Shown here piece by piece: positions 1 to 64,000 of a stretch of 64,000 bases of DNA; within the stretch, counting starts at the first letter, position 1; each line of letters begins with the position of its first letter. The position numbers and the translations under genes are program-made. Origin of the DNA: Antarctobacter albus (GTDB lineage Bacteria; Pseudomonadota; Alphaproteobacteria; Rhodobacterales; Rhodobacteraceae); contig NZ_FMZI01000009.1 in NCBI RefSeq assembly GCF_900101505.1, positions 62,001 through 126,000 on the forward strand. Direction: 5' to 3'. A model generated the notes under the pieces. It saw only the letters and a program-made list of their open reading frames with translations, was not told where the DNA came from and ran no database searches.

Positions 1-242
1 TGCAGGCGACCTTTCGCGACATGAAAACCGTCGTGACCCGCCTGGCCGAGGCACTCGACGGCCACCCCTACCTGCTGGGCAACGACTATTCGGCGGTGGA
101 CCTGCTGCTGTCGAGCCCCTTCCAATGGCTGCCGGACGCCGCGCCGGACAACCCCGCCGTCAAGGCCTGGATCGACCGTTGCGCCGACCGTCCGGCGATG
201 AAGACCGTGGCAGAGCGCGAAAGCGCCGAGGTGCAGGCCTGA
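1..242 (+). CDS. Glutathione S-transferase, C-terminal part (5' end outside window)
   Basis: The frame is open from the left edge (first whole codon at base 3) to TGA at 240-242, giving about the last 79 residues of a longer protein. It carries the C-terminal helical-domain pattern of GSTs: PYLLGNDYSAVDLLLSSPF, where S-A-V-D is the N-capping box that begins helix 6, followed by the usual NPAVKAWIDRCADRPA tail helix. The thioredoxin-like glutathione-binding domain must lie to the left of the window. GSTs conjugate or reduce substrates with glutathione in the cytosol; the substrate cannot be judged from this part. A strong hairpin follows directly. Confidence 0.85.
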   Translation, partial: QATFRDMKTVVTRLAEALDGHPYLLGNDYSAVDLLLSSPFQWLPDAAPDNPAVKAWIDRCADRPAMKTVAERESAEVQA

Positions 243-255
243 CTCCACAAACGAC

Positions 256-288
256 AATGCCCTCGCAGCTCCCTGCGAGGGCATTTTC
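256..288. terminator. Bidirectional rho-independent terminator between GST gene and gcvP
   Basis: Perfect 13-bp inverted repeat (arms 256-268 AATGCCCTCGCAG and 273-285) with a 4-base loop CTCC, followed by TTTTC on the plus strand. It lies between the convergent GST gene (ends 242) and gcvP (ends 310), so it can end transcription from both sides; the plus-strand U tract is the better one. Confidence 0.85.
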
Positions 289-309
289 TCGTGCAGTGGC
301 CCGATCAGC

Positions 310-3156
310 CTATTCCGCCGCTTCGGCGTAATCGCTCATCGGCGGGCAGGTGCAGATCAGGTGCCGGTCGCCATAGACGTTGTCCACCCGGTTCACCGGC
401 GGCCAGTACTTGTCGACCCGGAAAGCGCCCGGCGGGAAACAGCCCTGCTCACGGCTGTAGGGACGGTCCCAGTCGCGCACGAGGTCCTCCATCGTGTGAG
501 GGGCCAGCTTCAGCGGGTTCTGCTCGCGGTCCATATCGCCGTTCTCGATGGCGCGGATTTCCTCGCGGATCGCCAGCATCGCATCGCAGAAGCGGTCCAG
601 CTCGGCCTTGGTCTCGCTCTCGGTCGGCTCCACCATCAGAGTCCCCGCCACGGGCCAGCTCATCGTGGGCGCGTGGAAGCCGGCATCCATCAGCCGCTTG
701 GCGATGTCCTCGACCGTCACACCCGCCGATTTCTCGAAAGGCCGCGTGTCCAGGATGCATTCATGCGCCACCCAGCCGTTCGACCCGCGGTAGAGCACGT
801 CATAGGCACCCTCCAGCCGCTTTGCGATGTAGTTGGCGTTCAGGATCGCCACCCGCGTCGCCTGCGTCAGCCCGCTGCCCCCCATCATCAGGCAATAGGC
901 CCAGCTGATCGGCAACAGCGAGGGAGAGCCGAACGACGCCGCGCTGACCGCGCCGCCCTCTGCCTCCAGCGGGTTGCCCGGCAGATGCGGCACCAGGTGT
1001 TCCTTGACCCCGATCGGCCCCATACCGGGGCCACCGCCGCCGTGCGGGATGCAGAATGTCTTGTGCAGGTTCAGGTGGCTGACATCCCCGCCCAGGTCAC
1101 CGGGACGGCTCAGCCCCACCATCGCGTTCATGTTGGCGCCGTCGATATAGACCTGCCCACCGTGTTCGTGGGTGATCGCGCAGACCTCCTTCACCGTCTC
1201 CTCGAACACGCCATGCGTGGACGGATAGGTGATCATGCAGGCCGCCAGCGCATCGGAATGCTTCTTGGCCTTGGCGCGGAAATCCGCCACGTCGATGGAC
1301 CCCTGCGCGTCGCATTTCACCGCCACCACCTTCCAGCCGACCATCTGCGCCGAAGCCGGGTTGGTGCCATGCGCGTTGACCGGGATCAGGCAGACGTTGC
1401 GCTGCCCCTCGCCCCGGTCCATCTGCCAGCGCCGGATTGTCAGCAGGCCCGCGTATTCCCCCTGCGCGCCGGAATTGGGCTGCATGGAAATCGCGTCATA
1501 GCCGGTGATCTGGCACAGCTTGGCGTTCAGGTTCTCGATCAGCTCGGCATAGCCCCGCGCCTGGTCCTTTGGCGCGTAGGGGTGGATCATCGAGAACTCG
1601 CGCCAGCTCACCGGCATCATTTCCGCCGCCGAGTTCAGCTTCATCGTGCAGGACCCCAGCGGGATCATCGCCCGGTCCAGCGCCAGGTCGCGGTCGGCGA
1701 GGCGGCGCATGTAGCGCATCATCTCTGTCTCGGCCCGGTTCATGTGGAACACGTCATGTTCCAGGTAGCTGGACTGCCGGATCAACCCATCGGGCAGGCG
1801 ATAACCGGACTCCGCCGGATCGTCCTTCTTCACCAGCCCGAAGGCGCGCCAGACCGCCTCGATGGTCGAGGGCCGGGTGCGTTCGTCCAGCGTGATGCCG
1901 ACGCGGGTCTTGCCCACGCGCCGCAGGTTCAGCCCCTGCTGCACGGCGGCCTGCAGGACACCACGCTGCAACAGGCCCACGTCCACGGTGATCGTGTCAA
2001 AGAACTCCGACGGCTCCACCTTGAACCCCGCCGCCTCCAACCCCTTGGCCAGGCGCACGGTCTTGCGGTGGATGCGCTGCGCGATGGCGCGCAACCCCTT
2101 GGGCCCGTGGAACACCGCGTAGAACCCGGCCATGACCGCCAGCAGCGCCTGCGCGGTACAGACGTTCGACGTGGCCTTTTCGCGCCGGATATGCTGTTCG
2201 CGGGTCTGCAACGACAGCCGGTAGGCGCGGTTGCCGTGGCTGTCGATGGAAACACCGACAATCCGCCCGGGCATCGCGCGTTTCATCGCGTCCTTGCAGG
2301 CCATGTAGGCCGCGTGCGGCCCGCCATAGCCCACAGGCACGCCAAAGCGCTGGGTCGAGCCCACGGCGATATCCGCCCCCATCGCGCCCGGCTCCTTCAG
2401 CAGGCACAGCGACAGCGGATCGGCGCTGACGATGCCCACCGCGTTGGCACCGTGCAGCGCCTCCATCTCGGCGGTGAAATCGCGCAGGTGGCCGTAGGTG
2501 CCGGGATACTGGAAGATGGCGCCGAAGACCTTGTCGGCCTCCAGCGTCTCGGGCGCGCCCACGATCACCTCGATCCCCAGCGGCTCGGCCCGGGTCTTCA
2601 TCACCGCGATGTTCTGCGGGTGACAGTTCTCGTCGACGAAAAAGGCGGTGGCCTTGGATTTCGCCACCCGCTGCGCCATCGTCATCGCCTCGGCGCAGGC
2701 GGTCGCCTCGTCCAGGAGCGAGGCATTGGCGATCTCCAGCCCGGTCAGGTCGCAGATCATGGTCTGGAAGTTCAGCAGCGCCTCCAGGCGGCCCTGGCTG
2801 ATCTCGGGCTGGTAGGGCGTGTAGGCGGTGTACCAGGCCGGGTTCTCCAGGATGTTGCGCTGGATCGCCGGCGGCGTGACCGTGCCGTGATAGCCCTGCC
2901 CGATGAGCGAGGTCAGCACCTTGTTCTTCGACGCCACCTCGCGCATCCGGTAGATCAGCTCCCGCTCGGACAGCGGCTTGCCGAAATCCAGCGGCTTTTC
3001 CTGCCGGATTGCCTTCGGCACGGTTTCGTCCACCAGTTGATCCAGCCCCGAAACGCCCAGCACGTTGAACATGCTCGCCATTTCCTCGGGCGACGGGCCG
3101 ATGTGGCGCCGGTTGGCGAAATCATAGGGAAGATAGTCGATGGGCTCGTAGGTCAT
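310..3156 (-). CDS. gcvP: Glycine dehydrogenase (decarboxylating), P-protein of the glycine cleavage system
   Basis: 948 residues, the normal length of the one-chain P-protein. It binds PLP, decarboxylates glycine and passes the aminomethyl group to the lipoyl arm of GcvH. The PLP-lysine motif [18 protein letters not shown] is present with Lys at about residue 699; the N-terminal family start ([12 protein letters not shown]) and the central SCTMKLNS motif are also visible. The start at 3156 is preferred over an upstream in-frame codon at 3195 because GAAGGAAGG sits at good spacing before it. It is the last gene of gcvT-gcvH-unknown-gcvP, starting 17 bases after the small unknown gene, and is presumably under the tandem glycine riboswitch upstream of gcvT. 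Confidence 0.97.
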
Positions 3157-3172
3157 TCCTGTGCCTTCCTTC

Positions 3173-3505
3173 TCAACGCTTCGGGTCCGCGACACGATCC
3201 AGCAATCGAAGCCGGACAGGCGCCCCTTCCGTCAAATCCAAACTGTCGAACGAAAAAACGCCGATATAACCGTCGCGCGCGAGATCTCCCCCGCCCACAT
3301 CCCTCTGCATCACCACGAGATCATGGTCGCGCAGGGCCTCCGCGTATTCCATGAAACGCTTTCCGTTCCGATCGATGCCTTCCATCGGGTCCGCGTATCC
3401 GGTCTCGCCAACACGCCAGGTATTGTGAATGACGGCCAGACGCTTGCCTTCCACCTCTGCGGTCCATCGTCCGCGCTCGCCGGTTATCTTTACAAGCTTT
3501 CTCAA
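3173..3505 (-). CDS. Conserved-looking small protein inside the gcv operon, function unknown
   Basis: I do not recognise a named family. The body reads like a real soluble protein ([18 protein letters not shown], then [19 protein letters not shown], ending [13 protein letters not shown]) and is squeezed between gcvH and gcvP with its stop 17 bases before the gcvP start. The frame stays open upstream to 3601, but that part runs through a GC-rich intergenic repeat, so I place the start at the TTG at 3505 (110 residues; GGGAG about 9 bases before). The start is uncertain: TTG is a weak start and an unusual upstream codon cannot be excluded. Same-strand tight packing suggests cotranscription with the glycine cleavage genes and perhaps a role in C1/glycine metabolism, which is inference only. 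Confidence 0.6.
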
Positions 3506-3523
3506 CGGGGCACCGCTCCCGGG

Positions 3524-3584
3524 CTTCTTCTTGGTCCAAATACCCCGGGGGAGTCGACCGCAGGGAGACGGGGGCAGAGCCCCC
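3524..3584. repeat. GC-rich intergenic repeat, copy 1
   Basis: Contains CTTCTTCTTGGTCCAAATAC, then CCCGGGGGAG, then the hairpin GGGGGC-AGA-GCCCCC at 3570-3584. The same order of elements (CTTCTTTGG, AAATACC-CGGGGG, GGGGGC-AGC-GCCCCC) appears at 6566-6623, so this is a dispersed element with a terminator-like hairpin. It lies between gcvH and the small unknown gene. Confidence 0.7.
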
Positions 3585-3649
3585 TTTCCGCCGCCGATCA
3601 CAGCTCCGCCGGAATGGGCGCAGGGCGGGGCATCACCCCGCCGCCACGA

Positions 3650-4009
3650 TCACGAAATGAAGTCCTTGTAGGCCTTCTCGTCCATCAGGTCGTCCAACGC
3701 CGACAGGTCCTCGACCTTCATCTTGAAGAACCAGGCCTCGCCCTCGGGGTCCTCGTTGATCTTGCCCGGTTCCTCGACGATGGGCTCGTTCACCTCGACG
3801 ATCTCGCCGTCCAGCGGCGCCAGGATGTCAGAGGCGGCCTTGACCGATTCGATCACCACGACTTCCTCGTCCTTGGTGACCTCGCGGCCTTCCTCGGGCA
3901 GTTCGACAAAGACGATGTCGCCCAATTGTTCCGCCGCGTGATTGGTGATGCCCACAACGACCAGGTCACCCTCGACCAGCAGCCATTCATGTTCCTCGGT
4001 GAATTTCAT
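3650..4009 (-). CDS. gcvH: Glycine cleavage system H protein (lipoyl carrier)
   Basis: 119 residues, typical for GcvH. The lipoylation site is IESVKAASD with Lys57; the flanking VVVIES strand and the downstream GEIVEVNE...PGKINEDPEGEAWFFKMK are family hallmarks. The lipoyl arm carries the aminomethyl group from GcvP to GcvT. The start fits the usual N-terminus (MKFTEEHEWL) and follows an AGGGAGACTT ribosome site. It begins 15 bases after the gcvT stop, so the two are cotranscribed. Confidence 0.97.
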   Translation of the reverse strand: MKFTEEHEWLLVEGDLVVVGITNHAAEQLGDIVFVELPEEGREVTKDEEVVVIESVKAASDILAPLDGEIVEVNEPIVEEPGKINEDPEGEAWFFKMKVEDLSALDDLMDEKAYKDFIS

Positions 4010-4024
4010 GTAAGTCTCCCTGTT

Positions 4025-5155
4025 TCACCGTTTGAACCCAGCCGGCACGAAAGGCAGCGCTGCCACCCGCACCGGAACCCGCTTGCCGCGCAGCTCGCCC
4101 CAGAGGGGTGTGCCCTCTGATGCGCTTGCCGCCGACACATATCCCATGGCCACCGGCCCCTCGACCGAGGGGCCGAAGCCGCCCGAGGTCACGGCGCCGA
4201 CCTCGGCCCCGCCCTCCTCGGCATCGTAGAGCACCACGCCCGCGCGCATCGGCGCCCGGCCCTCGGGGCGCAGGCCCACGCGCTTGCGCGCCGCGCCTTC
4301 GGCCATCTCGCGCTGCACCCGCTCCGCGCCCGGATAGCCGCCCGCGCGCGCGCCACCGGCGCGCCGGACCTTCTGGATCGCCCAGGTCAGCCCCGCCTCG
4401 ACCGGCGAGGTTTCCGGGTCCAGGTCCTGCCCGTAGAGGCACAGGCCCGCTTCCAGCCGCAGGCTGTCCCGCGCGCCCAGCCCGATGGGTTCAACCCGGG
4501 CATCCGCCAGCAGCGATTTCACCAGATCCACGGCCGCCACGTTGGGCACCGAGATCTCAAAGCCGTCCTCGCCGGTATAACCCGACCGCGAGACCCAGCA
4601 TTCCGCGCCCGCGATGGGCAACGTCTCGACGTCCATGAAACGCATGTCGCGCACCGCGGGGCAATGCTCGGCCAGAACATCCTCGGCCTCGGGCCCCTGC
4701 AGCGCCACAAGCGCACGATTTTCCAGCAGTTTCACGGTGATGCCATCGGGTTCCAGCGCCGCGCGCATCCGGGCCACGTCGGCCTCCTTGCAGGCCGCGT
4801 TGACCACCACGAACAGGTGATCGCCCCGGTTGGCGATCATGAGATCGTCCTCGATCCCGCCCGCGTCATTGGTAAAGAAACCATAGCGCTGCCGCCCCTC
4901 GGCCAGCCCCGCCACGTCCACCGGCACCAGCCGTTCCAGCGCCTCAGCCACCTTCGGCCCGCGCAGGATCACCTGGCCCATGTGGCTGACGTCGAACAGC
5001 CCGGCCCGGCCCCGGGTGTGCAGGTGCTCTTTCAGCACGCCCAGCTTGTACTGTACCGGCATCTCGTAGCCGGCGAATCCCACCATTTTCGCGCCGCGCG
5101 CGTGGTGCAGCTCGTTCAGAACGGTTGTCTTCAGCTCGGTCGGCTCGTCCGTCAT
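4025..5155 (-). CDS. gcvT: Aminomethyltransferase, T-protein of the glycine cleavage system
   Basis: 376 residues. It transfers the C1 unit from lipoylated GcvH to tetrahydrofolate, releasing ammonia. Visible family features are the start of the folate-binding domain (HHARGAKMVGFAGYEMPVQY), FDVSHMGQV, SRSGYTGEDGFEI and the C-terminal GYVSA segment. The start at 5155 is chosen over 5173 because GGGGAG lies 5 bases upstream. It is the first gene of the operon, 77 bases downstream of the second glycine aptamer, as expected for riboswitch control of the first cistron. Confidence 0.97.
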   Translation of the reverse strand: MTDEPTELKTTVLNELHHARGAKMVGFAGYEMPVQYKLGVLKEHLHTRGRAGLFDVSHMGQVILRGPKVAEALERLVPVDVAGLAEGRQRYGFFTNDAGGIEDDLMIANRGDHLFVVVNAACKEADVARMRAALEPDGITVKLLENRALVALQGPEAEDVLAEHCPAVRDMRFMDVETLPIAGAECWVSRSGYTGEDGFEISVPNVAAVDLVKSLLADARVEPIGLGARDSLRLEAGLCLYGQDLDPETSPVEAGLTWAIQKVRRAGGARAGGYPGAERVQREMAEGAARKRVGLRPEGRAPMRAGVVLYDAEEGGAEVGAVTSGGFGPSVEGPVAMGYVSAASASEGTPLWGELRGKRVPVRVAALPFVPAGFKR

Positions 5156-5189
5156 GCGCTCCCCTTTGCCCATGACGCACAGCGCGTCC

Positions 5190-5230
5190 GGGCAGTTCCG
5201 CCACGGACCAATTCCGCAGCCCCACTGCCC
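5190..5230 (-). promoter_or_regulatory. Possible expression-platform hairpin of the glycine riboswitch
   Basis: Just after aptamer 2 the minus strand can pair GGGCAGT (5230-5224) with ACTGCCC (5196-5190). The 5' arm abuts the closing helix of aptamer 2, so formation of this stem could compete with or follow ligand-dependent folding. No U tract follows, so a translational or rho-linked mechanism is as likely as intrinsic termination. This is inference from pairing only. Confidence 0.4.
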
Positions 5231-5231
5231 C

Positions 5232-5396
5232 CTCTGTCCTTCGGCCTGAGATCGTTATCCCTTCGGCGGACGCGCATCCGGCGCCTCTCTCCAGAGTCTT
5301 GCCTCTTCGCGGTCCATGCGGCCTGAGCGTTTCCGGGGCGGTTGCGCCTTCGGCACCGGCTCCGGGCCAAGGCCCTCCCCGGTTCTCCCGTCGAAG
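5232..5396 (-). promoter_or_regulatory. Tandem glycine riboswitch upstream of gcvT
   Basis: Two consecutive aptamers on the minus strand. Aptamer 1 (about 5396-5305) has a CTTCG/CGAAG closing helix and the conserved GCCGAAGGCGCAACC and GAAACGCTCAGGC elements. Aptamer 2 (about 5297-5232) has a CTCTG/CAGAG closing helix and CCGCCGAAGGGATAACGA plus TCTCAGGCCGAAGGACAGAG. The double arrangement with a short linker is the classic glycine sensor that turns on the glycine cleavage operon. It begins only 12 bases after the stop of the upstream same-strand Rrf2 gene, so its promoter is probably inside that gene, or transcription reads through. Confidence 0.93.
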
Positions 5397-5407
5397 ATGC
5401 GCAGACG

Positions 5408-5884
5408 CTAGTCCATCGTCCCGGCGTTGACAAGCCGCCCCGCGCGGCATCCATCGCCAGAGATGATGTTCATCAGCGCGGCGTTGTCACAGACCAGCGA
5501 ATCGAGCGTGATCGGGTCCAGCGTCTCGTAAAAGGCATTGGCGGCCCGGGTCAGCGCGCTGCGCAGCCGGCAGGCATCGGTCAGCGGACAGGTGTTGTCC
5601 ACGTCGGCGAAACATTCGGCCAGCGGCACCGGCTGTTCCAGCGCCCGGAAAATGTCGCCGATGACGATATCCTTGGCCGGCCGGCCCAGTTCCAGCCCGC
5701 CGTTGCGCCCCCGCTGGGTGTGCAGGAACCCCATCTGGGCCAGTTGGTTGATGACCTGCGCCAGGTGGTTTTCCGAGGCATTGCAGCGTTGGGCGATCTC
5801 GTGCTTGGTAACAAGCCGCCCCGGGTTCGCGGCGCAAAACATCAGCACGCGCATCGCGATATTGGTTCTTTTCGTCACCCGCAT
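5408..5884 (-). CDS. Rrf2-family transcriptional regulator with three candidate Fe-S cysteines (NsrR/RirA-like)
   Basis: 158 residues. The N-terminal winged helix is clear (TKRTNIAMRVLMFCAANP, then CNASENHLAQVINQLAQ and the wing RGRNGGLEL). In the second half, ECFADVDNTCPLTDACRL gives the pattern C-x7-C-x5-C, close to the cluster ligands of NsrR/IscR/RirA members, so a Fe-S cluster sensing NO, oxygen or iron is likely. Which signal cannot be decided here. The start at 5884 has GGAG six bases upstream and matches the usual MRxTKRT N-terminus; the upstream in-frame codon at 5914 is less likely. An FNR-type palindrome lies 59-74 bases upstream. Confidence 0.9.
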   Translation of the reverse strand: MRVTKRTNIAMRVLMFCAANPGRLVTKHEIAQRCNASENHLAQVINQLAQMGFLHTQRGRNGGLELGRPAKDIVIGDIFRALEQPVPLAECFADVDNTCPLTDACRLRSALTRAANAFYETLDPITLDSLVCDNAALMNIISGDGCRAGRLVNAGTMD

Positions 5885-5942
5885 GCGGATCTCCAAAATA
5901 CATTGATCAGACACCTATCTCGCACGCGGCGGGCCTTCGGGG

Positions 5943-5958
5943 TTTGACATGCGTCAAA
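5943..5958. promoter_or_regulatory. FNR/DNR-type palindrome
   Basis: TTTGAC-ATGC-GTCAAA, a perfect 6+4+6 inverted repeat, matches the shape of FNR/CRP-superfamily sites (TTGAC-N4-GTCAA). It lies in the divergent region between the Rrf2 regulator (start 5884) and the gamma-glutamylcyclotransferase-like gene (start 5978). The distance to the Rrf2 gene fits an activating position near -40; it would overlap the promoter of the other gene. Confidence 0.5.
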
Positions 5959-5977
5959 ACCGGCGAATATTTCGCAC

Positions 5978-6544
5978 ATGGAGCATGTATATTTCTTTGG
6001 CTACGGGTCGCTGGTGAACCGCACGACCCATGAACACACCCCCGCACACCGCGCCCGCCTGCACGGCTGGCGCCGGGCCTGGCGCGCGGTGCCCGAACGG
6101 GCGCTCTGCTATCTGACCGCCGTCCGCGATCCGGACGCCCATATCGACGGGCTGATCGCCCCGGTCCCCGGCGACAGCTGGGCAGAGCTCGACCGCCGCG
6201 AAGGCGCCTATGACCGCCATGACGCCACCCAAAGCCTGACCCATGACAGCGACGCGCGCGCCGTCGTCGTCTATGCGATCGACCCCAACCGCCACAGCGA
6301 TCCGGGTCCGGACAACCCGATCCTGCTCAGCTATCTCGATGTGGTGGTGGCGGGCTACCTGGCGGAATACGGCCCCGGCGGCCCGGCGCAGTTCTTCGAC
6401 TCCACCCTGGGCTGGCAGGCGCCGATCCTCGATGACCGCGCCGCGCCCCGCTATGCCCGCGCCCGGCCCCTGACGGACGAGATCCGCACCCTGACCGACG
6501 CCGGCCTGGCCGCCCTCGGCAGCCGGATCATCGCCGCCGCCTGA
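5978..6544 (+). CDS. Gamma-glutamylcyclotransferase-like protein (AIG2/GGCT fold)
   Basis: 188 residues. The substrate-loop signature YFFGYGSLVN begins the protein, followed by a Trp/Arg-rich segment (LHGWRRAWRAV) and the candidate catalytic Glu75 in DRREGAYDR, all hallmarks of the GGCT-like fold. Family members form 5-oxoproline from gamma-glutamyl compounds; the actual substrate is unknown. The start is fixed by the conserved N-terminus. It stands alone, divergent from the Rrf2 gene and convergent with gltX, with a repeat element between it and gltX. Confidence 0.85.
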   Translation: MEHVYFFGYGSLVNRTTHEHTPAHRARLHGWRRAWRAVPERALCYLTAVRDPDAHIDGLIAPVPGDSWAELDRREGAYDRHDATQSLTHDSDARAVVVYAIDPNRHSDPGPDNPILLSYLDVVVAGYLAEYGPGGPAQFFDSTLGWQAPILDDRAAPRYARARPLTDEIRTLTDAGLAALGSRIIAAA

Positions 6545-6565
6545 GCCTCAGGCGAAAGCCGCCTG

Positions 6566-6623
6566 GCTTCTTTGGTTTGAAAAATACCTCGGGGGGCGCC
6601 GAAGGCGCGGGGGCAGCGCCCCC
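6566..6623. repeat. GC-rich intergenic repeat, copy 2 (terminator-like)
   Basis: Same design as 3524-3584: GCTTCTTTGG, then AAATACCTCGGGGGG, then the hairpin GGGGGC-AGC-GCCCCC at 6609-6623. It lies between convergent genes (GGCT-like, ends 6544; gltX, ends 6654), so it may serve as a bidirectional transcription stop. Confidence 0.7.
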
Positions 6624-6653
6624 TCCGACCGCGCAAACAGGCCCAGGCGGGGT

Positions 6654-7988
6654 TTACGCCCCGGCCTTGCCGCCTGGCTTGACCTGCATCAGCGGCATCA
6701 CCTCGGCCATTTCCGGCCCGCGCTGCAGCCCGGTCACGGCTTTGCGCAGCGGCATGAACAGCTTCTTGCCCTTGCGCCCCGTGGCTTCCTTGACCGCCGT
6801 GGTCCAGGTGCCCCAGGTCTCCGCGTCATAGGGCGGCTCGCCCAGCATGGCCAAGGCCTCGGTCACAAAGTCCTGGTCTTCCTCATCCACCAGCGGCTCT
6901 GCCCCGTCACGGAACAGCGCCCACCAGCCCGCCATCTCCTTGCGGGTGGTGATGTTCTCGCGCACCACGTTCCAGAAAGCCGCGGCCTTGTCGTCGGGCA
7001 CGCCCAGCGCACGCACCTCGTCGGCCACCGCCTCCAGCTCCAGCCCGTGCAGCTTTTTCGCGGTCAGCGGATACAGGTCCTCGACGTCGAACTTGGTGGG
7101 GGCCGAGCCGAACTGCTCCAGCTCGAACCCCTCGGCGATCTCGTCCAGCGACAGGCGCAACTCGACGGGCTGAGACGAGCCCAGACGCGCCATCAGGCTC
7201 AGCAGCGCCTCGGGTTCCACGCCGTTCTCGCGCAGGTCGCGCAGCGCCAGCGTGCCCAGCCGTTTCGACAGCGATTCCCCCTGCGGCCCGGTCAACAGCG
7301 AGTGATGCGCAAAGGCCGGCGGCTCGCCGCCCAGCGCGCGGATCATCTGGATCTGCGTCGCGGTATTGGTGACGTGGTCATTGCCGCGCACCACGTGGGT
7401 GATGCCCATTTCCATGTCATCGACGACCGAGGCCAGAGTATAGAGGAACTGGCCGTCGGCACGGATCAGCACCGGGTCCGACACGCTTGCCGCGTCGATC
7501 GAGACCTCGCCCAGGATCCCGTCTTCCCAGGCGATGCGTTCGTGATCCAGCTTGAAGCGCCAGACACCATCGCCGCGCTCAGCCCGCAGCGCGGCCTTGT
7601 CCGCGTCCGACAGATCCAGCGCCGCGCGGTCATAGACCGGCGGTTTGCCCATGTTCAGCTGTTTCTTGCGCTTGAGGTCCAGCTCGGTCGGCGTCTCGAA
7701 AGCCTCGTAGAACCGGCCCATGCCGCGCAGCTTCTCCGCCGCGGCCTCGTAACGGTCCAGCCGCTGCGACTGCCGTTCGATGCGGTCCCAGGTCAGGCCC
7801 AGCCATTCCAGGTCCTGCTTGATGGCGTCGACATATTCCTCTTTCGACCGCTCCGGGTCGGTGTCGTCGATGCGCAGCACGAACTCACCGCCGCTCTTGC
7901 GGGCGATCAGGTAGTTGAACAGCGCGGTGCGCAGGTTCCCGACATGGATATAGCCGGTGGGCGAGGGCGCAAAGCGGGTGACGGTCAT
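6654..7988 (-). CDS. gltX: Glutamate--tRNA ligase
   Basis: 444 residues. It is a class I synthetase charging tRNA with glutamate. The HIGH motif appears as PSPTGYIHVGNLRTALFN, the Glu-binding region as RIDDTDPERSKEEY, and the KMSKS loop as GESLSKRLGTL; the C-terminal helical anticodon-binding domain follows. The start gives the canonical MTVTRFAPSPTG with GGAGG upstream. Many alphaproteobacteria carry two GluRS paralogues, so this may be either the general or the tRNA(Gln)-mischarging enzyme; sequence alone does not decide. It is monocistronic and divergent from the PfkB gene. Confidence 0.95.
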   Translation of the reverse strand: MTVTRFAPSPTGYIHVGNLRTALFNYLIARKSGGEFVLRIDDTDPERSKEEYVDAIKQDLEWLGLTWDRIERQSQRLDRYEAAAEKLRGMGRFYEAFETPTELDLKRKKQLNMGKPPVYDRAALDLSDADKAALRAERGDGVWRFKLDHERIAWEDGILGEVSIDAASVSDPVLIRADGQFLYTLASVVDDMEMGITHVVRGNDHVTNTATQIQMIRALGGEPPAFAHHSLLTGPQGESLSKRLGTLALRDLRENGVEPEALLSLMARLGSSQPVELRLSLDEIAEGFELEQFGSAPTKFDVEDLYPLTAKKLHGLELEAVADEVRALGVPDDKAAAFWNVVRENITTRKEMAGWWALFRDGAEPLVDEEDQDFVTEALAMLGEPPYDAETWGTWTTAVKEATGRKGKKLFMPLRKAVTGLQRGPEMAEVMPLMQVKPGGKAGA

Positions 7989-8147
7989 GACGTGGCCTCC
8001 TGTCAGGGCGGCGTGTTTTCACAAGGCGCGGGATTTGTCCAGTTCCCGCGCATGTCACGGCGCGACGCGCGGTGATGCTGGCCCGCGTCCCGCCCCGATG
8101 CTAGGCAAGGGGCCCGTGGCCCCGATCGCCCCAAAGGAACCGCGCCC

Positions 8148-9089
8148 ATGACAGAGATCCTCACCGTCACGCTGAACCCGGCGCTCGACCTCGCCACCTC
8201 CTGTCCCAGCGTCGCGCCGGGGCCGAAACTGCGCTGCGGGCCGGAAACGGCGGAACCGGGCGGCGGCGGTGTCAACGTGGCCCGCGCCGTGGTCCAGCTG
8301 GGCGGACAGGCCCGCGCGCTGGTGGCTCTGGGCGGCGCCAACGGCGACGCGCTGAAACGGCTCTTGCAGGAACGCGACCTGGACCTGATCCGGCACGAGG
8401 CGCCGGGCCAGACCCGGCACAGCTTTTCCGTCACGGACGAGTCGACCGGGGCCCAGTACCGTTTCGTCCTCTCCGGCCCGGAATGGACCGAGGCCCAGCT
8501 TGACACCGTTCTGGACAGGCTCGCCGCCGAGGCCGGCGAGGGGGACTACATCGTGCTCTCGGGCAGCATGCCGCCGGGCTGTGCACCGGGCTGGATCACC
8601 CGCGCCTGTGACCGGCTCTCCGGGCGCCGCGTGGTCGTCGACACCTCGGGCGCGCATCTGCACCACCAGGCCACGGCCCCCGGCCCCGCGCCCTTTGTCC
8701 TGCGCATGGACAGCGCCGAGGCGCGCGACCTCTCGGGCCTCGGGCTGGAAACCCGCGCCGACAGCGCCGCCTTTGCCGAGGCCCTGCGGGCCCGCGGCGC
8801 CGCCGAAATCGTCATCATCGCCCGCGGCAAGGACGGATCGGTCATGGCCACGGACAAGGGCCGCTGGCATGTCACGGCCGCGAACGAAACCGTCGTCAGC
8901 GCCATCGGCGCCGGCGACAGTTTCGTCGGCGGTTTCGTCAAGGCGCTGGCCGAAGGGCTGGACCACCCGGAGGCCCTGCGCCACGGCGCGGCAGCGGCGG
9001 CGGCGGCGGTCATATCCCCCGGCACCCAGCTGTGCCTGCCCGGGGATTTCGCCGACGCCCTGCCCCGCACAGACCTGATCGCGCTCTGA
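8148..9089 (+). CDS. PfkB-family sugar-phosphate kinase (1-/6-phosphofructokinase type)
   Basis: 313 residues of the ribokinase/PfkB fold. It starts with ILTVTLNPALDLA (the phosphofructokinase/tagatose-kinase subgroup signature), has the PGGGGVNVARAVVQLGG substrate loop and ends with the catalytic motif SAIGAGDSFVGGFVKA carrying the base Asp. It probably phosphorylates fructose 1- or 6-phosphate or a related sugar phosphate in the cytosol. AAAGGA precedes the ATG. Its stop overlaps the next start (TGATG), so it heads a coupled three-gene operon. Confidence 0.88.
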   Translation: MTEILTVTLNPALDLATSCPSVAPGPKLRCGPETAEPGGGGVNVARAVVQLGGQARALVALGGANGDALKRLLQERDLDLIRHEAPGQTRHSFSVTDESTGAQYRFVLSGPEWTEAQLDTVLDRLAAEAGEGDYIVLSGSMPPGCAPGWITRACDRLSGRRVVVDTSGAHLHHQATAPGPAPFVLRMDSAEARDLSGLGLETRADSAAFAEALRARGAAEIVIIARGKDGSVMATDKGRWHVTAANETVVSAIGAGDSFVGGFVKALAEGLDHPEALRHGAAAAAAAVISPGTQLCLPGDFADALPRTDLIAL

Positions 9090-9622
9090 TGCGGCTCTTC
9101 ATCGCCCTTTCGCTGCCCGAAGAGGCCCGCGACGCGCTGGACGACCTGCAATCGCGGTTTCCCATCGGTCGCCCCACGCCCTACGAAAACCTGCACCTGA
9201 CCCTCGCCTTTCTGGGCGAACAGGACGAAGAAACGACAGAGGCGGTGCATGACGCGCTGCAGACCCTGCGGGCGCCCGCGCTGGACCTGACCCTGACCGG
9301 GGCATCGATCTTTGGCGGGCGCCACGGGCAGGCCGTCGCGCTCGAGGCCGATGGCAACGCACCGCTGAACGAATTGCGCGACCGCGTGCTGGCCCGGCTG
9401 CGCAGCGTCGGCGTCGCCCCCGAACGGCGCCGGTTCCGTCCGCATGTCACGCTGGCCCGGCTCAGGGGCCAGGCCGATGCCTCGCCGCTCCTGGCCGTGC
9501 TGGCCAGCGCCAGCATCGGCCCCTTTGCCTGCAACAGCTTCAGCCTCTTTGCCTCGACCCTGCACCAGGACGGCGCCCTGCACGAGGAACTGGCCCGCTA
9601 CCCGCTGAGCCCGCCCCGATGA
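9089..9622 (+). CDS. thpR: RNA 2',3'-cyclic phosphodiesterase (2H family, ThpR)
   Basis: 177 residues. The two catalytic HxTx motifs are clear: H36-L-T-L in ENLHLTLAFLG and H119-V-T-L in FRPHVTLARL, at normal spacing for the 2H phosphoesterase fold. Members hydrolyse 2',3'-cyclic phosphates on RNA ends. The ATG at 9089 overlaps the stop of the PfkB gene by one base, and the gene itself overlaps the next start by 4 bases (ATGA), so translation is coupled on both sides. Confidence 0.93.
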   Translation: MRLFIALSLPEEARDALDDLQSRFPIGRPTPYENLHLTLAFLGEQDEETTEAVHDALQTLRAPALDLTLTGASIFGGRHGQAVALEADGNAPLNELRDRVLARLRSVGVAPERRRFRPHVTLARLRGQADASPLLAVLASASIGPFACNSFSLFASTLHQDGALHEELARYPLSPPR

Positions 9623-10002
9623 GCGATACCCAGCATTTCTACGCGGTGGCCGAACGCACCATCGAGACGTTCCCCGAACCCTTCCTGGGCAGCGCCCGAG
9701 CGGTGGTCCTTCAGGTGGTCGACTGGCCGCCCCGGGACATCCTCGACGAGATGCAGATCGACGATCCCCGCGACCTGACCGGGCTTTATGACGGCATCCC
9801 CATGACGGAGAAAAGCTTTGCCGACCCGGCGCCCTTTCCCGACACGGTCTGGCTGTTCCGGGAACCGATCCTCGACGAATGGCGCGCGCGTGGCGATGTC
9901 GAGCTGGACGACCTGATCGCCCATGTCACCGTGCATGAATTTGCCCATCACTTCGGCTGGTCCGACGGTGACATCGCCGCTATAGACCGGTGGTGGGAAT
10001 AG
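9619..10002 (+). CDS. Zincin-like metallopeptidase family protein (HExxH)
   Basis: 127 residues, matching the small bacterial metallopeptidase-like family with an acidic N-terminal half and a C-terminal zinc site. HVTVHEFAHHFGWSD contains HEFAH (His106, Glu107, His110) with an aspartate four residues past the GW, as in this family. The substrate is unknown. It overlaps thpR by four bases (ATGA) and ends seven bases before the convergent nadE stop. Confidence 0.85.
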   Translation: MSDTQHFYAVAERTIETFPEPFLGSARAVVLQVVDWPPRDILDEMQIDDPRDLTGLYDGIPMTEKSFADPAPFPDTVWLFREPILDEWRARGDVELDDLIAHVTVHEFAHHFGWSDGDIAAIDRWWE

Positions 10003-10008
10003 GCGCCC

Positions 10009-11667
10009 TCAGTTCGGATCGCGCCAGCGGTTGACGATGGGATAACGCCGGTCCAGCCAGAACGCCCGTTTCGTCAGGCGCGCGCCGGGGGCGGACTGGA
10101 ACCGCTTGTACTCGCTGATGTACAGCAGGTGCTCCACCTTCTTGGCGTCCTCGCGGGAATAGCCCGCCGCCACGCAATCGGCGATGGACCCGTCGTCATC
10201 CACCAGGATCTGCAGGATCGCGTCCAGCACCGGGTAATCGGGCAGCGAGTCGCTGTCTTTCTGGTCCTCGCGCAGCTCGGCACTCGGCGGCTTGGTGATG
10301 ATCCGCTCGGGGATCACCTCGCCCTCGGGGCCCTTCATCCAGGGACGATGGTTGGCGTTGCGCCAGCGGCAGGTCTCGAACACCCGCGTCTTGTAGAGAT
10401 CCTTGATCGGGTTATAGCCGCCGGCCATGTCGCCGTAGATCGTGGCATAGCCCACCGCGACCTCGGACTTGTTGCCGGTGGTCAGCAGCATCTCGCCAAA
10501 CTTGTTCGACAAGGCCATCAACAGCAGCCCGCGCAGCCGCGACTGGATATTTTCCTCTGTCAGGTCCGGTTCCAGCTCCGCAAAAAGCGGCGCCAGCGCC
10601 TCTGTCACCGCGTCGCGCGGTCCCTTGATCGGCACGTAATCATAGCGGCAGCCCAGCGCCTTGGCGCAGGCTTCGGCATCCTCCAGCGAATGCGACGAGG
10701 TATATTCCGACGGCAGCATCACGCAGCGCACGTTGTCCGCGCCCAGCGCATCCACCGCAATCGCCGCCACCAGCGCCGAATCCACGCCCCCAGACAGGCC
10801 CAACAGCACCTTGGCGAACCCGGCCTTGCGCAGGTAGTCGCGCACCGCCTCGACCATGACGCGGTAATCCTGCTCCCAGTCGTCGGGATGCACCTCGAAG
10901 GGGCCGTCCTCGCAATGCCAGCCATCGGGGCCGCGCACCATGTCCACCGGCACCACGCATTCCTCGAAGACCGGCAGCTGGACTGCGATCCCGCCATGCG
11001 GGTTCAACACGAAGGACCCGCCGTCGAACACCTGGTCATCCTGCCCGCCCACCATGTTGAGATAGATCAGCGGCAGCCCCGTCTCGACCACCCGCGCAAC
11101 CATGTGGTTCAGCCGGGTCTCGTACTTGTTGCGGTAATAGGGCGAGCCATTGGGCACCAGCAGGAACTCGGCCCCGGTCTCGGCCAGCGTCTCGGCCACG
11201 TCGGGGTGCCAGGCATCCTCGCAGATGGGCGAGCCGATGCGCGTGTTGCCCACAGCATAAGGCCCGCCGATGGGGCCGCTGTCGTAGATGCGGACCTCGT
11301 CGAACACCTTTTCGTTGGGCAATTCGTGCTTCAGCACCCGCGTGACGACCTTGCCGCCGTTGCAGATGAAATAGGCGTTGAACAGCTCTGTCCCCTCGAC
11401 GTAGGGACCGCCGATGGCCAGCGCGGGACCGTCGGCGCACTCGGCGGCCAGCTTGTCGACCGCCTGCATCGCCGCGATGTGAAAGGCCTTTTTCATCACC
11501 AGGTCCTGCGCGTTGTACCCGGCAATGAACATTTCTGGCAGGGCCACCAGGTCGGCGCCCTGCGCGCGGCCCTCGTCCCAGGCCGCCTTTGCCTTTGCCG
11601 CGTTGCCCGCCAGGTCCCCCACCACGGGGTTCAGTTGTGCCAGTGTCACGCGAAACCGATCGCTCAT
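10009..11667 (-). CDS. nadE: Glutamine-dependent NAD+ synthetase
   Basis: 552 residues, the two-domain form. The N-terminal nitrilase-like glutaminase domain (about 1-270) has the catalytic cysteine in RIGSPICEDAWHP; the C-terminal synthetase domain has the PP-loop GLSGGVDSALVAAI at about 290-303. It makes NAD+ from nicotinate adenine dinucleotide with ammonia channelled from glutamine. The start at 11667 gives MSDRFRVTLAQLNPVVGD, the normal family beginning, with GGGAAAGGG upstream; in-frame codons further up (to 11886) read as non-protein. It is convergent with the metallopeptidase gene and divergent from the first MORN gene. Confidence 0.96.
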   Translation of the reverse strand: MSDRFRVTLAQLNPVVGDLAGNAAKAKAAWDEGRAQGADLVALPEMFIAGYNAQDLVMKKAFHIAAMQAVDKLAAECADGPALAIGGPYVEGTELFNAYFICNGGKVVTRVLKHELPNEKVFDEVRIYDSGPIGGPYAVGNTRIGSPICEDAWHPDVAETLAETGAEFLLVPNGSPYYRNKYETRLNHMVARVVETGLPLIYLNMVGGQDDQVFDGGSFVLNPHGGIAVQLPVFEECVVPVDMVRGPDGWHCEDGPFEVHPDDWEQDYRVMVEAVRDYLRKAGFAKVLLGLSGGVDSALVAAIAVDALGADNVRCVMLPSEYTSSHSLEDAEACAKALGCRYDYVPIKGPRDAVTEALAPLFAELEPDLTEENIQSRLRGLLLMALSNKFGEMLLTTGNKSEVAVGYATIYGDMAGGYNPIKDLYKTRVFETCRWRNANHRPWMKGPEGEVIPERIITKPPSAELREDQKDSDSLPDYPVLDAILQILVDDDGSIADCVAAGYSREDAKKVEHLLYISEYKRFQSAPGARLTKRAFWLDRRYPIVNRWRDPN

Positions 11668-11809
11668 CGCGCCGCCCTTTCCCAAGTCCTCCCGCCCACA
11701 TAGCAGACCCACGCCTGAGGGGAAGTCACCCGGCCCCCACCGTTGCCCTGCCCGCCCGGCTGACCTAGGTTTCCGAACGAAAAACCATCGCCAAGAGGCC
11801 CAAGACCGC

Positions 11810-13333
11810 ATGACCCTGCCCCGCCCGTCGACGATCCTCGCGCTTGCGCTACTGTCCCTCCCCCAGCTCGCGGCGGCGCAGGACATCCAGACCCGGACCT
11901 ATAGCGACGGCAGCACCTACAGCGGGCAGCTGGTGGACGGGGTCCAGCACGGACAGGGCACCTACCGGATGCCCAGCGGTTATGAATACAGCGGCAACTG
12001 GGTCATGGGAGAGATCCAGGGCAAGGGCCGCGCCCGGTTTCCCAACGGCGCGATCTACGTCGGAGAGTTCAAGCGCGGCCGCCCGGACGGCACCGGTCGC
12101 ATCGACTATCCCGACGGCGGCCACTACGAGGGCGCCTGGCTGAACGGCAAGATCACCGGCCAGGGCAAGGCACGCTATGCCAATGGCGTCACCTACGAGG
12201 GCAACTTCCTCGACGCCCAGCACCACGGGCGCGGCGTCATGCGTGGCGAAAACGGCTATGTCTATGACGGACAGTGGCAAAACGGCGCCAAGCACGGCCA
12301 GGCCCGGATCACCTATCCCGACACAGCCGTCTACGAAGGCCAGATCAGGAACGGAGAGCGCGACGGTTATGGCAGGATCACCATGCCCGACGGGCTGGTC
12401 TACGAAGGCGGCTGGGCCAAGGGCCAGATCAACGGCCAGGGCAAGCTGGTGCAGCCGAACGGCGACACCTACACCGGCGCGCTGGTAGACGGCAAACGCC
12501 AGGGCCGAGGCACGGTGAACTACGCCAACGGCGACATCTACATCGGCGAATTTCAGAACGACAAGCGCAACGGCCAGGGCACGTTCACGGGGACCGACGG
12601 CTATCGCTACGACGGCCAGTGGAAGGACGGCAGCATCGAGGGCAAGGGCCGCGTCACCTATCCCGATGGCGCCGTCTACGAGGGCCGGTTCCGCGGCGAC
12701 CTGGCCAATGGCATCGGCAAGGTCACCTATACCGACGGCGCCACCTACGAGGGCCAGTGGCGCGACGGGGTGATCCACGGAGAGGGCAAGGCCGTCTATG
12801 CCGACGGACAGATCTACGAGGGCAGCTTTGCCGATGCGCGCAGCCACGGCTACGGGGTCATGACCTACCTGGACGGCTATCGCTACGAGGGCCAGTGGAA
12901 GGACGGGCAGCGCCACGGGCGCGGCAAGGCCACCTACCCGGACGGCACGATCTACGAAGGCGCCTATGCCGCGGGAAAACGCCACGGACACGGGCGGATC
13001 GTCATGTCCGACGGCTTCCAGTACCAGGGCGCCTGGGAAAACGGAGAGATCAACGGCCAGGGCATCGCCACCTACACCAGCGGCGACGCCTATTCCGGCC
13101 AGTTCCGCAACGGCAAGCGCCACGGTCAGGGCCGCCTGCTCTATACCGACGGCACGGTGCGCGAAGGGATCTGGCGCAACGGCACGCTGGACGGCAACGC
13201 CGCCGGCCTGCCGCCGGAACCGGACCTGCCAGAGGGGCGCAACGTGACCGTGGGCGGCATCGCCGGCGCCCTACCCACGAAACGGATCGCACCCGAGGAA
13301 GGCAGCAGCCTGTCGCTGGACGCCAGGCCCTGA
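11810..13333 (+). CDS. Exported MORN-repeat protein 1
   Basis: 507 residues. A signal peptide (about 1-23, ending LPQLAAAQ) is followed by 18 consecutive 23-residue MORN repeats (bases 11912-13153), one degenerate repeat and a Pro/Gly-rich tail. Repeats follow the pattern YEGxWxxGxxxGxGxxxYPDG. MORN arrays form an extended beta-hairpin solenoid; in eukaryotes they act as scaffolds or lipid/protein binders, while the role of bacterial exported ones is little known. Repeats 1-9 match repeats 10-18 position by position, and the whole protein matches the next gene repeat for repeat. The start is chosen for the signal peptide; earlier in-frame codons lie in a non-coding-looking leader. No membrane anchor is seen, so it is probably periplasmic or secreted. 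Confidence 0.92.
   Translation: MTLPRPSTILALALLSLPQLAAAQDIQTRTYSDGSTYSGQLVDGVQHGQGTYRMPSGYEYSGNWVMGEIQGKGRARFPNGAIYVGEFKRGRPDGTGRIDYPDGGHYEGAWLNGKITGQGKARYANGVTYEGNFLDAQHHGRGVMRGENGYVYDGQWQNGAKHGQARITYPDTAVYEGQIRNGERDGYGRITMPDGLVYEGGWAKGQINGQGKLVQPNGDTYTGALVDGKRQGRGTVNYANGDIYIGEFQNDKRNGQGTFTGTDGYRYDGQWKDGSIEGKGRVTYPDGAVYEGRFRGDLANGIGKVTYTDGATYEGQWRDGVIHGEGKAVYADGQIYEGSFADARSHGYGVMTYLDGYRYEGQWKDGQRHGRGKATYPDGTIYEGAYAAGKRHGHGRIVMSDGFQYQGAWENGEINGQGIATYTSGDAYSGQFRNGKRHGQGRLLYTDGTVREGIWRNGTLDGNAAGLPPEPDLPEGRNVTVGGIAGALPTKRIAPEEGSSLSLDARP
11912..13153 (+). repeat. 18 x 69-bp MORN repeat array in a 2 x 621-bp higher-order structure
   Basis: Eighteen exact 69-base units without indels. Units 1-9 (11912-12532) and 10-18 (12533-13153) correspond one to one. 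Only units 5 and 14 carry FxDAxxHGxGVM, only 7 and 16 carry RxGxGRIxM, and only 9 and 18 carry GKRxGxG after DxYxG. This shows an older duplication of a nine-unit block. Confidence 0.85.
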
Positions 13334-13480
13334 CCCAATACCCGCGCAAGGCACCCTGATCCGGCGGCCACGTCCCCCGGCGGGCCCGCGCCCGTCGGGG
13401 CAAAATGCATTGCCCCCGGCCCCGGCCTCCTTTAGTTTCCGCAGGGTACGGACACCCAGGGACAAAAAACGGGCAAACGC

Positions 13481-14920
13481 ATGAAATCCGCAGGCAGTTT
13501 CCTTCTTGTCATCCCCTTTGCCCTGGCCGGCGCGGCGCTGGCCCAGGACGAAGAGGTGGTGACAAAACAGTACGACGACGGCGGCGTCTACGAAGGGACC
13601 TTCCAGGACGGATTGCAGCACGGTACCGGCACCTACCGCCTGCCCAACGGCTATGAATACACCGGCGAGTGGGTTCAGGGCGAAATCAAGGGCGAGGGCG
13701 TGGCCCGCTTCCCCAACGGCTCGGTCTACGAAGGCCAGTTCGCCAAGGGCAAACCCGAGGGCAAGGGCAAGATCGTCTTTGCCGACGGCGGCACCTACGA
13801 GGGCCAGTGGCTGGACGGCAAGATCACCGGCACCGGCGTCGCCATCTACGCCAACGGCGTCCGCTACGAGGGCTCCTTCCGCAACGCCCTGCACCACGGC
13901 AAGGGCGTGATGACCGCGCCCAACGGCTATATCTATGACGGCCAGTGGGTGAACGGCGTCAAGGAAGGCACCGCCAAGATCACCTATCCCGACAAGTCGG
14001 TCTACGAGGGCCGCGTCGCCGATGGCGAACGCGACGGCTTCGGCAAGCTGACCATGCCCGACGGGCTGATCTACGAAGGCACCTGGCGCGAAGGCCAGAT
14101 CGACGGCGAAGGCAAGCTGATCCAGCCCAACGGCGACGTCTACGAGGGCCAGCTTGTCGATGGCCGCCGCGAGGGCAACGGCAAGGTCATCTACGACAAC
14201 GGCGACATCTACCAGGGCGCCTTCAACAACGACCAGCGCCACGGCATCGGCACCTTCATCGGCAAGGACGGCTATCGCTACGAAGGCAACTGGATCACCG
14301 GCCAGATCGAGGGCAAGGGCAAGGTCACCTACCCCGACGGCTCTGTCTACGAAGGTCAGTTCAAGGGCGACCTCGCCAACGGCAAGGGCAAGATCACCTA
14401 TCCCGACGGCGCCACCTACGAAGGCGACTGGGTCGATGGCGTGATCCAGGGCAAGGGCCGCGCGGTCTATCCCAACGGCCTCGTCTACGAGGGCAGCTTT
14501 GACAACGCCCGCAACGACGGCTTCGGCGTGATGACCTACCCCGACGGCTATCGCTACGAGGGCAACTGGAAGGACGGTCAGCGCCACGGCGAGGGCAAGG
14601 CCACCTATCCCGACGGCACCGTCTACGAAGGCCAGTTCCGCGAGGGCCAGCGCCACGGCAAGGGCACCATCGTCATGGCCTCGGGCTTTCGCTACGAGGG
14701 TGACTGGGTCCGCGGAGAGATCAACGGCAAGGGCGTGGCGGTCTATGCCAACGGCGACATCTACGAAGGCCAGTTCAAGGACGGCAAGCGCCAGGGCCAG
14801 GGCACGATGAAATACGCCAGCGGCGAAGAGGCCAGCGGCGAATGGATCGGCGGCGCGCTGAAATCCACACCCGCGCCCGCGCCCGCACCTGACCCGGCGG
14901 AGCAGCCGGCGGACAATTGA
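13481..14920 (+). CDS. Exported MORN-repeat protein 2 (tandem paralogue of the preceding gene)
   Basis: 479 residues. It has a signal peptide (about 1-21, LAGAALAQ), then 18 MORN repeats of 23 residues (13583-14824), a degenerate nineteenth repeat and a Pro/Ala tail (PAPAPAPDP). Each repeat aligns best with the repeat of the same number in the preceding gene, so the pair arose by whole-gene duplication after the internal array was complete. It is more Lys/Glu-rich than the first copy. Its TGA overlaps the TTG start of the next gene (TTGA), implying coupled translation with the membrane LuxR regulator. Likely periplasmic; it could be a scaffold or ligand-presenting partner of that regulator (inference). 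Confidence 0.92.
   Translation: MKSAGSFLLVIPFALAGAALAQDEEVVTKQYDDGGVYEGTFQDGLQHGTGTYRLPNGYEYTGEWVQGEIKGEGVARFPNGSVYEGQFAKGKPEGKGKIVFADGGTYEGQWLDGKITGTGVAIYANGVRYEGSFRNALHHGKGVMTAPNGYIYDGQWVNGVKEGTAKITYPDKSVYEGRVADGERDGFGKLTMPDGLIYEGTWREGQIDGEGKLIQPNGDVYEGQLVDGRREGNGKVIYDNGDIYQGAFNNDQRHGIGTFIGKDGYRYEGNWITGQIEGKGKVTYPDGSVYEGQFKGDLANGKGKITYPDGATYEGDWVDGVIQGKGRAVYPNGLVYEGSFDNARNDGFGVMTYPDGYRYEGNWKDGQRHGEGKATYPDGTVYEGQFREGQRHGKGTIVMASGFRYEGDWVRGEINGKGVAVYANGDIYEGQFKDGKRQGQGTMKYASGEEASGEWIGGALKSTPAPAPAPDPAEQPADN
13583..14824 (+). repeat. 18 x 69-bp MORN repeat array, second copy
   Basis: Eighteen 69-base units in two blocks of nine (13583-14203, 14204-14824). Units 5 and 14 share YEGSFxNAxxxGxGVM, 8 and 17 share WxxGxIxGxG, 9 and 18 share the YEGQxxDGxRxGxG form. 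Unit-by-unit correspondence with 11912-13153 is preserved with no gain or loss of units. Confidence 0.85.
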
Positions 14921-16224
14921 TCGCCCGGCGCCCGCGCCGCTTTCCCGTCCTGACCCGCATCCGGCGGCCGGCCTCTCTTGGCGGTTGGGCGGCGTCGCTT
15001 CGTCAGCTTCTCATTGCGTTCTGGCTGGTCTGCGGGGTCGCCACCTCTGGCCAGGCCCAGGACGGGCCTGACACGCCCATCCTGCGCATCGGCATCCTGG
15101 CCCATCGCGGCTGGGACGCGGGCGAAACCCAGTGGACCACACTGGAACGCTACCTCGCCGGGCAGCTTCCCGGCCATGTCGTGCGCTTCGTGCCTGTCAC
15201 GCTGACCTCGGCCGGGCCCCTGATCAACGCCGGTGGGCTCGATTTCCTGGTGACCAACCCCGGCCACTATATCCAGCTTGCCGATCTCTACCCGATGAGC
15301 GTGCTGGCCACGCGCAAACGGGCCTTGCCCGATGGCAGCCATATCCGCCAGTTCGGCTCGACGGTGCTGGTCCGGGCCGACAGCGGGCTGGCCACCCTTG
15401 GCGACCTGCGCGGCACCCGGCTGGGCGCCGTGGCCCAGCAGGCCTTCGGCGGTTTCCAGATCGCCTGGTTCGAGGCCCGCGCGCAAGGCGTCGACCTGTT
15501 CGAGGACCCCGCAGAACTGGTCTTTCTGGGATTTCCGCAGGACGACATCGCCACGGCCGTCCTCGACGGTCGGCTGGACGCGGGCGTCGTCCGCAGCGGC
15601 TTGCTGGAACACCTGATCGACGAAGGCCGCGTGCCCGACGGGGTGCTGCGCGCGCTCAATGCCAATGTCACCTATACCCACCCCGAGGCGATCAGCACCC
15701 GGCTCTACCCGGAATGGCCCTTCCTCGCCCTCTCGGGCACCGATCCGGACCTGCGCGACGCGGTGGCGCTGGCGCTCTTGCGGACCGGCGACAGCGACCT
15801 TGCCGATCAGTGGGGTGCGCCGGTCAGCTATGGCGAGGCCCGCGCATTGGTGGCCGCCTTTGCCGCCCGCGCACCCGGGGCAGAGCCACCCGCCCGCAGT
15901 CCTCTGGGCACCGTCGCGCTTGCCCTCGCCGCGCTGGCCCTGGCCGGGGCGCTGGCCATCATCGCCCTGCGCCTCCGGCGCCCCGCCCCCGCGGCCGCAC
16001 CCGTGCCGACAGGGGACGTGCCCCTGACCCGGCGCGAACAGCAGGTCCTGACCCAGATCGGGCAGGGCCAGTCCACCAAGGAGATCGCCGCCGCGCTGGG
16101 CATCAGCCCCAAGACCGTCGAATTCCACCGCGCCAACCTGCTGCGCAAGTTCGAGGTCCGCAGCTCGGCCCAGCTGATTGCCCGCGCCGGACGGCATATT
16201 TCACCCCCTGAAACCGAAACCTAG
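14917..16224 (+). CDS. Transmembrane one-component regulator: PhnD-like periplasmic binding domain fused to a LuxR helix-turn-helix
   Basis: 435 residues. Layout: signal/anchor segment (about 29-48, LLIAFWLVCGVA then SGQAQ); a phosphonate/phosphate-type (PhnD-like) binding domain (about 55-320, with LRIGILAHRGWDAGETQW near its start, then DFLVTNPGHY and LGDLRGTRLGAVAQQAFGGF); a transmembrane helix (about 330-352); and a cytoplasmic LuxR-type HTH (about 368-425, LTRREQQVLTQIGQGQSTKE then SPKTVEFHRANLLRKF). It should bind a periplasmic ligand and act directly on transcription without a kinase. The only plausible start is TTG at 14917, overlapping the MORN 2 stop by four bases; no in-frame ATG occurs before residue 127. 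The ligand and target genes are unknown; nearby MORN and DsrE genes are candidates. Confidence 0.88.
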   Translation: MIARRPRRFPVLTRIRRPASLGGWAASLRQLLIAFWLVCGVATSGQAQDGPDTPILRIGILAHRGWDAGETQWTTLERYLAGQLPGHVVRFVPVTLTSAGPLINAGGLDFLVTNPGHYIQLADLYPMSVLATRKRALPDGSHIRQFGSTVLVRADSGLATLGDLRGTRLGAVAQQAFGGFQIAWFEARAQGVDLFEDPAELVFLGFPQDDIATAVLDGRLDAGVVRSGLLEHLIDEGRVPDGVLRALNANVTYTHPEAISTRLYPEWPFLALSGTDPDLRDAVALALLRTGDSDLADQWGAPVSYGEARALVAAFAARAPGAEPPARSPLGTVALALAALALAGALAIIALRLRRPAPAAAPVPTGDVPLTRREQQVLTQIGQGQSTKEIAAALGISPKTVEFHRANLLRKFEVRSSAQLIARAGRHISPPETET

Positions 16225-16350
16225 GGTTTTCCCGGGGTCGAAACCCGCAGGAAACACGGGAATCCGCCGGGTGTCAGGATGCGGTCGCCCTGCGTCACTC
16301 TGACCAGACCGGGGCGCACCAAACCGCCCCCAAGGGAGGAGACAAAGACA

Positions 16351-16809
16351 ATGACCCATTTCATCCGCCTGATCGCGATCCTGGGCCTGGCCCTGACCGC
16401 CTTCGCCATGACCGACGCCGCGCAGGCCGAAGGCTATGGCAAGCAGAAGGTCGTCTATCACATCAACTACGATGGGGGTGAGGGCAACAAGGCCTACAAG
16501 GGCGCCATGCGCAACATCCAGAACCACATCAACGCGGTCGGCGCCGAGAACATGGAAATCAAGGTCGTCATGCACGGCAACGGCCTGGGCCTGCTGGCAG
16601 CCGCCAACGGCGACGACACGATGAAAACCACCGTCGCCAGTCTCAAGGGTCAGAACGTGGCCTTTCATGTCTGCAACAACACCCTGAAGGGCCGCAACAT
16701 CGACTATTCGAACGACCTCTACGATGTCTGGGAGGATGACATCGTGCCCTCGGGCGTGGCGGAACTGTCGAAACTGCAGCAGCAGGGGTTCACCTACATC
16801 AAGCCCTGA
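16351..16809 (+). CDS. Exported DsrE/DsrF-like protein
   Basis: 152 residues with a signal peptide (about 1-26, ending TDAAQA) and a DsrE-like alpha/beta domain: KVVYHINYDGG, IKVVMHGNGLGLL, then NVAFHVCNNTLKGRN with a single conserved-type Cys108 in the loop where DsrE-family proteins carry a sulfur-binding or structural cysteine. GGGAGGAG lies well placed before the ATG. Exported DsrE-like proteins are common in Proteobacteria, often near sulfur or redox genes; the function is not settled. It follows the PBP-LuxR regulator by 126 bases on the same strand, so it may be cotranscribed or be a target of it. Confidence 0.85.
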   Translation: MTHFIRLIAILGLALTAFAMTDAAQAEGYGKQKVVYHINYDGGEGNKAYKGAMRNIQNHINAVGAENMEIKVVMHGNGLGLLAAANGDDTMKTTVASLKGQNVAFHVCNNTLKGRNIDYSNDLYDVWEDDIVPSGVAELSKLQQQGFTYIKP

Positions 16810-16821
16810 TTGACCGGGCCC

Positions 16822-16846
16822 GCCGCCGCCCGTCACGGGCGGCGGC
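16822..16846 (+). terminator. GC-rich hairpin after the DsrE-like gene
   Basis: Perfect 10-bp stem GCCGCCGCCC/GGGCGGCGGC with a five-base loop GTCAC, 12 bases after the stop at 16809. There is no U tract behind it, so it is either a weak intrinsic terminator or an mRNA 3'-end stabiliser. Confidence 0.55.
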
Positions 16847-16875
16847 ACATCCATTCGTTAACGCGGTGTGACCGC

Positions 16876-16924
16876 TTTGTACAAAATGCGGATTTCGACG
16901 TACAAAACGTACGTTTTGTACAAG
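16876..16924. promoter_or_regulatory. Array of GTAC-centred palindromes, including a 22-bp perfect palindrome
   Basis: Between the convergent DsrE-like and photolyase genes. TTGTACAA occurs at 16877-16884 and 16916-16923, and a perfect 22-bp palindrome with arms GTACAAAACGT/ACGTTTTGTAC spans 16900-16921. The four GTAC cores begin at 16879, 16900, 16909 and 16918 (steps of 21, 9 and 9). The AT-rich stem lacks the form of an intrinsic terminator, so a protein-binding cluster is more likely. No binding protein is recognised. Confidence 0.5.
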
Positions 16925-16926
16925 GG

Positions 16927-18450
16927 TCAGACCCGCTCACCCGCCTCCATCCGGTCAAGAAAGTCCTGCGCCTCGCGCAGTATGGTTTCGCGCTTGTCCG
17001 GGTCCATCCGGTCAAAGGTCCGGTACATCTGTGCCATGCGCGGATTGCCCTCGAACCGGTCCCGGTGCCTGTCCATGAAATGCCAGTAGAGCAGGTTGAA
17101 GGGGCAGGCGTTTTCCCCGGTCTTGGCCGTCACCGAATAGGCGCAGGGCTTGCAGTGGTCCGACATCTTATTGATGTAATTTCCCGAGGAAACATAAGGC
17201 TTTGAGGCGATGATCCCGCCATCTGCAAACTGGCTCATCCCCACGGTGTTCGGCGCCTCGACCCATTCAAAGGCATCGATGTAGACGCTCAGATACCACT
17301 CGTGCAGCGCCTGCGGATCGACCCCGGCCAGCAGCCCGAAATTCCCCGTCACCATCAGCCGTTGGATGTGATGGGCATAGGCCTCGTCGCGCGTCTGCTC
17401 CACCGCCTTGGCGACACAGCGCATGTCGGTCTCGGCGCTCCAATAGAACCAAGGCAATTTCCTTTTGTGTTTCAATACGTTGCGCCCAGGATACTCTGGC
17501 CCCTCGCGGAAATAGATCCCCCGGACGTATTCCCGCCAGCCGATGATCTGGCGAATGAAGCCTTCGGCGGCATTGATCGGAACATCCCCGTTTTCATACG
17601 CCTTTTCAACGGCCTGACAGACCTCCAGCGGGTCCAGTAGCCCGATGTTCATGTAGCCCGACAGAAGCGAGTGATAGAGAAAGCGGTTCCCGTCCAGCAT
17701 CGCGTCCTGGTAGTCCCCGAACCGGGGCAGCGCATGGTCGATGAAATGCGCCAGCGCCTGCTGTGCCTGCGCCCTGTCGGTGGCAAAGCCGAAGGGGCGC
17801 AGCTTGCCGAAATTATTCGGAAATCTCGCCTCTACCAGGTCCAGGACGTCCTCCGTCACCGCGTCCGGCTCGAACCATATCGGCCTGTGCGTGACCGCAT
17901 CAGGCGCCGGTTTGCGGTTGTCGTGGTCAAAGTTCCACTGCCCCCCGGCCGGGTCGTCGCCTTCCATCAAGAGACTCGTCTTGCGCCGCATCTCGCGATA
18001 GAAATACTCCAACCACAGCGCCTTGCGGCCCTTGGCCCAGTTGTCGAACATCGCGTGAGAGGCGATGAAACGGTCATCTTCCAGCAGGCGAACCTTGAGC
18101 GGGCAGTGCCGCAAGGCATTGATAAGGCGCCATTCTCCGGGTTCGGTGGCGATCACCTCGGTGGCCCCCGTCTCTTCGGCCCGGCGCAGCAGTTCCCCAC
18201 AGATCGACCCGGCGTTCTGCGTGTCGTCCAGCTCGGTGTAGCGCACCTCCCAGCCGTCCTCGCGCAGGCGCGCGGCGAACTTGCGCATTCCCGCAAGGAT
18301 CAGCGCGATCTTCTTGGGGTGATGCGGCACATAGGCGGTTTCGTCCGCGACCTCGGCCATGACCACCACGTCATGCGCCTTGTCCGCCGCTTTCAGCGCC
18401 GCGAGCCCCTCGCTCAACTGGTCGCCCAGCACCAGGATCAGCCGGCTCAC
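16927..18450 (-). CDS. phrB: Iron-sulfur bacterial photolyase/cryptochrome (PhrB/CryB-type, (6-4) photolyase family)
   Basis: 507 residues. The N-terminus RLILVLGDQLSE and the late motifs HIQRLMVTGNFGLLAGVDP and QFADGGIIASKPYVSSGNYI are those of the FeS-BCP group. The four cluster cysteines are C345, C433, C436 and C449; their spacing (88, 3, 13) equals that of the Agrobacterium PhrB ligands. These flavoproteins repair (6-4) photoproducts and/or act as light receptors. The start is GTG at 18450, overlapping the SDR stop by four bases (GTGA), so translation is coupled to the SDR gene. Confidence 0.93.
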   Translation of the reverse strand: MSRLILVLGDQLSEGLAALKAADKAHDVVVMAEVADETAYVPHHPKKIALILAGMRKFAARLREDGWEVRYTELDDTQNAGSICGELLRRAEETGATEVIATEPGEWRLINALRHCPLKVRLLEDDRFIASHAMFDNWAKGRKALWLEYFYREMRRKTSLLMEGDDPAGGQWNFDHDNRKPAPDAVTHRPIWFEPDAVTEDVLDLVEARFPNNFGKLRPFGFATDRAQAQQALAHFIDHALPRFGDYQDAMLDGNRFLYHSLLSGYMNIGLLDPLEVCQAVEKAYENGDVPINAAEGFIRQIIGWREYVRGIYFREGPEYPGRNVLKHKRKLPWFYWSAETDMRCVAKAVEQTRDEAYAHHIQRLMVTGNFGLLAGVDPQALHEWYLSVYIDAFEWVEAPNTVGMSQFADGGIIASKPYVSSGNYINKMSDHCKPCAYSVTAKTGENACPFNLLYWHFMDRHRDRFEGNPRMAQMYRTFDRMDPDKRETILREAQDFLDRMEAGERV

Positions 18451-19112
18451 CAGGGGATCTCCCGGCCTGCGTAGTCCAGGAATTTCCCAGTATCCTCAGG
18501 GCTTAGCCCCTGAATGACCTTGACCAGACGTTCGGCCGCATAGGCGGGCGTCACGGTGGGATAGCGGCTGGCGTATTTCGCGGTGAAGGCAGTTTCTACC
18601 GTCCCGGGATGCAGGCAGACACAGGCCAGTTGCCGGTGCGAGCGCGCCAGTTCCACCGCCGCCGTGTGGATCAGCTGGTTCACCCCGGCCTTGGCAGCGC
18701 GATAGCTGTACCAACCGCCCAAACCGTTGTCCCCGATCGAACCCACCCGCGCGGACAGAACGGCAAAGACCGCCCGGTCCCGGCGCGGCAACAGCGGCAG
18801 CGCGTGTTTCAGGACCATCGCCGGGCCGATGGCATTTAGAAGGTATTGCTCCGCCAGCGCCTTGGAATCCAATGATTTCAAGGTCTTCTCCGGCTCCGCC
18901 CCTTCGATTTCCAGCGCGCCGGTGGCCACGAAAACAAGGTCGTAAGGACCCTCCAGCGCGCCAAGGATAGCGCTCAGGCTGGCCTCGTCCGTCACGTCCA
19001 GCCCGTCGCGCGACCGCGACAGGCCGGTGACCGCCATGCCCAGGTCGCGCAGATGCGCCGCCACCGCCCCGCCGATGCCGCCGCTGTCCCCGATGATCAA
19101 TGCGTTTTTCAT
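18447..19112 (-). CDS. Short-chain dehydrogenase/reductase (C-factor-like SDR)
   Basis: 221 residues. The dinucleotide-binding loop is ALIIGDSGGIGGAVA (variant of TGxxxGIG), the catalytic Ser lies in VLSARVGSIGDN and the YxxxK pair in WYSYRAAKAG. The substrate is unknown. The ATG at 19112 is 31 bases after modC on the same strand and lacks a clear Shine-Dalgarno. The gene overlaps phrB by four bases, so the SDR-photolyase pair is one unit and could receive transcription from modABC. Confidence 0.88.
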   Translation of the reverse strand: MKNALIIGDSGGIGGAVAAHLRDLGMAVTGLSRSRDGLDVTDEASLSAILGALEGPYDLVFVATGALEIEGAEPEKTLKSLDSKALAEQYLLNAIGPAMVLKHALPLLPRRDRAVFAVLSARVGSIGDNGLGGWYSYRAAKAGVNQLIHTAAVELARSHRQLACVCLHPGTVETAFTAKYASRYPTVTPAYAAERLVKVIQGLSPEDTGKFLDYAGREIPW

Positions 19113-19143
19113 GCAGCGCCAATTAGCGGCGGCGGGCATGGCT

Positions 19144-20217
19144 TCAAGCGGTGCCGACATCCTCACGCGCGATGGCCACCGTCTTGACCACGGCGAAACA
19201 ATCCACGCCGGGCGCCAGGCCTAGCCCCTCCGCCGACCGCCGCGTGACCCGCGCCAACACCCGGCCGGCCGCCGTGTCCAGCGAGACAAGCGCCCCCGGC
19301 CCCTCACCCTCGCGGATGGAATCCACCTTGCCCGGCAGGATGTTGAGCGCGGACAGCCCCACGGGCTTTTGCCGCGCCAGGATGACCTCCTGCGCCGCGA
19401 TCCGGATCCGCAAGGGCGCGCCCACGGCCTGCGGAACACGCGGCAGATAGAGAGGCAACCCCCCGGCATCCAGTTCCGTCAGACCGTCGTCATGATGAGC
19501 AGCGACCCGCACCTCCAGCACTGCGCCGACGGCCCGAATGCCCGCGGGCGTCACCGCCGGGTCGCTCAGCACCTCTGCGGCGCTGCCTTGCCGCACGACC
19601 CGTCCGTCCTGCAGGACAACGACGGTCGTCGCCAGCCGCGCGACCTCGGCGGCGGAATGGCTGACATAAAGGATCGGGCAGCGCGCCTCGTCCCTGAGCC
19701 GTTCGAAATAGGGCAGGATCTCGCGCTTGCGGGCCTCGTCCAGCGCCGCCAGGGGTTCATCGGCCAGGATCAGCCCCGGATCGGCCAAGAGCGCGCGCCC
19801 GATCGCCACGCGCTGTTTCTCCCCCCCCGACAGGGCACCGGGGCGGCGGGTCAGCAGAGGTCCAAGGCCCAGCATCTCGACCACCGGGTCCAGCGGCAAG
19901 AGAGACCCGGCGAACCAGCGCCCGTACAGCAGGTTTTGCCGGACCGAGAGATGCGGGAACAGGCGGCCTTCCTGAAAGATATAACCCAGGCGGCGCTTGT
20001 GCGGTGGCAGCCAGATCCCCTGCGCGGTGTCGCCCAGAATCCTTTTACCGACCCGCACACGCCCCTCATCGGGCCGCATCAACCCAGCCACCGCGTTGAT
20101 AACGCTGGTTTTCCCGGAGCCGGAACGGCCAAAGAGCACGCAAAGACCCGGCGGCGCCTCAAAGGCCGCGTCCAGCGTGAAGGCGCCCAGCCGGTGATGC
20201 ACCGCGACCTCCAGCAT
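19144..20217 (-). CDS. modC: Molybdate ABC transporter ATP-binding protein
   Basis: 357 residues. Walker A is LFGRSGSGKTSVINA, the ABC signature LSGGEKQRVAIGRALL, and Walker B ILADEPLAALD. After about residue 285 comes a TOBE/mop-type molybdate-binding domain (LSALNILPGKVDSI), typical of ModC. It powers the ModAB importer. The ATG at 20217 overlaps the modB stop (TAATG). Last gene of modA-modB-modC. Confidence 0.95.
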   Translation of the reverse strand: MLEVAVHHRLGAFTLDAAFEAPPGLCVLFGRSGSGKTSVINAVAGLMRPDEGRVRVGKRILGDTAQGIWLPPHKRRLGYIFQEGRLFPHLSVRQNLLYGRWFAGSLLPLDPVVEMLGLGPLLTRRPGALSGGEKQRVAIGRALLADPGLILADEPLAALDEARKREILPYFERLRDEARCPILYVSHSAAEVARLATTVVVLQDGRVVRQGSAAEVLSDPAVTPAGIRAVGAVLEVRVAAHHDDGLTELDAGGLPLYLPRVPQAVGAPLRIRIAAQEVILARQKPVGLSALNILPGKVDSIREGEGPGALVSLDTAAGRVLARVTRRSAEGLGLAPGVDCFAVVKTVAIAREDVGTA

Positions 20218-20909
20218 TACGCGCCCCCCACCCGTGCCGCCACCCGGCGCGAGATCCATTCCGACAAAAGCAGCGCCAGCATCGCCACCGCAACCGCTAC
20301 CGCGACCAGCCGCAGGGCAGAGGCCTCTCCGCCCGGCACCTGAAGGAAGGCGTAGATCGCCGAGGGCAGCGTCTGTGTCTGGCCCGGGATATTCGAGACG
20401 AAGGTGATCGTGGCGCCGAACTCTCCCATCGCCTTGGCAAAGCCCAGGATAGCCCCCGCCAGAACACCCGGCAGCACCATCGGCAAGGTCACGGTGGCAA
20501 AGACCCAGGGACGCGAGGCGCCCAGCGTGGCGGCGGCCTGTTCCAGTTTCGGGTCAACCGCCTCGATCGACAGGCGCATGGCGCGCACCATCAGCGGAAA
20601 GCCCATGATCCCGGCGGCCAGCGCCGCGCCCGTCCAGTTGAAGGCAAAGCTGATCCCGATGGATTTCAGGAAGCCACCCACCGGCGCGCGCGGGCTGAAG
20701 GTGATCAACAGCAGGTAGCCGGTGACGACCGGCGGCAGGATCAGGGGCAGGTGGACCAGCCCGTTGAGGATCTGCTTGCCCGGAAACCGCCAACGGGCCA
20801 GCGCGTAGGCAATGAACAACCCGAAAGGCAGCGCCGCAACGGTGGCCCAGAACGACACGCGGAGGGACAGTCTGACCGCCTCCCACTCTGCCGGGCTGAG
20901 CCAATCCAT
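20217..20909 (-). CDS. modB: Molybdate ABC transporter permease
   Basis: 230 residues with about five membrane helices (first at FWATVAALPFGLFIAYALA) and the permease EAA loop EQAAATLGASRPWVFATVTL followed by AKAMGEFGATITFVSNIPG, which is diagnostic of ModB. The start at 20909 gives MDWLSPAEWEAV, four bases after the modA stop; the frame continues further up, but only as modA read in another frame. Confidence 0.95.
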   Translation of the reverse strand: MDWLSPAEWEAVRLSLRVSFWATVAALPFGLFIAYALARWRFPGKQILNGLVHLPLILPPVVTGYLLLITFSPRAPVGGFLKSIGISFAFNWTGAALAAGIMGFPLMVRAMRLSIEAVDPKLEQAAATLGASRPWVFATVTLPMVLPGVLAGAILGFAKAMGEFGATITFVSNIPGQTQTLPSAIYAFLQVPGGEASALRLVAVAVAVAMLALLLSEWISRRVAARVGGA

Positions 20910-20913
20910 CGCG

Positions 20914-21657
20914 TCAGTCGCCCAGGACGGCGAATCCCTGCGCGACAAAAAGTGCCGCCGCCTCTGGCGTTTGCAGGAAGGCCAGGAAAGGAGCCGCGAC
21001 GTCGGCGCGGCCTTCGACGGCGGCAACCGGGTAGCGGATCGGCGGGTGGCTGTCCTCGGGGAAGAGGCCAAGGGCATCGACGGCCGGATCGGCGGCCGCG
21101 TCGGTGGCATAGACCACGCCCAGCGGCGCCTGCCCCAAAGAGACCAGAGCCAGCGCGGCGCGCACGTTGTCGGCCTGGGCCACGCGGGGCGCCACACCCT
21201 CCCACAGGCCCAGCGTTTCCAGCGCCGCCTTGCCGTAGATGCCCGCCGGAACCGCCTCGACCAGGGCCATCGCCAGGCGGCCATCACCCAGCATCGCGGG
21301 CAGGTCCAGGTTCGGCCCGATCTCGACCGGGTCCGCACCCGCCGGTCCGGCCAGCACCAGCCGGTTGCCAAGCAGTTCGGTGCGCGTGTCAGGGGCGATC
21401 AGCCCATCGCGGTCCAGCACATCCATCCAGTCGGTATTGGCCAGAAAGACCACATCCGCAGGTGCCCCCTGCTGGACCTGGCGCGCCAGCGCCGAGGACC
21501 CAGCATAGGACAGGACAAGGTCACCGTCATAGACCCTGGCGATCTCGTCCAGCGCGGTCTTGAGGCTGGCGGCAGCGAAGACGGTCACCTGCTCTTCCCC
21601 GGACACGGGCCGGGCCAGAGCAAAGGCGAAGCACAGGTATGTAAAGAATTTTCTCAT
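20914..21657 (-). CDS. modA: Molybdate ABC transporter periplasmic binding protein
   Basis: 247 residues with a signal peptide (about 1-20). The mature start VTVFAAASLKTALDEI and the SYAGSSALARQVQQGAPADV segment are the oxyanion-binding parts of ModA; the end GVVYATDAA and FLAFLQTPEAAALF also fit. It captures molybdate or tungstate for ModBC. The start at 21657 (MRKFFTYL) gives a normal signal peptide; the codon at 21699 adds a non-signal leader. No clear ModE-type operator was seen upstream. Confidence 0.94.
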   Translation of the reverse strand: MRKFFTYLCFAFALARPVSGEEQVTVFAAASLKTALDEIARVYDGDLVLSYAGSSALARQVQQGAPADVVFLANTDWMDVLDRDGLIAPDTRTELLGNRLVLAGPAGADPVEIGPNLDLPAMLGDGRLAMALVEAVPAGIYGKAALETLGLWEGVAPRVAQADNVRAALALVSLGQAPLGVVYATDAAADPAVDALGLFPEDSHPPIRYPVAAVEGRADVAAPFLAFLQTPEAAALFVAQGFAVLGD

Positions 21658-21725
21658 GACAGGGCAGGTTCTGGCACGCGCCGCGACGACTGTCACCACA
21701 CAATCTCCCTACGGATGGGGCAAAA

Positions 21726-21751
21726 GGCGCCCTGCTCGCAGGCAGGGCGTC
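21726..21751 (-). terminator. Rho-independent terminator of the HpcH/HpaI aldolase gene
   Basis: On the minus strand, 18 bases past the aldolase stop (21769): stem CGCCCTGC/GCAGGGCG (21742-21749 and 21728-21735) with a six-base loop, extended by a G-U and a G-C pair, followed by TTTT. It separates the aldolase from the downstream modABC operon. Confidence 0.75.
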
Positions 21752-21768
21752 CTGACAGGCGTCACGGC

Positions 21769-22515
21769 CTAGCTGCGGCTCAGCCCCTTGCGCAGGGCCA
21801 CCAGGTCAAGATCCTGTGCGATGAAGCCCACACCCGCGTCGATCGCCTTCTGGCCGAACTCTGGGTCGGTGGTCAGCGTGCCCGCCGGCTTGCCCGCCGC
21901 CGTGATCCGCTTGATCCCGTCGACAACCGCCGCCTGGACCTCGGGGTGCGTCGGTTTGCCCGGATACCCCATCGAGGCCGCAAGATCCGCCGGGCCGATA
22001 AAGATGCCGTCGATGCCGGGCACTGCGGCGATTGCCTCGATCTGGGCCATCGCCTCGACCGTTTCGACCTGGACGATCAGGCACAACTCGTCGCGCGCTG
22101 TGGCGTGGTAGTCCGCGATCCGGCCAAAACTGCTGGCCCGCGTCATCCCCGCGACGCCCCGGATACCCGCGGGCGGATAGGCGACCGCAGCCGCAGCCTC
22201 GGCGGCCTCTTCGGCGTTCTGCACATAGGGCACGACCAAGGTCTGCGCCCCGATGTCCAACAGCCGTTTCATCTCGGGCGCATTCAACGAGGCAGGCCGT
22301 GCCAGGGCCGACACCGGATAGGGCGCCACCGCCTGCAGCATCGGCAGCACGCGGATCGGGTCCATCGGCGAATGCTCGCAGTCGAAGAGCATCCAGTCAT
22401 AGCCACAGGTCGCCATCATCTCGGCGGCCAGCGGATCGGTCATGCAACACCAGATGCCGCGCTGCAGGCGGCCCTCCTGCAAGCCTGCCTTGAAGGCGTT
22501 TTTCTTCAGTTCCAT
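21769..22515 (-). CDS. HpcH/HpaI-family class II pyruvate aldolase
   Basis: 248 residues. WMLFDCEHSPMDP, the glycine/Arg segment GIRGVAGMTRASSFG and the metal-ligand pair Glu (CLIVQVETVEAM) and Asp (GIFIGPADLAAS) identify the HpcH/HpaI aldolase family, which cleaves 4-hydroxy-2-oxo acids to pyruvate and an aldehyde using a divalent metal. It may be a 2-keto-3-deoxy-sugar-acid or dihydroxyheptenedioate aldolase; the substrate is not determined. The start at 22515 (MELKKNAFKAGL) matches family N-termini. Single gene, divergent from the epimerase. Confidence 0.9.
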   Translation of the reverse strand: MELKKNAFKAGLQEGRLQRGIWCCMTDPLAAEMMATCGYDWMLFDCEHSPMDPIRVLPMLQAVAPYPVSALARPASLNAPEMKRLLDIGAQTLVVPYVQNAEEAAEAAAAVAYPPAGIRGVAGMTRASSFGRIADYHATARDELCLIVQVETVEAMAQIEAIAAVPGIDGIFIGPADLAASMGYPGKPTHPEVQAAVVDGIKRITAAGKPAGTLTTDPEFGQKAIDAGVGFIAQDLDLVALRKGLSRS

Positions 22516-22613
22516 CGTCGTCCCTCTATCTGTTCGCGCAAACACTAGACGCATCGCCGGGGATCAGGCAAACGACTCCCCGTAACAGGCACGAATTCTC
22601 AGGACTCTGCGTC

Positions 22614-23642
22614 ATGCCCACCGCTCTTGTCACCGGTTCCGCCGGCTTCATCGGTTATCATTGCTGCGCGCGGCTTTTGAGTGAAGGCTGGCGCGTGATC
22701 GGGCTGGACGCGCTGACCGACTATTACGAGGTGTCGCTGAAACAGAACCGGCACGCGCGCCTGGCCCCTCTGGGCGACTTCGTGCCCGAGATTGGCCGGG
22801 TCGAGGATCCGGGGCGCATGGCGGACCTCTTTGCCCGGGAAAAGCCCGAGGTGGTGATCCATCTCGCCGCGCAGGCAGGCGTGCGCTACTCGATCGAGAA
22901 CCCCCGGTCCTACCTTGAATCGAACATCATCGGCACATTCGAGATCCTCGAAGCGGCCCGTGCGCATCCGCCGCGCCACCTGCTCCTGGCCTCGACCTCT
23001 TCGGCCTATGGCGCGAATACCGAAATGCCCTACCGGGAAACCGACCGCGCCGATTACCAGATGTCCTTTTACGCGGCGACGAAGAAAAGCACCGAATCGA
23101 TGGCGCACAGCTATGCGCATCTCTTTGATGTGCCGACGACGATGTTTCGCTTTTTCACCGTCTACGGGCCCTGGGGCCGGCCGGACATGGCGCTGTTCAA
23201 GTTCACCAGGGCCATCCTTCAGGGCCAGCCCATCGACGTCTACAACTTCGGTGACATGCAGCGCGACTTTACCTACGTCGACGACCTCGTAGACGGCATC
23301 CGCCTGCTGATAGACGCGGCGCCGGAGCGGCCTGCCGACGGGACCGTGCCCGAGGGCGACAGCCTGTCGCCGGTGGCCCCCTTTCGTGTCGTGAACATCG
23401 GCAATTCCGAACCCGTGCAGCTGACCGAGTTCATCGAGGCCATCGAAGAGGCCACGGGCCTGAACGCGACCCGCAACCTGATGCCGATGCAGCCCGGCGA
23501 CGTGCCCGCGACCTGGGCGGATGCCACGTTGCTGCAGACCCTGACCGGCTACAGCCCCCGCACCTCGGTGCGCGAGGGCGTGGCGAAGTTCGTCGCGTGG
23601 TATCGCGACTACTACCTGCGCAACAGCACCGAGTCCGCCTGA
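22614..23642 (+). CDS. NAD-dependent epimerase, UDP-glucuronate 4-epimerase-like
   Basis: 342 residues of the extended SDR fold. The NAD loop is VTGSAGFIGYH, followed by DALTDYYEVSLKQNR, a segment typical of UDP-glucuronate 4-epimerases. The active site has STSSAYGANTEMPY and YAATK (Tyr-x-x-x-Lys); FRFFTVYGPWGRPDMA and the late RDFTYVDDLVDGI support this. It would supply UDP-galacturonate for surface polysaccharide. It stands alone here with no other polysaccharide genes nearby. Confidence 0.9.
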   Translation: MPTALVTGSAGFIGYHCCARLLSEGWRVIGLDALTDYYEVSLKQNRHARLAPLGDFVPEIGRVEDPGRMADLFAREKPEVVIHLAAQAGVRYSIENPRSYLESNIIGTFEILEAARAHPPRHLLLASTSSAYGANTEMPYRETDRADYQMSFYAATKKSTESMAHSYAHLFDVPTTMFRFFTVYGPWGRPDMALFKFTRAILQGQPIDVYNFGDMQRDFTYVDDLVDGIRLLIDAAPERPADGTVPEGDSLSPVAPFRVVNIGNSEPVQLTEFIEAIEEATGLNATRNLMPMQPGDVPATWADATLLQTLTGYSPRTSVREGVAKFVAWYRDYYLRNSTESA

Positions 23643-24022
23643 TACGGACCGCCCAGAAGCGGCGGATATCCCGGTCGCAAGCCGGAAACATGATGGAAAT
23701 CGTCATCTTTGACCTTGCGCCGGGCCGATCTTGTCCCACAATAAGGATCGGGAACCGCCAGGGGCGGAAGACACGGGGGACGGGCCGCAGAGTGCCGCAA
23801 CAGGGGATCAGATCGAACAACGGCCTTTCTTGGGGGGTGTCGAGGTTGTTCCGCTTCTGCCCGTGTGGCCTGCGTGATCCGTGGTGCCCTGCCTCCGGCC
23901 TCTGAGGCCGCGCCGACCCCGTTCTGTATCCGCGGCAATGGTTCCTTTTTCTGGAATAATCATTGCAATCTTCGCGGTCTTTTCGGAAAAAACGTCAATT
24001 TCCTGACCCTGCGGAGACGCGA
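23643..24022. other. 380-base intergenic region upstream of the Mrp operon
   Basis: No convincing gene on either strand; the short open frames here have shadow-type composition. It must hold the Mrp operon promoter. One structured element is visible: CCGATC TTGT CCC ACAA TAAG GATCGG at 23725-23751, a two-part hairpin with a one-sided TAAG bulge. Around 23950-23990 the sequence becomes more AT-rich (TTTTTCTGGAATAATCATTG), a possible promoter zone. No riboswitch pattern was recognised. Confidence 0.5.
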
Positions 24023-26887
24023 ATGACCACCCAGAGCAGTCTTCTGCCCATCATCGCGCTGCTGCCCTTCCTGGGCGCTCTTGTGCCCGGCATCATGATC
24101 CGGGCCGGCCGAACCGCCACCGCCACCTTCACCGCCGTGCCGACCGTGCTTGCGCTGGTCATGCTGGGCACGCTGGCCCCCGGCGTGATGGAGGGCACGG
24201 TCTACACCATGTCGATCCCCTGGCTGCCCCAGATGGGGCTCGAGGTTGCCTTTTTCCTCGACGGTCTGGGCCTGATGTTCGCCTGCATGATCTTGGGCGT
24301 CGGCCTGCTGATCACGCTATACGCGCGCTACTACCTGTCCGGAGAGGATCCGGTGGGGCAGTTCTATACCTATTTGCTGCTGTTCCAGGGCGCGATGCTG
24401 GGCATCGTGATTTCGGACAATATCCTGCTTTTGCTTATCTTCTGGGAGCTGACCTCGCTGTCCTCCTTCCTGTTGATCGGTTACTGGAAACACCTGCCCG
24501 AAGGCCGCCAGGGCGCCCGGATGGCACTGACGGTGACCGGCGCCGGGGGGCTGGCGATGATCGGCGGGATGCTGATCCTGGGCAATATCGCGGGCAGCTA
24601 CAACCTGACCGACATCCTGGCCGCCGGTGATGCCATCAAGGCCTCGGACTGGTACACGCCCGCCGTGATCCTGATCCTTCTGGGGGCCTTCACCAAGTCG
24701 GCGCAGTTCCCCTTCCACTTCTGGTTGCCGCACGCGATGGCCGCGCCGACACCGGTCTCGGCCTACCTGCACTCGGCCACGATGGTGAAGGCCGGGGTTT
24801 TCCTGATGGCCCGCATGTGGCCCGCGCTGTCGGGCACGGAACTGTGGTTCTACGCCGTGGCAACCACGGGGTTGGTCACGATGGTCATCGCGGCCGTGAT
24901 CGCGCTGTTCAAAGACGACCTCAAGGGTCTGCTGGCCTTCTCGACCGTGTCGCACCTGGGTCTGCTGACCATGCTGCTGGGCTTTGGCACAGAGGCCGCG
25001 GCGATTGCGGCAGTGTTCCACATCCTCAATCACCTGACCTTCAAGGCGGCGCTCTTCATGACCGCCGGCATCATCGACCACGAGGCGCACACCCGCGACA
25101 TCAAGCGGTTGGGGGGTCTTGCAAAACTGATGCCGATCACCGCCGTCATCGGAACGGTTGCCGCCCTGTCGATGGCCGGTATCCCGCTGTTCAACGGCTT
25201 CCTGTCCAAGGAAATGATGCTGGAGGAAGCAAGCCACACCTACTGGTGGGAAAACCCCTGGATCGTGCCCGCGCTGGCCACCTTCGGGGCGCTTTTCTCT
25301 GTCGCCTATTCGCTTCGGTTCATCTTTCACGTCTTTGGCGGCCCGGTGCGCGACGACTACCCGCACAAGCCGCATGATCCGCCCGCCGGCATGTGGCTCT
25401 CGCCGGCCTTTCTGTGCATCTTCGTGGTGCTGATCGGTATCGCGCCCTTCCTGGCCGAGGACGTGGTGAACATGGCCGCGACCGCCGTCGCGGGACATGA
25501 AACCCATGCCCATCTCAAGATCTGGCACGGCGTGACACCGGCGCTTTACATGTCGATTGCCGCCGTTGCCGGGGGCGCCGTTCTGCTGCTGCTGCACCGC
25601 CCGCTGGATGCCGCCTGGATCAAGGCCGGGCCATTCTACGCCAAGGCTGTCTTCGACGCGGTGATCGCGGGCTGCGTGCGCCTGTCCCGCGCCATTTCGG
25701 ACACGTTGCACGACGGATCGATCAGCCGTTACCTGGCGATCTTCACCGCCGCCACGGTGGCGGTCGGCTACGCCGCCTTCCTGCGAGGCGAGATTGCCCC
25801 CGCCACGCGCGACCTGCTGCCGATCCCGCCGGTTGTCGCGGTGGGCTGGGTCCTTTTGGTCTGCGCCACGGCGGTCATCGTCATGCAGCACCACATGCGC
25901 TACCGCGCGCTGGTGGTGCTGGGGGTCATCGGGCTGATGATCTCGGCCGGGTTCATCTACATCTCGGCCCCCGACCTTGCGCTGACGCAGATCTCGGTCG
26001 AGACGGTGACGATCATGCTGCTGCTCCTGGCGCTGCACTTCCTGCCCAAGACCACGCCGCAGGAAAACACCGCCGGACGCCGTGCGCTGGACGGGGTGAT
26101 CGCCGTGGCCGCCGGTGTCGGCGTCGCCGCGCTGTCCTTTGCCTTCATGACACGGGACTTCAGCTCGATCTCGGACTTCCACCTGGCCAACTCCTACAAG
26201 GGCGGTGGCGGCACCAACGTCGTCAACGTGATCCTGGTGGATTTCCGGGGCTACGACACCTACGGCGAGATCATCGTCCTGGGCATCGCGGGCCTGGTGA
26301 TCTTTGCCCTGATGGAGGCACTGTTGAGCGGCCCGGCAGGCGCAAGGCTGCGCAACTCCGGCTACAACTTTGACAGGTCGCATGACCGCCATCCGCTGAT
26401 GATGGTGATCGCAACCCGCGTGATGATGCCCATCGCGCTGATGGTCGGCGTCTACATCTTCCTGCGCGGCCACAACCAGCCGGGCGGTGGCTTTGTCGCC
26501 GGGCTGGTGTTCTCTATCGCGCTGTTGATGCAGTACATGGCGTCCGGTTTCGGTTGGACCTCGCGACGGCAACAGTTCGAATATCACGCGATGATCGGCT
26601 GGGGCGTCGTGATCGCCGGGCTGACCGGCATGGGCGCCTGGCTGTCGGGGACACCCTTCCTGACCTCGGCCTTCGGCTATGTCCACCTGCCCCCGATCGA
26701 GGAGTTCGAGCTGGCCACCGCCGCGCTCTTTGACCTTGGCGTATTCCTCTGCGTGCTGGGGGCCGTGATGCTGATGCTCTACAGCCTCAGCCGGATGGCA
26801 CGCCACGCGGGCGAAACCGTCAATCCCGAACCAATGGACTATGACCCATCTCGCCCGCGCAAGATGGTCGAGAAAGGAAAGGCGTGA
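24023..26887 (+). CDS. mrpA: Na+/H+ antiporter subunit A fused to subunit B (MrpA-MrpB)
   Basis: 954 residues with around 20 or more membrane helices. The N-terminal two thirds resemble NADH-quinone oxidoreductase subunit L/NuoL (FWELTSLSSFLLIGYWKHLP, LHSATMVKAGVFLMARMWP with the key Lys). The last ~170 residues are an MrpB domain (HPLMMVIATRVMMPIALMV, GHNQPGGGFVAGLVFSIALL), so A and B are one chain as in rhizobial PhaA. It forms the proton-translocating part of the Mrp complex, giving Na+/pH tolerance. The start at 24023 (MTTQSSLLPIIALLPFLG) has GGAGA upstream; codons further up add a non-membrane leader. Confidence 0.95.
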   Translation: MTTQSSLLPIIALLPFLGALVPGIMIRAGRTATATFTAVPTVLALVMLGTLAPGVMEGTVYTMSIPWLPQMGLEVAFFLDGLGLMFACMILGVGLLITLYARYYLSGEDPVGQFYTYLLLFQGAMLGIVISDNILLLLIFWELTSLSSFLLIGYWKHLPEGRQGARMALTVTGAGGLAMIGGMLILGNIAGSYNLTDILAAGDAIKASDWYTPAVILILLGAFTKSAQFPFHFWLPHAMAAPTPVSAYLHSATMVKAGVFLMARMWPALSGTELWFYAVATTGLVTMVIAAVIALFKDDLKGLLAFSTVSHLGLLTMLLGFGTEAAAIAAVFHILNHLTFKAALFMTAGIIDHEAHTRDIKRLGGLAKLMPITAVIGTVAALSMAGIPLFNGFLSKEMMLEEASHTYWWENPWIVPALATFGALFSVAYSLRFIFHVFGGPVRDDYPHKPHDPPAGMWLSPAFLCIFVVLIGIAPFLAEDVVNMAATAVAGHETHAHLKIWHGVTPALYMSIAAVAGGAVLLLLHRPLDAAWIKAGPFYAKAVFDAVIAGCVRLSRAISDTLHDGSISRYLAIFTAATVAVGYAAFLRGEIAPATRDLLPIPPVVAVGWVLLVCATAVIVMQHHMRYRALVVLGVIGLMISAGFIYISAPDLALTQISVETVTIMLLLLALHFLPKTTPQENTAGRRALDGVIAVAAGVGVAALSFAFMTRDFSSISDFHLANSYKGGGGTNVVNVILVDFRGYDTYGEIIVLGIAGLVIFALMEALLSGPAGARLRNSGYNFDRSHDRHPLMMVIATRVMMPIALMVGVYIFLRGHNQPGGGFVAGLVFSIALLMQYMASGFGWTSRRQQFEYHAMIGWGVVIAGLTGMGAWLSGTPFLTSAFGYVHLPPIEEFELATAALFDLGVFLCVLGAVMLMLYSLSRMARHAGETVNPEPMDYDPSRPRKMVEKGKA

Positions 26888-26888
26888 C

Positions 26889-27239
26889 ATGGAATTGCTT
26901 GTCGCAAGCGCCATCGGCGTGCTGACGGCGGGCGGGGTCTACCTGATCCTGCGGCTGCGCGCCTTCCCGGTGATCCTCGGGCTGTCCCTGCTCAGCTACG
27001 CGGTCAACATCTTCCTGGTCTCGACCGGGCGGCTGGCCATCAACGCGCCGCCGATCCTGAACAAATACGCCGATGTCCCCTATACCGATCCGCTGCCCCA
27101 GGCGCTGGTGCTGACGGCGATCGTGATCTCGTTCGGGATGACGGCGGTGCTGGTGATGTTCGCCCTCGGCGCCTACCTGGAGGCCGGGGATGACAGCATC
27201 GACATGAAAGACGCCGAAGAGAAGGACGACGCGGCATGA
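26889..27239 (+). CDS. mrpC: Na+/H+ antiporter subunit C
   Basis: 116 residues, three membrane helices, NuoK-like. AIGVLTAGGVYLILRLRAF and GLSLLSYAVNIFLVSTGRL followed by DPLPQALVLTAIVISFGMTA are the MrpC/NuoK signatures, including the acidic DPLPQALVLTAIVI segment. It starts one base after the mrpAB stop and ends four bases into mrpD (ATGA), indicating tight coupling. Confidence 0.95.
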   Translation: MELLVASAIGVLTAGGVYLILRLRAFPVILGLSLLSYAVNIFLVSTGRLAINAPPILNKYADVPYTDPLPQALVLTAIVISFGMTAVLVMFALGAYLEAGDDSIDMKDAEEKDDAA

Positions 27240-28843
27240 GTCACTGGATCATCGCCCCCGTCGTACTGCCGGCCATGATGGCGCCGCTCATCGGCTACGT
27301 GATGCGGCACGACATCGTGCTGGCCCGGGTCGCTTCGGCGGCCTCTACCGTGGCTCTTTTCGTCATCGCCCTGGGTTTGGCGTTCTGGGCTGCCGATGGC
27401 GGCACCCATGTCTATCGCCTTGGCGACTGGCCCGCACCTTTTGGCATCGTGCTGGTGCTGGACCGGCTGTCGGCCATGATGGTGCTGCTGACCGCCTCGC
27501 TGGCGCTGATCGTGCTCTGGCACAGCATCGCGACGGGGTGGGACGCGAAGGGGCGCCATTTCCACGCGCTCTACCAGTTCCAGCTGATGGGGATCTGCGG
27601 CGCCTTCCTGACCGGCGACGCCTTCAACCTGTTCGTCTTCTTCGAGGTTCTGCTGATCGCCTCTTATGGCCTGATGGTGCATTCGGGCGGCAAGGTGCGG
27701 ATGCAGGCGGGTCTGCAATACGTTGTCATGAACCTCGCCGGATCGACGCTGTTCCTGTTCGCACTGGGCACGATGTACGCCACCACCGGCACGCTGAACA
27801 TGGCGGATCTGGCGGTGAAGGTGCCGCAGATCGCCGCCGAGGATTCGGGCATGGTGCGCGTCGCGGCGGTGCTGTTGCTGATCGTCTTCATGATCAAGGC
27901 CGCGCTGTTCCCGGTGCAGTTCTGGCTGCCGGGCACCTATTCTAACGCCCCTGCCCCGGTTGCGGCGCTGTTCGCGATCATGACCAAGGTCGGCGCCTAT
28001 GCCATCATCCGCCTGCACACGCTGGCATTCCATCCCGGGGCAGAGCCGACCAAGGACGTGGTGACGACCTGGCTGTTCCCTGCTGCAATGATCACGCTGA
28101 CGCTGGGTGCGCTGGGGGTGCTGGCCGCGAAACGGCTGATGCCCTTGCTCTCCTTCTCGGTGATCGGGTCGATGGGCACGATGATGCTGGCCGTTGCCCC
28201 CGTCGATGCCTATGCGACGGAAACCGCGCTTTACTACCTTGTGCATTCGACCTTCTCGGCAGCGGCTCTGTTCCTGCTGGCCGATCTTGTGGTCAGCCGT
28301 CGCGGCTCGGACCTGCTGGATGCGCGCCCGCCGGTGGTGCAGAACGGTCTTTTTGCGGCGCTGTTCTTTGCCGCCGCCATTGCGATGGCCGGGATGCCAC
28401 CGCTGTCGGGTTTCCTGGGCAAGCTCCTGATCCTTGACGCGCTGCGCGAACCCGAGCTGATGCCCTGGGCCTGGACGGGTATCCTGGTGGGATCGCTGGT
28501 GACAATCGTCGGCTTTGCCCGGGCAGGCAGCATGATCTTCTGGAAGTCCACCTCGGTGAAACTGCCCGAAGGCACAGAGCCCATCCAGTCCGACCCGCCG
28601 CCAGCGCCCGCGCGCGGAACAGAGGTGGCGCCGGTCATGATGCTGCTGGCGCTGCTGGCGGGATTGGCCGTCCTGGCCGGTCCGGCCACGGGCTACATGC
28701 GCGCCGCCGCAAACCAGCTGTTCGAACCCTCGGGCTATATAGACGCCGTTCTGGCGCCGGTCGAGAAACCGGAGCAGGCGGAGAAACCCGAGGCCGATCC
28801 GCTGCACGACGCCGCCGACCCCCTTGCGGAAGAGGAGCATTAA
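27236..28843 (+). CDS. mrpD: Na+/H+ antiporter subunit D
   Basis: 535 residues, about 14 helices, NuoN/NuoM-like. FFEVLLIASYGLMVHSGGK, IVFMIKAALFPVQFWLPGTY (helix-7 Lys region) and LLSFSVIGSMGTMMLA are family marks. With MrpA it provides one of the proton paths of the complex. The C-terminus is a charged cytoplasmic tail rich in Glu/Pro/Asp. The ATG overlaps the mrpC stop (ATGA). Confidence 0.95.
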   Translation: MSHWIIAPVVLPAMMAPLIGYVMRHDIVLARVASAASTVALFVIALGLAFWAADGGTHVYRLGDWPAPFGIVLVLDRLSAMMVLLTASLALIVLWHSIATGWDAKGRHFHALYQFQLMGICGAFLTGDAFNLFVFFEVLLIASYGLMVHSGGKVRMQAGLQYVVMNLAGSTLFLFALGTMYATTGTLNMADLAVKVPQIAAEDSGMVRVAAVLLLIVFMIKAALFPVQFWLPGTYSNAPAPVAALFAIMTKVGAYAIIRLHTLAFHPGAEPTKDVVTTWLFPAAMITLTLGALGVLAAKRLMPLLSFSVIGSMGTMMLAVAPVDAYATETALYYLVHSTFSAAALFLLADLVVSRRGSDLLDARPPVVQNGLFAALFFAAAIAMAGMPPLSGFLGKLLILDALREPELMPWAWTGILVGSLVTIVGFARAGSMIFWKSTSVKLPEGTEPIQSDPPPAPARGTEVAPVMMLLALLAGLAVLAGPATGYMRAAANQLFEPSGYIDAVLAPVEKPEQAEKPEADPLHDAADPLAEEEH

Positions 28844-28846
28844 GCC

Positions 28847-29338
28847 ATGCTGAAACGCATCTTTCCGCACCCTCTGCTGAGCCTGACCCTGTTGCTGGTC
28901 TGGTTGATGCTGGTCAACAAGGTCACCCCGGGCAATATCCTGCTGGGCGGTTTCCTGGGGATCGTGGTGCCGATCCTGACCTCGCCCTACTGGCCCGGTC
29001 GGCCCCGGCTGAAACGGCCCGTCCTGACGGTGCCCTATGTCCTGCTGGTGATCTGGGACATCATCGTCGCCAATATCCAGGTGGCCCTGATCATCCTGTT
29101 CAAGCCGCGCGCGAAGATCCATTCGCAATGGGTCGTCGTCCCGCTGGACCTGACCTCGCCCGAGGCGATCACCGTTCTGGCCGGCACCATCACCATGACC
29201 CCCGGCACCGTGTCCGCGCTGCTGTCCTCGGACGGGACGTCGCTGTTGGTGCATTGCCTGCACACCGACGATCCCGACGGCGTCCGGGATGAGATCAAGA
29301 CGCGCTACGAAGCCCGGCTGAAGGAGATTTTCGGATGA
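28847..29338 (+). CDS. mrpE: Na+/H+ antiporter subunit E
   Basis: 163 residues with two to three N-terminal helices and a soluble C-terminal half. The conserved ITVLAGTITMTPGTVSALLS and LLVHCLHTDDPDGVRDEIKT identify MrpE. GAGGAG inside the end of mrpD serves as ribosome site; the start is three bases after that stop. It overlaps mrpF by four bases. Confidence 0.95.
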   Translation: MLKRIFPHPLLSLTLLLVWLMLVNKVTPGNILLGGFLGIVVPILTSPYWPGRPRLKRPVLTVPYVLLVIWDIIVANIQVALIILFKPRAKIHSQWVVVPLDLTSPEAITVLAGTITMTPGTVSALLSSDGTSLLVHCLHTDDPDGVRDEIKTRYEARLKEIFG

Positions 29339-29604
29339 TCACCTACGCTTTGTATTTCGCGATCGGCTGTTTCGGCCTCGGGCTCTTGTTCAACCTCTGG
29401 CGCATCGTGACCGGGCCGGGACAGGCCGACCGGGTTCTTGCCCTGGACACGATGGTCATCAACATCATCGCGCTGCTGGTCCTCTACGGAATCCTGCAGG
29501 GCACAGCCATCTATTTCGAAGCCTCGATGCTGGTCGCGATGGTCGGTTTCGTGTCCACCGTCGCCTATTGCCGCTTTCTCTTGCGCGGCGACATCATCGA
29601 GTAG
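29335..29604 (+). CDS. mrpF: Na+/H+ antiporter subunit F
   Basis: 89 residues, three membrane helices. LWRIVTGPGQADRVLALDTM contains the conserved G-P-x-x-x-D-R-V-x-A-D-type motif of MrpF, and the end GFVSTVAYCRFLLRGDIIE is typical. The ATG overlaps the mrpE stop (ATGA). Confidence 0.94.
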   Translation: MITYALYFAIGCFGLGLLFNLWRIVTGPGQADRVLALDTMVINIIALLVLYGILQGTAIYFEASMLVAMVGFVSTVAYCRFLLRGDIIE

Positions 29605-29615
29605 GGAGGAAGCCC

Positions 29616-30002
29616 ATGTTTGCAGAAGTCCTTGTTTCGGCCTTCCTCATTATCGCGGGGATCTTTGGCCTTGTCGGGTCGCTGGGCCTGTTGAAACTGA
29701 ACGACACGATGCAGCGGCTGCACGCGCCCACCAAGGCCACGACGCTGGGCGTGGGGGGCGTTCTCATCGCCTCGATGCTGTATTTCCTGCTGGTCAAGGA
29801 CGACCTGTCCTTTCACGAGTTGCTGATCACCCTGTTCCTGTTCCTGACCGCACCGGTCACGGCCCTGTTCATCGCGCAGACGCATATTCTGATGGGGCTG
29901 CGGCGCAGCGACCTGCCCCCGACCGGAGGCGAACATGACTGGTCGATCTACGACGATCCGCCGGAACAGGATCCACAGGACGCGGATCAGCCTCAGTCCT
30001 GA
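29616..30002 (+). CDS. mrpG: Na+/H+ antiporter subunit G
   Basis: 128 residues, three helices. GIFGLVGSLGLLKLNDTMQR, HAPTKATTLGVGGVLIAS and LFLFLTAPVTALFIAQTHI are MrpG signatures. TAGGGAGGAAG precedes the chosen ATG at 29616; an in-frame codon at 29568 gives an unlikely basic leader. The last 30 residues are an acidic tail. Last gene of the operon, ahead of a strong terminator. Confidence 0.94.
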   Translation: MFAEVLVSAFLIIAGIFGLVGSLGLLKLNDTMQRLHAPTKATTLGVGGVLIASMLYFLLVKDDLSFHELLITLFLFLTAPVTALFIAQTHILMGLRRSDLPPTGGEHDWSIYDDPPEQDPQDADQPQS

Positions 30003-30016
30003 CCGCATCGCGCAAC

Positions 30017-30054
30017 GAAAAACGCCCGCCGGATCGCTCCGGCGGGCGTTTTCA
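30017..30054. terminator. Bidirectional rho-independent terminator between mrpG and icd
   Basis: Perfect 13-bp stem AACGCCCGCCGGA/TCCGGCGGGCGTT (30021-30033, 30038-30050) with a TCGC loop. TTTTC follows on the plus strand and TTTTTCG on the minus strand, so it can stop both converging transcripts. Confidence 0.9.
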
Positions 30055-30071
30055 TTTTGCATGTCAGTGCC

Positions 30072-32273
30072 TTATCCGATGATCGCGTTCAGCGTAGCCG
30101 AGGGGCACATCACGGATGCGGTTTTGGCCGGATCACCGTGGTAGTAGCCGCCCAGGTCCGCCGCGCTGCCCTGCGCCGCCGCCAGTTCACCGGTGATCGC
30201 TGTTTCGCCATCGGCCAAGGCCTTGGCGATGGGTGCGAAATGCGCGGCCAGTTCGGCGTCCTCGCCTTGTGCCGCCAGCGCCTCGGCCCAGTAGCGCGCG
30301 AACCAGTAGTGGCTGTCGCGGTTGTCGGGCTCACCCACCTTGCGCGACGGGCTGCGGTCGTTGTCCAGGATCCCCTGCGTCGCGGTTTCCACCGCATCGC
30401 CCAGCACGCGCGCCTTGGCATTGTCCCGCGCATCGGCCAGGAACTTGAAGCTTTCACCCAGCGCACAGAACTCGCCCAGCGAGTCCCAACGCAGGTGGTT
30501 TTCCGCCTGCAGCTGCTGGACGTGCTTCGGGGCAGAACCGCCGGCACCCGTCTCGAACAGGCCGCCGCCGTTCATCAGCTTGACGATGGACAGCATCTTG
30601 GCCGAGGTCGCCAGTTCGAGGATCGGGAAGAGGTCGGTCAGGTAGTCGCGCAGCACGTTGCCGGTGATGGCGATGGTGTTCTCGCCCTTGGTGATGGTTT
30701 CAAGGCTGGCGCGGGTTGCCTCACGCGGGGCCATGATCTCGAACTTGTCGGCCACGCCCTTCGCCTCGAGGATCGGCTTGACGTAGGCGATCAGCTCGGC
30801 GTCATGGGCGCGGGTTGCGTCCAGCCAGAAGATCGCGCGATAGCCCGTCGCCTTCTGCCGTTCGATGGCCAGGTTCACCCAGTCCTCGATCGGCGCCTTG
30901 CGGGCCGAGGCCGACCGCCAGATGTCACCCGCCTTGACGGCGTGCGAATGCAGCACGGTGCCGTCGTCGAGGACCATCTTGACGGTGCCGTCTTCCGGAA
31001 TCTCGAAGGTGGTCGGGTGGCTGCCGTATTCCTCGGCCTTCTGCGCCATCAGACCCAAGTTCTGCACCGTGCCGGCGGTGGCCGGGTTCAGCTTGCCGTT
31101 GGCTTTGAAGAACTCGATCGCCTCGTCATAGACCGGTGCATAGCAGTTGTCGGGGATCACGCAGGTGGTGTCGTGTTCCTTGCCATCCGGGCCCCAGCCC
31201 TTGCCGCCGGCGCGGATCAGCGCGGGCATGGACGCGTCGATGATGACGTCGGACGGAACATGCAGGTTGGTGATGCCCTTGTCGCTGTCGACCATGTACA
31301 TCGGGGGACGCTCGGCGCGCACGGCCTCGATGGCCGCCATGATCTCGGCATTGTCCTTCACACGGTTCAGCAGGTCGCCCATGCCGGCGTTCGGGTTCAC
31401 GCCCAGCGCCTTCATCTCGTCGCCGTACTTTTCGAACACCGGTGCCAACCATGCCTTGACCGCGTGGCCAAAGATGATCGGGTCCGAGACCTTCATCATC
31501 GTCGCCTTCATATGCAGCGAAAACAGCGTGCCGTCGGCCTTCACCTTCTCGATCTCCTGCGCCAGGAAATCATCCAGTACGGCGGCCGACATGAAGGTCG
31601 CGTCGACGACGGTGCCCTCGGGGTAGGACACGCCCTCTTTCAGAACGGTTTCGCCACCGGCGGTTTCCAGGACGATCTTGGCGGTCGCGGCCTTGGGCAG
31701 CGTGGCGGACACTTCGTTGGCAAAGAAGTCATCGCCCGGCATCGAGGCGACGCGCGTCTTGCTGTCGGCGGTCCATTCGCCCATCCGGTGCGGATTGTTC
31801 TGCGCGAATTTCTTGACGGCCGCGGCGGCGCGGCGGTCCGAGTTGCCTTCGCGCAAGACCGGGTTCACGGCCGACCCCTTGATGGTGTCATACTTTGCGC
31901 GAACGGCCTTTTCCTCGTCGGTGGACGGGGAATAGGGATAATCGGGCAGCGCGTATCCTTGCGACTGCAGTTCCTTGACGGCGGCGACAAGTTGCGGTTC
32001 CGAGGCCGAGATGTTCGGCAGCTTGATGACGTTCGCCTCGGGCTTTTTCACCAGTTCTCCCAATGCGGCCAGGTCGTCGGACTGGCGCTGGTCTTCTGTC
32101 AGAACCTCGGGGAAGGTGGCGATGATCCGGCCTGCCAGGCTGATGTCCTTGGTGCCCACGGAAACGCCAGCGGCGGCGGCGAATTTCTGGATGATCGGAA
32201 GCAGAGAGGCCGAGGCCAGCTCGGGTGCTTCGTCGACCTTGGTGTAGATGATGTCGGGAGTGGAATCAGACAT
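30072..32273 (-). CDS. icd: NADP-dependent isocitrate dehydrogenase, monomeric type
   Basis: 733 residues, the size of the monomeric IDH (about 740) rather than the dimeric form. Family segments include [40 protein letters not shown], the substrate loop [20 protein letters not shown] and [20 protein letters not shown]. It oxidises isocitrate to 2-oxoglutarate with NADP+ in the TCA cycle. The start at 32273 ([17 protein letters not shown]) is the normal N-terminus; codons further up (to 32396) lie in an untranslated leader. Single gene. Confidence 0.96.
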
Positions 32274-32495
32274 GTGTCCGGCCTTTCTCAGCAGAGGTGA
32301 CGGTTGGCCCCTCCATAGGCGAAGCAGAGGGGCGCGTCTACAGTATGCAGCCGTATACAGTGTCGCATTGCCGGGAAAGGCTGTGCCTGCGGCCATGTGT
32401 CAGACCTTGAGTCAGCGTGATTGGTCCAACAGGCTTGGACTTTATCGGATTTGGGCCATATCATATCTATAAATTAAGATACGTTTGAGATCGAC
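32274..32495. promoter_or_regulatory. Divergent promoter region between icd and the rhodanese gene
   Basis: 222 bases without a gene. The right part is AT-rich (32458-32485, CATATCATATCTATAAATTA) just before the rhodanese start and contains the inverted repeat TATCT-N8-AGATA, so the rhodanese promoter is probably there. Near 32338-32362 are related short repeats (TACAGTATGC, TATACAGTGT) on the icd side. No specific factor can be named. Confidence 0.35.
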
Positions 32496-32939
32496 ATGTC
32501 CCGACGCACAACCATCGCCGGCCTGGCCATTCTGTTTTCCTCCCTCGCCTTTGGCCTTTGGGCCCGCAGCAGCGGTGACAGCAAGGCGGTGTCCGAAGCC
32601 CGCCCTGTGGCGGATCTTGCCCCACGCGACGGGCGGCTCGTGGTGGATATACGGGAACCGGACGAGTGGAAGGACACCGGGGTTTTGCCGGGCGCACGCC
32701 TGCATTCCTGGCGGTCTGCGGAAGAGTTCGTATCGGCCTTGGGCAAGGATCTGGAAATGGCGGATGAAATCCTGATCGTCTGCCGGTCCGGCAACAGGTC
32801 CAGCCGCGCCGCAAGGGCCTTGGCCGATCATATCGACCGAGAGGTCATCGACGTGGCCGGGGGGATGATACGCCTGGCCCGCGAAGGCCAGGCGCAGGTG
32901 GTGGCGCCCACCCGAAAGATGGGCTGCCCCGTCTGCTGA
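32496..32939 (+). CDS. Membrane-anchored or exported rhodanese-domain protein
   Basis: 147 residues. An N-terminal hydrophobic segment (about 7-23, IAGLAILFSSLAFGLWA) is followed by one rhodanese domain: VVDIREPDEWKDTGVLPGA and the active-site loop CRSGNRS with Cys96. The end carries a second cysteine pair, GCPVC (144 and 147), outside the normal domain. Single rhodaneses move sulfane sulfur or act as redox carriers; location outside the membrane is suggested by the N-terminus. It is alone, divergent from icd and convergent with the ABC permease. Confidence 0.85.
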   Translation: MSRRTTIAGLAILFSSLAFGLWARSSGDSKAVSEARPVADLAPRDGRLVVDIREPDEWKDTGVLPGARLHSWRSAEEFVSALGKDLEMADEILIVCRSGNRSSRAARALADHIDREVIDVAGGMIRLAREGQAQVVAPTRKMGCPVC

Positions 32940-32945
32940 CGGGTC

Positions 32946-33719
32946 TCAGGCCGTCTCCGACGAGACGTGCCAGGCCGAAAAGCTCTGCCGCAAACGGCCG
33001 ATCAAGGTGTAGAGCAGCAGGCCGACCATCGCCAGGATGACAATGACGGCAAAAAGCTCGGGGACCGCGAGGTTCTGCAGATGCGCCACGGCCAGGTAGC
33101 CCAAACCTTCGTTGCCGCCGATGAACTCACCCACGATGGCGCCAATCATCGCCAGCACCACGGCGACCTCTGTCCCGGTCAGGATCACCGGCAGGGCAGA
33201 GGGTACGTCGAGCAGGTAGAACCGTTGCACCGGGTTTGCCTGCAGGATGGTGAAGACGTCCTTGTCCCCCGGTTCGACCGACTTGAACGCCTGCAGCGCG
33301 TTGGAAAAGACCGGGAAAAACGCCAGTGCCGCCGCGATGACGATCTTGGATTCCAGCCCAAATCCGAACCACAGGATGAACAGCGGCGCCAGCGCGATCT
33401 TGGGGATCAGCTGCAGCAGCACGATAAAGGGCTTGGCCGCCCATTCCACCGGAGGAATCCGCGCCATGATGAACCCCAGGCTGATGCCAAGGCCCACGGC
33501 GATCAGGAAGCCGGAAACCGCCTCTGTCACGGTCACAAGCGCATGGTCCCAAAGTTCGCGCGTCTGCACCATTTCGATAAGTGCCACGAGGATGGCCTCA
33601 GGCGGTGGCAGAACGAAAGCAGACACTTCCGCTGTGCGAACGTAAAAGGACCAGCCAACCAGAAAGAGGCAGACTGAAATCGCGGGCAGTGCGATCTTGA
33701 GCGTGCGTTCCGACATCAT
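32946..33719 (-). CDS. ABC transporter permease (SsuC/TauC type)
   Basis: 257 residues, about six helices. The permease EAA loop follows VEPGDKDVFTILQANPVQRF, then LPVILTGTEVAVVLAMIGAI and EFIGGNEGLGYLAV, the pattern of the nitrate/sulfonate/taurine/pyrimidine importer family. The ATG at 33719 overlaps the ATPase stop (ATGA). Third gene of binding protein-ATPase-permease. Substrate unknown. Confidence 0.9.
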   Translation of the reverse strand: MMSERTLKIALPAISVCLFLVGWSFYVRTAEVSAFVLPPPEAILVALIEMVQTRELWDHALVTVTEAVSGFLIAVGLGISLGFIMARIPPVEWAAKPFIVLLQLIPKIALAPLFILWFGFGLESKIVIAAALAFFPVFSNALQAFKSVEPGDKDVFTILQANPVQRFYLLDVPSALPVILTGTEVAVVLAMIGAIVGEFIGGNEGLGYLAVAHLQNLAVPELFAVIVILAMVGLLLYTLIGRLRQSFSAWHVSSETA

Positions 33720-34492
33720 TCGCCCTCACTCAGCTTTTGGCGCAATTCTCCGACCATTTTCTGGAATGCCATCGACTGTTGGAGTTCCAAGCCGCGCGGA
33801 CGGTCGAACGGCATGTCGATCATCGCCGTGATCCGTGCCGGACGCGGCGCCAGGACAACCACGCGATCCGACAGGAAGGCGGCCTCTGAGATCGAGTGCG
33901 TGACGAGGATCGTCGTCACGTTGGCCCGGGCGCAGACATCCATCAACTCGATGTTGAGCGCGTCGCGCGTCATGGCATCGAGGGCGCCAAAGGGTTCGTC
34001 CAGCAGCAAGAGTTGCGGTTCCGTCACCAGCGCACGCGCCAGAGAGGCCCGCTGACGCATCCCGCCGGACAGCGCATTGGGCCGGTGATGGAGAAACTCC
34101 TTCAGGCCGACGGTCTCGCAGATCGCGGTTGCGCGTTCGAGGCGCTCCTTGCGGCCGACGCCCGCGATCCGTAACGGCAGGGCGACATTCTCGACCACGG
34201 TGAACCAGGGGAACAGCCGTGCCTCCTGGAACATCATCGACACGGGCCGCGTTGCTGCGGCAGACCGGCGAGTGCCGTTCCAAACTGCGTTTCCGCGGAT
34301 TTCAACGGTACCTTCGGTCGGCGATTCCAGTCCCGCGACGATGCGCAAGAGCGTGGTCTTGCCGCAACCGGACGGCCCGAGGAGCGAGACGAATTCGCCC
34401 CGTTCCATAGTCAGGTCGGCATCCTTGATGGCGGTGACGGCGCTGGGGCCGTCACCGAACACCTTGGTCAGACCGGAAACATTGATTTCCAT
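33716..34492 (-). CDS. ABC transporter ATP-binding protein (SsuB/TauB type)
   Basis: 258 residues from the chosen start. Walker A LLGPSGCGKTTLLRIVAGLE, Q-loop MMFQEARLFPWFTV, signature ALSGGMRQRASLARAL and Walker B LLLLDEPFGALD are intact, with the H-loop VTHSISEA. Start choice: MEINVSGLTKVFG at 34492 has AGGACAGG directly before it; alternatives are ATG 34519 or GTG 34522, which overlap the binding-protein stop. Energises the permease of the same operon. Confidence 0.9.
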   Translation of the reverse strand: MEINVSGLTKVFGDGPSAVTAIKDADLTMERGEFVSLLGPSGCGKTTLLRIVAGLESPTEGTVEIRGNAVWNGTRRSAAATRPVSMMFQEARLFPWFTVVENVALPLRIAGVGRKERLERATAICETVGLKEFLHHRPNALSGGMRQRASLARALVTEPQLLLLDEPFGALDAMTRDALNIELMDVCARANVTTILVTHSISEAAFLSDRVVVLAPRPARITAMIDMPFDRPRGLELQQSMAFQKMVGELRQKLSEGE

Positions 34493-34518
34493 CCTGTCCT
34501 GTCTCGCGTCAAAGGGCA

Positions 34519-35532
34519 TCACCCGATAGCCTTGTCGAGCGCCGCGTTCGTGTAAAGCGACTTGGGATCGGGGTTGCCTTCGATCATTCCGGCAGAGCCG
34601 AGAAGGTTGACGGCGTTTTCCCAGACCTCGGGGATGTTGCGCAGGAGGTTTTCCTCACCCTTGGCGACCCAGTTCTGGGCGTTGGTGGCTAGGTCGAGCT
34701 TGGCGACCTCGACATCGTCGAGACCGCGAACACTATGCGCGTCGCCGATGGCCTTGAGGATCGGTTCAAGATCGTCGGACTGTGCGATTTCCAGTGCGGC
34801 GCGATGGGTCGCTTTCAGGAATGCTGCGTATTTGTCCACGTTCGTCTCGACGTCGTCGGGGCGGCCGACGTAGACCTGCCCGGGCATACCGTCATCCATC
34901 GGGATTGCCACCACATTGTCGCGTGCCGCCTTGGCCTTGATCATCGACGAGGTGTTGCCGATGAAGGCACCGGCACGGCCCGCCTCGATCAGTGCGAAAG
35001 AGGCCGCGGTGTCCGCAACCTTCACCTTTTCGACGGTATCCGGCGAGGCGCCGCCGCTGAGCATGAGCAGATCCAGCGTGCCTTCCATCGAACCGCCCAG
35101 CGAGGCCATACCCACCGTACGGCCCGGAAGATCGGTCACGGCATTGACGGGGTTTTCCGACGACGAGATCAGGAAGAAGGGCGAAAGCTGGGCGATGGTC
35201 GCGATCGAGATCAGCGGCGCGCCGTTGTTGACCCGCGACAGGATGTAGTTCGTGCCGCCGGTTCGGCCGGAATCCATCTGGTCCGCCAGCACCATCTGGG
35301 CGGCCATGGCCGCGCCTTTGCCCGCCTGGATCTGCATGTCCAGTCCTTCGTCGGCATAATACCCGGCCGCGTCACCGTAGAGGACCGAGGCAAAGGACAG
35401 GGAAAAGCTGAAGGGCGTGATAAACCGGAACGTCCGGTCCTGAGCCGCCGCCGGTCCTCCGGCCGACAGATAGGCCATGCCGGCTGCGGATGCCCCCAGG
35501 AATGTGCGGCGGTTGAACTGTGAACGGGTCAT
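34519..35532 (-). CDS. ABC transporter substrate-binding protein (NMT1/SsuA-like), Tat signal
   Basis: 337 residues. The N-terminus NRRTFLGASAAGMAYLSAGG has the twin-arginine motif, so it is probably exported folded. The mature part (RFITPFSFSLSFASVLYGDA, YYADEGLDMQIQAG, DLPGRTVGMASLGGSMEG) fits the NMT1/THI5/SsuA-type binding proteins for sulfonates, nitrate, pyrimidines or similar small molecules. No thiamine riboswitch is visible in the leader, which argues against a thiamine-precursor system. GGAGAG precedes the ATG at 35532. Confidence 0.88.
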   Translation of the reverse strand: MTRSQFNRRTFLGASAAGMAYLSAGGPAAAQDRTFRFITPFSFSLSFASVLYGDAAGYYADEGLDMQIQAGKGAAMAAQMVLADQMDSGRTGGTNYILSRVNNGAPLISIATIAQLSPFFLISSSENPVNAVTDLPGRTVGMASLGGSMEGTLDLLMLSGGASPDTVEKVKVADTAASFALIEAGRAGAFIGNTSSMIKAKAARDNVVAIPMDDGMPGQVYVGRPDDVETNVDKYAAFLKATHRAALEIAQSDDLEPILKAIGDAHSVRGLDDVEVAKLDLATNAQNWVAKGEENLLRNIPEVWENAVNLLGSAGMIEGNPDPKSLYTNAALDKAIG

Positions 35533-35732
35533 TTCGTGGCTCTCCTGTGCGGATCGGTGTTGTGATCCCGGCCACGTTAAAGATGCACGGTTGCCCCACA
35601 ATTAGCTGTTTTATAGGCAAAACCGGTTGCTACAAGGCTTTACAAAGCCAATAATCATAGGGTTCGCCGTCTCGTGGGTGGTCCAGTTTGAACAAAATGT
35701 TCATTTTTGGTCGTTTATGGGTTTGAGCATTG

Positions 35733-35763
35733 CTCCGGACCAGGGTGATTCCCCGGTCCGGAG
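35733..35763 (-). terminator. Stable hairpin after gyrB
   Basis: CTCCGGACC/GGTCCGGAG (35733-35741, 35755-35763) with an inner GGG/CCC stem and TGATT loop, 12 bases past the gyrB stop on the minus strand. No U tract follows, so it may be a rho-aided stop or mRNA end. It separates gyrB from the downstream ABC operon. Confidence 0.6.
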
Positions 35764-35774
35764 GCAAGGAAACC

Positions 35775-38231
<2,457 letters not shown>

Positions 38232-38276
38232 TTAGCGGGGGATTGTCACGCGACGGACACAATATTTGGTAATCCC

Positions 38277-39086
38277 CTAAAGGGGGAATCGTGTCAGCGT
38301 CAGATCCCGGTGCAGCGCGTCCGCCGTCGAGCGCAGCGGGCGTTTTTCAGCGCTACTCGCAGAGGCCAGCCATTGCTCCGCCATGCCGGTTTCCGCGGCG
38401 ATCAGATCGGTCAGGTGCGGGTCCGGATCGTGGGAGGTGGCGCTCTCGGGCGCGGCCATCTTCTCGACGATCAGATCATCTATTGCGGCCTCGGTCTCGC
38501 GGTCCAGATCACAGCCCGCACGGAGGCGCGCCATGTCCATCGGCGGCATGGGTTTCCCGGTCAGCCGCATCCAGCGCAGGGCCAGGGCCGGGCGCAGGAT
38601 GTAGAAGAATCGCTTGAGCCGCGGCCGTCCGTCCGGGCCGATCAAGCGCGCCTCCTGCCGCCGCAAGAGCGACAGATAGTGCCAACTGACCGATTTCCGG
38701 TCCAGTGCCTGGGCCGCGAAATCCGACAGGCGCTGCACGGCCTCATCATCCGCCCCGTAGACCACCGGGGATTGCAGCCATTCGGCAATGACCGCGTTGG
38801 ACCCCAGCGCCAGCGTCAGTGCCTTGGATAGCTCCCAACCCGAAATGTCCAGTTCATCGTCGATGGGCCTTTCGATCACGTCGCGTTTCTTGCCCAGTTT
38901 CAGGTGCCAGTCGATCGGGCGCGCATAGATGAACCGTACGTCGTAATCGCTGTCGGGGGAATGAAAGCCCCAGGCGCGCGACCCGCTTTCCACCGCAAGC
39001 AGGATGTGCACCGCCTCTTCGCGGGCGATCTCGTCCAGCTTGGCCCGGATCAGGGCCTTCATCTTGGCATCGACCGGGTCGATCAT
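38277..39086 (-). CDS. Nucleotidyltransferase of the YcgL/RlaP-like pol-beta family
   Basis: 269 residues. The pol-beta motif is AVESGSRAWGFHSPDSDYDV (G35-S36 ... D47, D49), the form seen in the YcgL/RNA-repair-associated RlaP group, followed by FIYARPIDWHLKLGKKRDVI and a helical C-terminal half. Target molecule unknown. GGAG lies eight bases before the ATG at 39086. The stop lies inside a small hairpin (TCCCC-TAAA-GGGGA on the plus strand). It sits between the GNAT gene and gyrB on the same strand. Confidence 0.82.
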   Translation of the reverse strand: MIDPVDAKMKALIRAKLDEIAREEAVHILLAVESGSRAWGFHSPDSDYDVRFIYARPIDWHLKLGKKRDVIERPIDDELDISGWELSKALTLALGSNAVIAEWLQSPVVYGADDEAVQRLSDFAAQALDRKSVSWHYLSLLRRQEARLIGPDGRPRLKRFFYILRPALALRWMRLTGKPMPPMDMARLRAGCDLDRETEAAIDDLIVEKMAAPESATSHDPDPHLTDLIAAETGMAEQWLASASSAEKRPLRSTADALHRDLTLTRFPL

Positions 39087-39134
39087 GGGGGTCTCCGGCA
39101 GGGGTATCCCGCAACTTCTACAGGATTTCGACCG

Positions 39135-39656
39135 TCAGAACAGCGGTCCCAGCAGGTCAAGCTCTGAGTGATCGGACCAGGGGGCACCGGTCAGCGGAAG
39201 AACGCGCAGAAATCGGCTTTGGACCCGGGCGACATCGCCGGTCCGGGCGCCGGTCATGTCGATGCGGATGTACGTGTTCGCGGCAAGACGGAACCCGGCC
39301 CGGTCATAAAGCCTGCGTTCCCCGAAGAGCAGCGCGAATTGGGCGTTGCTGTCCTTGCCGATGGCGAGGGCGCGATCCAGCAGGGCCGTTGCAATGCCCC
39401 GCCCGCGCGCCTGCGGGGCCGTTGCGATATCCCCCAGCCCGATGACGTCGATCAACTGCCCATCGACGCGTATGGCTCGGTAGAACAGGGCGACATGGCC
39501 CAGGATCATGCCATCGCGCCAGACGACCCGCAGGTGAGGCCGCTGCTGAAAAAAGCTGCGCCCTCCAAAATCCGTTGGGAAAGAGGCGCGGAGCAACTTG
39601 GCGATCTGCGCCTCGTCTTCTCGGGTCAGCGCATGTTCCGCGATAACGTCAATCAT
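39135..39656 (-). CDS. GNAT-family N-acetyltransferase
   Basis: 173 residues. The acetyl-CoA loop appears as GLGDIATAPQARGRGIATAL (R/Q-x-x-G-x-G/A), with QFALLFGERRLYDRAGFRLA as the following beta-5/alpha-4 region typical of GNATs. The acceptor is unknown. The start at 39656 overlaps the 3' end of recF by eight bases, so it is coupled to recF; codons further up are recF read in another frame. Confidence 0.88.
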   Translation of the reverse strand: MIDVIAEHALTREDEAQIAKLLRASFPTDFGGRSFFQQRPHLRVVWRDGMILGHVALFYRAIRVDGQLIDVIGLGDIATAPQARGRGIATALLDRALAIGKDSNAQFALLFGERRLYDRAGFRLAANTYIRIDMTGARTGDVARVQSRFLRVLPLTGAPWSDHSELDLLGPLF

Positions 39657-40752
39657 GGCGCCGGACCAGGCTTTCGCCCCCCTCTTCCGTGACCTCGAAA
39701 TGCTGCGCGCGGTCGCCCAGCTCGGCAAAGAGTTCCGGCCCGGTGCCGGTCATCCAGGCCTGTGCGCCCAGCCCGCAGATTTCATCGTAAAGCGCGGCGC
39801 GACGGGTCGCATCCAGGTGCGCCGCGACCTCGTCCAGCAAAAGGATCGGTGCGGCACCGAAATCCTGCGCCAAGGCGCGGGCATTCGACAGGATCAGCGA
39901 GATCAGCAGGGCTTTCTGCTCGCCCGTCGAACAGTCCGACGCGGGCACGCCCTTGGCCGCAAACACGCCGTAAAGGTCACTGCGGTGGGGGCCGACCAGA
40001 GCGCGCCCCGCAGACATGTCGCGGAACCGGCTTTCGGCCAGGGCATCGCGCAAGTCGGCCTCTGTCTGCGGCAGGCTGCCCTCGGATTGCACCAACTCCA
40101 GGTCGGCGGCGGGAAAGGCGGTCTCTGCCTCGGCCTGCGCGGCCTGCAACCGGGCCAGGGCCTCTTGCCGGTTGGTTGTCAACAAAGCCCCTGCGCGGGC
40201 CATCTGGGATTCGAGCGCGATGTACCAGTGCGGATCGCGCACCTCTTCCTTGAGCAGGCGGTTGCGTTCGCGCATGGCCTTTTCATAGTCCAGAGACGCC
40301 TGCGCATGATCGGGATAGAAAGACAGGGTAAGCCGGTCAAGAAACCGCCGCCGCCCCTCGGCCCCCTCGATCCACAGCCGGTCCATCGCCGGGATCAGCC
40401 AGACGGTGCGGGCGATCCGGCCCAGCGCGATCTGGCTGGCAGACTTGTCGTTGATCGTGACCTGCCGCGCACCGCCGTTTTCCGAGGTAAAGGTAATCTC
40501 GTGCTGGCCTTCCGGGCCGGTCAACTGCCCGGAGATCTTCCATCCCAGGCTTTCGGGCCGCCGCGCCATTTCCGCCGCCGAGGCCCGGCGCATCCCGCGC
40601 CCCGGAGAGAACAGCGAAACCGCCTCGATCAGGTTGGTCTTTCCCGCGCCGTTCGGGCCAAAGATCACCACCGGACGCGGATCCACCGCCACCCGCGCCA
40701 TGCGGTGCGAGCGGAAATGCGACAGGGTCAGCTGGGTCAGGGCGAGCGGCAT
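39649..40752 (-). CDS. recF: DNA replication and repair protein RecF
   Basis: 367 residues. Walker A IFGPNGAGKTNLIEAVSLFS, the signature-like DCSTGEQKALLISLILSNAR and Walker B PILLLDEVAAHLD identify this SMC-like ATPase that loads RecA at gaps. It starts 37 bases after dnaN. The ATG at 40752 has no Shine-Dalgarno; instead a 13-bp hairpin ends five bases before it, so initiation may depend on coupling or on RNA structure. Confidence 0.95.
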   Translation of the reverse strand: MPLALTQLTLSHFRSHRMARVAVDPRPVVIFGPNGAGKTNLIEAVSLFSPGRGMRRASAAEMARRPESLGWKISGQLTGPEGQHEITFTSENGGARQVTINDKSASQIALGRIARTVWLIPAMDRLWIEGAEGRRRFLDRLTLSFYPDHAQASLDYEKAMRERNRLLKEEVRDPHWYIALESQMARAGALLTTNRQEALARLQAAQAEAETAFPAADLELVQSEGSLPQTEADLRDALAESRFRDMSAGRALVGPHRSDLYGVFAAKGVPASDCSTGEQKALLISLILSNARALAQDFGAAPILLLDEVAAHLDATRRAALYDEICGLGAQAWMTGTGPELFAELGDRAQHFEVTEEGGESLVRRHD

Positions 40753-40757
40753 GAGAC

Positions 40758-40786
40758 GAGACGATTTTTCGGCGAAAAATCGTCTC
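40758..40786 (-). promoter_or_regulatory. Hairpin in the dnaN-recF junction
   Basis: Perfect 13-bp inverted repeat GAGACGATTTTTC/GAAAAATCGTCTC around a three-base GGC, extended outward by GACGA/TCGTC with a small bulge. It lies between the dnaN stop (40790) and the recF ATG (40752), occupying the place where a ribosome site should be. It may lower recF expression relative to dnaN or act as attenuator. Confidence 0.6.
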
Positions 40787-40789
40787 TCG

Positions 40790-41908
40790 TCAGACCCGCA
40801 TCGGCATGACGACGTAAACCGCGCTTTCGTCGCCGCCTTCGCGCATCAGGGTCGGGTCGCCGGAGGAGTTGAACAGGAACACGGCATTCTCGCGGTCCAC
40901 CTGGCTGGCGATTTCCAGCAGGTACTTGGCGTTGAACCCGATTTCCAACCGCTCATCACCATAGGACACGGCCAGTTCTTCCTCGGCAGCACCGCTGTCG
41001 GGCGCATTCACGGAAAGGATCAGCCGATCCTCGTCCAGCTGCATCTTGACCGCGCGCGAGCGTTCCGAGGACACGGTGGCCACACGATCCACGGCCTTGG
41101 CGAACTCGGTCGCGTCCACCTCCAGCTGGCGGGTGTTGCCGCTGGGAATCACGCGGGTGTAATCCGGGAAGGTGCCGTCGATCACCTTGGACGTCAGGGT
41201 GATGTCGGGCGTCGCGAACCGGACCTTGGTTTCCGAAACCGACACGGCGATGTCCATGTCGTCCTGGTCCAGCAGCTTGCGCAGCTCGCCCACGGTCTTG
41301 CGCGGGACGATGACGCCCGGCATCTCTTCGGCACCGGAGGGCAGGGGCGCGTCGATCCGGGCCAGGCGGTGGCCATCGGTCGCGACACAGCGCAGCGATT
41401 TGCCGTCCGCTGTGTCCGCAACATGCATGTAGACACCGTTCAGATAATAGCGGGTTTCTTCGGTCGAAATGGCAAATTTCGACTTGTCGAAGAGACGACG
41501 CAGCACCTCGGCCTTGGCCGAGAAATTGCAGTCGTATTCCGAGGTCGCCATGACCGGGAAATCCTCCTTGGGCAGGGTTGCCAGCGAGAAATGCGACCGT
41601 CCCGCAGAGACCGACAGGCGGCCCGAACCCGGGTCGGCAGCCAGTGTCACAAGCGCCCCATCGGGCAGTTTGCGGACAATTTCGTGCAGCGTCACGGCGG
41701 AAACCGTGGTGCCCCCCGCCTTTTCGACCTGCGCCACGGCACGGTCCAGCACTTCGATGTCCAGATCGGTGGCGCGGAAGGTGACGTTTTCGCCCTCGGC
41801 CTCGATCAGGACGTTGGCCAGGATCGGGATCGTGTTGCGCCGCTCCACGACCGATTGCGCTTGCGCGACCGCGCGCAAGAGCGCCGCCCGTTCCATGCTG
41901 AATTTCAT
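40790..41908 (-). CDS. dnaN: DNA polymerase III sliding clamp (beta subunit)
   Basis: 372 residues with three clamp domains. MKFSMERAALLRAVAQAQSV, the IPILANVLIEAEGENVTFRA segment and the C-terminal VYVVMPMRV (the conserved M-P-M-R-x end) are diagnostic. It forms the ring that tethers polymerase III. GGAGAGGG precedes the ATG. It follows dnaA after a 153-base gap holding a DnaA-box-like site. Confidence 0.98.
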   Translation of the reverse strand: MKFSMERAALLRAVAQAQSVVERRNTIPILANVLIEAEGENVTFRATDLDIEVLDRAVAQVEKAGGTTVSAVTLHEIVRKLPDGALVTLAADPGSGRLSVSAGRSHFSLATLPKEDFPVMATSEYDCNFSAKAEVLRRLFDKSKFAISTEETRYYLNGVYMHVADTADGKSLRCVATDGHRLARIDAPLPSGAEEMPGVIVPRKTVGELRKLLDQDDMDIAVSVSETKVRFATPDITLTSKVIDGTFPDYTRVIPSGNTRQLEVDATEFAKAVDRVATVSSERSRAVKMQLDEDRLILSVNAPDSGAAEEELAVSYGDERLEIGFNAKYLLEIASQVDRENAVFLFNSSGDPTLMREGGDESAVYVVMPMRV

Positions 41909-42047
41909 CGCCCTACCCTCTCCGCAACGCCCGGGGGCGCAGCCTAGCCTGCGCTGGCCCGCACTCCAAGTCGGTTTTCACGATTTGTCTTGCGCTTTTG
42001 CCTAGGCGTCAAGGCGTTGCGGCGCACCAGTTCCGGCGCGCCGCATT

Positions 42048-42056
42048 TTTTCCACA
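42048..42056 (+). promoter_or_regulatory. DnaA-box-like site between dnaA and dnaN
   Basis: TTTTCCACA matches the relaxed DnaA box TTWTNCACA exactly, six bases past the dnaA stop (42062). Next to it (42020-42044) is a GC-rich inverted repeat GCGGCGC/GCGCCGC. A single box is not enough to call an origin. Confidence 0.4.
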
Positions 42057-42061
42057 GCCTG

Positions 42062-43438
42062 TCAGGCTTCGAGCGCCCGGCGCAGCATCTCGACGTCCTC
42101 GTCGATCTGTCCATCCTGCAGGCGCAGCTCTTCGATCCGCTTGACGCCATGCATCACCGTGGTGTGGTCGCGCCCACCGAACCGGCGGCCGATTTCCGGC
42201 AGCGACCGCGAGGTCAGCTGCTTGCAGAGATACATGGCCACCTGCCGCGGACGGGCAAAGTTGCGCACCCGTTTGGGGCCGATCATGTCGCTGAGGCGAA
42301 TGTTGTAGTGCTCGGCCACCTTACGCTGGATCTCGTCGATCGAAATCTTGCGTTCGGAGGCGCGCAGCACATCAGCCAGGCTGTCCTGCACAAGGTCCAT
42401 GTTGATCGGCTTGCCGACAAGGCTGGCAAAGGCGAACAGGCGGGTCAGGGCACCTTCGAGCACGCGGACGTTGGTGCTGATCCGGTGGGCGAGGAATTCG
42501 AGAACGCCATCGTCGATCACCAGATCCGGGTGCATGGCGCGATAACCTTCGACCTTGCTTTGCAGGATACCAAGGCGCAGTTCGTAGTCCGTCGGATGCA
42601 GATCCACGACAAGGCCGGACTGCAGGCGCGAGCGAATGCGGTTTTCCAGGTCCTTGATCTCATCCGGGGCACGGTCGGCCGAGATGATGATCTGCTTGTT
42701 CTGGTCGACCAGCGCATTGAAGGTGTGAAAGAACTCTTCCTGGGTCGAATCCTTGCCGGCGATGAACTGAACGTCATCGACCATCAGCACGTCGACGGAT
42801 CGGAACATCTCCTTGAAGTCCATCATCTTGCGTTCGCGCAGGGCCTGCACGAAGCGGTACATGAACTGTTCCGCCGAAAGATATAGAACGGCCAGGTGCG
42901 GATTGCGCTGGGTCAGCTCATGCGCAATCGCGTGCATGAGGTGCGTCTTACCAAGGCCGACACCACCATAAAGGAACAGCGGGTTGAAGGTGACCGGGCC
43001 GCCTTCGGACACGCGCTTGGCCGCGGCATGGGCCAGCTCGTTCGGCTTGCCGACAACAAAGGTGTCAAAGGTGAAACGCGCATCCAGAGGCGCGCCGGGC
43101 AGATGCCCACGGGCCGCGGGCTGAGGCGCGGCAGCCGGCTCGGCATTGGCGGGCGCCTGTTGCGCAACGGCACGCGTCTCGGTCTCGGTCATCGCCGAGG
43201 CCACCTTGATGTCCAGACGACGCACGCGGGGCGACACCGACATGATGTGCTCCAACAGCTGGTCGCCGTAATTCTGCGTGACATAGGTGCTGAAGAAATT
43301 GGTGGGCGCCTGCAGCGTCACCGTTCCTTCGGGGGTCGACCCCGCGAAACGCAGCGGTACGATCCATGTCTTATGATTGTTTTGCCCGATAGCCTTGCAG
43401 ATCTGGTCCTGCAAGACCCCCCATTGCTCTTCGGTCAT
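42062..43438 (-). CDS. dnaA: Chromosomal replication initiator protein DnaA
   Basis: 458 residues. Domain I (1-90, WGVLQDQICKAIG..W) and a short Pro/Ala linker (about 95-125) are followed by the AAA+ domain (Walker A FLYGGVGLGKTHLMHAIAHE, Walker B VLMVDDVQFIAGKDSTQEEF) and domain IV with the DnaA-box-binding motif GGRDHTTVMHGVKRI. The start at 43438 (MTEEQWGVLQDQIC) is the normal N-terminus. The upstream 480 bases to rpsT hold its promoter and possibly part of the origin. Confidence 0.98.
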   Translation of the reverse strand: MTEEQWGVLQDQICKAIGQNNHKTWIVPLRFAGSTPEGTVTLQAPTNFFSTYVTQNYGDQLLEHIMSVSPRVRRLDIKVASAMTETETRAVAQQAPANAEPAAAPQPAARGHLPGAPLDARFTFDTFVVGKPNELAHAAAKRVSEGGPVTFNPLFLYGGVGLGKTHLMHAIAHELTQRNPHLAVLYLSAEQFMYRFVQALRERKMMDFKEMFRSVDVLMVDDVQFIAGKDSTQEEFFHTFNALVDQNKQIIISADRAPDEIKDLENRIRSRLQSGLVVDLHPTDYELRLGILQSKVEGYRAMHPDLVIDDGVLEFLAHRISTNVRVLEGALTRLFAFASLVGKPINMDLVQDSLADVLRASERKISIDEIQRKVAEHYNIRLSDMIGPKRVRNFARPRQVAMYLCKQLTSRSLPEIGRRFGGRDHTTVMHGVKRIEELRLQDGQIDEDVEMLRRALEA

Positions 43439-43863
43439 CTGCCGTTTTGTCCTCGTTCCTCGATCCCCACACCGAACGCCTGTCGGCGGCGGGCTTGCTT
43501 GCAGGAGGAACAGCGAAACCGTCCCTTGCGCAGACGCAAAGGTGAGGGAGTGACCCCTGGTTTCGGTCGCAAAAACGCCCCGGCAGTCCCGTTCGGCGCG
43601 CTGTGCAGCGACCCGCAATGTCTATTCCTTGGACACGGCCGGGGATTTTCCCCGATCGTTTGACAGAAGCGACCCAACGCCCTGACAAACAGGTTTGCAC
43701 ACACCCCAATCGGCGCAGTGCAACCGGCAGCCTTGTCCCCCCTGCGAGTCGTGCTCGCCTGCTGAAATTAGCAATCTTCGTGAAGAACCGGCAACCGAAA
43801 CTACAGCTTGACTCGGTCTTTCGCCGAAAAGAATCCCGTGTGTGATCAAATGGTTATAGACGC
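43439..43863. other. dnaA upstream region (possible promoter/origin segment)
   Basis: About 425 bases with no credible gene. The 43740-43860 part is less GC-rich than the surroundings. One near-match to a DnaA box is seen (GTTTGCACA at 43693-43701, one mismatch), plus GC-rich short inverted repeats near 43636-43656. A TTGATC/TATAACC zone (43844-43858) could serve as promoter toward dnaA. Evidence for an origin is weak. Confidence 0.35.
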
Positions 43864-43894
43864 AAAAAGGACGCCACATATAGTGGCGTCCTTT
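43864..43894 (-). terminator. Rho-independent terminator of rpsT
   Basis: On the minus strand: stem AAAGGACGCCAC/GTGGCGTCCTTT (12 bp) around TATAT, followed by TT, giving five U after the stem. It lies 28 bases past the rpsT stop. Confidence 0.9.
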
Positions 43895-43921
43895 CATTGG
43901 CATACCAGATGGTGATTGGGC

Positions 43922-44185
43922 TCAGCCCAGTGCCTTGACCCGCGATGCGAGGCGCGAAATCTTCCGCGAGGCAGTGTTCTTGTGGAAAACACCCTTGGTC
44001 ACACCACGCATCAGCTCGGGCTGGGCGGCTTTCAGGGCGGCGGTTGCGGCGTCGCGATCACCCGATGCGATGGCCTCTTCGACCTTGCGCAGATAGGTGC
44101 GGATGCGCGAGCGACGCGCCTTGTTCACGGCGAAGCGTTTTTCGTTCTGACGGGCGCGTTTCTTGGCCTGGGGCGTGTTTGCCAT
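43922..44185 (-). CDS. rpsT: 30S ribosomal protein S20
   Basis: 87 residues, very basic. [20 protein letters not shown] and [15 protein letters not shown] followed by [20 protein letters not shown] are the S20 sequence. It binds 16S rRNA early in 30S assembly. The start at 44185 is fixed by the family N-terminus. It lies upstream of dnaA on the same strand, separated by a strong terminator. Confidence 0.97.
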
Positions 44186-44302
44186 GTGATCGATCCTGCT
44201 GTTGTCGTCTGCCGACGATGATGTGTTCAAGAATTGCGCAACGCCGACGAACGGCATCCCGTGCCGAACCGATTCTTGCCAAAGCGGGCATCACGCGCAT
44301 GT

Positions 44303-44385
44303 ATGACGGGCGCCTATACAAGAGCGCCCGTCATCGGGCAAGGTCTTTCTTCCCGGCTGCCCGTTTCCCGGGGGAATCGGGCAGC
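44303..44385 (-). promoter_or_regulatory. Two inverted repeats between the enoyl-CoA hydratase gene and rpsT
   Basis: First, just after the hydratase stop (44393), GCTGCCCG/CGGGCAGC at 44356-44385 with inner TTCCC/GGGAA pairing forms a strong terminator-like stem without U tract. Second, perfect 11-bp arms ATGACGGGCGC/GCGCCCGTCAT (44303-44313, 44324-44334) flank a 10-base loop that reads TCTTGTATAG on the minus strand, about 120 bases upstream of rpsT. The second may be a regulatory element of rpsT. Confidence 0.5.
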
Positions 44386-44392
44386 GCGCGAC

Positions 44393-45169
44393 TCAGCGGT
44401 CGCGGAACTGCGCGGTACGCTTTTCAGCGAAGGCGGCCATGCCCTCGGACTGGTCGTCAGTCGCGAACAGCGCGTGAAAGAGGCGACGTTCGAAGAGCAG
44501 GCCTTCGGAGAGTGTCGTCTCGTAGGCCCGGTTCACCGATTCCTTGCAGGCGATGGCAGAGATCATCGACTTTTCGGCGATTTTCTCGGCCGCGCTGCGA
44601 GTCTCTTCCATCAGCTGCTTGGCGGGGACAACCCGGCTGACCAGCCCGGCGCGCTCTGCCTCTTCGGCATCCATGAAACGCCCGGTCAGGTTCATGTCCA
44701 TCGCCTTGGACTTGCCGATAAAGCGCGTCAGGCGCTGGGTGCCGCCCAGGCCGGGCATGACGCCCAGGTTGATTTCGGGCTGGCCGAACTTGGCATTGTC
44801 GGCGGCGATGATGAAATCACACATCATGGCCAGCTCGCAGCCACCGCCCAGGGCATAGCCCGCAACGGCCGCGATGATCGGCTTGCGGGTCGATGTGATG
44901 GCGTTGCCCTCGCGGCCGAAGAAGTCCGACAGGAACATCTCGACGTAGCTTTTCTCCGACATCTCCTTGATGTCGGCACCGGCGGCAAAGGCCTTGGCCG
45001 AGCCGGTGATGATGATGCAGCGCACCTTGTCGTTCTTGTCCGCCTCGGCCAGCGCCTCGGACAACTCTCCCAGCAGGTGAGAGTTGAGCGCATTCATGGC
45101 ATCGGGGCGGTTCAGTTTGATGGTGGCGACGTGGTCTTCTATTTCGACGATGATCGTCTCATAGGCCAT
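44393..45169 (-). CDS. Enoyl-CoA hydratase
   Basis: 258 residues of the crotonase family. The oxyanion-hole segments are [13 protein letters not shown] and [19 protein letters not shown]; the two catalytic glutamates of true hydratases are present in GGGCELAMM and [20 protein letters not shown]. It hydrates trans-2-enoyl-CoA in beta-oxidation. Its position next to mutM and rpsT is seen in other Rhodobacterales. Single gene, 64 bases after mutM. Confidence 0.94.
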
Positions 45170-45233
45170 GTGTTTGGGCTCCGTCCGGTTCCGTCAAGGG
45201 CCAAGCCTTAGCATTTCATTCACATGGTTCAAG

Positions 45234-46085
45234 TTATCTTTGACAGCTTGCACAATAGAAGGACGACCGCCCCGACTGCACGATCCGGCGCACCGTATCG
45301 GCGCAGGCCTCGCTGCGGCAGGGCGCACCCTCACGCCCGTAAACATCGAAACTGTGCTGGAAATATCCAAGTTCTCCATCGGCTTGTCGGAAATCCCGCA
45401 GCGACGATCCACCTGCGGCAATGGCATCCTGCAGCACCTCGCGGATGATCGGAACCAGCGCTCCTAGCCGCGCTTCGGAGATCCGGTTGACCTTGCGTGC
45501 CGGGTGGGTGCGGGCCCGGTAGAGAGCCTCGCAAACGTAAATATTGCCCAATCCGGCGATGATTTTCTGATCGAGCAGGGCCGATTTGATCGGCGTCCTG
45601 CGCCCCTTCAGCATCCCCGACAGGTAGGATTCGCTGAACCCGTTGCCCAGCGGTTCGGGGCCGAGGCTGACCAGCAACGGGTGCCGCTCTGCCTCTGCGG
45701 TGTCCATCAGGTCCATCGCCCCGAAGCGGCGTGGATCGTTGAAGGTGACACGCGCGCCCTGTCCCATGTCCAACACGACGTGATCGTGTTTCTCGGGCGC
45801 CGGGTGGTCATGCACGAATGTACCCAGCGGATCGCCCGAAACCAGCATCCGCCCCGACATGCCCAGGTGAATCAGCAACGTCTCACCGCTCGACAAGTCC
45901 GCGAGGATGTATTTTGAGCGGCGTCGCAAGCGTTCGACCCGGGTGCCGGTCAGCCGGTCGGCCATGTTCTCGGGGAAGGGCCAGCGCAGATCGGGGCGGT
46001 TGACGCGAGCCTGTGCGATCACCTGCCCCTCCATGACCGGGGCCAGCCCGCGACGGACTGTCTCGACTTCGGGCAATTCGGGCAT
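45234..46085 (-). CDS. mutM: Formamidopyrimidine-DNA glycosylase
   Basis: 283 residues. The catalytic N-terminal proline is present ([14 protein letters not shown]), then [11 protein letters not shown] with the active-site Lys, the H2TH region [20 protein letters not shown] and the C-terminal zinc finger [20 protein letters not shown] ... CASC. It removes oxidised purines such as 8-oxoguanine. Divergent from ubiE with 76 bases between. Confidence 0.96.
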
Positions 46086-46161
46086 CGGGTATGGTCCTTC
46101 GCGTTGTATCGCCCCGGCGGCGCCCTATAAGAAAGCAATGCAATCGAGAACGGCAAGGGCC

Positions 46162-46914
46162 ATGAGCGAAGAGACCGGAAAAACGACGCATTTCGGATAT
46201 GCCGAGGTGCCCGAAAGCGAGAAGGCCGGACGGGTCCAGGGGGTCTTCAGCTCTGTTGCCTCCAAGTATGACGTGATGAACGACGCCATGTCCTTTGGCA
46301 TCCACCGGATCTGGAAAGATGCGATGATGGATTGGCTGGCTCCGCGTCCGGGCCAACGTCTGCTGGACGTGGCCGGCGGGACCGGGGACATCTCCTTTCG
46401 GTTCCTGAAACGCGCCGGCAGCGGACATGCCACGGTGCTGGATCTGACCGAACCCATGCTGGTCGAGGGCCGCAAGCGGGCCGAGGCTGAGGCGATGGTC
46501 GATTCGCTCGACTGGGTGGTGGGCGACGCGATGGCCTTGCCCTTTTCCGACAACACATTCGACGTCTACACGATCTCTTTCGGCATCCGGAACGTGACCC
46601 GCCCGCAAGAGGCCCTGAACGAGGCTTTCCGCGTGCTGAAGCCCGGCGGACGGCTGATGGTGCTTGAGTTTTCCCAGATTCCCAACGACCTGATGCAATG
46701 GGCCTATGACCTGTACTCGTTCAACATCATCCCGCGCCTAGGGCAGGTGATCGCGCAGGATCGCGACAGCTATCAGTACCTGGTGGAATCGATCCGCCGC
46801 TTTCCCGACCAGGATACCTTTCTCGACATGGTCAAGGCTGCGGGATTCGAGAATGCCAAGTACCGCAACCTGACGATGGGTGTCGCCTGTCTGCACTCCG
46901 GCTGGAAAATCTGA
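46162..46914 (+). CDS. ubiE: Ubiquinone biosynthesis C-methyltransferase
   Basis: 250 residues. SAM-binding loop [16 protein letters not shown], the UbiE signatures [18 protein letters not shown] and [20 protein letters not shown], and the C-terminal [15 protein letters not shown]. It methylates the benzoquinol ring in ubiquinone synthesis. The start at 46162 has AAGGG five bases before it; an in-frame ATG at 46138 is possible. One base separates it from ubiB. Confidence 0.96.
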
Positions 46915-46915
46915 G

Positions 46916-48448
46916 GTGCGCGGCCCCCACAACATCTGGCGCCTGATCCGCACCGGCGCCACCCTGGAACGCACCGGCGCGATGCGGGCCGTTCTGGACG
47001 CGCTGGAGGCCCCCGCACCGCTGCGCGTGGCCGCCCGCGTCCTTGGCCGGCCTTTCCGCTGGCTGGGCGACGAGGGCGATCCGGCGATGCCCCCGGTGGT
47101 CCGCGCACTGACCGCGCTGGGCCCCGCCTACATCAAGTTCGGCCAGATCCTGTCGACCCGGCCCGACGTGGTCGGCGACGAGATGGCACAAGAGCTGCGC
47201 GTCCTTCAGGACAAGCTGCCCCCCTTCCCCGTCGAGGCCGCCAAGACGCAGGTCGAAGCAGAGCTGGGTCTGCCGGTCGACGAAATTTTCTCTGCCTTCA
47301 GCGAACCCGTCGCCGCCGCCTCGATCGCGCAGGTGCACAAGGCGACGCTGGCAGACACTGGCGAAACCGTGGCCGTCAAGGTGCTGCGGCCGGGGATCGA
47401 ACGCGCCTTTCGCAAGGACATCGACGCCTTCTACTTTGCCGCCAACATGATCGAGTTGCTCTCACCCGCCTCGCGGCGCCTGCGGCCGACGGACGTGATC
47501 GCCCATTTCGAAGGCGTGGTCATGGGCGAGCTGGACCTGCGCCTGGAATCCGCGGCGGCCAGCGAGTTCGAAGCCAATACAAAGGATGACGAGGGCTTTG
47601 CCCTGCCCGAGGTCAAATGGGCCTGGTCCGGACGCCGTGTGATGACGATGGGCTGGGTCGAGGGCGTGGCACTGGGCGACAACGACGCACTGGATGCCGC
47701 AGGGCACAACAGGGTGAACCTGTCGGAACGAGTGTTGCAGCTGTTCCTGAACCACGCCTTGCGCGACGGGTTCTTTCACGCCGACATGCACCAGGGGAAT
47801 CTCAAGGTCGCGGCGAACGGGGACATCATTGCCTATGACTTCGGCATCATGGGGCATATCGATGAATATACACGCCGGGTTTACGCCGAGATCCTCTTTG
47901 GCTTTATCCAGCGCGATTACCTGCGCGTTGCCGAGGTACATTTCGAGGCTGGCTACGTCCCCGCGGATCGCGACGTGGATGAATTCGCCCGCGCCCTGCG
48001 CGCGGTCGGAGAGCCGATCTTCGGGATGGACGCGACGCGCATCTCGATGGGCAAGCTGCTGGCCTACCTGTTTGAGGTGACAGAGCGGTTCGGAATGGAA
48101 ACCCGAACCGAGTTGATCCTCCTGCAGCGGACGATGGTGGTGGTCGAGGGTGTGGCGCGCTCGCTCGACCCGCGAATGAACATCTGGAAGGTCGCGCAGC
48201 CGGTTGTCGAGGCCTACATCAAGAAGTCGATCGGCCCGCGGGCCGCGGCCAAGGATCTGTGGAAAACTGCCTTGGTCATGGCCCGCTTCGGCCCAAGGTT
48301 GCCTACACTGGTAGAGGCCGCCCTTATCCGGCAATCACAGCCCGAAGCCACCCCGGCACGAAATCCCTGGCCCTCACGCCTTGGCTGGACCGGGATCGGC
48401 GTCCTGATCGGCGCTGCAGCGGTTCTGAGCTGGACGTTGCTCGGCTGA
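46916..48448 (+). CDS. ubiB: Ubiquinone biosynthesis atypical kinase UbiB
   Basis: 510 residues of the ABC1/ADCK/UbiB family. The KxGQ motif region YIKFGQILSTRPDVV, the Ala-rich loop AAASIAQVHKATL and DGFFHADMHQGNLKV with YDFGIMGHI are intact; two hydrophobic segments at the C-terminus (GIGVLIGAAAVLSWTLL) anchor it in the membrane. It supports coenzyme Q synthesis with an ATPase/kinase-like fold. The GTG start at 46916 follows ubiE directly; no better start is seen, and an alternative in-frame codon at 46880 lies in ubiE. Confidence 0.94.
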   Translation: MRGPHNIWRLIRTGATLERTGAMRAVLDALEAPAPLRVAARVLGRPFRWLGDEGDPAMPPVVRALTALGPAYIKFGQILSTRPDVVGDEMAQELRVLQDKLPPFPVEAAKTQVEAELGLPVDEIFSAFSEPVAAASIAQVHKATLADTGETVAVKVLRPGIERAFRKDIDAFYFAANMIELLSPASRRLRPTDVIAHFEGVVMGELDLRLESAAASEFEANTKDDEGFALPEVKWAWSGRRVMTMGWVEGVALGDNDALDAAGHNRVNLSERVLQLFLNHALRDGFFHADMHQGNLKVAANGDIIAYDFGIMGHIDEYTRRVYAEILFGFIQRDYLRVAEVHFEAGYVPADRDVDEFARALRAVGEPIFGMDATRISMGKLLAYLFEVTERFGMETRTELILLQRTMVVVEGVARSLDPRMNIWKVAQPVVEAYIKKSIGPRAAAKDLWKTALVMARFGPRLPTLVEAALIRQSQPEATPARNPWPSRLGWTGIGVLIGAAAVLSWTLLG

Positions 48449-48505
48449 CTTTGGCTACCGGTTGGGCGTGGACCGACGCCGCATCGACCAGAAAGACCCG
48501 GAAAA

Positions 48506-48535
48506 GAAAAACGGCGGCCAAAGGCCGCCGTTTTC
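48506..48535. terminator. Bidirectional rho-independent terminator after ubiB
   Basis: Perfect 12-bp stem AAAACGGCGGCC/GGCCGCCGTTTT (48508-48519, 48523-48534) around AAA; TTTTCC ends the plus-strand stem and TTTTC the minus-strand one. It lies between ubiB and the convergent small exported-protein gene. Confidence 0.88.
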
Positions 48536-48557
48536 CATGAAACTCTGTCCGACGAAA

Positions 48558-48743
48558 TCAGTCGGTGCCCGAAGCCGAAGCAATGGCGATGATCGCTGCA
48601 ATGCCGCCGATCACGACGAGCGGCATAACATCGTCGCCAGCCGAGGAAACGAACGGGTCTTGGGTGTTTTCCTGAGCGGCCACCGGGGCGGCTGCTGCAG
48701 CTGCGATCGCTGCAGATGCAGCAATGATCGAAAGCTTTTTCAT
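48558..48743 (-). CDS. Small exported protein of 61 residues, function unknown
   Basis: The protein starts MKKLSIIAASAAIAAAAAAP, a plain signal peptide ending PVAAQE, leaving a mature part of about 37 residues: a short polar stretch (NTQDPFVSSAGDD) and a hydrophobic C-terminal segment (VMPLVVIGGIAAIIAIASAS). It could be a small periplasmic peptide anchored by its tail. GGAGAG lies five bases before the ATG. Not recognised as a named family. It stands alone with a long, AT-rich upstream region. Confidence 0.75.
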   Translation of the reverse strand: MKKLSIIAASAAIAAAAAAPVAAQENTQDPFVSSAGDDVMPLVVIGGIAAIIAIASASGTD

Positions 48744-49149
48744 GTTTCTCTCCAAATCTGTACAGGCTTGGACGCGTCGCGCCCGACACGAGTGAACGTA
48801 CACACAAACCGTTTCGCGTTCAAATGACAAATAACCGACGAACCTGAAATCATTGCTGCACTTGCGTAAATGCGCGTCAAATCAGCAACAACAGCCTGAA
48901 GCGGCCTCGTTGCGACCGGTTTGAGCTTAACCTCATCTTTCCATCAACGCCACAATTTTCTGATTTTTTTCAGGTGGTTGGTTTTGTCGTACAGTCAGCA
49001 TAGTCGGCGACTTCCCGGATCGGCGATGATTCGCCAGATGTTGCCGTAAAGCCCGCCCAATTCACATGCAGACGGCCGAGAACGGTCTTGGCCCGTCGCA
49101 GTGCAGCAGTCTTCCATGCGGCGCTGAACCGACGCCATCAGGGCGTCGG
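48744..49149. other. 406-base intergenic region between the small exported gene and flgD
   Basis: No credible gene on either strand. The left part should hold the small gene's promoter (on the minus strand TTGAAC, 17 bases, TACGTT near 48790-48820 is a weak candidate). The middle is unusually AT-rich for this genome (48935-48990, runs of T). A short perfect hairpin GGCGA-TGAT-TCGCC lies at 49022-49035. The right end (49125-49152) is the stem ACCGACGCC/GGCGTCGGT that overlaps the flgD stop and probably ends the flgD transcript. Confidence 0.45.
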
Positions 49150-49824
49150 TCAATTCATCGGCGCGCGCAATCCGTCGATCTGCCCGGGGTCAAGTTCCGT
49201 ACCATCCGCCATGCGAAGAACAAGCGTTTCACCATCCTGCCTCACCTCAGCCACCCGGCTGTAGGCCTGGGCCACGATGGTATCGAGCTTGGCCTCGTCC
49301 TTGTAGCTTTCCACCTCGAACTTGTAGATGCCCGCCGGCAGGGCCGCGCCGGTGTCGTCAGTCCCGGTCCAGTAGACCTCGTCCTGCGACAGGTCGAGGT
49401 CGAACCTCTGGATCGCATCGCCATTTCCATCCCTGACCACCAGCGTCGCCGCATCCGCGTCCTCCGCGAACTCGGGCCGGACCGCGATCGGTGTTCCGGT
49501 AAACAGGACCGGCGCTCGGACCAGTGCCTCCATCCCGATCCAGCTGCTGAGTTCCTGCAGGGCATTCCCGGTCAGCGAGGCGCTGACCTCCCGCAACAGG
49601 TCATTTGTGAGAACCTGCTGTTCTACCGAGGAAAAAGTCGCAAGCTGAGTCGCATAATCCGTCGAGTCCACGGGGTTCAGAGGGTCCTGGTTCTGGACCT
49701 GGACGGTCAGCATCTTGAGAAAAGTGTCAAAGTCCGAGCTGAGGACACCCTTGTCATCCATCCCATTGGCAGAGGACGACGGGGCGCTGCTGTAGAGCGG
49801 CGGTGGCGAAGTGATTTCTGTCAT
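49150..49824 (-). CDS. flgD: Flagellar hook assembly scaffold protein FlgD
   Basis: 224 residues. The conserved N-terminal cap region is FDTFLKMLTVQVQNQDPLNP followed by TDYATQLATFSSVEQQ, diagnostic of FlgD; the C-terminal half has the FlgD Ig-like/Tudor part (LPAGIYKFEVESYKDE). It caps the growing hook. It follows fliK by eight bases on the same strand, matching the usual fliK-flgD pairing. Confidence 0.95.
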   Translation of the reverse strand: MTEITSPPPLYSSAPSSSANGMDDKGVLSSDFDTFLKMLTVQVQNQDPLNPVDSTDYATQLATFSSVEQQVLTNDLLREVSASLTGNALQELSSWIGMEALVRAPVLFTGTPIAVRPEFAEDADAATLVVRDGNGDAIQRFDLDLSQDEVYWTGTDDTGAALPAGIYKFEVESYKDEAKLDTIVAQAYSRVAEVRQDGETLVLRMADGTELDPGQIDGLRAPMN

Positions 49825-49832
49825 GGTCTGTC

Positions 49833-52181
49833 CTAGAATCTGATGTCAAGTCCGTCCGAAACAGGCTCGGTTTTGGGTGGCGCATTGGTCGGCGTGTCGT
49901 CCCGCGGCATCGTTTCGGCGTGATCATTGTGCGCGGTTGGCTCTTCACCATCCTCTCCACCTTCGCCAAAACTGAACGAGGCACTTTCGTACCCGGCATC
50001 GGCCAAGTCGCGCGCAAGCTGGTCGATATGACGCCGCATGAGATCAAGCGTTTCGGGGCGGTCGGCGGTGATATGCACCGTCATGCCATTGTCGGACGGC
50101 ACCATCTGCATGCGCACCTGTCCAAGTTCCTCGGGTGAAAGCCGGATCTCTACCGAGCCCTCACCCAGGCGTGCCATGCCATCCGACACCTGCCGAAGAA
50201 TCGACGCAGTATCCGTTCTGTGCATGACCTGCGGCATCGTTGCCGCCTGGACCGGTGCAGACTGGCCCCCGGGTGCCGCGCCCGCGGGCTGGCTGTCGAA
50301 GCGCAAGAGATCTTCGGCGAGATCATCGATGAACGGAGACGTCACGCGCGCCACCGTCCCCTGCCTAGGGACGCCCGCCAGCGCCGGAGTCGCGCCACCG
50401 GGTGCAATCGGGGCGACATTTGCCGATCCTGAAGACCCTCTGCTAGGCGCCACAGTCGTGTTGTCGGCGATGACGCCATCGAGACCCGGCGCCGGATTCG
50501 GATCGCCACGTCGAAGACTATGTTTCAAACTTTCGGCGCGTTCTGCCTCCAAGGGTTGTACGACGGGCTCTGCCCCGATGCCGGGCCGTGCCATTACCCT
50601 GGCCGTGGCGCCAAGCTCGACACGCGCCGATGGGTCTGACTCCGTCCTTCGCGGCATGGGAGGTACTTCGCCATCCAGGACTCGTTGTGCAGGCCCGATC
50701 GCCGGTTCGAAACCCCGCACGCCAGCCGGAACGGGCCCGCCTTCCGCAGCGGCAGAAACCCCTGTTGGCTTGACGCTCGTGCGGAACACGTCGGGGTTCA
50801 AATCAAGGTTGCCATGACGACCTTTCAGCGTCGCCAGCGGCACCTGCTTTTCTTCGATCCCCTGCGAGTTTCCTGTCTGATCGACCAGCCCCAGTTTGGC
50901 AGGGGACTCTGTGCCGGGTTTCGCCGCCAACGCGAGATCGTCAGTGAATCGATGCAACGCATCACGTGGATCACGCCTGTTCATGCCGGATGTCACTTGC
51001 ACGCCTGCTGGCGCGCGCAGTTCAGTGTCGATCCGATGAATCTGGTCAGACGCAGAGCCTTGGGCCAGTTCACTCCGCATAGGAGAAACTGGCTTGTCCC
51101 GTGGCTGAACCGCCCCGGCTACTGCGTTCTTGGGAGCCAATGCAGGCAAGCCCAATGAAGCCGGCCCCGTCGGCAGACCTTGTCCGGCGGGCATCACCAC
51201 CTGTTTCAGACGGGATACCGGCGGCTCGGTCGGTCGGGGCCAGGTGTGCTCTTGGGCCGGCTGCGACAGGCCGAAACGAAAAACCGGTATGTCCGGCAAG
51301 CCCGGATCAGTTCCTTCTAAAGGTTTCGCCGGGGTGCCGCTGGTCAGGGGGGCGGGTGATCCGGGGTTGGTACGCAGTCGGTCAACGGCGCCGGCGTGCG
51401 TTTCACCATGCGGAATGACTGGTGTGACCGAATGACTTGCGCGGTGATCCCGCCCCCCAGGATCGGAAGTTTTTATATCTGTATCAATGACTTGAAAGAC
51501 CTCAGACCGCTCGACAGGTTGCGCCTCAGCGCCAAGCAGGCCACGCATTGGAACAGCGACGGAAGACATGTTCTCTGCAAACGTAGCCTCAGCCGCAGAA
51601 GGATGGTTCTTCGAGTCAATCCCGTTGATCCAGCTATCGGTCTTGCGCCAGTCCCTTGGCGCAAGGGACCCGGGGCCAGTCACCTGATCGGCGTCGCGGT
51701 CGACCATGGGCTGGCCGTCGGGATGGTCGCGTTTCGGTCGCGAGTCCTCTAGGCGTTGCAGCCAACCATCCCATTGTTTCGAGGGTTCGGCCGATTGATG
51801 ATCGGCGAAGGCGGCTCCCTTGGGATCAGTCACCTCATCCGGCTTTTCTCCCGGATCCGGGTCAAACCGTCGGTCCGCAGGAGCCATCTCCCTCGGTTCG
51901 TCCGAACCGCCGTGCAAAAGATCGAGATCATCGACCAAATCCGTTCCTTCGTCCGGATCACCGATCGGCGCAGCGATAGCATCCGGATCGTTCAGGGGAT
52001 CAGCAGGAGCAACCTCGTCCGCATCCGGGAGAGACCCAGGATCTGGCTGATAGCTCTGCGCGTCATCCTCTGCATCGGCGAAAATGCTGGCGAAATCGGC
52101 GTCGGGCTGCGCATCCTTGCGGGCCTCCGGAACGGATTTCGTCGGGGCAATGCCCAGCAGGCTAGTCAATTGGCTCAGCAT
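49833..52181 (-). CDS. fliK: Flagellar hook-length control protein FliK
   Basis: 782 residues, long for the family. The N-terminal and middle parts are low-complexity, acidic and proline-rich and probably disordered. The C-terminal Flg_hook domain is recognisable: GEGSVEIRLSPEELGQVRMQ, then MTVHITADRPETLDLMRRHI and QLARDLADAGYESASFSFGE. It measures the hook and triggers the FlhB substrate switch. The start at 52181 (MLSQLTSLLGIAP) is used; the open frame continues to 52742 but that part is antisense to the two plus-strand genes. Divergent from the rod-binding gene. Confidence 0.9.
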   Translation of the reverse strand: MLSQLTSLLGIAPTKSVPEARKDAQPDADFASIFADAEDDAQSYQPDPGSLPDADEVAPADPLNDPDAIAAPIGDPDEGTDLVDDLDLLHGGSDEPREMAPADRRFDPDPGEKPDEVTDPKGAAFADHQSAEPSKQWDGWLQRLEDSRPKRDHPDGQPMVDRDADQVTGPGSLAPRDWRKTDSWINGIDSKNHPSAAEATFAENMSSVAVPMRGLLGAEAQPVERSEVFQVIDTDIKTSDPGGRDHRASHSVTPVIPHGETHAGAVDRLRTNPGSPAPLTSGTPAKPLEGTDPGLPDIPVFRFGLSQPAQEHTWPRPTEPPVSRLKQVVMPAGQGLPTGPASLGLPALAPKNAVAGAVQPRDKPVSPMRSELAQGSASDQIHRIDTELRAPAGVQVTSGMNRRDPRDALHRFTDDLALAAKPGTESPAKLGLVDQTGNSQGIEEKQVPLATLKGRHGNLDLNPDVFRTSVKPTGVSAAAEGGPVPAGVRGFEPAIGPAQRVLDGEVPPMPRRTESDPSARVELGATARVMARPGIGAEPVVQPLEAERAESLKHSLRRGDPNPAPGLDGVIADNTTVAPSRGSSGSANVAPIAPGGATPALAGVPRQGTVARVTSPFIDDLAEDLLRFDSQPAGAAPGGQSAPVQAATMPQVMHRTDTASILRQVSDGMARLGEGSVEIRLSPEELGQVRMQMVPSDNGMTVHITADRPETLDLMRRHIDQLARDLADAGYESASFSFGEGGEDGEEPTAHNDHAETMPRDDTPTNAPPKTEPVSDGLDIRF

Positions 52182-52228
52182 GAGTGCTCCGGGAATTCTT
52201 CCACGGGGGCACACTAGGGCGAAGCTCC

Positions 52229-52243
52229 TTACCACTTCTTTAC
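52229..52243. promoter_or_regulatory. TTAC-N7-TTAC, possible CtrA-type site
   Basis: Direct repeat TTAC CACTTCT TTAC in the divergent region between fliK (start 52181) and the rod-binding gene (start 52293). The 11-base period resembles CtrA boxes (TTAA-N7-TTAA), which often control alphaproteobacterial flagellar genes. The half-sites are imperfect. Confidence 0.3.
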
Positions 52244-52292
52244 CGCGATCTGGCCAAATCACGAAGAGCGAGTCGAATTGGAGACAAACCAG

Positions 52293-52562
52293 ATGGAAAT
52301 TCCCATAACAGCCGCAACCACTGCAACACCGCAGGATCGCGCCCTGCGCGAAGCCGCCAAAGAGCTGGAGGTGAACTTCCTGGCCGAAATGCTGAAATCC
52401 GCAAAACTGGGCGAGGCGCCGGAGGCGTTCGGCGGGGGCGCAGGTGAAAACCAGTTCGCCTCTTTCATGCGCCTGGAACAGGCCCGGCAAATGACCGAAG
52501 GCGGCGGAATCGGACTGGCCGAATCGCTGTTCCATGCCCTGAAGGAGAGAATCGATGACTGA
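52293..52562 (+). CDS. Rod-binding protein (FlgJ N-terminal domain only)
   Basis: 89 residues. REAAKELEVNFLAEMLKSAK and FASFMRLEQARQMTEGGGIG followed by LAESLFHALK match the rod-binding domain of FlgJ. The peptidoglycan-hydrolase domain of enteric FlgJ is absent, as usual in alphaproteobacteria. It caps the rod during assembly. The ATG at 52293 has GGAG about nine bases upstream; a TTG at 52278 is the alternative. It overlaps the next start by eight bases. Confidence 0.85.
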   Translation: MEIPITAATTATPQDRALREAAKELEVNFLAEMLKSAKLGEAPEAFGGGAGENQFASFMRLEQARQMTEGGGIGLAESLFHALKERIDD

Positions 52563-52902
52563 CCAGACGCTGACGAACCGCCTGAAATCCCTGCTCGAGG
52601 CCGAGCGGAAGGCCTTGCTTGAAGGTGATTTCGATCGCCTGGCCGAGCTAATGGCTGAAAAACAGGGCCTTGCCGAAGACCTGGAGAATGCGCCGCTACG
52701 GGCCGAGGAGGTCGCGCCCATCAAGGACGGACTGCGCCGCAATCAGGAACTGTTCGACCAGGCCCTGGCCGGGCTGCGCAATGTTGCCGCGCGAATTGGC
52801 GATCTCAACCGCGTGCGCAAGGCGACCGATACTTATGATGCCAAGGGGCGTCGCCAGACCATTGATGCACCGGCCTCGAAACGCCTGGAAAGACGTGCCT
52901 GA
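52555..52902 (+). CDS. FlgN-like flagellar chaperone
   Basis: 115 residues, almost wholly helical: LKSLLEAERKALLEGDFDRL, AELMAEKQGLAEDLENAP, LRRNQELFDQALAGLRNVAA. This heptad-rich layout, with an ...YDAKGRRQTI tail, fits FlgN, the export chaperone for hook-filament junction proteins. Identification rests on helical pattern, length and location after the rod-binding gene, with overlapping starts. Confidence 0.7.
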   Translation: MTDQTLTNRLKSLLEAERKALLEGDFDRLAELMAEKQGLAEDLENAPLRAEEVAPIKDGLRRNQELFDQALAGLRNVAARIGDLNRVRKATDTYDAKGRRQTIDAPASKRLERRA

Positions 52903-53103
52903 GCATTTGTGACAAATCCGCCGAAACGGCAGTGGAGGGATTAGGGCAACGTTAGGACTCGAAAGGCCAAGTTGGCCGCGCACCAAGACGGGTGGCGCAG
53001 GCCGACAAAGGGGTCGGACTGCATACGTCAGAAGGCGTCAGAGATGCCGTTCGCGGCAAATGCAAACCGGCGCAAAAGCGCCTTTTGAAAGCAAGGACAA
53101 CCT
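52903..53103 (+). promoter_or_regulatory. Flagellin promoter and structured 5' leader
   Basis: 201 bases with several elements in order: TTAG-N7-TTAG (52941-52955), a perfect palindrome GGCCAA-G-TTGGCC (52965-52977), a stem CCGAC/GTCGG (53002-53006, 53013-53017) and a hairpin GGCGC-AAAA-GCGCC followed by TTTT (53069-53086), ending 17 bases before the flagellin ATG. AAGGA precedes the ATG. Flagellin leaders in Caulobacter are targets of FlbT, and flbT lies downstream here. Confidence 0.5.
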
Positions 53104-54432
53104 ATGTCTAGCATCCTGACGAACAATGGCGCGATGGTCGCGCTGCAGACCCTCAAGTCCATCAACTCCAGCATGGCGGACACGCAGTCGCAGATCTCCA
53201 CCGGCAAGAGCGTTGCCAACGCCAAGGACAACTCCGCAGTCTGGGCCATCTCCAAGGTGATGGAGGCGGACGTCAAGGGCTTCAAGGGCATCTCCGACAG
53301 CCTCAACCTCGGCCAGTCCACCGTCGCCGTGGCCCGCCAGGCCGCGGAAACCACGACCGAACTGCTGACCGAGATCAAAGGCAAGATCGTTGCCGCCCAG
53401 GAAGAGAACGTCGACCGCGGCAAGATCCAGACGGACATCGATGCGCTGCGCAACCAGATCAGTGCCGTCGTCGGTGCCGCGCAGTTCAACGGTCTGAACC
53501 TGCTGTCGAATACCGATACTGCGGCCGGTTCGGGCAGCATCAACGTGCTGGCTTCGCTAGACCGTTCCGGCACCGGTGTGACCGCATCGGACATCACGGT
53601 GGCCAAGCAGGACCTCGGCACATCGGTCTCGTCGATCGACGTGGCATCGGCATCCGCCACCGCCGCGGCCTCGGACGAATTGTCGGGCGCAGCCAACACC
53701 GCTGCCGTTGCCCTGACCGGCAACGCGACACAGCCGACCACGGCAGCCGTCGTCGGTCAGACCGCGGGTGCTGGAACCGCAACTGTGGCGGCAGGCACCG
53801 GCTTCTCGATCGAGATCACAGCGGGTGCGGCAGGTCTGGCAACCTTCAACACCACCGCCACGGCCGGCGCACAGGAAATCACTTACGTTGCCCGCGACGG
53901 TGACACACAGGCCGATGTGGCCGCCGGTCTTGCCGACGCGTTCAACAAATACGTGGCCGACAACTCGGACATCACCGACGGCCTTGGCATCGGTGCGGCA
54001 GTCAACGGCACCAACGCGAACCAGATCGACTTTACCGGTGCCAACAACACCGGCGACAACTTCTCGGTCCAGGTTCGCAGCTACGATGTCGGCGACTCCA
54101 CCATTGGTGGCCGCCTCGAGAACCTGTCGGACATCGACGTGACCACCCAGGCCGGCGCGGACGCCGCACTGGAATCGATCGAGGGCCTGATCCAGACCGC
54201 AATCGACTCGGCCTCGGCCTTTGGTTCGGCCCAGGGCCGCATCGAAACCCAGGCGAATTTCGTCAGCAGCCTGACCGACGCCCTGAAGTCCGGCATCGGC
54301 ACGCTGGTCGATGCGGATATGGAAGAGACCTCGGCCCGCCTGCAAGCGCTCCAGGTCCAGCAGCAGCTGGGTGTCCAGGCACTGTCGATCGCCAACCAGG
54401 CGCCGCAGTCGCTGCTGTCGTTGTTCCGCTAA
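53104..54432 (+). CDS. fliC: Flagellin
   Basis: 442 residues. The conserved N-terminal D0/D1 helices (SSILTNNGAMVALQTLKSIN, QISTGKSVANAKDNSAVWAI) and C-terminal D1/D0 helices (ARLQALQVQQQLGVQALSIA, NQAPQSLLSLFR) flank a variable Ala/Thr/Asp-rich centre (about 150-340). It is the filament subunit. It is followed by flaF, flbT and a DUF1217 gene on the same strand. Confidence 0.96.
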   Translation: MSSILTNNGAMVALQTLKSINSSMADTQSQISTGKSVANAKDNSAVWAISKVMEADVKGFKGISDSLNLGQSTVAVARQAAETTTELLTEIKGKIVAAQEENVDRGKIQTDIDALRNQISAVVGAAQFNGLNLLSNTDTAAGSGSINVLASLDRSGTGVTASDITVAKQDLGTSVSSIDVASASATAAASDELSGAANTAAVALTGNATQPTTAAVVGQTAGAGTATVAAGTGFSIEITAGAAGLATFNTTATAGAQEITYVARDGDTQADVAAGLADAFNKYVADNSDITDGLGIGAAVNGTNANQIDFTGANNTGDNFSVQVRSYDVGDSTIGGRLENLSDIDVTTQAGADAALESIEGLIQTAIDSASAFGSAQGRIETQANFVSSLTDALKSGIGTLVDADMEETSARLQALQVQQQLGVQALSIANQAPQSLLSLFR

Positions 54433-54448
54433 CCCAAGACACTCCGGG

Positions 54449-54466
54449 GGGCCGGGCAACCGGCCC
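54449..54466 (+). terminator. Hairpin after the flagellin gene
   Basis: GGGCCGG-GCAA-CCGGCCC, a 7-bp perfect stem with a GNRA-type tetraloop, 17 bases after the flagellin stop. No strong U tract (TTCG follows), so it may be a partial terminator or mRNA stabiliser, giving more flagellin than flaF/flbT message. Confidence 0.6.
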
Positions 54467-54509
54467 TTCGGGTCATCCCCCTTGATCCTCATAACCAGAA
54501 GGTTCTGAA

Positions 54510-54887
54510 GTGAACGCCCATTCTCTCGCGCAACGGGCCTATGCCCAAAACGCCCGCTCGACCCAGACCCCCCGCGGCACCGAATACGAGCTGATCGCAA
54601 AGGTCACGCATCGCATCAAGGCTGCCGCCGAGGCTGGTCCGCGTGCCTATCCACGGTTGGTCGAGGCACTTTCCGACAACCAACGTCTTTGGACCGCCCT
54701 GGCCGTCGATGTCGCCGACAGCGACAATGGCCTACCGGCCGAGTTGCGGGCGCGGATCTTCTACCTGGCGGAGTTCGTGCAACAGCACACCTCACAGGTG
54801 CTGACGAAGAAAGCGCGCGTCAGACCGCTTCTGGAAATCAACGCCGCGATCCTCAAAGGATTGAGCGGCAGGAGCACACGGAAATGA
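54510..54887 (+). CDS. flaF: Flagellar biosynthesis regulator FlaF
   Basis: 125 residues, helical. AYAQNARSTQTPRGTEYELI and LWTALAVDVADSDNGLPAEL then RARIFYLAEFVQQHT are FlaF signatures. FlaF acts with FlbT in post-transcriptional control and secretion of flagellin in alphaproteobacteria. GTG start with AGAAGG upstream. The stop overlaps flbT (ATGA). Confidence 0.93.
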   Translation: MNAHSLAQRAYAQNARSTQTPRGTEYELIAKVTHRIKAAAEAGPRAYPRLVEALSDNQRLWTALAVDVADSDNGLPAELRARIFYLAEFVQQHTSQVLTKKARVRPLLEINAAILKGLSGRSTRK

Positions 54888-55288
54888 GTGGACTTGTCCT
54901 CAAACTCGGCCCGCGAGAGCGCGTGCTGATCAATGGCGCCGTCATCGAGAACGGTGATCGCCGCAGCCGCCTGTCAATCGTGACACCGAACGCCAATGTA
55001 CTTCGCCTGCGCGACGCGATCCATCCAGAAGAGGCGAAGACGCCCGTTCGCAGGCTTTGCTACCATGCACAGCTGATCCTGACCGGGGATGCCGACGCCG
55101 AGGAGGCACGTCTGAAACTCCTTCCGCGGATCGAGGAACTGAGCCAGATCCTCACCGATCCGGATAGCCGCCGCCTGCTGGGCCAAGCGACCGAGGCACT
55201 GTTGGGTGAACAGTTCTACCAGTGCCTCAAGGCGCTTCGAGCATTGATCCCACGCGAGGACAGGTTGCTGGCCACGAGGTCCCAATGA
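54884..55288 (+). CDS. flbT: Flagellin mRNA-binding regulator FlbT
   Basis: 134 residues. LVLKLGPRERVLINGAVIEN and the C-terminal LLGEQFYQCLKALRALIPRE are typical FlbT. In Caulobacter FlbT binds the flagellin mRNA leader and lowers its stability until the hook is complete. Coupled to flaF and to the next gene by ATGA overlaps on both sides. Confidence 0.94.
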   Translation: MSGLVLKLGPRERVLINGAVIENGDRRSRLSIVTPNANVLRLRDAIHPEEAKTPVRRLCYHAQLILTGDADAEEARLKLLPRIEELSQILTDPDSRRLLGQATEALLGEQFYQCLKALRALIPREDRLLATRSQ

Positions 55289-56496
55289 GCTTTCAACCCA
55301 TTGTCGTCGGCTCCGGTCTTACCGCCTGGCAGTTCCTGAAGGCCACGCAAGAGACTCAACGTGCGAATTTCGACAAGTCGCCGACGCTTGCACGCGATGC
55401 CGAGTATTTCGCGTCCCGTATCGGCGAAATTACGAGCGCGGACGAATTTGTATCCGATCGCCGGATCATGCGCGTCGCCCTGTCGGCCTTCGGACTTGAA
55501 GACAAGATCGACAGCAAGTTCCTGATCCAGAAGGTTCTGGAAGAGGGAACGGAGAATGACGATGCTCTCGCCAACCGCCTGTCGGATGGTCGTTTCGTCG
55601 CCCTGGCCAATGCGTTCAGCTTCGAAAAGGTTCTCGAACCCAAGACCCGGGAACCGAGTTTTGCCGACCCGATCGCGGATCGCTACCGCGAAACCGTGCT
55701 GGCCAACATGGAGGCCGGGTTGGCCGAAACCGGCGACACGGACACGCCCTACGGCGAATCGGTGCGGCAGCAGGTCCTTCTGAACATCGAAACCGAAACC
55801 CAGTTCTTTCGCGACAACATCGGCGCTGTCACCTCGGCTGAGGGGATGATCAAGAACCCGCGCCTGTTTACCTATGCCTTGGTCGCTTTCGATCTCGGCG
55901 AAAAGGCCGGCAGCCCAAAGCTGATGCAAAGGGTGCTGGAACAGGGCGCCGACGATGCGCGTGACCTGGCCAATGTCCTGGGCGACAGCCGCTATGTCGA
56001 ACTGGCCAAAGCCTTTGAATTTGACCGTGACCCGGTCTCCGCAACCCAAAGAGATGGGTTCGCGGATGAAATCGTGTCCGACTTTTATCTCCACGAATTC
56101 GAAGTCGCGGTTGGCGACGTGGATGAAAGCCTGCGCACAGCGCTGAATTTCGAACGTGCCATCCCTGAATTGGCAGGGCGCGAATCCTCGGACAACACCA
56201 AGTGGTTCTCGGTCCTTGGAACAACTTCGCTACGCAACGTCTTCCAGGCGGCGCTGGGCCTGCCCTCGAGTTTCAGTCAGATCGACGTCGACAAGCAGGT
56301 CGAGGTGCTGAAGGACAAGGTCAGCAGCCGTTATGGCGTCAAATCCTTCTCGGAACTGGCTGAACCGGACATCATGAACCGGGTCATCAACACCTACCTG
56401 CTGCAGAACCAGATAAACCAGACAGCAAATGCCGGATCGAACCAGATTGCGCTGACGTTGCTTTCGTCCATTCCGCGCCAATCCCTCTTCGGTTGA
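55285..56496 (+). CDS. DUF1217 flagellar-cluster protein
   Basis: 403 residues, mainly helical, of a family known from alphaproteobacterial flagellar clusters. Internal near-repeats are visible: FLIQKVLEEGTENDDALANR with LSDGRFVALANAF, and LMQRVLEQGADDARDLANVL with GDSRYVELAKAF, so the protein contains at least two copies of a ~150-residue helical unit. No signal peptide. The ATG at 55285 overlaps flbT (ATGA). The exact role in flagellar assembly is not known to me. Confidence 0.8.
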   Translation: MSFQPIVVGSGLTAWQFLKATQETQRANFDKSPTLARDAEYFASRIGEITSADEFVSDRRIMRVALSAFGLEDKIDSKFLIQKVLEEGTENDDALANRLSDGRFVALANAFSFEKVLEPKTREPSFADPIADRYRETVLANMEAGLAETGDTDTPYGESVRQQVLLNIETETQFFRDNIGAVTSAEGMIKNPRLFTYALVAFDLGEKAGSPKLMQRVLEQGADDARDLANVLGDSRYVELAKAFEFDRDPVSATQRDGFADEIVSDFYLHEFEVAVGDVDESLRTALNFERAIPELAGRESSDNTKWFSVLGTTSLRNVFQAALGLPSSFSQIDVDKQVEVLKDKVSSRYGVKSFSELAEPDIMNRVINTYLLQNQINQTANAGSNQIALTLLSSIPRQSLFG

Positions 56497-56527
56497 AAAG
56501 CGCGGCCATGAACGCCGCGCCAATGTC

Positions 56528-57910
56528 TCACATCTTGCGCGCCGCGGGCATCTGTCCGCCACGCCCCGGCGCCGGGCGACCCTGCGGGACGCCAGCCTGA
56601 GCGCGACGCAGAATCAGTTCCAATTTTTGAAACGCACCTTCCGGCCCGTCCGGCGATTTCTCGGCCAGGAAACCGTCCAGGTCCGCCCAGACCTTCATCG
56701 CCTGGTCCAGCAGCGGATCCTCACCTTCCCGGTACAAACCTGCCCGCACCATCGTTTCTGATTTCGCGTAGGCGCCCAACAGGCCCCGAACTCTTTGGAT
56801 AAGTGCGTTTTCATGGTCGTTTGCCGCCTCGGGCAGGCTGCGCGAAACGGACCGCAAAAGATCGATCGCCGGAAAGCGGCCCCGTTCGGCGATTTGCCGG
56901 TCCAGGACAACGTGTCCATCCAGCACCCCGCGCAGGATATCCGCCACCGGTTCATCCATGTCCGACCCCGCCACGAGGACGCTGAACACCGCCGTGATGT
57001 CGCCCGTGCCCTGCAACCCGGGCCCGGCCCGTTCCGCCAGGCGCATGATCTGATGGGCCACCGAGGGCGGATGCCCGCGCAGGGCCGGAAGCTCGCCAGA
57101 GGCAATCGCCACTTCGCGGTGCGCCTCTGCAAAACGTGTGATCGAATCGGCAAGGTAGAGCACGTGTTTGCCCTGGTCGCGAAAATGCTCGGCGATGGTC
57201 ATGGCCGCCAGTGGACAGCGCCGCCGCTCCAGCGGCGAACGATCGGAGGTCGCCGCAACCACGACGCTGCGCGCCATGCCCTCCGGCCCCAGTACGGAAG
57301 TCACGAAATCCAGGACCTCGCGCCCGCGTTCACCGACAAGGGCTAGAACGACGACATCCGCCTCCATCCCCTGTGCCAGCTGCGCCAGAAGACTGGATTT
57401 GCCCACCCCAGAGCCGGCGAAGAGACCAACGCGCTGGCCGGTCACGATGGGCAGAAGGGTATCGAAAACGGACAGGCCGGTCCGCAACCTCTCACCCAGG
57501 CGCCGCCGCGCCGCCGCCGGTGGTGGGCTGGCCCGGAACGGACGACGCTGGGCGCCCGGGCCAATGGGCGCACCGTCCAGCGGGCGGCCATAGGCGTCGA
57601 TCACCCGACCGATCCAGCTATCGCAGGGCGCGAGTGTCGGCGGACCAAGTACGGCAACCCGGTCGCCGCGCGACACGCCCTCGGCCGCCTCGTCCGGCAA
57701 CATCGCCACGAGATCATCGCGAATGCGCAGGACCTCTCCGCCCAGCACGTTCCCGGAGTGCATCAGCCGCAGCCGGTCGCCGATACAGGCATCCTCGGCC
57801 AGGCCGCGCACCCAGATGATCGTACCATCCACCGATTGCACACGGCCGACCGCGCGCACCGGCTGCATCTGCGCGATCCTGGCCCTGAGGCCGCTGATGT
57901 CTTCGTCCAT
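56528..57910 (-). CDS. fliI: Flagellum-specific ATPase FliI
   Basis: 460 residues, F1-beta-like. Walker A GLFAGSGVGKSSLLAQLAQG, catalytic region LALVGERGREVLDF, Walker B-type VLYLADSITRFAEAHREVAI and DITAVFSVLVAGSDMDEPVA. It energises delivery of substrates to the flagellar export gate. GGAGCGTACG precedes the ATG. It is a single minus-strand gene between plus-strand flagellar units, divergent from flgB with 84 bases between. Confidence 0.95.
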   Translation of the reverse strand: MDEDISGLRARIAQMQPVRAVGRVQSVDGTIIWVRGLAEDACIGDRLRLMHSGNVLGGEVLRIRDDLVAMLPDEAAEGVSRGDRVAVLGPPTLAPCDSWIGRVIDAYGRPLDGAPIGPGAQRRPFRASPPPAAARRRLGERLRTGLSVFDTLLPIVTGQRVGLFAGSGVGKSSLLAQLAQGMEADVVVLALVGERGREVLDFVTSVLGPEGMARSVVVAATSDRSPLERRRCPLAAMTIAEHFRDQGKHVLYLADSITRFAEAHREVAIASGELPALRGHPPSVAHQIMRLAERAGPGLQGTGDITAVFSVLVAGSDMDEPVADILRGVLDGHVVLDRQIAERGRFPAIDLLRSVSRSLPEAANDHENALIQRVRGLLGAYAKSETMVRAGLYREGEDPLLDQAMKVWADLDGFLAEKSPDGPEGAFQKLELILRRAQAGVPQGRPAPGRGGQMPAARKM

Positions 57911-57994
57911 CGTACGCTCCGTTCATTCCTCGCAAACCATATCTAAAGGAATCAGCGTTAAGCCTTGATTGAAGCAATCGAGGGAGAAGCCCCG

Positions 57995-58372
57995 ATGTTC
58001 CAGAATTTGGACGTCTTCAGAACGGCGATGGCAATGGCGCGTCACGCCGGCACGCAACAGGCCTACAGTGCCCAGAATATCGCGAATGCGGATACACCCG
58101 GTTACCGGGCCCGCGCGCTGCCCGAGTTCCAGGACACCCTGCGTGACTCGATGATGGGCCAGCGCGCCACGCGGGAAAAGCACCTCAACGGCAGCAACGG
58201 CCGCGATGTCGATATTCGCGAACGGCGCGACATGCTGGATCCGAACGGCAATTCCGTTTCCCTGGAAGAGGAAATGGTGAACGCCGCTGGCGCGAAACGG
58301 CAGCACGACCGCGCCCTGGCCATCTACCGCAGCAACCTCAGCATCCTCCGCGCCAGCCTGGGCCGCGGATAA
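57995..58372 (+). CDS. flgB: Flagellar basal-body rod protein FlgB
   Basis: 125 residues. The rod-protein motif SAQNIANADTPGYRARALPE and the C-terminal AKRQHDRALAIYRSNLSILR identify FlgB. Start at 57995 (MFQNLDVFRTAMAMA) with GGGAGAAG upstream; a start at 57965 would lie before that ribosome site. First gene of flgB-flgC-fliE-fliQ-flgF-flgG-flgA-flgH-fliL. Confidence 0.94.
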   Translation: MFQNLDVFRTAMAMARHAGTQQAYSAQNIANADTPGYRARALPEFQDTLRDSMMGQRATREKHLNGSNGRDVDIRERRDMLDPNGNSVSLEEEMVNAAGAKRQHDRALAIYRSNLSILRASLGRG

Positions 58373-58384
58373 CCGGAGAGAGAG

Positions 58385-58774
58385 ATGAGCGATTTTTCAA
58401 ACGCCCTGAAGGTCACCACCACCGGCCTACAGGCCCAGGCCGCACGCCTGCGGATCCTGTCCGAGAACATTGCCAACGTCGATACGCCCGGATACCGGCG
58501 CAAGACCGTGTCATTCGAGATGGAGCCGACCCGTTCAGATGTCACCGGCGTCAAACCCGGCGATGTGCGGCTGGACCGCAGTGAACTGGAGGTGATCCAC
58601 GATCCCTCGCACCCGCTGGCCGATGCGACGGGCAACTACCTCGGCTCCAACGTCGACCTGATCATCGAGATCGCCGACGCGCGTGAGGCGCAGCGCTCTT
58701 ACGAAGCCAACCTCAAGATGTTCGACCAGACGCGCCAGATGTCGACCAGCCTGATGGATCTTCTGCGTCGCTAA
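58385..58774 (+). CDS. flgC: Flagellar basal-body rod protein FlgC
   Basis: 129 residues. LSENIANVDTPGYRRKTVSF near the N-terminus and NVDLIIEIADAREAQRSYEA with LKMFDQTRQMSTSLMDLLRR at the end are FlgC marks. GGAGAGAG precedes the ATG. Proximal rod component together with FlgB and FlgF. Confidence 0.95.
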   Translation: MSDFSNALKVTTTGLQAQAARLRILSENIANVDTPGYRRKTVSFEMEPTRSDVTGVKPGDVRLDRSELEVIHDPSHPLADATGNYLGSNVDLIIEIADAREAQRSYEANLKMFDQTRQMSTSLMDLLRR

Positions 58775-58806
58775 TCCCCTGAATTAAAACCTGAAAGGAA
58801 TCCAGA

Positions 58807-59103
58807 ATGGACGTCCGTTCGCTTTATGCCGCACAGAAATACGCGGCCTCCCGTCCCGCCATGCAACCCGAACCGGAGACCGCGCAAGCGCCCGTGGAAA
58901 AGGAGTTCGCCCGGGTCACGGAGGAATTCACCCAACAGCTCAAGGCCGCCGAGGATACCGCCAAGGCCGCGATGACCAGCGATGCGGACCCGCATGCCCT
59001 GGTCGAGGCGCTGGCCCAGTCGGAACTCGCTGTCGAGACGGTCGTCGCGGTGCGCAACAAGGTGGTCGAGGCCTACCAGGAAATCCTGCGGATGCCGGTC
59101 TGA
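58807..59103 (+). CDS. fliE: Flagellar hook-basal body protein FliE
   Basis: 98 residues, helical. FTQQLKAAEDTAKAAMTSDA and the conserved end ALAQSELAVETVVAVRNKVV then EAYQEILRMPV are typical FliE. It joins the MS ring to the rod. GAAAGGAATCC lies before the ATG; four bases separate it from fliQ. Confidence 0.94.
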   Translation: MDVRSLYAAQKYAASRPAMQPEPETAQAPVEKEFARVTEEFTQQLKAAEDTAKAAMTSDADPHALVEALAQSELAVETVVAVRNKVVEAYQEILRMPV

Positions 59104-59107
59104 CGCC

Positions 59108-59377
59108 ATGCTGACAGAGGTCATCTTCTTCGACACCCTGCGCATGGGCCTGTGGATCGCCACGATCACCGCGGTCCCGATCCTGACGGCGGCCCTGGTT
59201 GCCGGGGTCGGCGTGGGCCTCTTCCAGGCGCTCACCTCGATTCAGGAAATGACGCTGACCTTCGTGCCGAAACTCTTGGCCATCGTCGCCGTCTTCTGGA
59301 TGTCGATGAGCTTCATGACCCGAACGCTCGTGGAATTCTTCCAGGGGCAGATCATTCCCCTCATCACCGGAGGCTGA
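59108..59377 (+). CDS. fliQ: Flagellar export gate protein FliQ
   Basis: 89 residues, two membrane helices (about 15-40 and 50-73). LVAGVGVGLFQALTSIQEMT and LTFVPKLLAIVAVFWMSMSF are the FliQ signatures. It forms part of the FliPQR export channel. Start at 59108; the longer frame upstream is fliE in another phase. It ends one base before flgF. Confidence 0.95.
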   Translation: MLTEVIFFDTLRMGLWIATITAVPILTAALVAGVGVGLFQALTSIQEMTLTFVPKLLAIVAVFWMSMSFMTRTLVEFFQGQIIPLITGG

Positions 59378-59378
59378 C

Positions 59379-60092
59379 ATGGAAACCGCCGGCTACGCCG
59401 CCCTGTCGCGCCAGACAAGCCTGATGCGCGAAATGCAGGTCATCGCCAACAATATCGCCAACGCCAACACCACCGGATACCGGCAGGAAGGCGTGATCTT
59501 TTCCGAATACGTGGCCGAAGGCGACGGCATGGCCGCCGTCGCGATGGGCGCCGGCCGGATCGGCACTACGTCGCTCAAACAGGGCACGCTGGAACAGACC
59601 GGCGGCATGTACGACATGGCCATCGAGGGGGACGGCTTCTTCCTGGTGGACTCGCCCGATGGTCCCCGGCTGACGCGTGCCGGGGCCTTTTCGCCCAGCG
59701 CCGAAGGTACGCTGGTAACGCCGGATGGCTATCCCGTGCTCGACGCGGGCGGGGCGCCGATCTTTGTTCCACCGCAGGCCATTGAGCTGTCTATTGCCCG
59801 TGACGGGACAATCAGCACCGAAGGCCGCCCGATCGGGCAGGTCGGTGTCGTGCAACCGTTGGACCCCAAGTCGATGATCCGCGAGGGCGGGCAGATGTTC
59901 CGCAGCGATGACGGTTTCGAACCGGTCGAGGCGCCCCGCGTCATGCAGGGATTCGTCGAGGCATCGAACGTGGATCCGATCCTGCAGGTGGCCCGCATGG
60001 TCGAGGTGCAGCGCGCTTACGAATTGGGCCAGAGCTTTATGGAACGCGAAGATGAGCGCATCCGCAGCGTCCTGAAAAACGTCATCAAATAG
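59379..60092 (+). CDS. flgF: Flagellar basal-body rod protein FlgF
   Basis: 237 residues. N-terminal motif MQVIANNIANANTTGYRQEG, central GGMYDMAIEGDGFFLVDSPD and RLTRAGAFSPSAEGTLVTPD, and C-terminal ARMVEVQRAYELGQSFMERE, all normal for FlgF/FlgG proteins. Shorter than FlgG and placed before it. Proximal rod component. Confidence 0.94.
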   Translation: METAGYAALSRQTSLMREMQVIANNIANANTTGYRQEGVIFSEYVAEGDGMAAVAMGAGRIGTTSLKQGTLEQTGGMYDMAIEGDGFFLVDSPDGPRLTRAGAFSPSAEGTLVTPDGYPVLDAGGAPIFVPPQAIELSIARDGTISTEGRPIGQVGVVQPLDPKSMIREGGQMFRSDDGFEPVEAPRVMQGFVEASNVDPILQVARMVEVQRAYELGQSFMEREDERIRSVLKNVIK

Positions 60093-60102
60093 GAGCCGTC
60101 AC

Positions 60103-60888
60103 ATGCGCGCCCTCAAGATCGCCGCCACAGGCATGACCGCCCAGCAGATGCGGGTCGAGGTCATCTCGAACAACCTCTCGAACATGAGCACCACGGGCTA
60201 CAACGCCCGCCGGGCCGAGTTCGCGGACCTGCACTATCAACAGCTTGCCCGCGCGGGATCTGTCAGTGCCTCGGACGGCACCGTGCTGCCCACCGGCATC
60301 CAGCTGGGCCTTGGCGTCCGGCCCGCCGCCGTCTCGATGCAGCTTCAACAGGGGGCGCTGTCGGCCACCGGTGGCGATCTTGACCTGGCCATCGAGGGGA
60401 ACGGCTACCTCGAGGTGGTCCTGCCCTCCGGCCAGTTGGGCTATACCCGGGACGGCGGTCTGAAACGCAGCGGCGAGGGGCTGATCGTCACCTCCGAAGG
60501 TTATCCCGTCTCGCCCGAGATCGTGATCCCGGCGGATGCGCGCAGCATCTCGATCAACGCCGACGGCGAGGTCTATGCCTATTTCCCCGACCAGCCCGAG
60601 GGCCAGTTGCTGGGCCAGTTCACGATGGCCGGCTTTTCCAACCCCAAGGGACTGGAGGCGATCGGTTCGAACCTCTTTGTCGAGACAGAGGCCTCGGGAC
60701 CCGCGATCCAGTCGACGCCGGGCCAGGACGGCCTTGGTACGGTGAGGCAAGGATACCTTGAGGACAGTTCCGTCGATGCCGTGAAGGAGATTACCGACCT
60801 GATCGAGGCCCAGCGCGGCTACGAGCTCAACTCCAAGGTGATCTCGGCCGCCGACCAGATGATGGGCGCCACGGCGCAGGTGCGCTGA
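60103..60888 (+). CDS. flgG: Flagellar basal-body rod protein FlgG (distal rod)
   Basis: 261 residues, the standard length. MTAQQMRVEVISNNLSNMST followed by TGYNARRAEFADL, GGDLDLAIEGNGYLEVVLPS and the end DLIEAQRGYELNSKVISAAD. AGGAG lies before the ATG. The stop overlaps flgA (TGATG), so translation is coupled. Confidence 0.96.
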   Translation: MRALKIAATGMTAQQMRVEVISNNLSNMSTTGYNARRAEFADLHYQQLARAGSVSASDGTVLPTGIQLGLGVRPAAVSMQLQQGALSATGGDLDLAIEGNGYLEVVLPSGQLGYTRDGGLKRSGEGLIVTSEGYPVSPEIVIPADARSISINADGEVYAYFPDQPEGQLLGQFTMAGFSNPKGLEAIGSNLFVETEASGPAIQSTPGQDGLGTVRQGYLEDSSVDAVKEITDLIEAQRGYELNSKVISAADQMMGATAQVR

Positions 60889-61301
60889 TGCGCTGGCTGG
60901 TCCTCCTTGCGCTTCTACCCGGAGCGGCGGCCGCAGACACGGTGGTCGCCACCCAGACGATCCGCCCGCAACAGATCATAACCGCCGACGCGGTGCGGCT
61001 GGACCCGGCAGAGGTCCAGGGCGCCTATGCGACGCTCGACGCGGTTGTCGGGCAAGAGGCCCGGACCGCCATCTATCCCGGTCGCGCCGTCATGCGCGGC
61101 GCGGTCGGACAGCCGGCCCTTGTCGACCGCAACCAGGCGGTTGAACTGGTCTATGCCCAGGGCGGGTTGCGGATCAGGGCCGAGGGCCGCGCTCTCGGCC
61201 GCGGCGCGGCAGGCGAACGGATCCGCGTGATGAACGTGGATTCCCGCACCACGCTTTTCGGCACCATCGCGCCCGATGGTTCCATCCTGGTGAACAAATG
61301 A
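60888..61301 (+). CDS. flgA: Flagellar P-ring assembly chaperone FlgA (short form)
   Basis: 137 residues, shorter than the ~220 of enteric FlgA. It has a signal peptide (WLVLLALLPGAAAA) and a SAF-type domain (TIRPQQIITADAVRLDPAEV, AIYPGRAVMRGAVGQPALV, then LRIRAEGRALGRGAAGERIR and RTTLFGTIAPDGSI). It helps FlgI assemble in the periplasm. Coupled to flgG (TGATG). Confidence 0.9.
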   Translation: MRWLVLLALLPGAAAADTVVATQTIRPQQIITADAVRLDPAEVQGAYATLDAVVGQEARTAIYPGRAVMRGAVGQPALVDRNQAVELVYAQGGLRIRAEGRALGRGAAGERIRVMNVDSRTTLFGTIAPDGSILVNK

Positions 61302-61309
61302 GGACAGAC

Positions 61310-62038
61310 ATGCTGCGATACATCGGCCTGATCGGGCTGGCCCTGACCCTTGGCGCCTGCGCGCGGGTGAACCACATCGGCAAGACCCCCGATTTCACCC
61401 CGGACAAGAGCAGCCCGGAACGGGTGGCAATGATTGCCTCCGGCCTGCCGCAGGACGGCGCGCCCCGCCTTGGCGCCGACCGTGCCTCTCTGTGGAGCGG
61501 GGGTCAGACCTCTTTGCTGGGCGACCGGCGCGCAATGAAACGCGGCGATATCATGACCGTGGTGATCGAGATCGACGAAAAGGCAGAGATCAAGAACAAG
61601 ACCTCGCGGTCGCGCTCGGGCTCGGAAAGCCTTGGCATTCCGCATCTCTTCGGGGTGCCGCAACGGATCAACCAGGGCATCACCGATGGGGCCAGCCTGG
61701 ACGACGCGGTGTCGATCAAGTCCTCCAGCGATGCCAGCGGCGATGGATCGGTGCGCCGCAGCGAGAGCCTGACCCTGCGCGTAGCCGCCACCGTGATCGA
61801 CGTCCTGCCGAACGGCGTGCTGGCCATCGAAGGCAGCCAGGAGGTGCGGGTGAATTTCGAACTGCGCGAGCTGCTGGTGACGGGCTACGTCCGCCCCGAG
61901 GACATCTCGCGCCAGAATGAAATCACCTATGACAAGATCGCCTCGGCCCGGATTTCCTATGGCGGCCGCGGGCAGATCACCGACGTGCAACAACCCAGGA
62001 TCGGCCAGCAGGTGCTGGATGCGATCCTGCCCTTCTGA
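61310..62038 (+). CDS. flgH: Flagellar L-ring lipoprotein FlgH
   Basis: 242 residues. A lipoprotein signal with lipobox LGAC (Cys20 or so; IGLIGLALTLGACARVN), then MKRGDIMTVVIEIDEKAEIK, SSSDASGDGSVRRSESLTLR and the C-terminal GQITDVQQPRIGQQVLDAIL of FlgH. AGGA lies five bases before the ATG at 61310; an ATG at 61298 overlapping the flgA stop is equally in frame. Forms the ring in the outer membrane. Confidence 0.94.
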   Translation: MLRYIGLIGLALTLGACARVNHIGKTPDFTPDKSSPERVAMIASGLPQDGAPRLGADRASLWSGGQTSLLGDRRAMKRGDIMTVVIEIDEKAEIKNKTSRSRSGSESLGIPHLFGVPQRINQGITDGASLDDAVSIKSSSDASGDGSVRRSESLTLRVAATVIDVLPNGVLAIEGSQEVRVNFELRELLVTGYVRPEDISRQNEITYDKIASARISYGGRGQITDVQQPRIGQQVLDAILPF

Positions 62039-62047
62039 GGCCGGTTC

Positions 62048-62572
62048 ATGCTCAAGAAACTCTTTCCCCTGATCCTGGCGCTGGTGGGAACCGGCGCCGG
62101 CGTGGGCGCGGGGCTGTTCCTGGCGCCCACGGACGAGGATCCCAAACACGTCGCCGCGGATGCCCATGACGACGAACATGCCGACAAGGACCATGCAGAC
62201 CCCCCGCCGGCGGACAGTCACAAGGACAATGGCCACGGTGGTAGCGGCAACGAATACGTCAAGATGAACAACCAGTTCGTCATCCCGATCATGAGCACCG
62301 AGCGCGTCGAGGCGCTGGTCGTCGCCTCTTTGAGCATCGAGGTCTCGAGCGGCGGATCACAGGCGGTCTACGAAAGGGAACCCAAGCTGCGCGACGTCTT
62401 TCTGCAAGTGATGTTCGACCATGCCAATATCGGCGGGTTCGAGGGAGCCTTCACCGCCGGGGAGCGCATGGATATCCTCCGGTCCGCCCTTCTGGACGCG
62501 GCGCGTTCGGTTCTGGGGACCGACGTAAAAGACGTGCTGATCACAGAGATCGCCCGCCAGGACGCCGCCTGA
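62048..62572 (+). CDS. fliL: Flagellar basal body-associated protein FliL
   Basis: 174 residues. One N-terminal membrane helix (LFPLILALVGTGAGVGAGLF), a His/Asp-rich linker (about 28-68, AADAHDDEHADKDHAD) and a periplasmic FliL domain (YVKMNNQFVIPIMSTERVEA, YEREPKLRDVFLQVMFDHAN, DVKDVLITEIARQDAA). FliL sits around the stator. The His-rich linker is unusual in its density of histidines. Last gene of the operon before a strong terminator. Confidence 0.9.
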   Translation: MLKKLFPLILALVGTGAGVGAGLFLAPTDEDPKHVAADAHDDEHADKDHADPPPADSHKDNGHGGSGNEYVKMNNQFVIPIMSTERVEALVVASLSIEVSSGGSQAVYEREPKLRDVFLQVMFDHANIGGFEGAFTAGERMDILRSALLDAARSVLGTDVKDVLITEIARQDAA

Positions 62573-62599
62573 CACCAGGCACAGTTACGCTGATCGTCG

Positions 62600-62627
62600 A
62601 AGACCCGCCCGGAACCGGGCGGGTCTT
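62600..62627. terminator. Rho-independent terminator after fliL
   Basis: AAGACCCGCCC/GGGCGGGTCTT stem (11-13 bp; 62600-62612, 62615-62627) with a tiny GAAC-type loop, 28 bases past the fliL stop, ending in TTGTC. It lies between the convergent fliL operon and the minus-strand gene ending at 62641. Confidence 0.8.
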
Positions 62628-62640
62628 GTCGTGCCTCCGG

Positions 62641-63072
62641 TCAGTCCAGACCGCGCGCCTTTGCCTCGCGCAGCACACCCAGGGCATCGATAGCCTCAGC
62701 CTCGGCCTTGAGCCTGCGTCTTTTTCGGGCTTCCTTTTCGTCGTGGGCAAGCGCCTCTGCCGCCTGCGCACGGGAAAAGGCCGTGCGCGCGCGGGCAAGG
62801 CTCTCGCCCTCGCGGGCGCGGGCAATCGCGCTCTGGCGCAGGGCCTCGGCCCGCTTGCCCACCAGCCACCCCTGCCAGAGCGTATCCGCCCCCAGCAACT
62901 GGCGCGCGCCCACGGCCCCCTGGTCGGCCTGGGCGGCACGGCGCATGGCGTCGATCTGGGCCAGCTCCCCAGCAACCCGGGCGCTTTCGGACATGTTCCG
63001 GCGATGCGCCTCCAGCTCGCGTTCCAGCAAGAGATCCGTTGCAGCGATCAAGTCGTCGAATTTGCTGGTCAC
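62641..63072 (-). CDS. Helical, charged protein coupled to flhB, function unknown
   Basis: 143 residues, almost entirely helical and rich in Ala, Arg, Glu: SKFDDLIAATDLLLERELEA, LAQIDAMRRAAQADQGAVGA, REGESLARARTAFSRAQAAE and RKRRRLKAEAEAIDALGVLR. No signal peptide or membrane helix. The GTG start at 63072 overlaps the flhB stop (GTGA); codons upstream are flhB in another phase. Coiled-coil nature and position suggest a FliJ/FliH-like export accessory, but I do not recognise the family. Confidence 0.65.
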   Translation of the reverse strand: MTSKFDDLIAATDLLLERELEAHRRNMSESARVAGELAQIDAMRRAAQADQGAVGARQLLGADTLWQGWLVGKRAEALRQSAIARAREGESLARARTAFSRAQAAEALAHDEKEARKRRRLKAEAEAIDALGVLREAKARGLD

Positions 63073-64000
63073 CAGCCTTTCTCCTTTGCTTTGCGCCGCA
63101 TGCTGTCCGCAAAGCGGATGGCCGCAGCGACAGGGCGGTAGTGATCCGGCGCGATTTCCTCGCCGATCTTGGTCGTGGCAAATAGCGCGCGGGCGGTGGG
63201 CGGATCCGAATGGATCGGGACACCCGCCTCTTTCGCGGTTTCGCGAATGCGCGCCGCCACCTCGTCGGTGCCCTTGGCAACGCAGACCGGGGCAGAGCCG
63301 GGCAGACGGCTCCAACTGAGGGCGATGGCATAATGGGTCGGGTTGACGATCACGACATCCGCCGTCGGCACATCGCCCATCATCTGGCTCAGCGCCATTT
63401 CCTGCGCCCGCATCCGGCGGTGTTGCTTGAGATGCGGATCACCCTCGGATTCCTTCATCTCGTCGCGAAGTTCCTTCTGGGTCATGCGGTTCTTGCGGAT
63501 ATGCTCTGCGCGCTGCCAGAACAGGTCGATCCCGCCGATCACGGCGGCGATCAGCACGACAATCAGCAGAAAATGCTTCATCAGGTCGGTCATGCGCAGT
63601 ACCGCCTCACCGGGGGTGGCCATCGCCGTGCCGACGATCAGGTCCAGCTGACCCCCAAGAAAGACCGCAAGCAGGACGGAATAGACGCTCAGCTTGACGA
63701 AACTCTTGAAGAACTCGAACAGCCCCCGGCGCCCGAACTTGTTCTTGGCATTCTCGATCGGATTGATGCGAGAGATCTTGGGCGCCAGTTTCGAGCCGGT
63801 AAAGACGATGCCCCGCGTGGCAAAGAGTGCCAGCAAGACCAGGACCCCCGGCGCAAAGAGAAAGGGCAACGCCGGGCCAAGGCTCTCCGAGATCAGGGAG
63901 CCGGCGATCGACGGTGCACCATCGCGGAAGAACAGGGATTCAAGGCGGTCGGGCTGTTCGATGAGCGGCAGGAGCGCCTCGGCGAAACTGGCCAGGCTGT
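63069..64000 (-). CDS. flhB: Flagellar export switch protein FlhB (N-terminus outside window)
   Basis: The frame runs from the right edge to TGA at 63071-63069, about 310 of ~360 residues. Membrane helices are visible (ALPFLFAPGVLVLLALFAT; FVKLSVYSVLLAVFLGGQL; FLLIVVLIAAVIGGIDLFWQ), then the cytoplasmic linker KNRMTQKELRDEMKESEGDP and the self-cleaving motif VVIVNPTHYAIAL (Asn-Pro-Thr-His). It switches export from hook to filament proteins together with FliK. It overlaps the small helical gene by four bases. Confidence 0.95.
   Translation of the reverse strand, partial: SLASFAEALLPLIEQPDRLESLFFRDGAPSIAGSLISESLGPALPFLFAPGVLVLLALFATRGIVFTGSKLAPKISRINPIENAKNKFGRRGLFEFFKSFVKLSVYSVLLAVFLGGQLDLIVGTAMATPGEAVLRMTDLMKHFLLIVVLIAAVIGGIDLFWQRAEHIRKNRMTQKELRDEMKESEGDPHLKQHRRMRAQEMALSQMMGDVPTADVVIVNPTHYAIALSWSRLPGSAPVCVAKGTDEVAARIRETAKEAGVPIHSDPPTARALFATTKIGEEIAPDHYRPVAAAIRFADSMRRKAKEKGW

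Follow-up and report, generated by a model that had tools for sequence, protein, structure and literature searches.

Four consecutive genes of Antarctobacter albus, encoding two MORN-repeat proteins, a membrane-bound regulator and an exported DsrE-like protein, were originally predicted to form a single envelope-sensing module. Do they act together, and if not, which of them belong to each other? The genes lie in a window of 64,000 nucleotides (contig NZ_FMZI01000009.1, positions 62,001 to 126,000), from whose first letter all coordinates below are counted. We consider it probable that the regulator and dsrE constitute a sulfur-responsive one-component switch, which became joined to a core MORN gene in one ancestor. 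An excerpt of PMC11582611 describes external sulfur sensing by the regulators of facultative sulfur oxidisers as "poorly understood"; the present locus offers a concrete candidate for it, comprising a receptor, a DNA site and a target.

Gene layout

MORN1 (11810..13333), MORN2 (13481..14920), the regulator (14917..16224) and dsrE (16351..16809) all stand on the plus strand, and their coordinates and Pfam domains agreed with the original description. Pfam matches were MORN (320 and 357 bits), Phosphonate-bd (106 bits) and GerE (74 bits), the latter two both in the regulator, and DsrE (PF02635, 43-44 bits at a cut-off of 22.7). Each of the four proteins has a hydrophobic N-terminus, and their export is predicted from hydropathy and AxA-type ends. 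The regulator starts with TTG and overlaps MORN2 by 4 bp. For dsrE, a start at 16351, which is preceded by a good ribosome site, is more likely than one at 16279. Nearest to the regulator in the window are nadE, MORN, dsrE and a photolyase-like gene; ttrBCA (tetrathionate reductase) was absent among these neighbours.

The regulator and its putative ligand

The regulator comprises 435 residues, with an N-terminal signal or anchor, a periplasmic PhnD/TtrS-like domain (residues ~55-315), one membrane helix (~330-353) and a cytoplasmic GerE/LuxR-type (LuxR/FixJ-type) HTH (369-422). A Pfam search over all 435 residues found neither a kinase nor a receiver domain. Sensor, membrane helix and DNA-binding domain thus form a single chain, the architecture of a one-component regulator, and the Phosphonate-bd and GerE matches together with one strong membrane segment bear out the predicted membrane-bound regulator with a periplasmic binding domain.

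The best named match was the TtrS model, with 159 bits over residues 57-314, below the equivalog cut-off of 750. Residues T113, N114, P115, G116, F177, G178, G179, G205, P207, R226, E231, Y264, P265, W267 and P268 were common to all four TtrS-like kinases of ttr-like loci and to at least 20 of 21 regulators, a count that left out four distant kinases without the TNPG motif (L056, L064, L065 and L071). A cysteine of these four TtrS-like kinases, also found in one of two other kinases, is replaced by glycine 228 in 21/21 regulators, and tetrathionate may therefore not be the ligand. We propose that thiosulfate, tetrathionate or another sulfur oxyanion of this kind is bound by the periplasmic part and that the signal would bypass a kinase and response regulator, passing to the DNA-binding domain on the same protein just inside the membrane.

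That the ligand is instead a phosphorus or arsenic oxyanion (phosphonate, phosphite or arsenate), with an incidental linkage to DsrE, is unlikely. The name of the Pfam domain would fit such a ligand, as would the nearest solved folds, PtxB (phosphite, methylphosphonate), ArrX (arsenate) and AioX (arsenite): Foldseek placed these and PhnD next to the AlphaFold model (mean pLDDT 77), at 14-19% identity. In sequence, however, the domain is nearest to TtrS, the phosphate/phosphite/phosphonate model reaching 39.5 bits as opposed to 159. No phosphonate or arsenic genes were seen beside the regulators, most neighbours being judged from their first residues only, and the association with DsrE and soxB described below also speaks against this ligand class.

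The combination of a PhnD-like periplasmic sensor with a LuxR/FixJ-type HTH is that of TtrS-TtrR (tetrathionate) and ThsS-ThsR (thiosulfate), but here it resides in one polypeptide lacking kinase and receiver, and the following gene is dsrE or a binding-protein gene (SBP) where TtrSR has a reductase operon. Regulators of the ToxR/CadC type likewise combine sensing in the periplasm and DNA binding in the cytoplasm within a single polypeptide that has one membrane helix. Their domain orientation is opposite to that of our regulator, since here the LuxR/GerE-type HTH is C-terminal and combined with a periplasmic-binding-protein sensor. AioX and ArrX, arsenic-binding proteins whose PhnD-type oxyanion-binding fold the regulator model appears to share, are separate periplasmic proteins working with a kinase, whereas in the regulator sensor and HTH are fused. 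SoxR and sHdrR of Hyphomicrobium regulate sulfur oxidation in an alphaproteobacterium as well; excerpts of PMC10451225 and PMC12423496 present them as ArsR-type sulfane-sulfur repressors, while the window regulator is membrane-bound with a periplasmic sensor. A description of such a regulator-dsrE system was not found in the literature searched.

DsrE and its putative link to sulfur oxidation

In 18 of the 24 regulator loci, the gene directly 3' of the regulator encoded an exported DsrE with one cysteine; in four others, the product was a ModA-like binding protein. Loci of the latter type were found in Thiomicrorhabdus and in genome G156, dsrE in most of the alphaproteobacteria seen. A search of the Thiomicrorhabdus order (62 genomes) yielded no new regulator, two matches being already known and two being frames of ~900 residues, and none of 12 matching plasmid records covered at least 80% of the regulator. 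A link between a modA gene of the window and the ModA-like targets was considered and rejected, the proteins being 19-22% identical over short stretches.

C108 is the single cysteine of the window DsrE, in line with the predicted one-cysteine exported protein, whose export we read from hydropathy and an AxA-type end. It was present in 15 of 16 aligned DsrE rows, the remaining one (L044) having been taken out of frame. We propose that the exported protein would serve the Sox pathway of the periplasm, with Cys108 carrying or buffering sulfur in sulfane or thiosulfonate form. An exported DsrE relative was encoded in 47 genomes, 46 of which contained soxB; in the 151 genomes without one, soxB was found in 83. 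Most exported DsrE copies (40/48) had no soxB within 12 kb. Proximity to sox genes was seen in G188, where dsrE is the last gene of a soxB-soxC-cytochrome-DUF302-dsrE run, G161 and G006, with related exported DsrE genes between soxB and a soxC-like gene, and G170, where dsrE is near soxB on the opposite strand. In two Sulfitobacter type strains, too, a DsrE gene sits between soxB and soxC, according to an excerpt of PMC11034169. On that description, the Sulfitobacter protein shares family and sulfur oxidation context with the window DsrE; unlike it, the window dsrE is separate from the sox genes and has a regulator of its own next to it. The soxB-side DsrE proteins L169 and L170 were 25-27% identical to the window protein.

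The pairing in 18/24 loci, the TtrS-like sensor and the co-occurrence with soxB all favor the earlier suggestion that DsrE is the sulfur partner of the regulator. At the level of sequence, it is supported that the two belong together under a sulfur theme.

A conserved palindrome between regulator and putative target

Between the regulator and the next gene we observed a candidate operator with the consensus CCTAGGG-N4-CCCTAGG, an 18-bp inverted repeat. In the window it reads CCTAGGGTTTTCCCGGGG (16220..16237; two mismatches to the consensus) and includes the TAG stop codon of the regulator, its centre preceding the start codon of dsrE by 122 bp. We suggest that the regulator binds this palindrome as a dimer, at the stop codon of its own gene and ~120 bp ahead of dsrE, and that the bound regulator would activate dsrE.

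Repression of dsrE until the ligand arrives, without any activation, appears quite improbable to us. None of our results gives the sign of control, and a site near the 3' end of the regulator gene could also block read-through. The characterised relatives ThsSR and TtrSR, however, activate their targets (PMC5408782, in excerpt), and a site ~120 bp upstream of the dsrE start codon suits an activator.

The palindrome was present at three or fewer mismatches in 19 of the 24 regulator loci, from alpha- to gammaproteobacteria, and was perfect in seven; counts per position come from sites picked for matching and therefore overstate conservation. Chance values err on the high side, since the null windows contain the reverse strand of the site. 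Two loci obtained after the motif had been fixed, G608 and G752, had a perfect palindrome and one with three mismatches, respectively. The site in L044 was weak (three mismatches), L149 and G662 had sites with four mismatches only, and none was found in L049, L050 and L146. Where the target is ModA-like, three of four loci carried it (L051 and L052 perfect, L147 with one mismatch). In 15 of the 16 dsrE-type loci with three or fewer mismatches, the palindrome centre preceded the dsrE start by 110-138 bp, and this spacing was kept even where the palindrome shifts relative to the regulator stop codon.

That the repeat is a terminator of transcription or forms an RNA hairpin behind the regulator gene is very unlikely. 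Either would account for an inverted repeat and for its usual position at the stop codon, but no terminator was predicted at the palindrome, and RNA folding at the window site was no better than that of shuffled sequences (z 0.48). Moreover, its letters are conserved beyond pairing alone from alpha- to gammaproteobacteria, and in L047, L149, G608 and G752 its place follows the dsrE start and not the stop codon. Upstream of dsrE in loci without the regulator it was absent in 9/9 cases, the best matches having 4-7 mismatches.

A genome-wide regulon reached through the palindrome was also considered and rejected: sites at two or fewer mismatches in the own genome did not exceed chance (19 as opposed to 35 in the reversed control). 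The best two sites in the own sox cluster had three mismatches each and lay within reading frames; together with the missing excess, control of sox is not supported. In a scan of the phylum, 5 of 398 genomes had a perfect site, none of them with a relative of the searched window proteins within 3 kb. In Thioclava, a TTAGGG-TAAA-CCCTAA repeat, three mismatches from the consensus, precedes a cytochrome gene whose neighbour encodes a TtrS-like kinase.

Possible origin of the proposed switch

The ThsR operator given in an excerpt of PMC5408782, TATGTGGTTTACCACAAT, has 18 bp with a GG-N4-CC centre, and its inverted-repeat layout is that of the window palindrome. At a ttrS-ttrR-ttrBCA locus of G003, so called from NCBIfam names although its response regulator scored 225 bits with the FixJ model and 173 with the TtrR model, GAAACCTAGGGTTTTCCC is found at the response-regulator stop codon, as in the window. 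Of five ttr-like loci examined, this was the one that carried the palindrome; L151-L153 and Azospirillum L271 were without a close site.

We lean slightly towards a new class of one-component receptor derived from TtrSR by loss of kinase and receiver and joining of the sensor to the DNA-binding domain, the ancestral operator being kept through the changes of architecture and target. If true, the locus would encode a direct periplasm-to-DNA switch for sulfur oxyanions with a self-contained operator, and would exemplify in sequence a two-component system apparently collapsing to one component while keeping its operator. It might also serve as a simple sulfur-oxyanion biosensor without phosphorelay.

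The MORN genes as neighbours

MORN1 and MORN2 each carry 18 Y-x-G marks at a spacing of exactly 23 residues and are 62% identical. In this lineage MORN2 has been duplicated in tandem, giving MORN1, for which only L038, L039 and L042 among 38 loci compared had orthologue-level matches. MORN2, predicted to be exported, is a core gene of the family, mostly next to nadE. A MORN gene stands beside the regulator in 12 of 24 regulator loci and is lacking there in the other 12; the adjacency corresponds to one change on the tree of the 24 regulators (support 89/85). Since the 12 MORN-adjacent loci are related, they represent few independent cases. Pairs of MORN and PhnD-LuxR genes do recur, but the genes also occur independently in relatives, an outcome that the original prediction itself had named as refuting it.

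Transcription of the MORN gene probably continues into a regulator gene that overlaps it, so the receptor would be made constitutively. Equal production of both proteins, claimed earlier from the overlap, is not implied, and the overlap itself is incompletely conserved: a TTG at the overlap position was found in the window and L038-L042, six of the 12 MORN-adjacent loci, and in L045 a gap of 1.5 kb containing an aminotransferase gene separates MORN and regulator. No support was found for MORN proteins as scaffolds or ligand presenters, and the sole literature match for MORN repeat, periplasm and Alphaproteobacteria concerned marine viruses.

Both MORN genes are probably ordinary neighbours outside the sulfur unit, and the four genes not one machine. 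A single envelope-sensing module in which MORN proteins scaffold or present the ligand is hardly credible, even though the order nadE-MORN-regulator-dsrE spans several genera in those 12 loci (with one intervening gene in L045) and half of them allow the 4-bp overlap, because MORN2 orthologues occurred in 192 of 198 family genomes while this kind of regulator was found in eight, MORN adjoins nadE in 27 of 30 short loci, the adjacency requires a single change on the tree, and six loci (L048, L050, G158, G177, G608 and G752) have the regulator-dsrE pair without an adjoining MORN. In five of ten MORN regions without an adjacent regulator, moreover, MORN was followed, directly or past one small frame, by a photolyase-like gene, the same that stands 3' of dsrE in the window.

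Results

All four genes are present on the plus strand where the original prediction had placed them. Pfam names them, in gene order, MORN (MORN1, 11810-13333), MORN (MORN2, 13481-14920), Phosphonate-bd plus GerE (the regulator, 14917-16224) and DsrE (dsrE, 16351-16809, with 16351 as the most likely start). The regulator starts with TTG, in a 4-bp overlap with the MORN2 stop. Export and topology of the proteins are predictions from hydropathy and modelled structure. The proposed module of all four genes failed: MORN2 orthologues (E <= 1e-50) occurred in 192 of 198 family genomes (one per genus), whereas the regulator, with sensor and HTH both, occurred in 8 (genomes G000, G181, G062, G070, G158, G156, G143 and G177; at most 8 candidates scored per genome). 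A wider draw had it in 14 of 394 genomes, these 8 included; the HTH of genome G662 was established separately. What is well supported, as a regulatory pair of predicted function, is a smaller unit: a kinase-free TtrS/TtrR-like regulator, its site and dsrE.

Recurrence of MORN plus regulator as a module was not borne out either. Twelve of the 24 loci with a regulator have the order nadE-MORN-regulator-dsrE: the window, loci L038-L047 and G181 (in L045 an additional gene separates MORN from the regulator). Yet a maximum-likelihood tree (24 regulators, 6 kinases) explained MORN adjacency by one change, with moderate support (89/85) and in 88% of bootstrap trees. From these sequences it looks like a single inherited event, not repeated selection for a module. 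MORN and regulator are on separate contigs in G158, G156, G143 and G177, and nadE adjoins MORN in 27 of 30 MORN loci (1.5-kb flanks). In the window a photolyase-like gene stands 3' of dsrE; since MORN is followed by such a gene in 5 of 10 MORN regions without adjacent regulator (in one with a small frame between), regulator-dsrE looks inserted between the two. Of 38 loci compared, L038, L039 and L042 alone had an orthologue-level match to MORN1, which is 62% identical to MORN2; by sequence, MORN1 is a local duplicate. The MORN genes are thus neighbours of regulator-dsrE, not partners. Both exported MORN proteins (11810-14920) have repeat units of exactly 23 residues, and excerpts of the open-licence PMC literature held nothing useful on a role of the family MORN protein in Alphaproteobacteria.

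We established the pairing of regulator and dsrE over the 24 loci (the window, L038-L052, G177, G143, G156, G158, G181, G608, G752 and G662). An exported DsrE lies immediately downstream of the regulator in 18, of the close type in 17; that of G608 is 29% identical and resembles the soxB-side DsrE proteins. In four (G156, L051, L052 and G662) the downstream gene encodes a ModA-like solute-binding protein, and neither type was seen downstream in L049 and G143. Such ModA-like genes beside a regulator (L051:11967-12947, L052:12063-13037, L147:79-1047 and L264) encode proteins with 62-75% identity between alpha- and gammaproteobacteria, the L052 copy also matching sulfate/thiosulfate-binding proteins weakly; they may be a further target of this type of regulator. 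In L051 (Thiomicrorhabdus sp. Milos-T2) a long masked N stretch (13030-15123) follows the ModA-like gene. In L045 (Marimonas arenosa, 11924-16434), sulfotransferase-like, arylsulfotransferase-like and sulfide-quinone-reductase-like genes lie between dsrE and the photolyase-like gene.

Alignment of the regulator-dsrE gaps revealed a conserved 18-bp inverted repeat, CCTAGGG-N4-CCCTAGG (window 16220..16237), usually with the regulator's TAG stop inside it. It was found with at most 3 mismatches at 19 of 24 regulator loci, each at a locus-matched chance of about 0.4-4%: 0 mismatches in seven (L045, L046, L048, L148, G608, L051 and L052), 1 in two, 2 in six (window included) and 3 in four. The best site had 4 mismatches in L149 and G662, and L146, L049 and L050 had none (best 5-7). 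Loci fetched once the motif was fixed had 0 (G608) and 3 (G752) mismatches. In 15 of 16 dsrE-type loci with at most 3 mismatches, the site centre lies 110-138 bp ahead of the dsrE start (55 bp in G177), a distance that holds even when the site shifts against the regulator stop codon. At nine dsrE loci from regulator-less genomes, the best upstream site had 4-7 mismatches in every case. For the window site, RNA folding was not unusual (z 0.48) and no terminator was called. Its own genome has 19 sites with at most 2 mismatches against 35 in the control, a background number, and the best match in its sox cluster has 3; a wide regulon is therefore not supported. Perfect sites were rare in the phylum (5 of 398 genomes), and none had a window-protein relative in 3 kb of surroundings. 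In L234, a locus from another class of the phylum, two CCTAGG-type repeats (1501-1518 and about 70 bases downstream) precede a putative nucleoside phosphorylase gene, again with no such relative in 3 kb.

Exported DsrE co-occurs with the sox pathway. Of 198 genomes, 47 encode relatives (E <= 1e-10); soxB (E <= 1e-100; a fragment in G069) is present in 46 of these and in 83 of the 151 without (Fisher p 2e-9, uncorrected for kinship). All 8 regulator genomes have soxB, versus 129 of 198 overall (p 0.03). Of 48 exported DsrE copies, eight have soxB within 12 kb. In G188, dsrE is the last gene of a soxB-soxC-cytochrome-DUF302-dsrE run; in G170 it is near soxB on the opposite strand; in two further genomes, G161 and G006, the gene of a distant exported DsrE lies between soxB and a gene reading like soxC, as does a DsrE family gene in two Sulfitobacter type strains, according to an excerpt of PMC11034169. 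The window genome has its sox cluster on another contig; soxB alone was named by a model there, and the space between it and the soxC-like gene contains no dsrE.

Discussion

The regulator is a single chain of TtrS-like periplasmic domain, membrane helix and GerE/LuxR-type HTH. Among named proteins, it is closest to TtrS, the tetrathionate kinase (159 bits, residues 57-314), far below the equivalog cut-off of 750 because the kinase parts are missing. The predicted structure (mean pLDDT 77) resembles the PhnD-type oxyanion-binding proteins PtxB, ArrX, PhnD and AioX; matched PtxB structures hold phosphite or methylphosphonate, ArrX arsenate (one mutant with sulfate). All four TtrS-like kinases and no fewer than 20 of the 21 regulators have T113 N114 P115 G116, F177 G178 G179, R226, E231, Y264 P265 and W267, but G228 (21/21 regulators) stands where all four kinases have cysteine. 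The sensor class therefore fits sulfur oxyanions as a group.

Genome G003 carries genes with best NCBIfam names TtrS, TtrB, TtrC and TtrA beside a response regulator scoring 225 bits for FixJ versus 173 for TtrR, all Ttr matches falling short of their model cut-offs. The 3' end of this response-regulator gene reads GAAACCTAGGGTTTTCCC over the stop codon, identical in every letter to that of the window regulator. Four other ttr-like loci (L151-L153 and L271) had no close operator site. The characterised ThsR operator, TATGTGGTTTACCACAAT in the excerpt of PMC5408782, is likewise 18 bp with the same layout as the regulator-dsrE site. From one locus and this common layout, the simplest history would be that a TtrSR-like pair shed the phosphorelay but retained its DNA site.

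We propose that the sensor domain binds a sulfur oxyanion, that a regulator dimer on the membrane would then grip the 18-bp repeat and activate dsrE, and that DsrE may carry sulfur on C108 in the periplasm. Activation is preferred, by analogy, because characterised relatives activate (PMC5408782, in excerpt). In excerpts of the open-licence PMC literature we recognised no description of the regulator fusion or its site, and none of what exported DsrE does.

On a Thioclava plasmid (L269:3673-3690), a TTAGGGTAAACCCTAA repeat is found some 95 bp upstream of a large gene for a cytochrome c that matches SoxA weakly; this gene adjoins a TtrS-like kinase and a response regulator. With the repeat, these are possibly a two-component cousin of the regulator-dsrE circuit.
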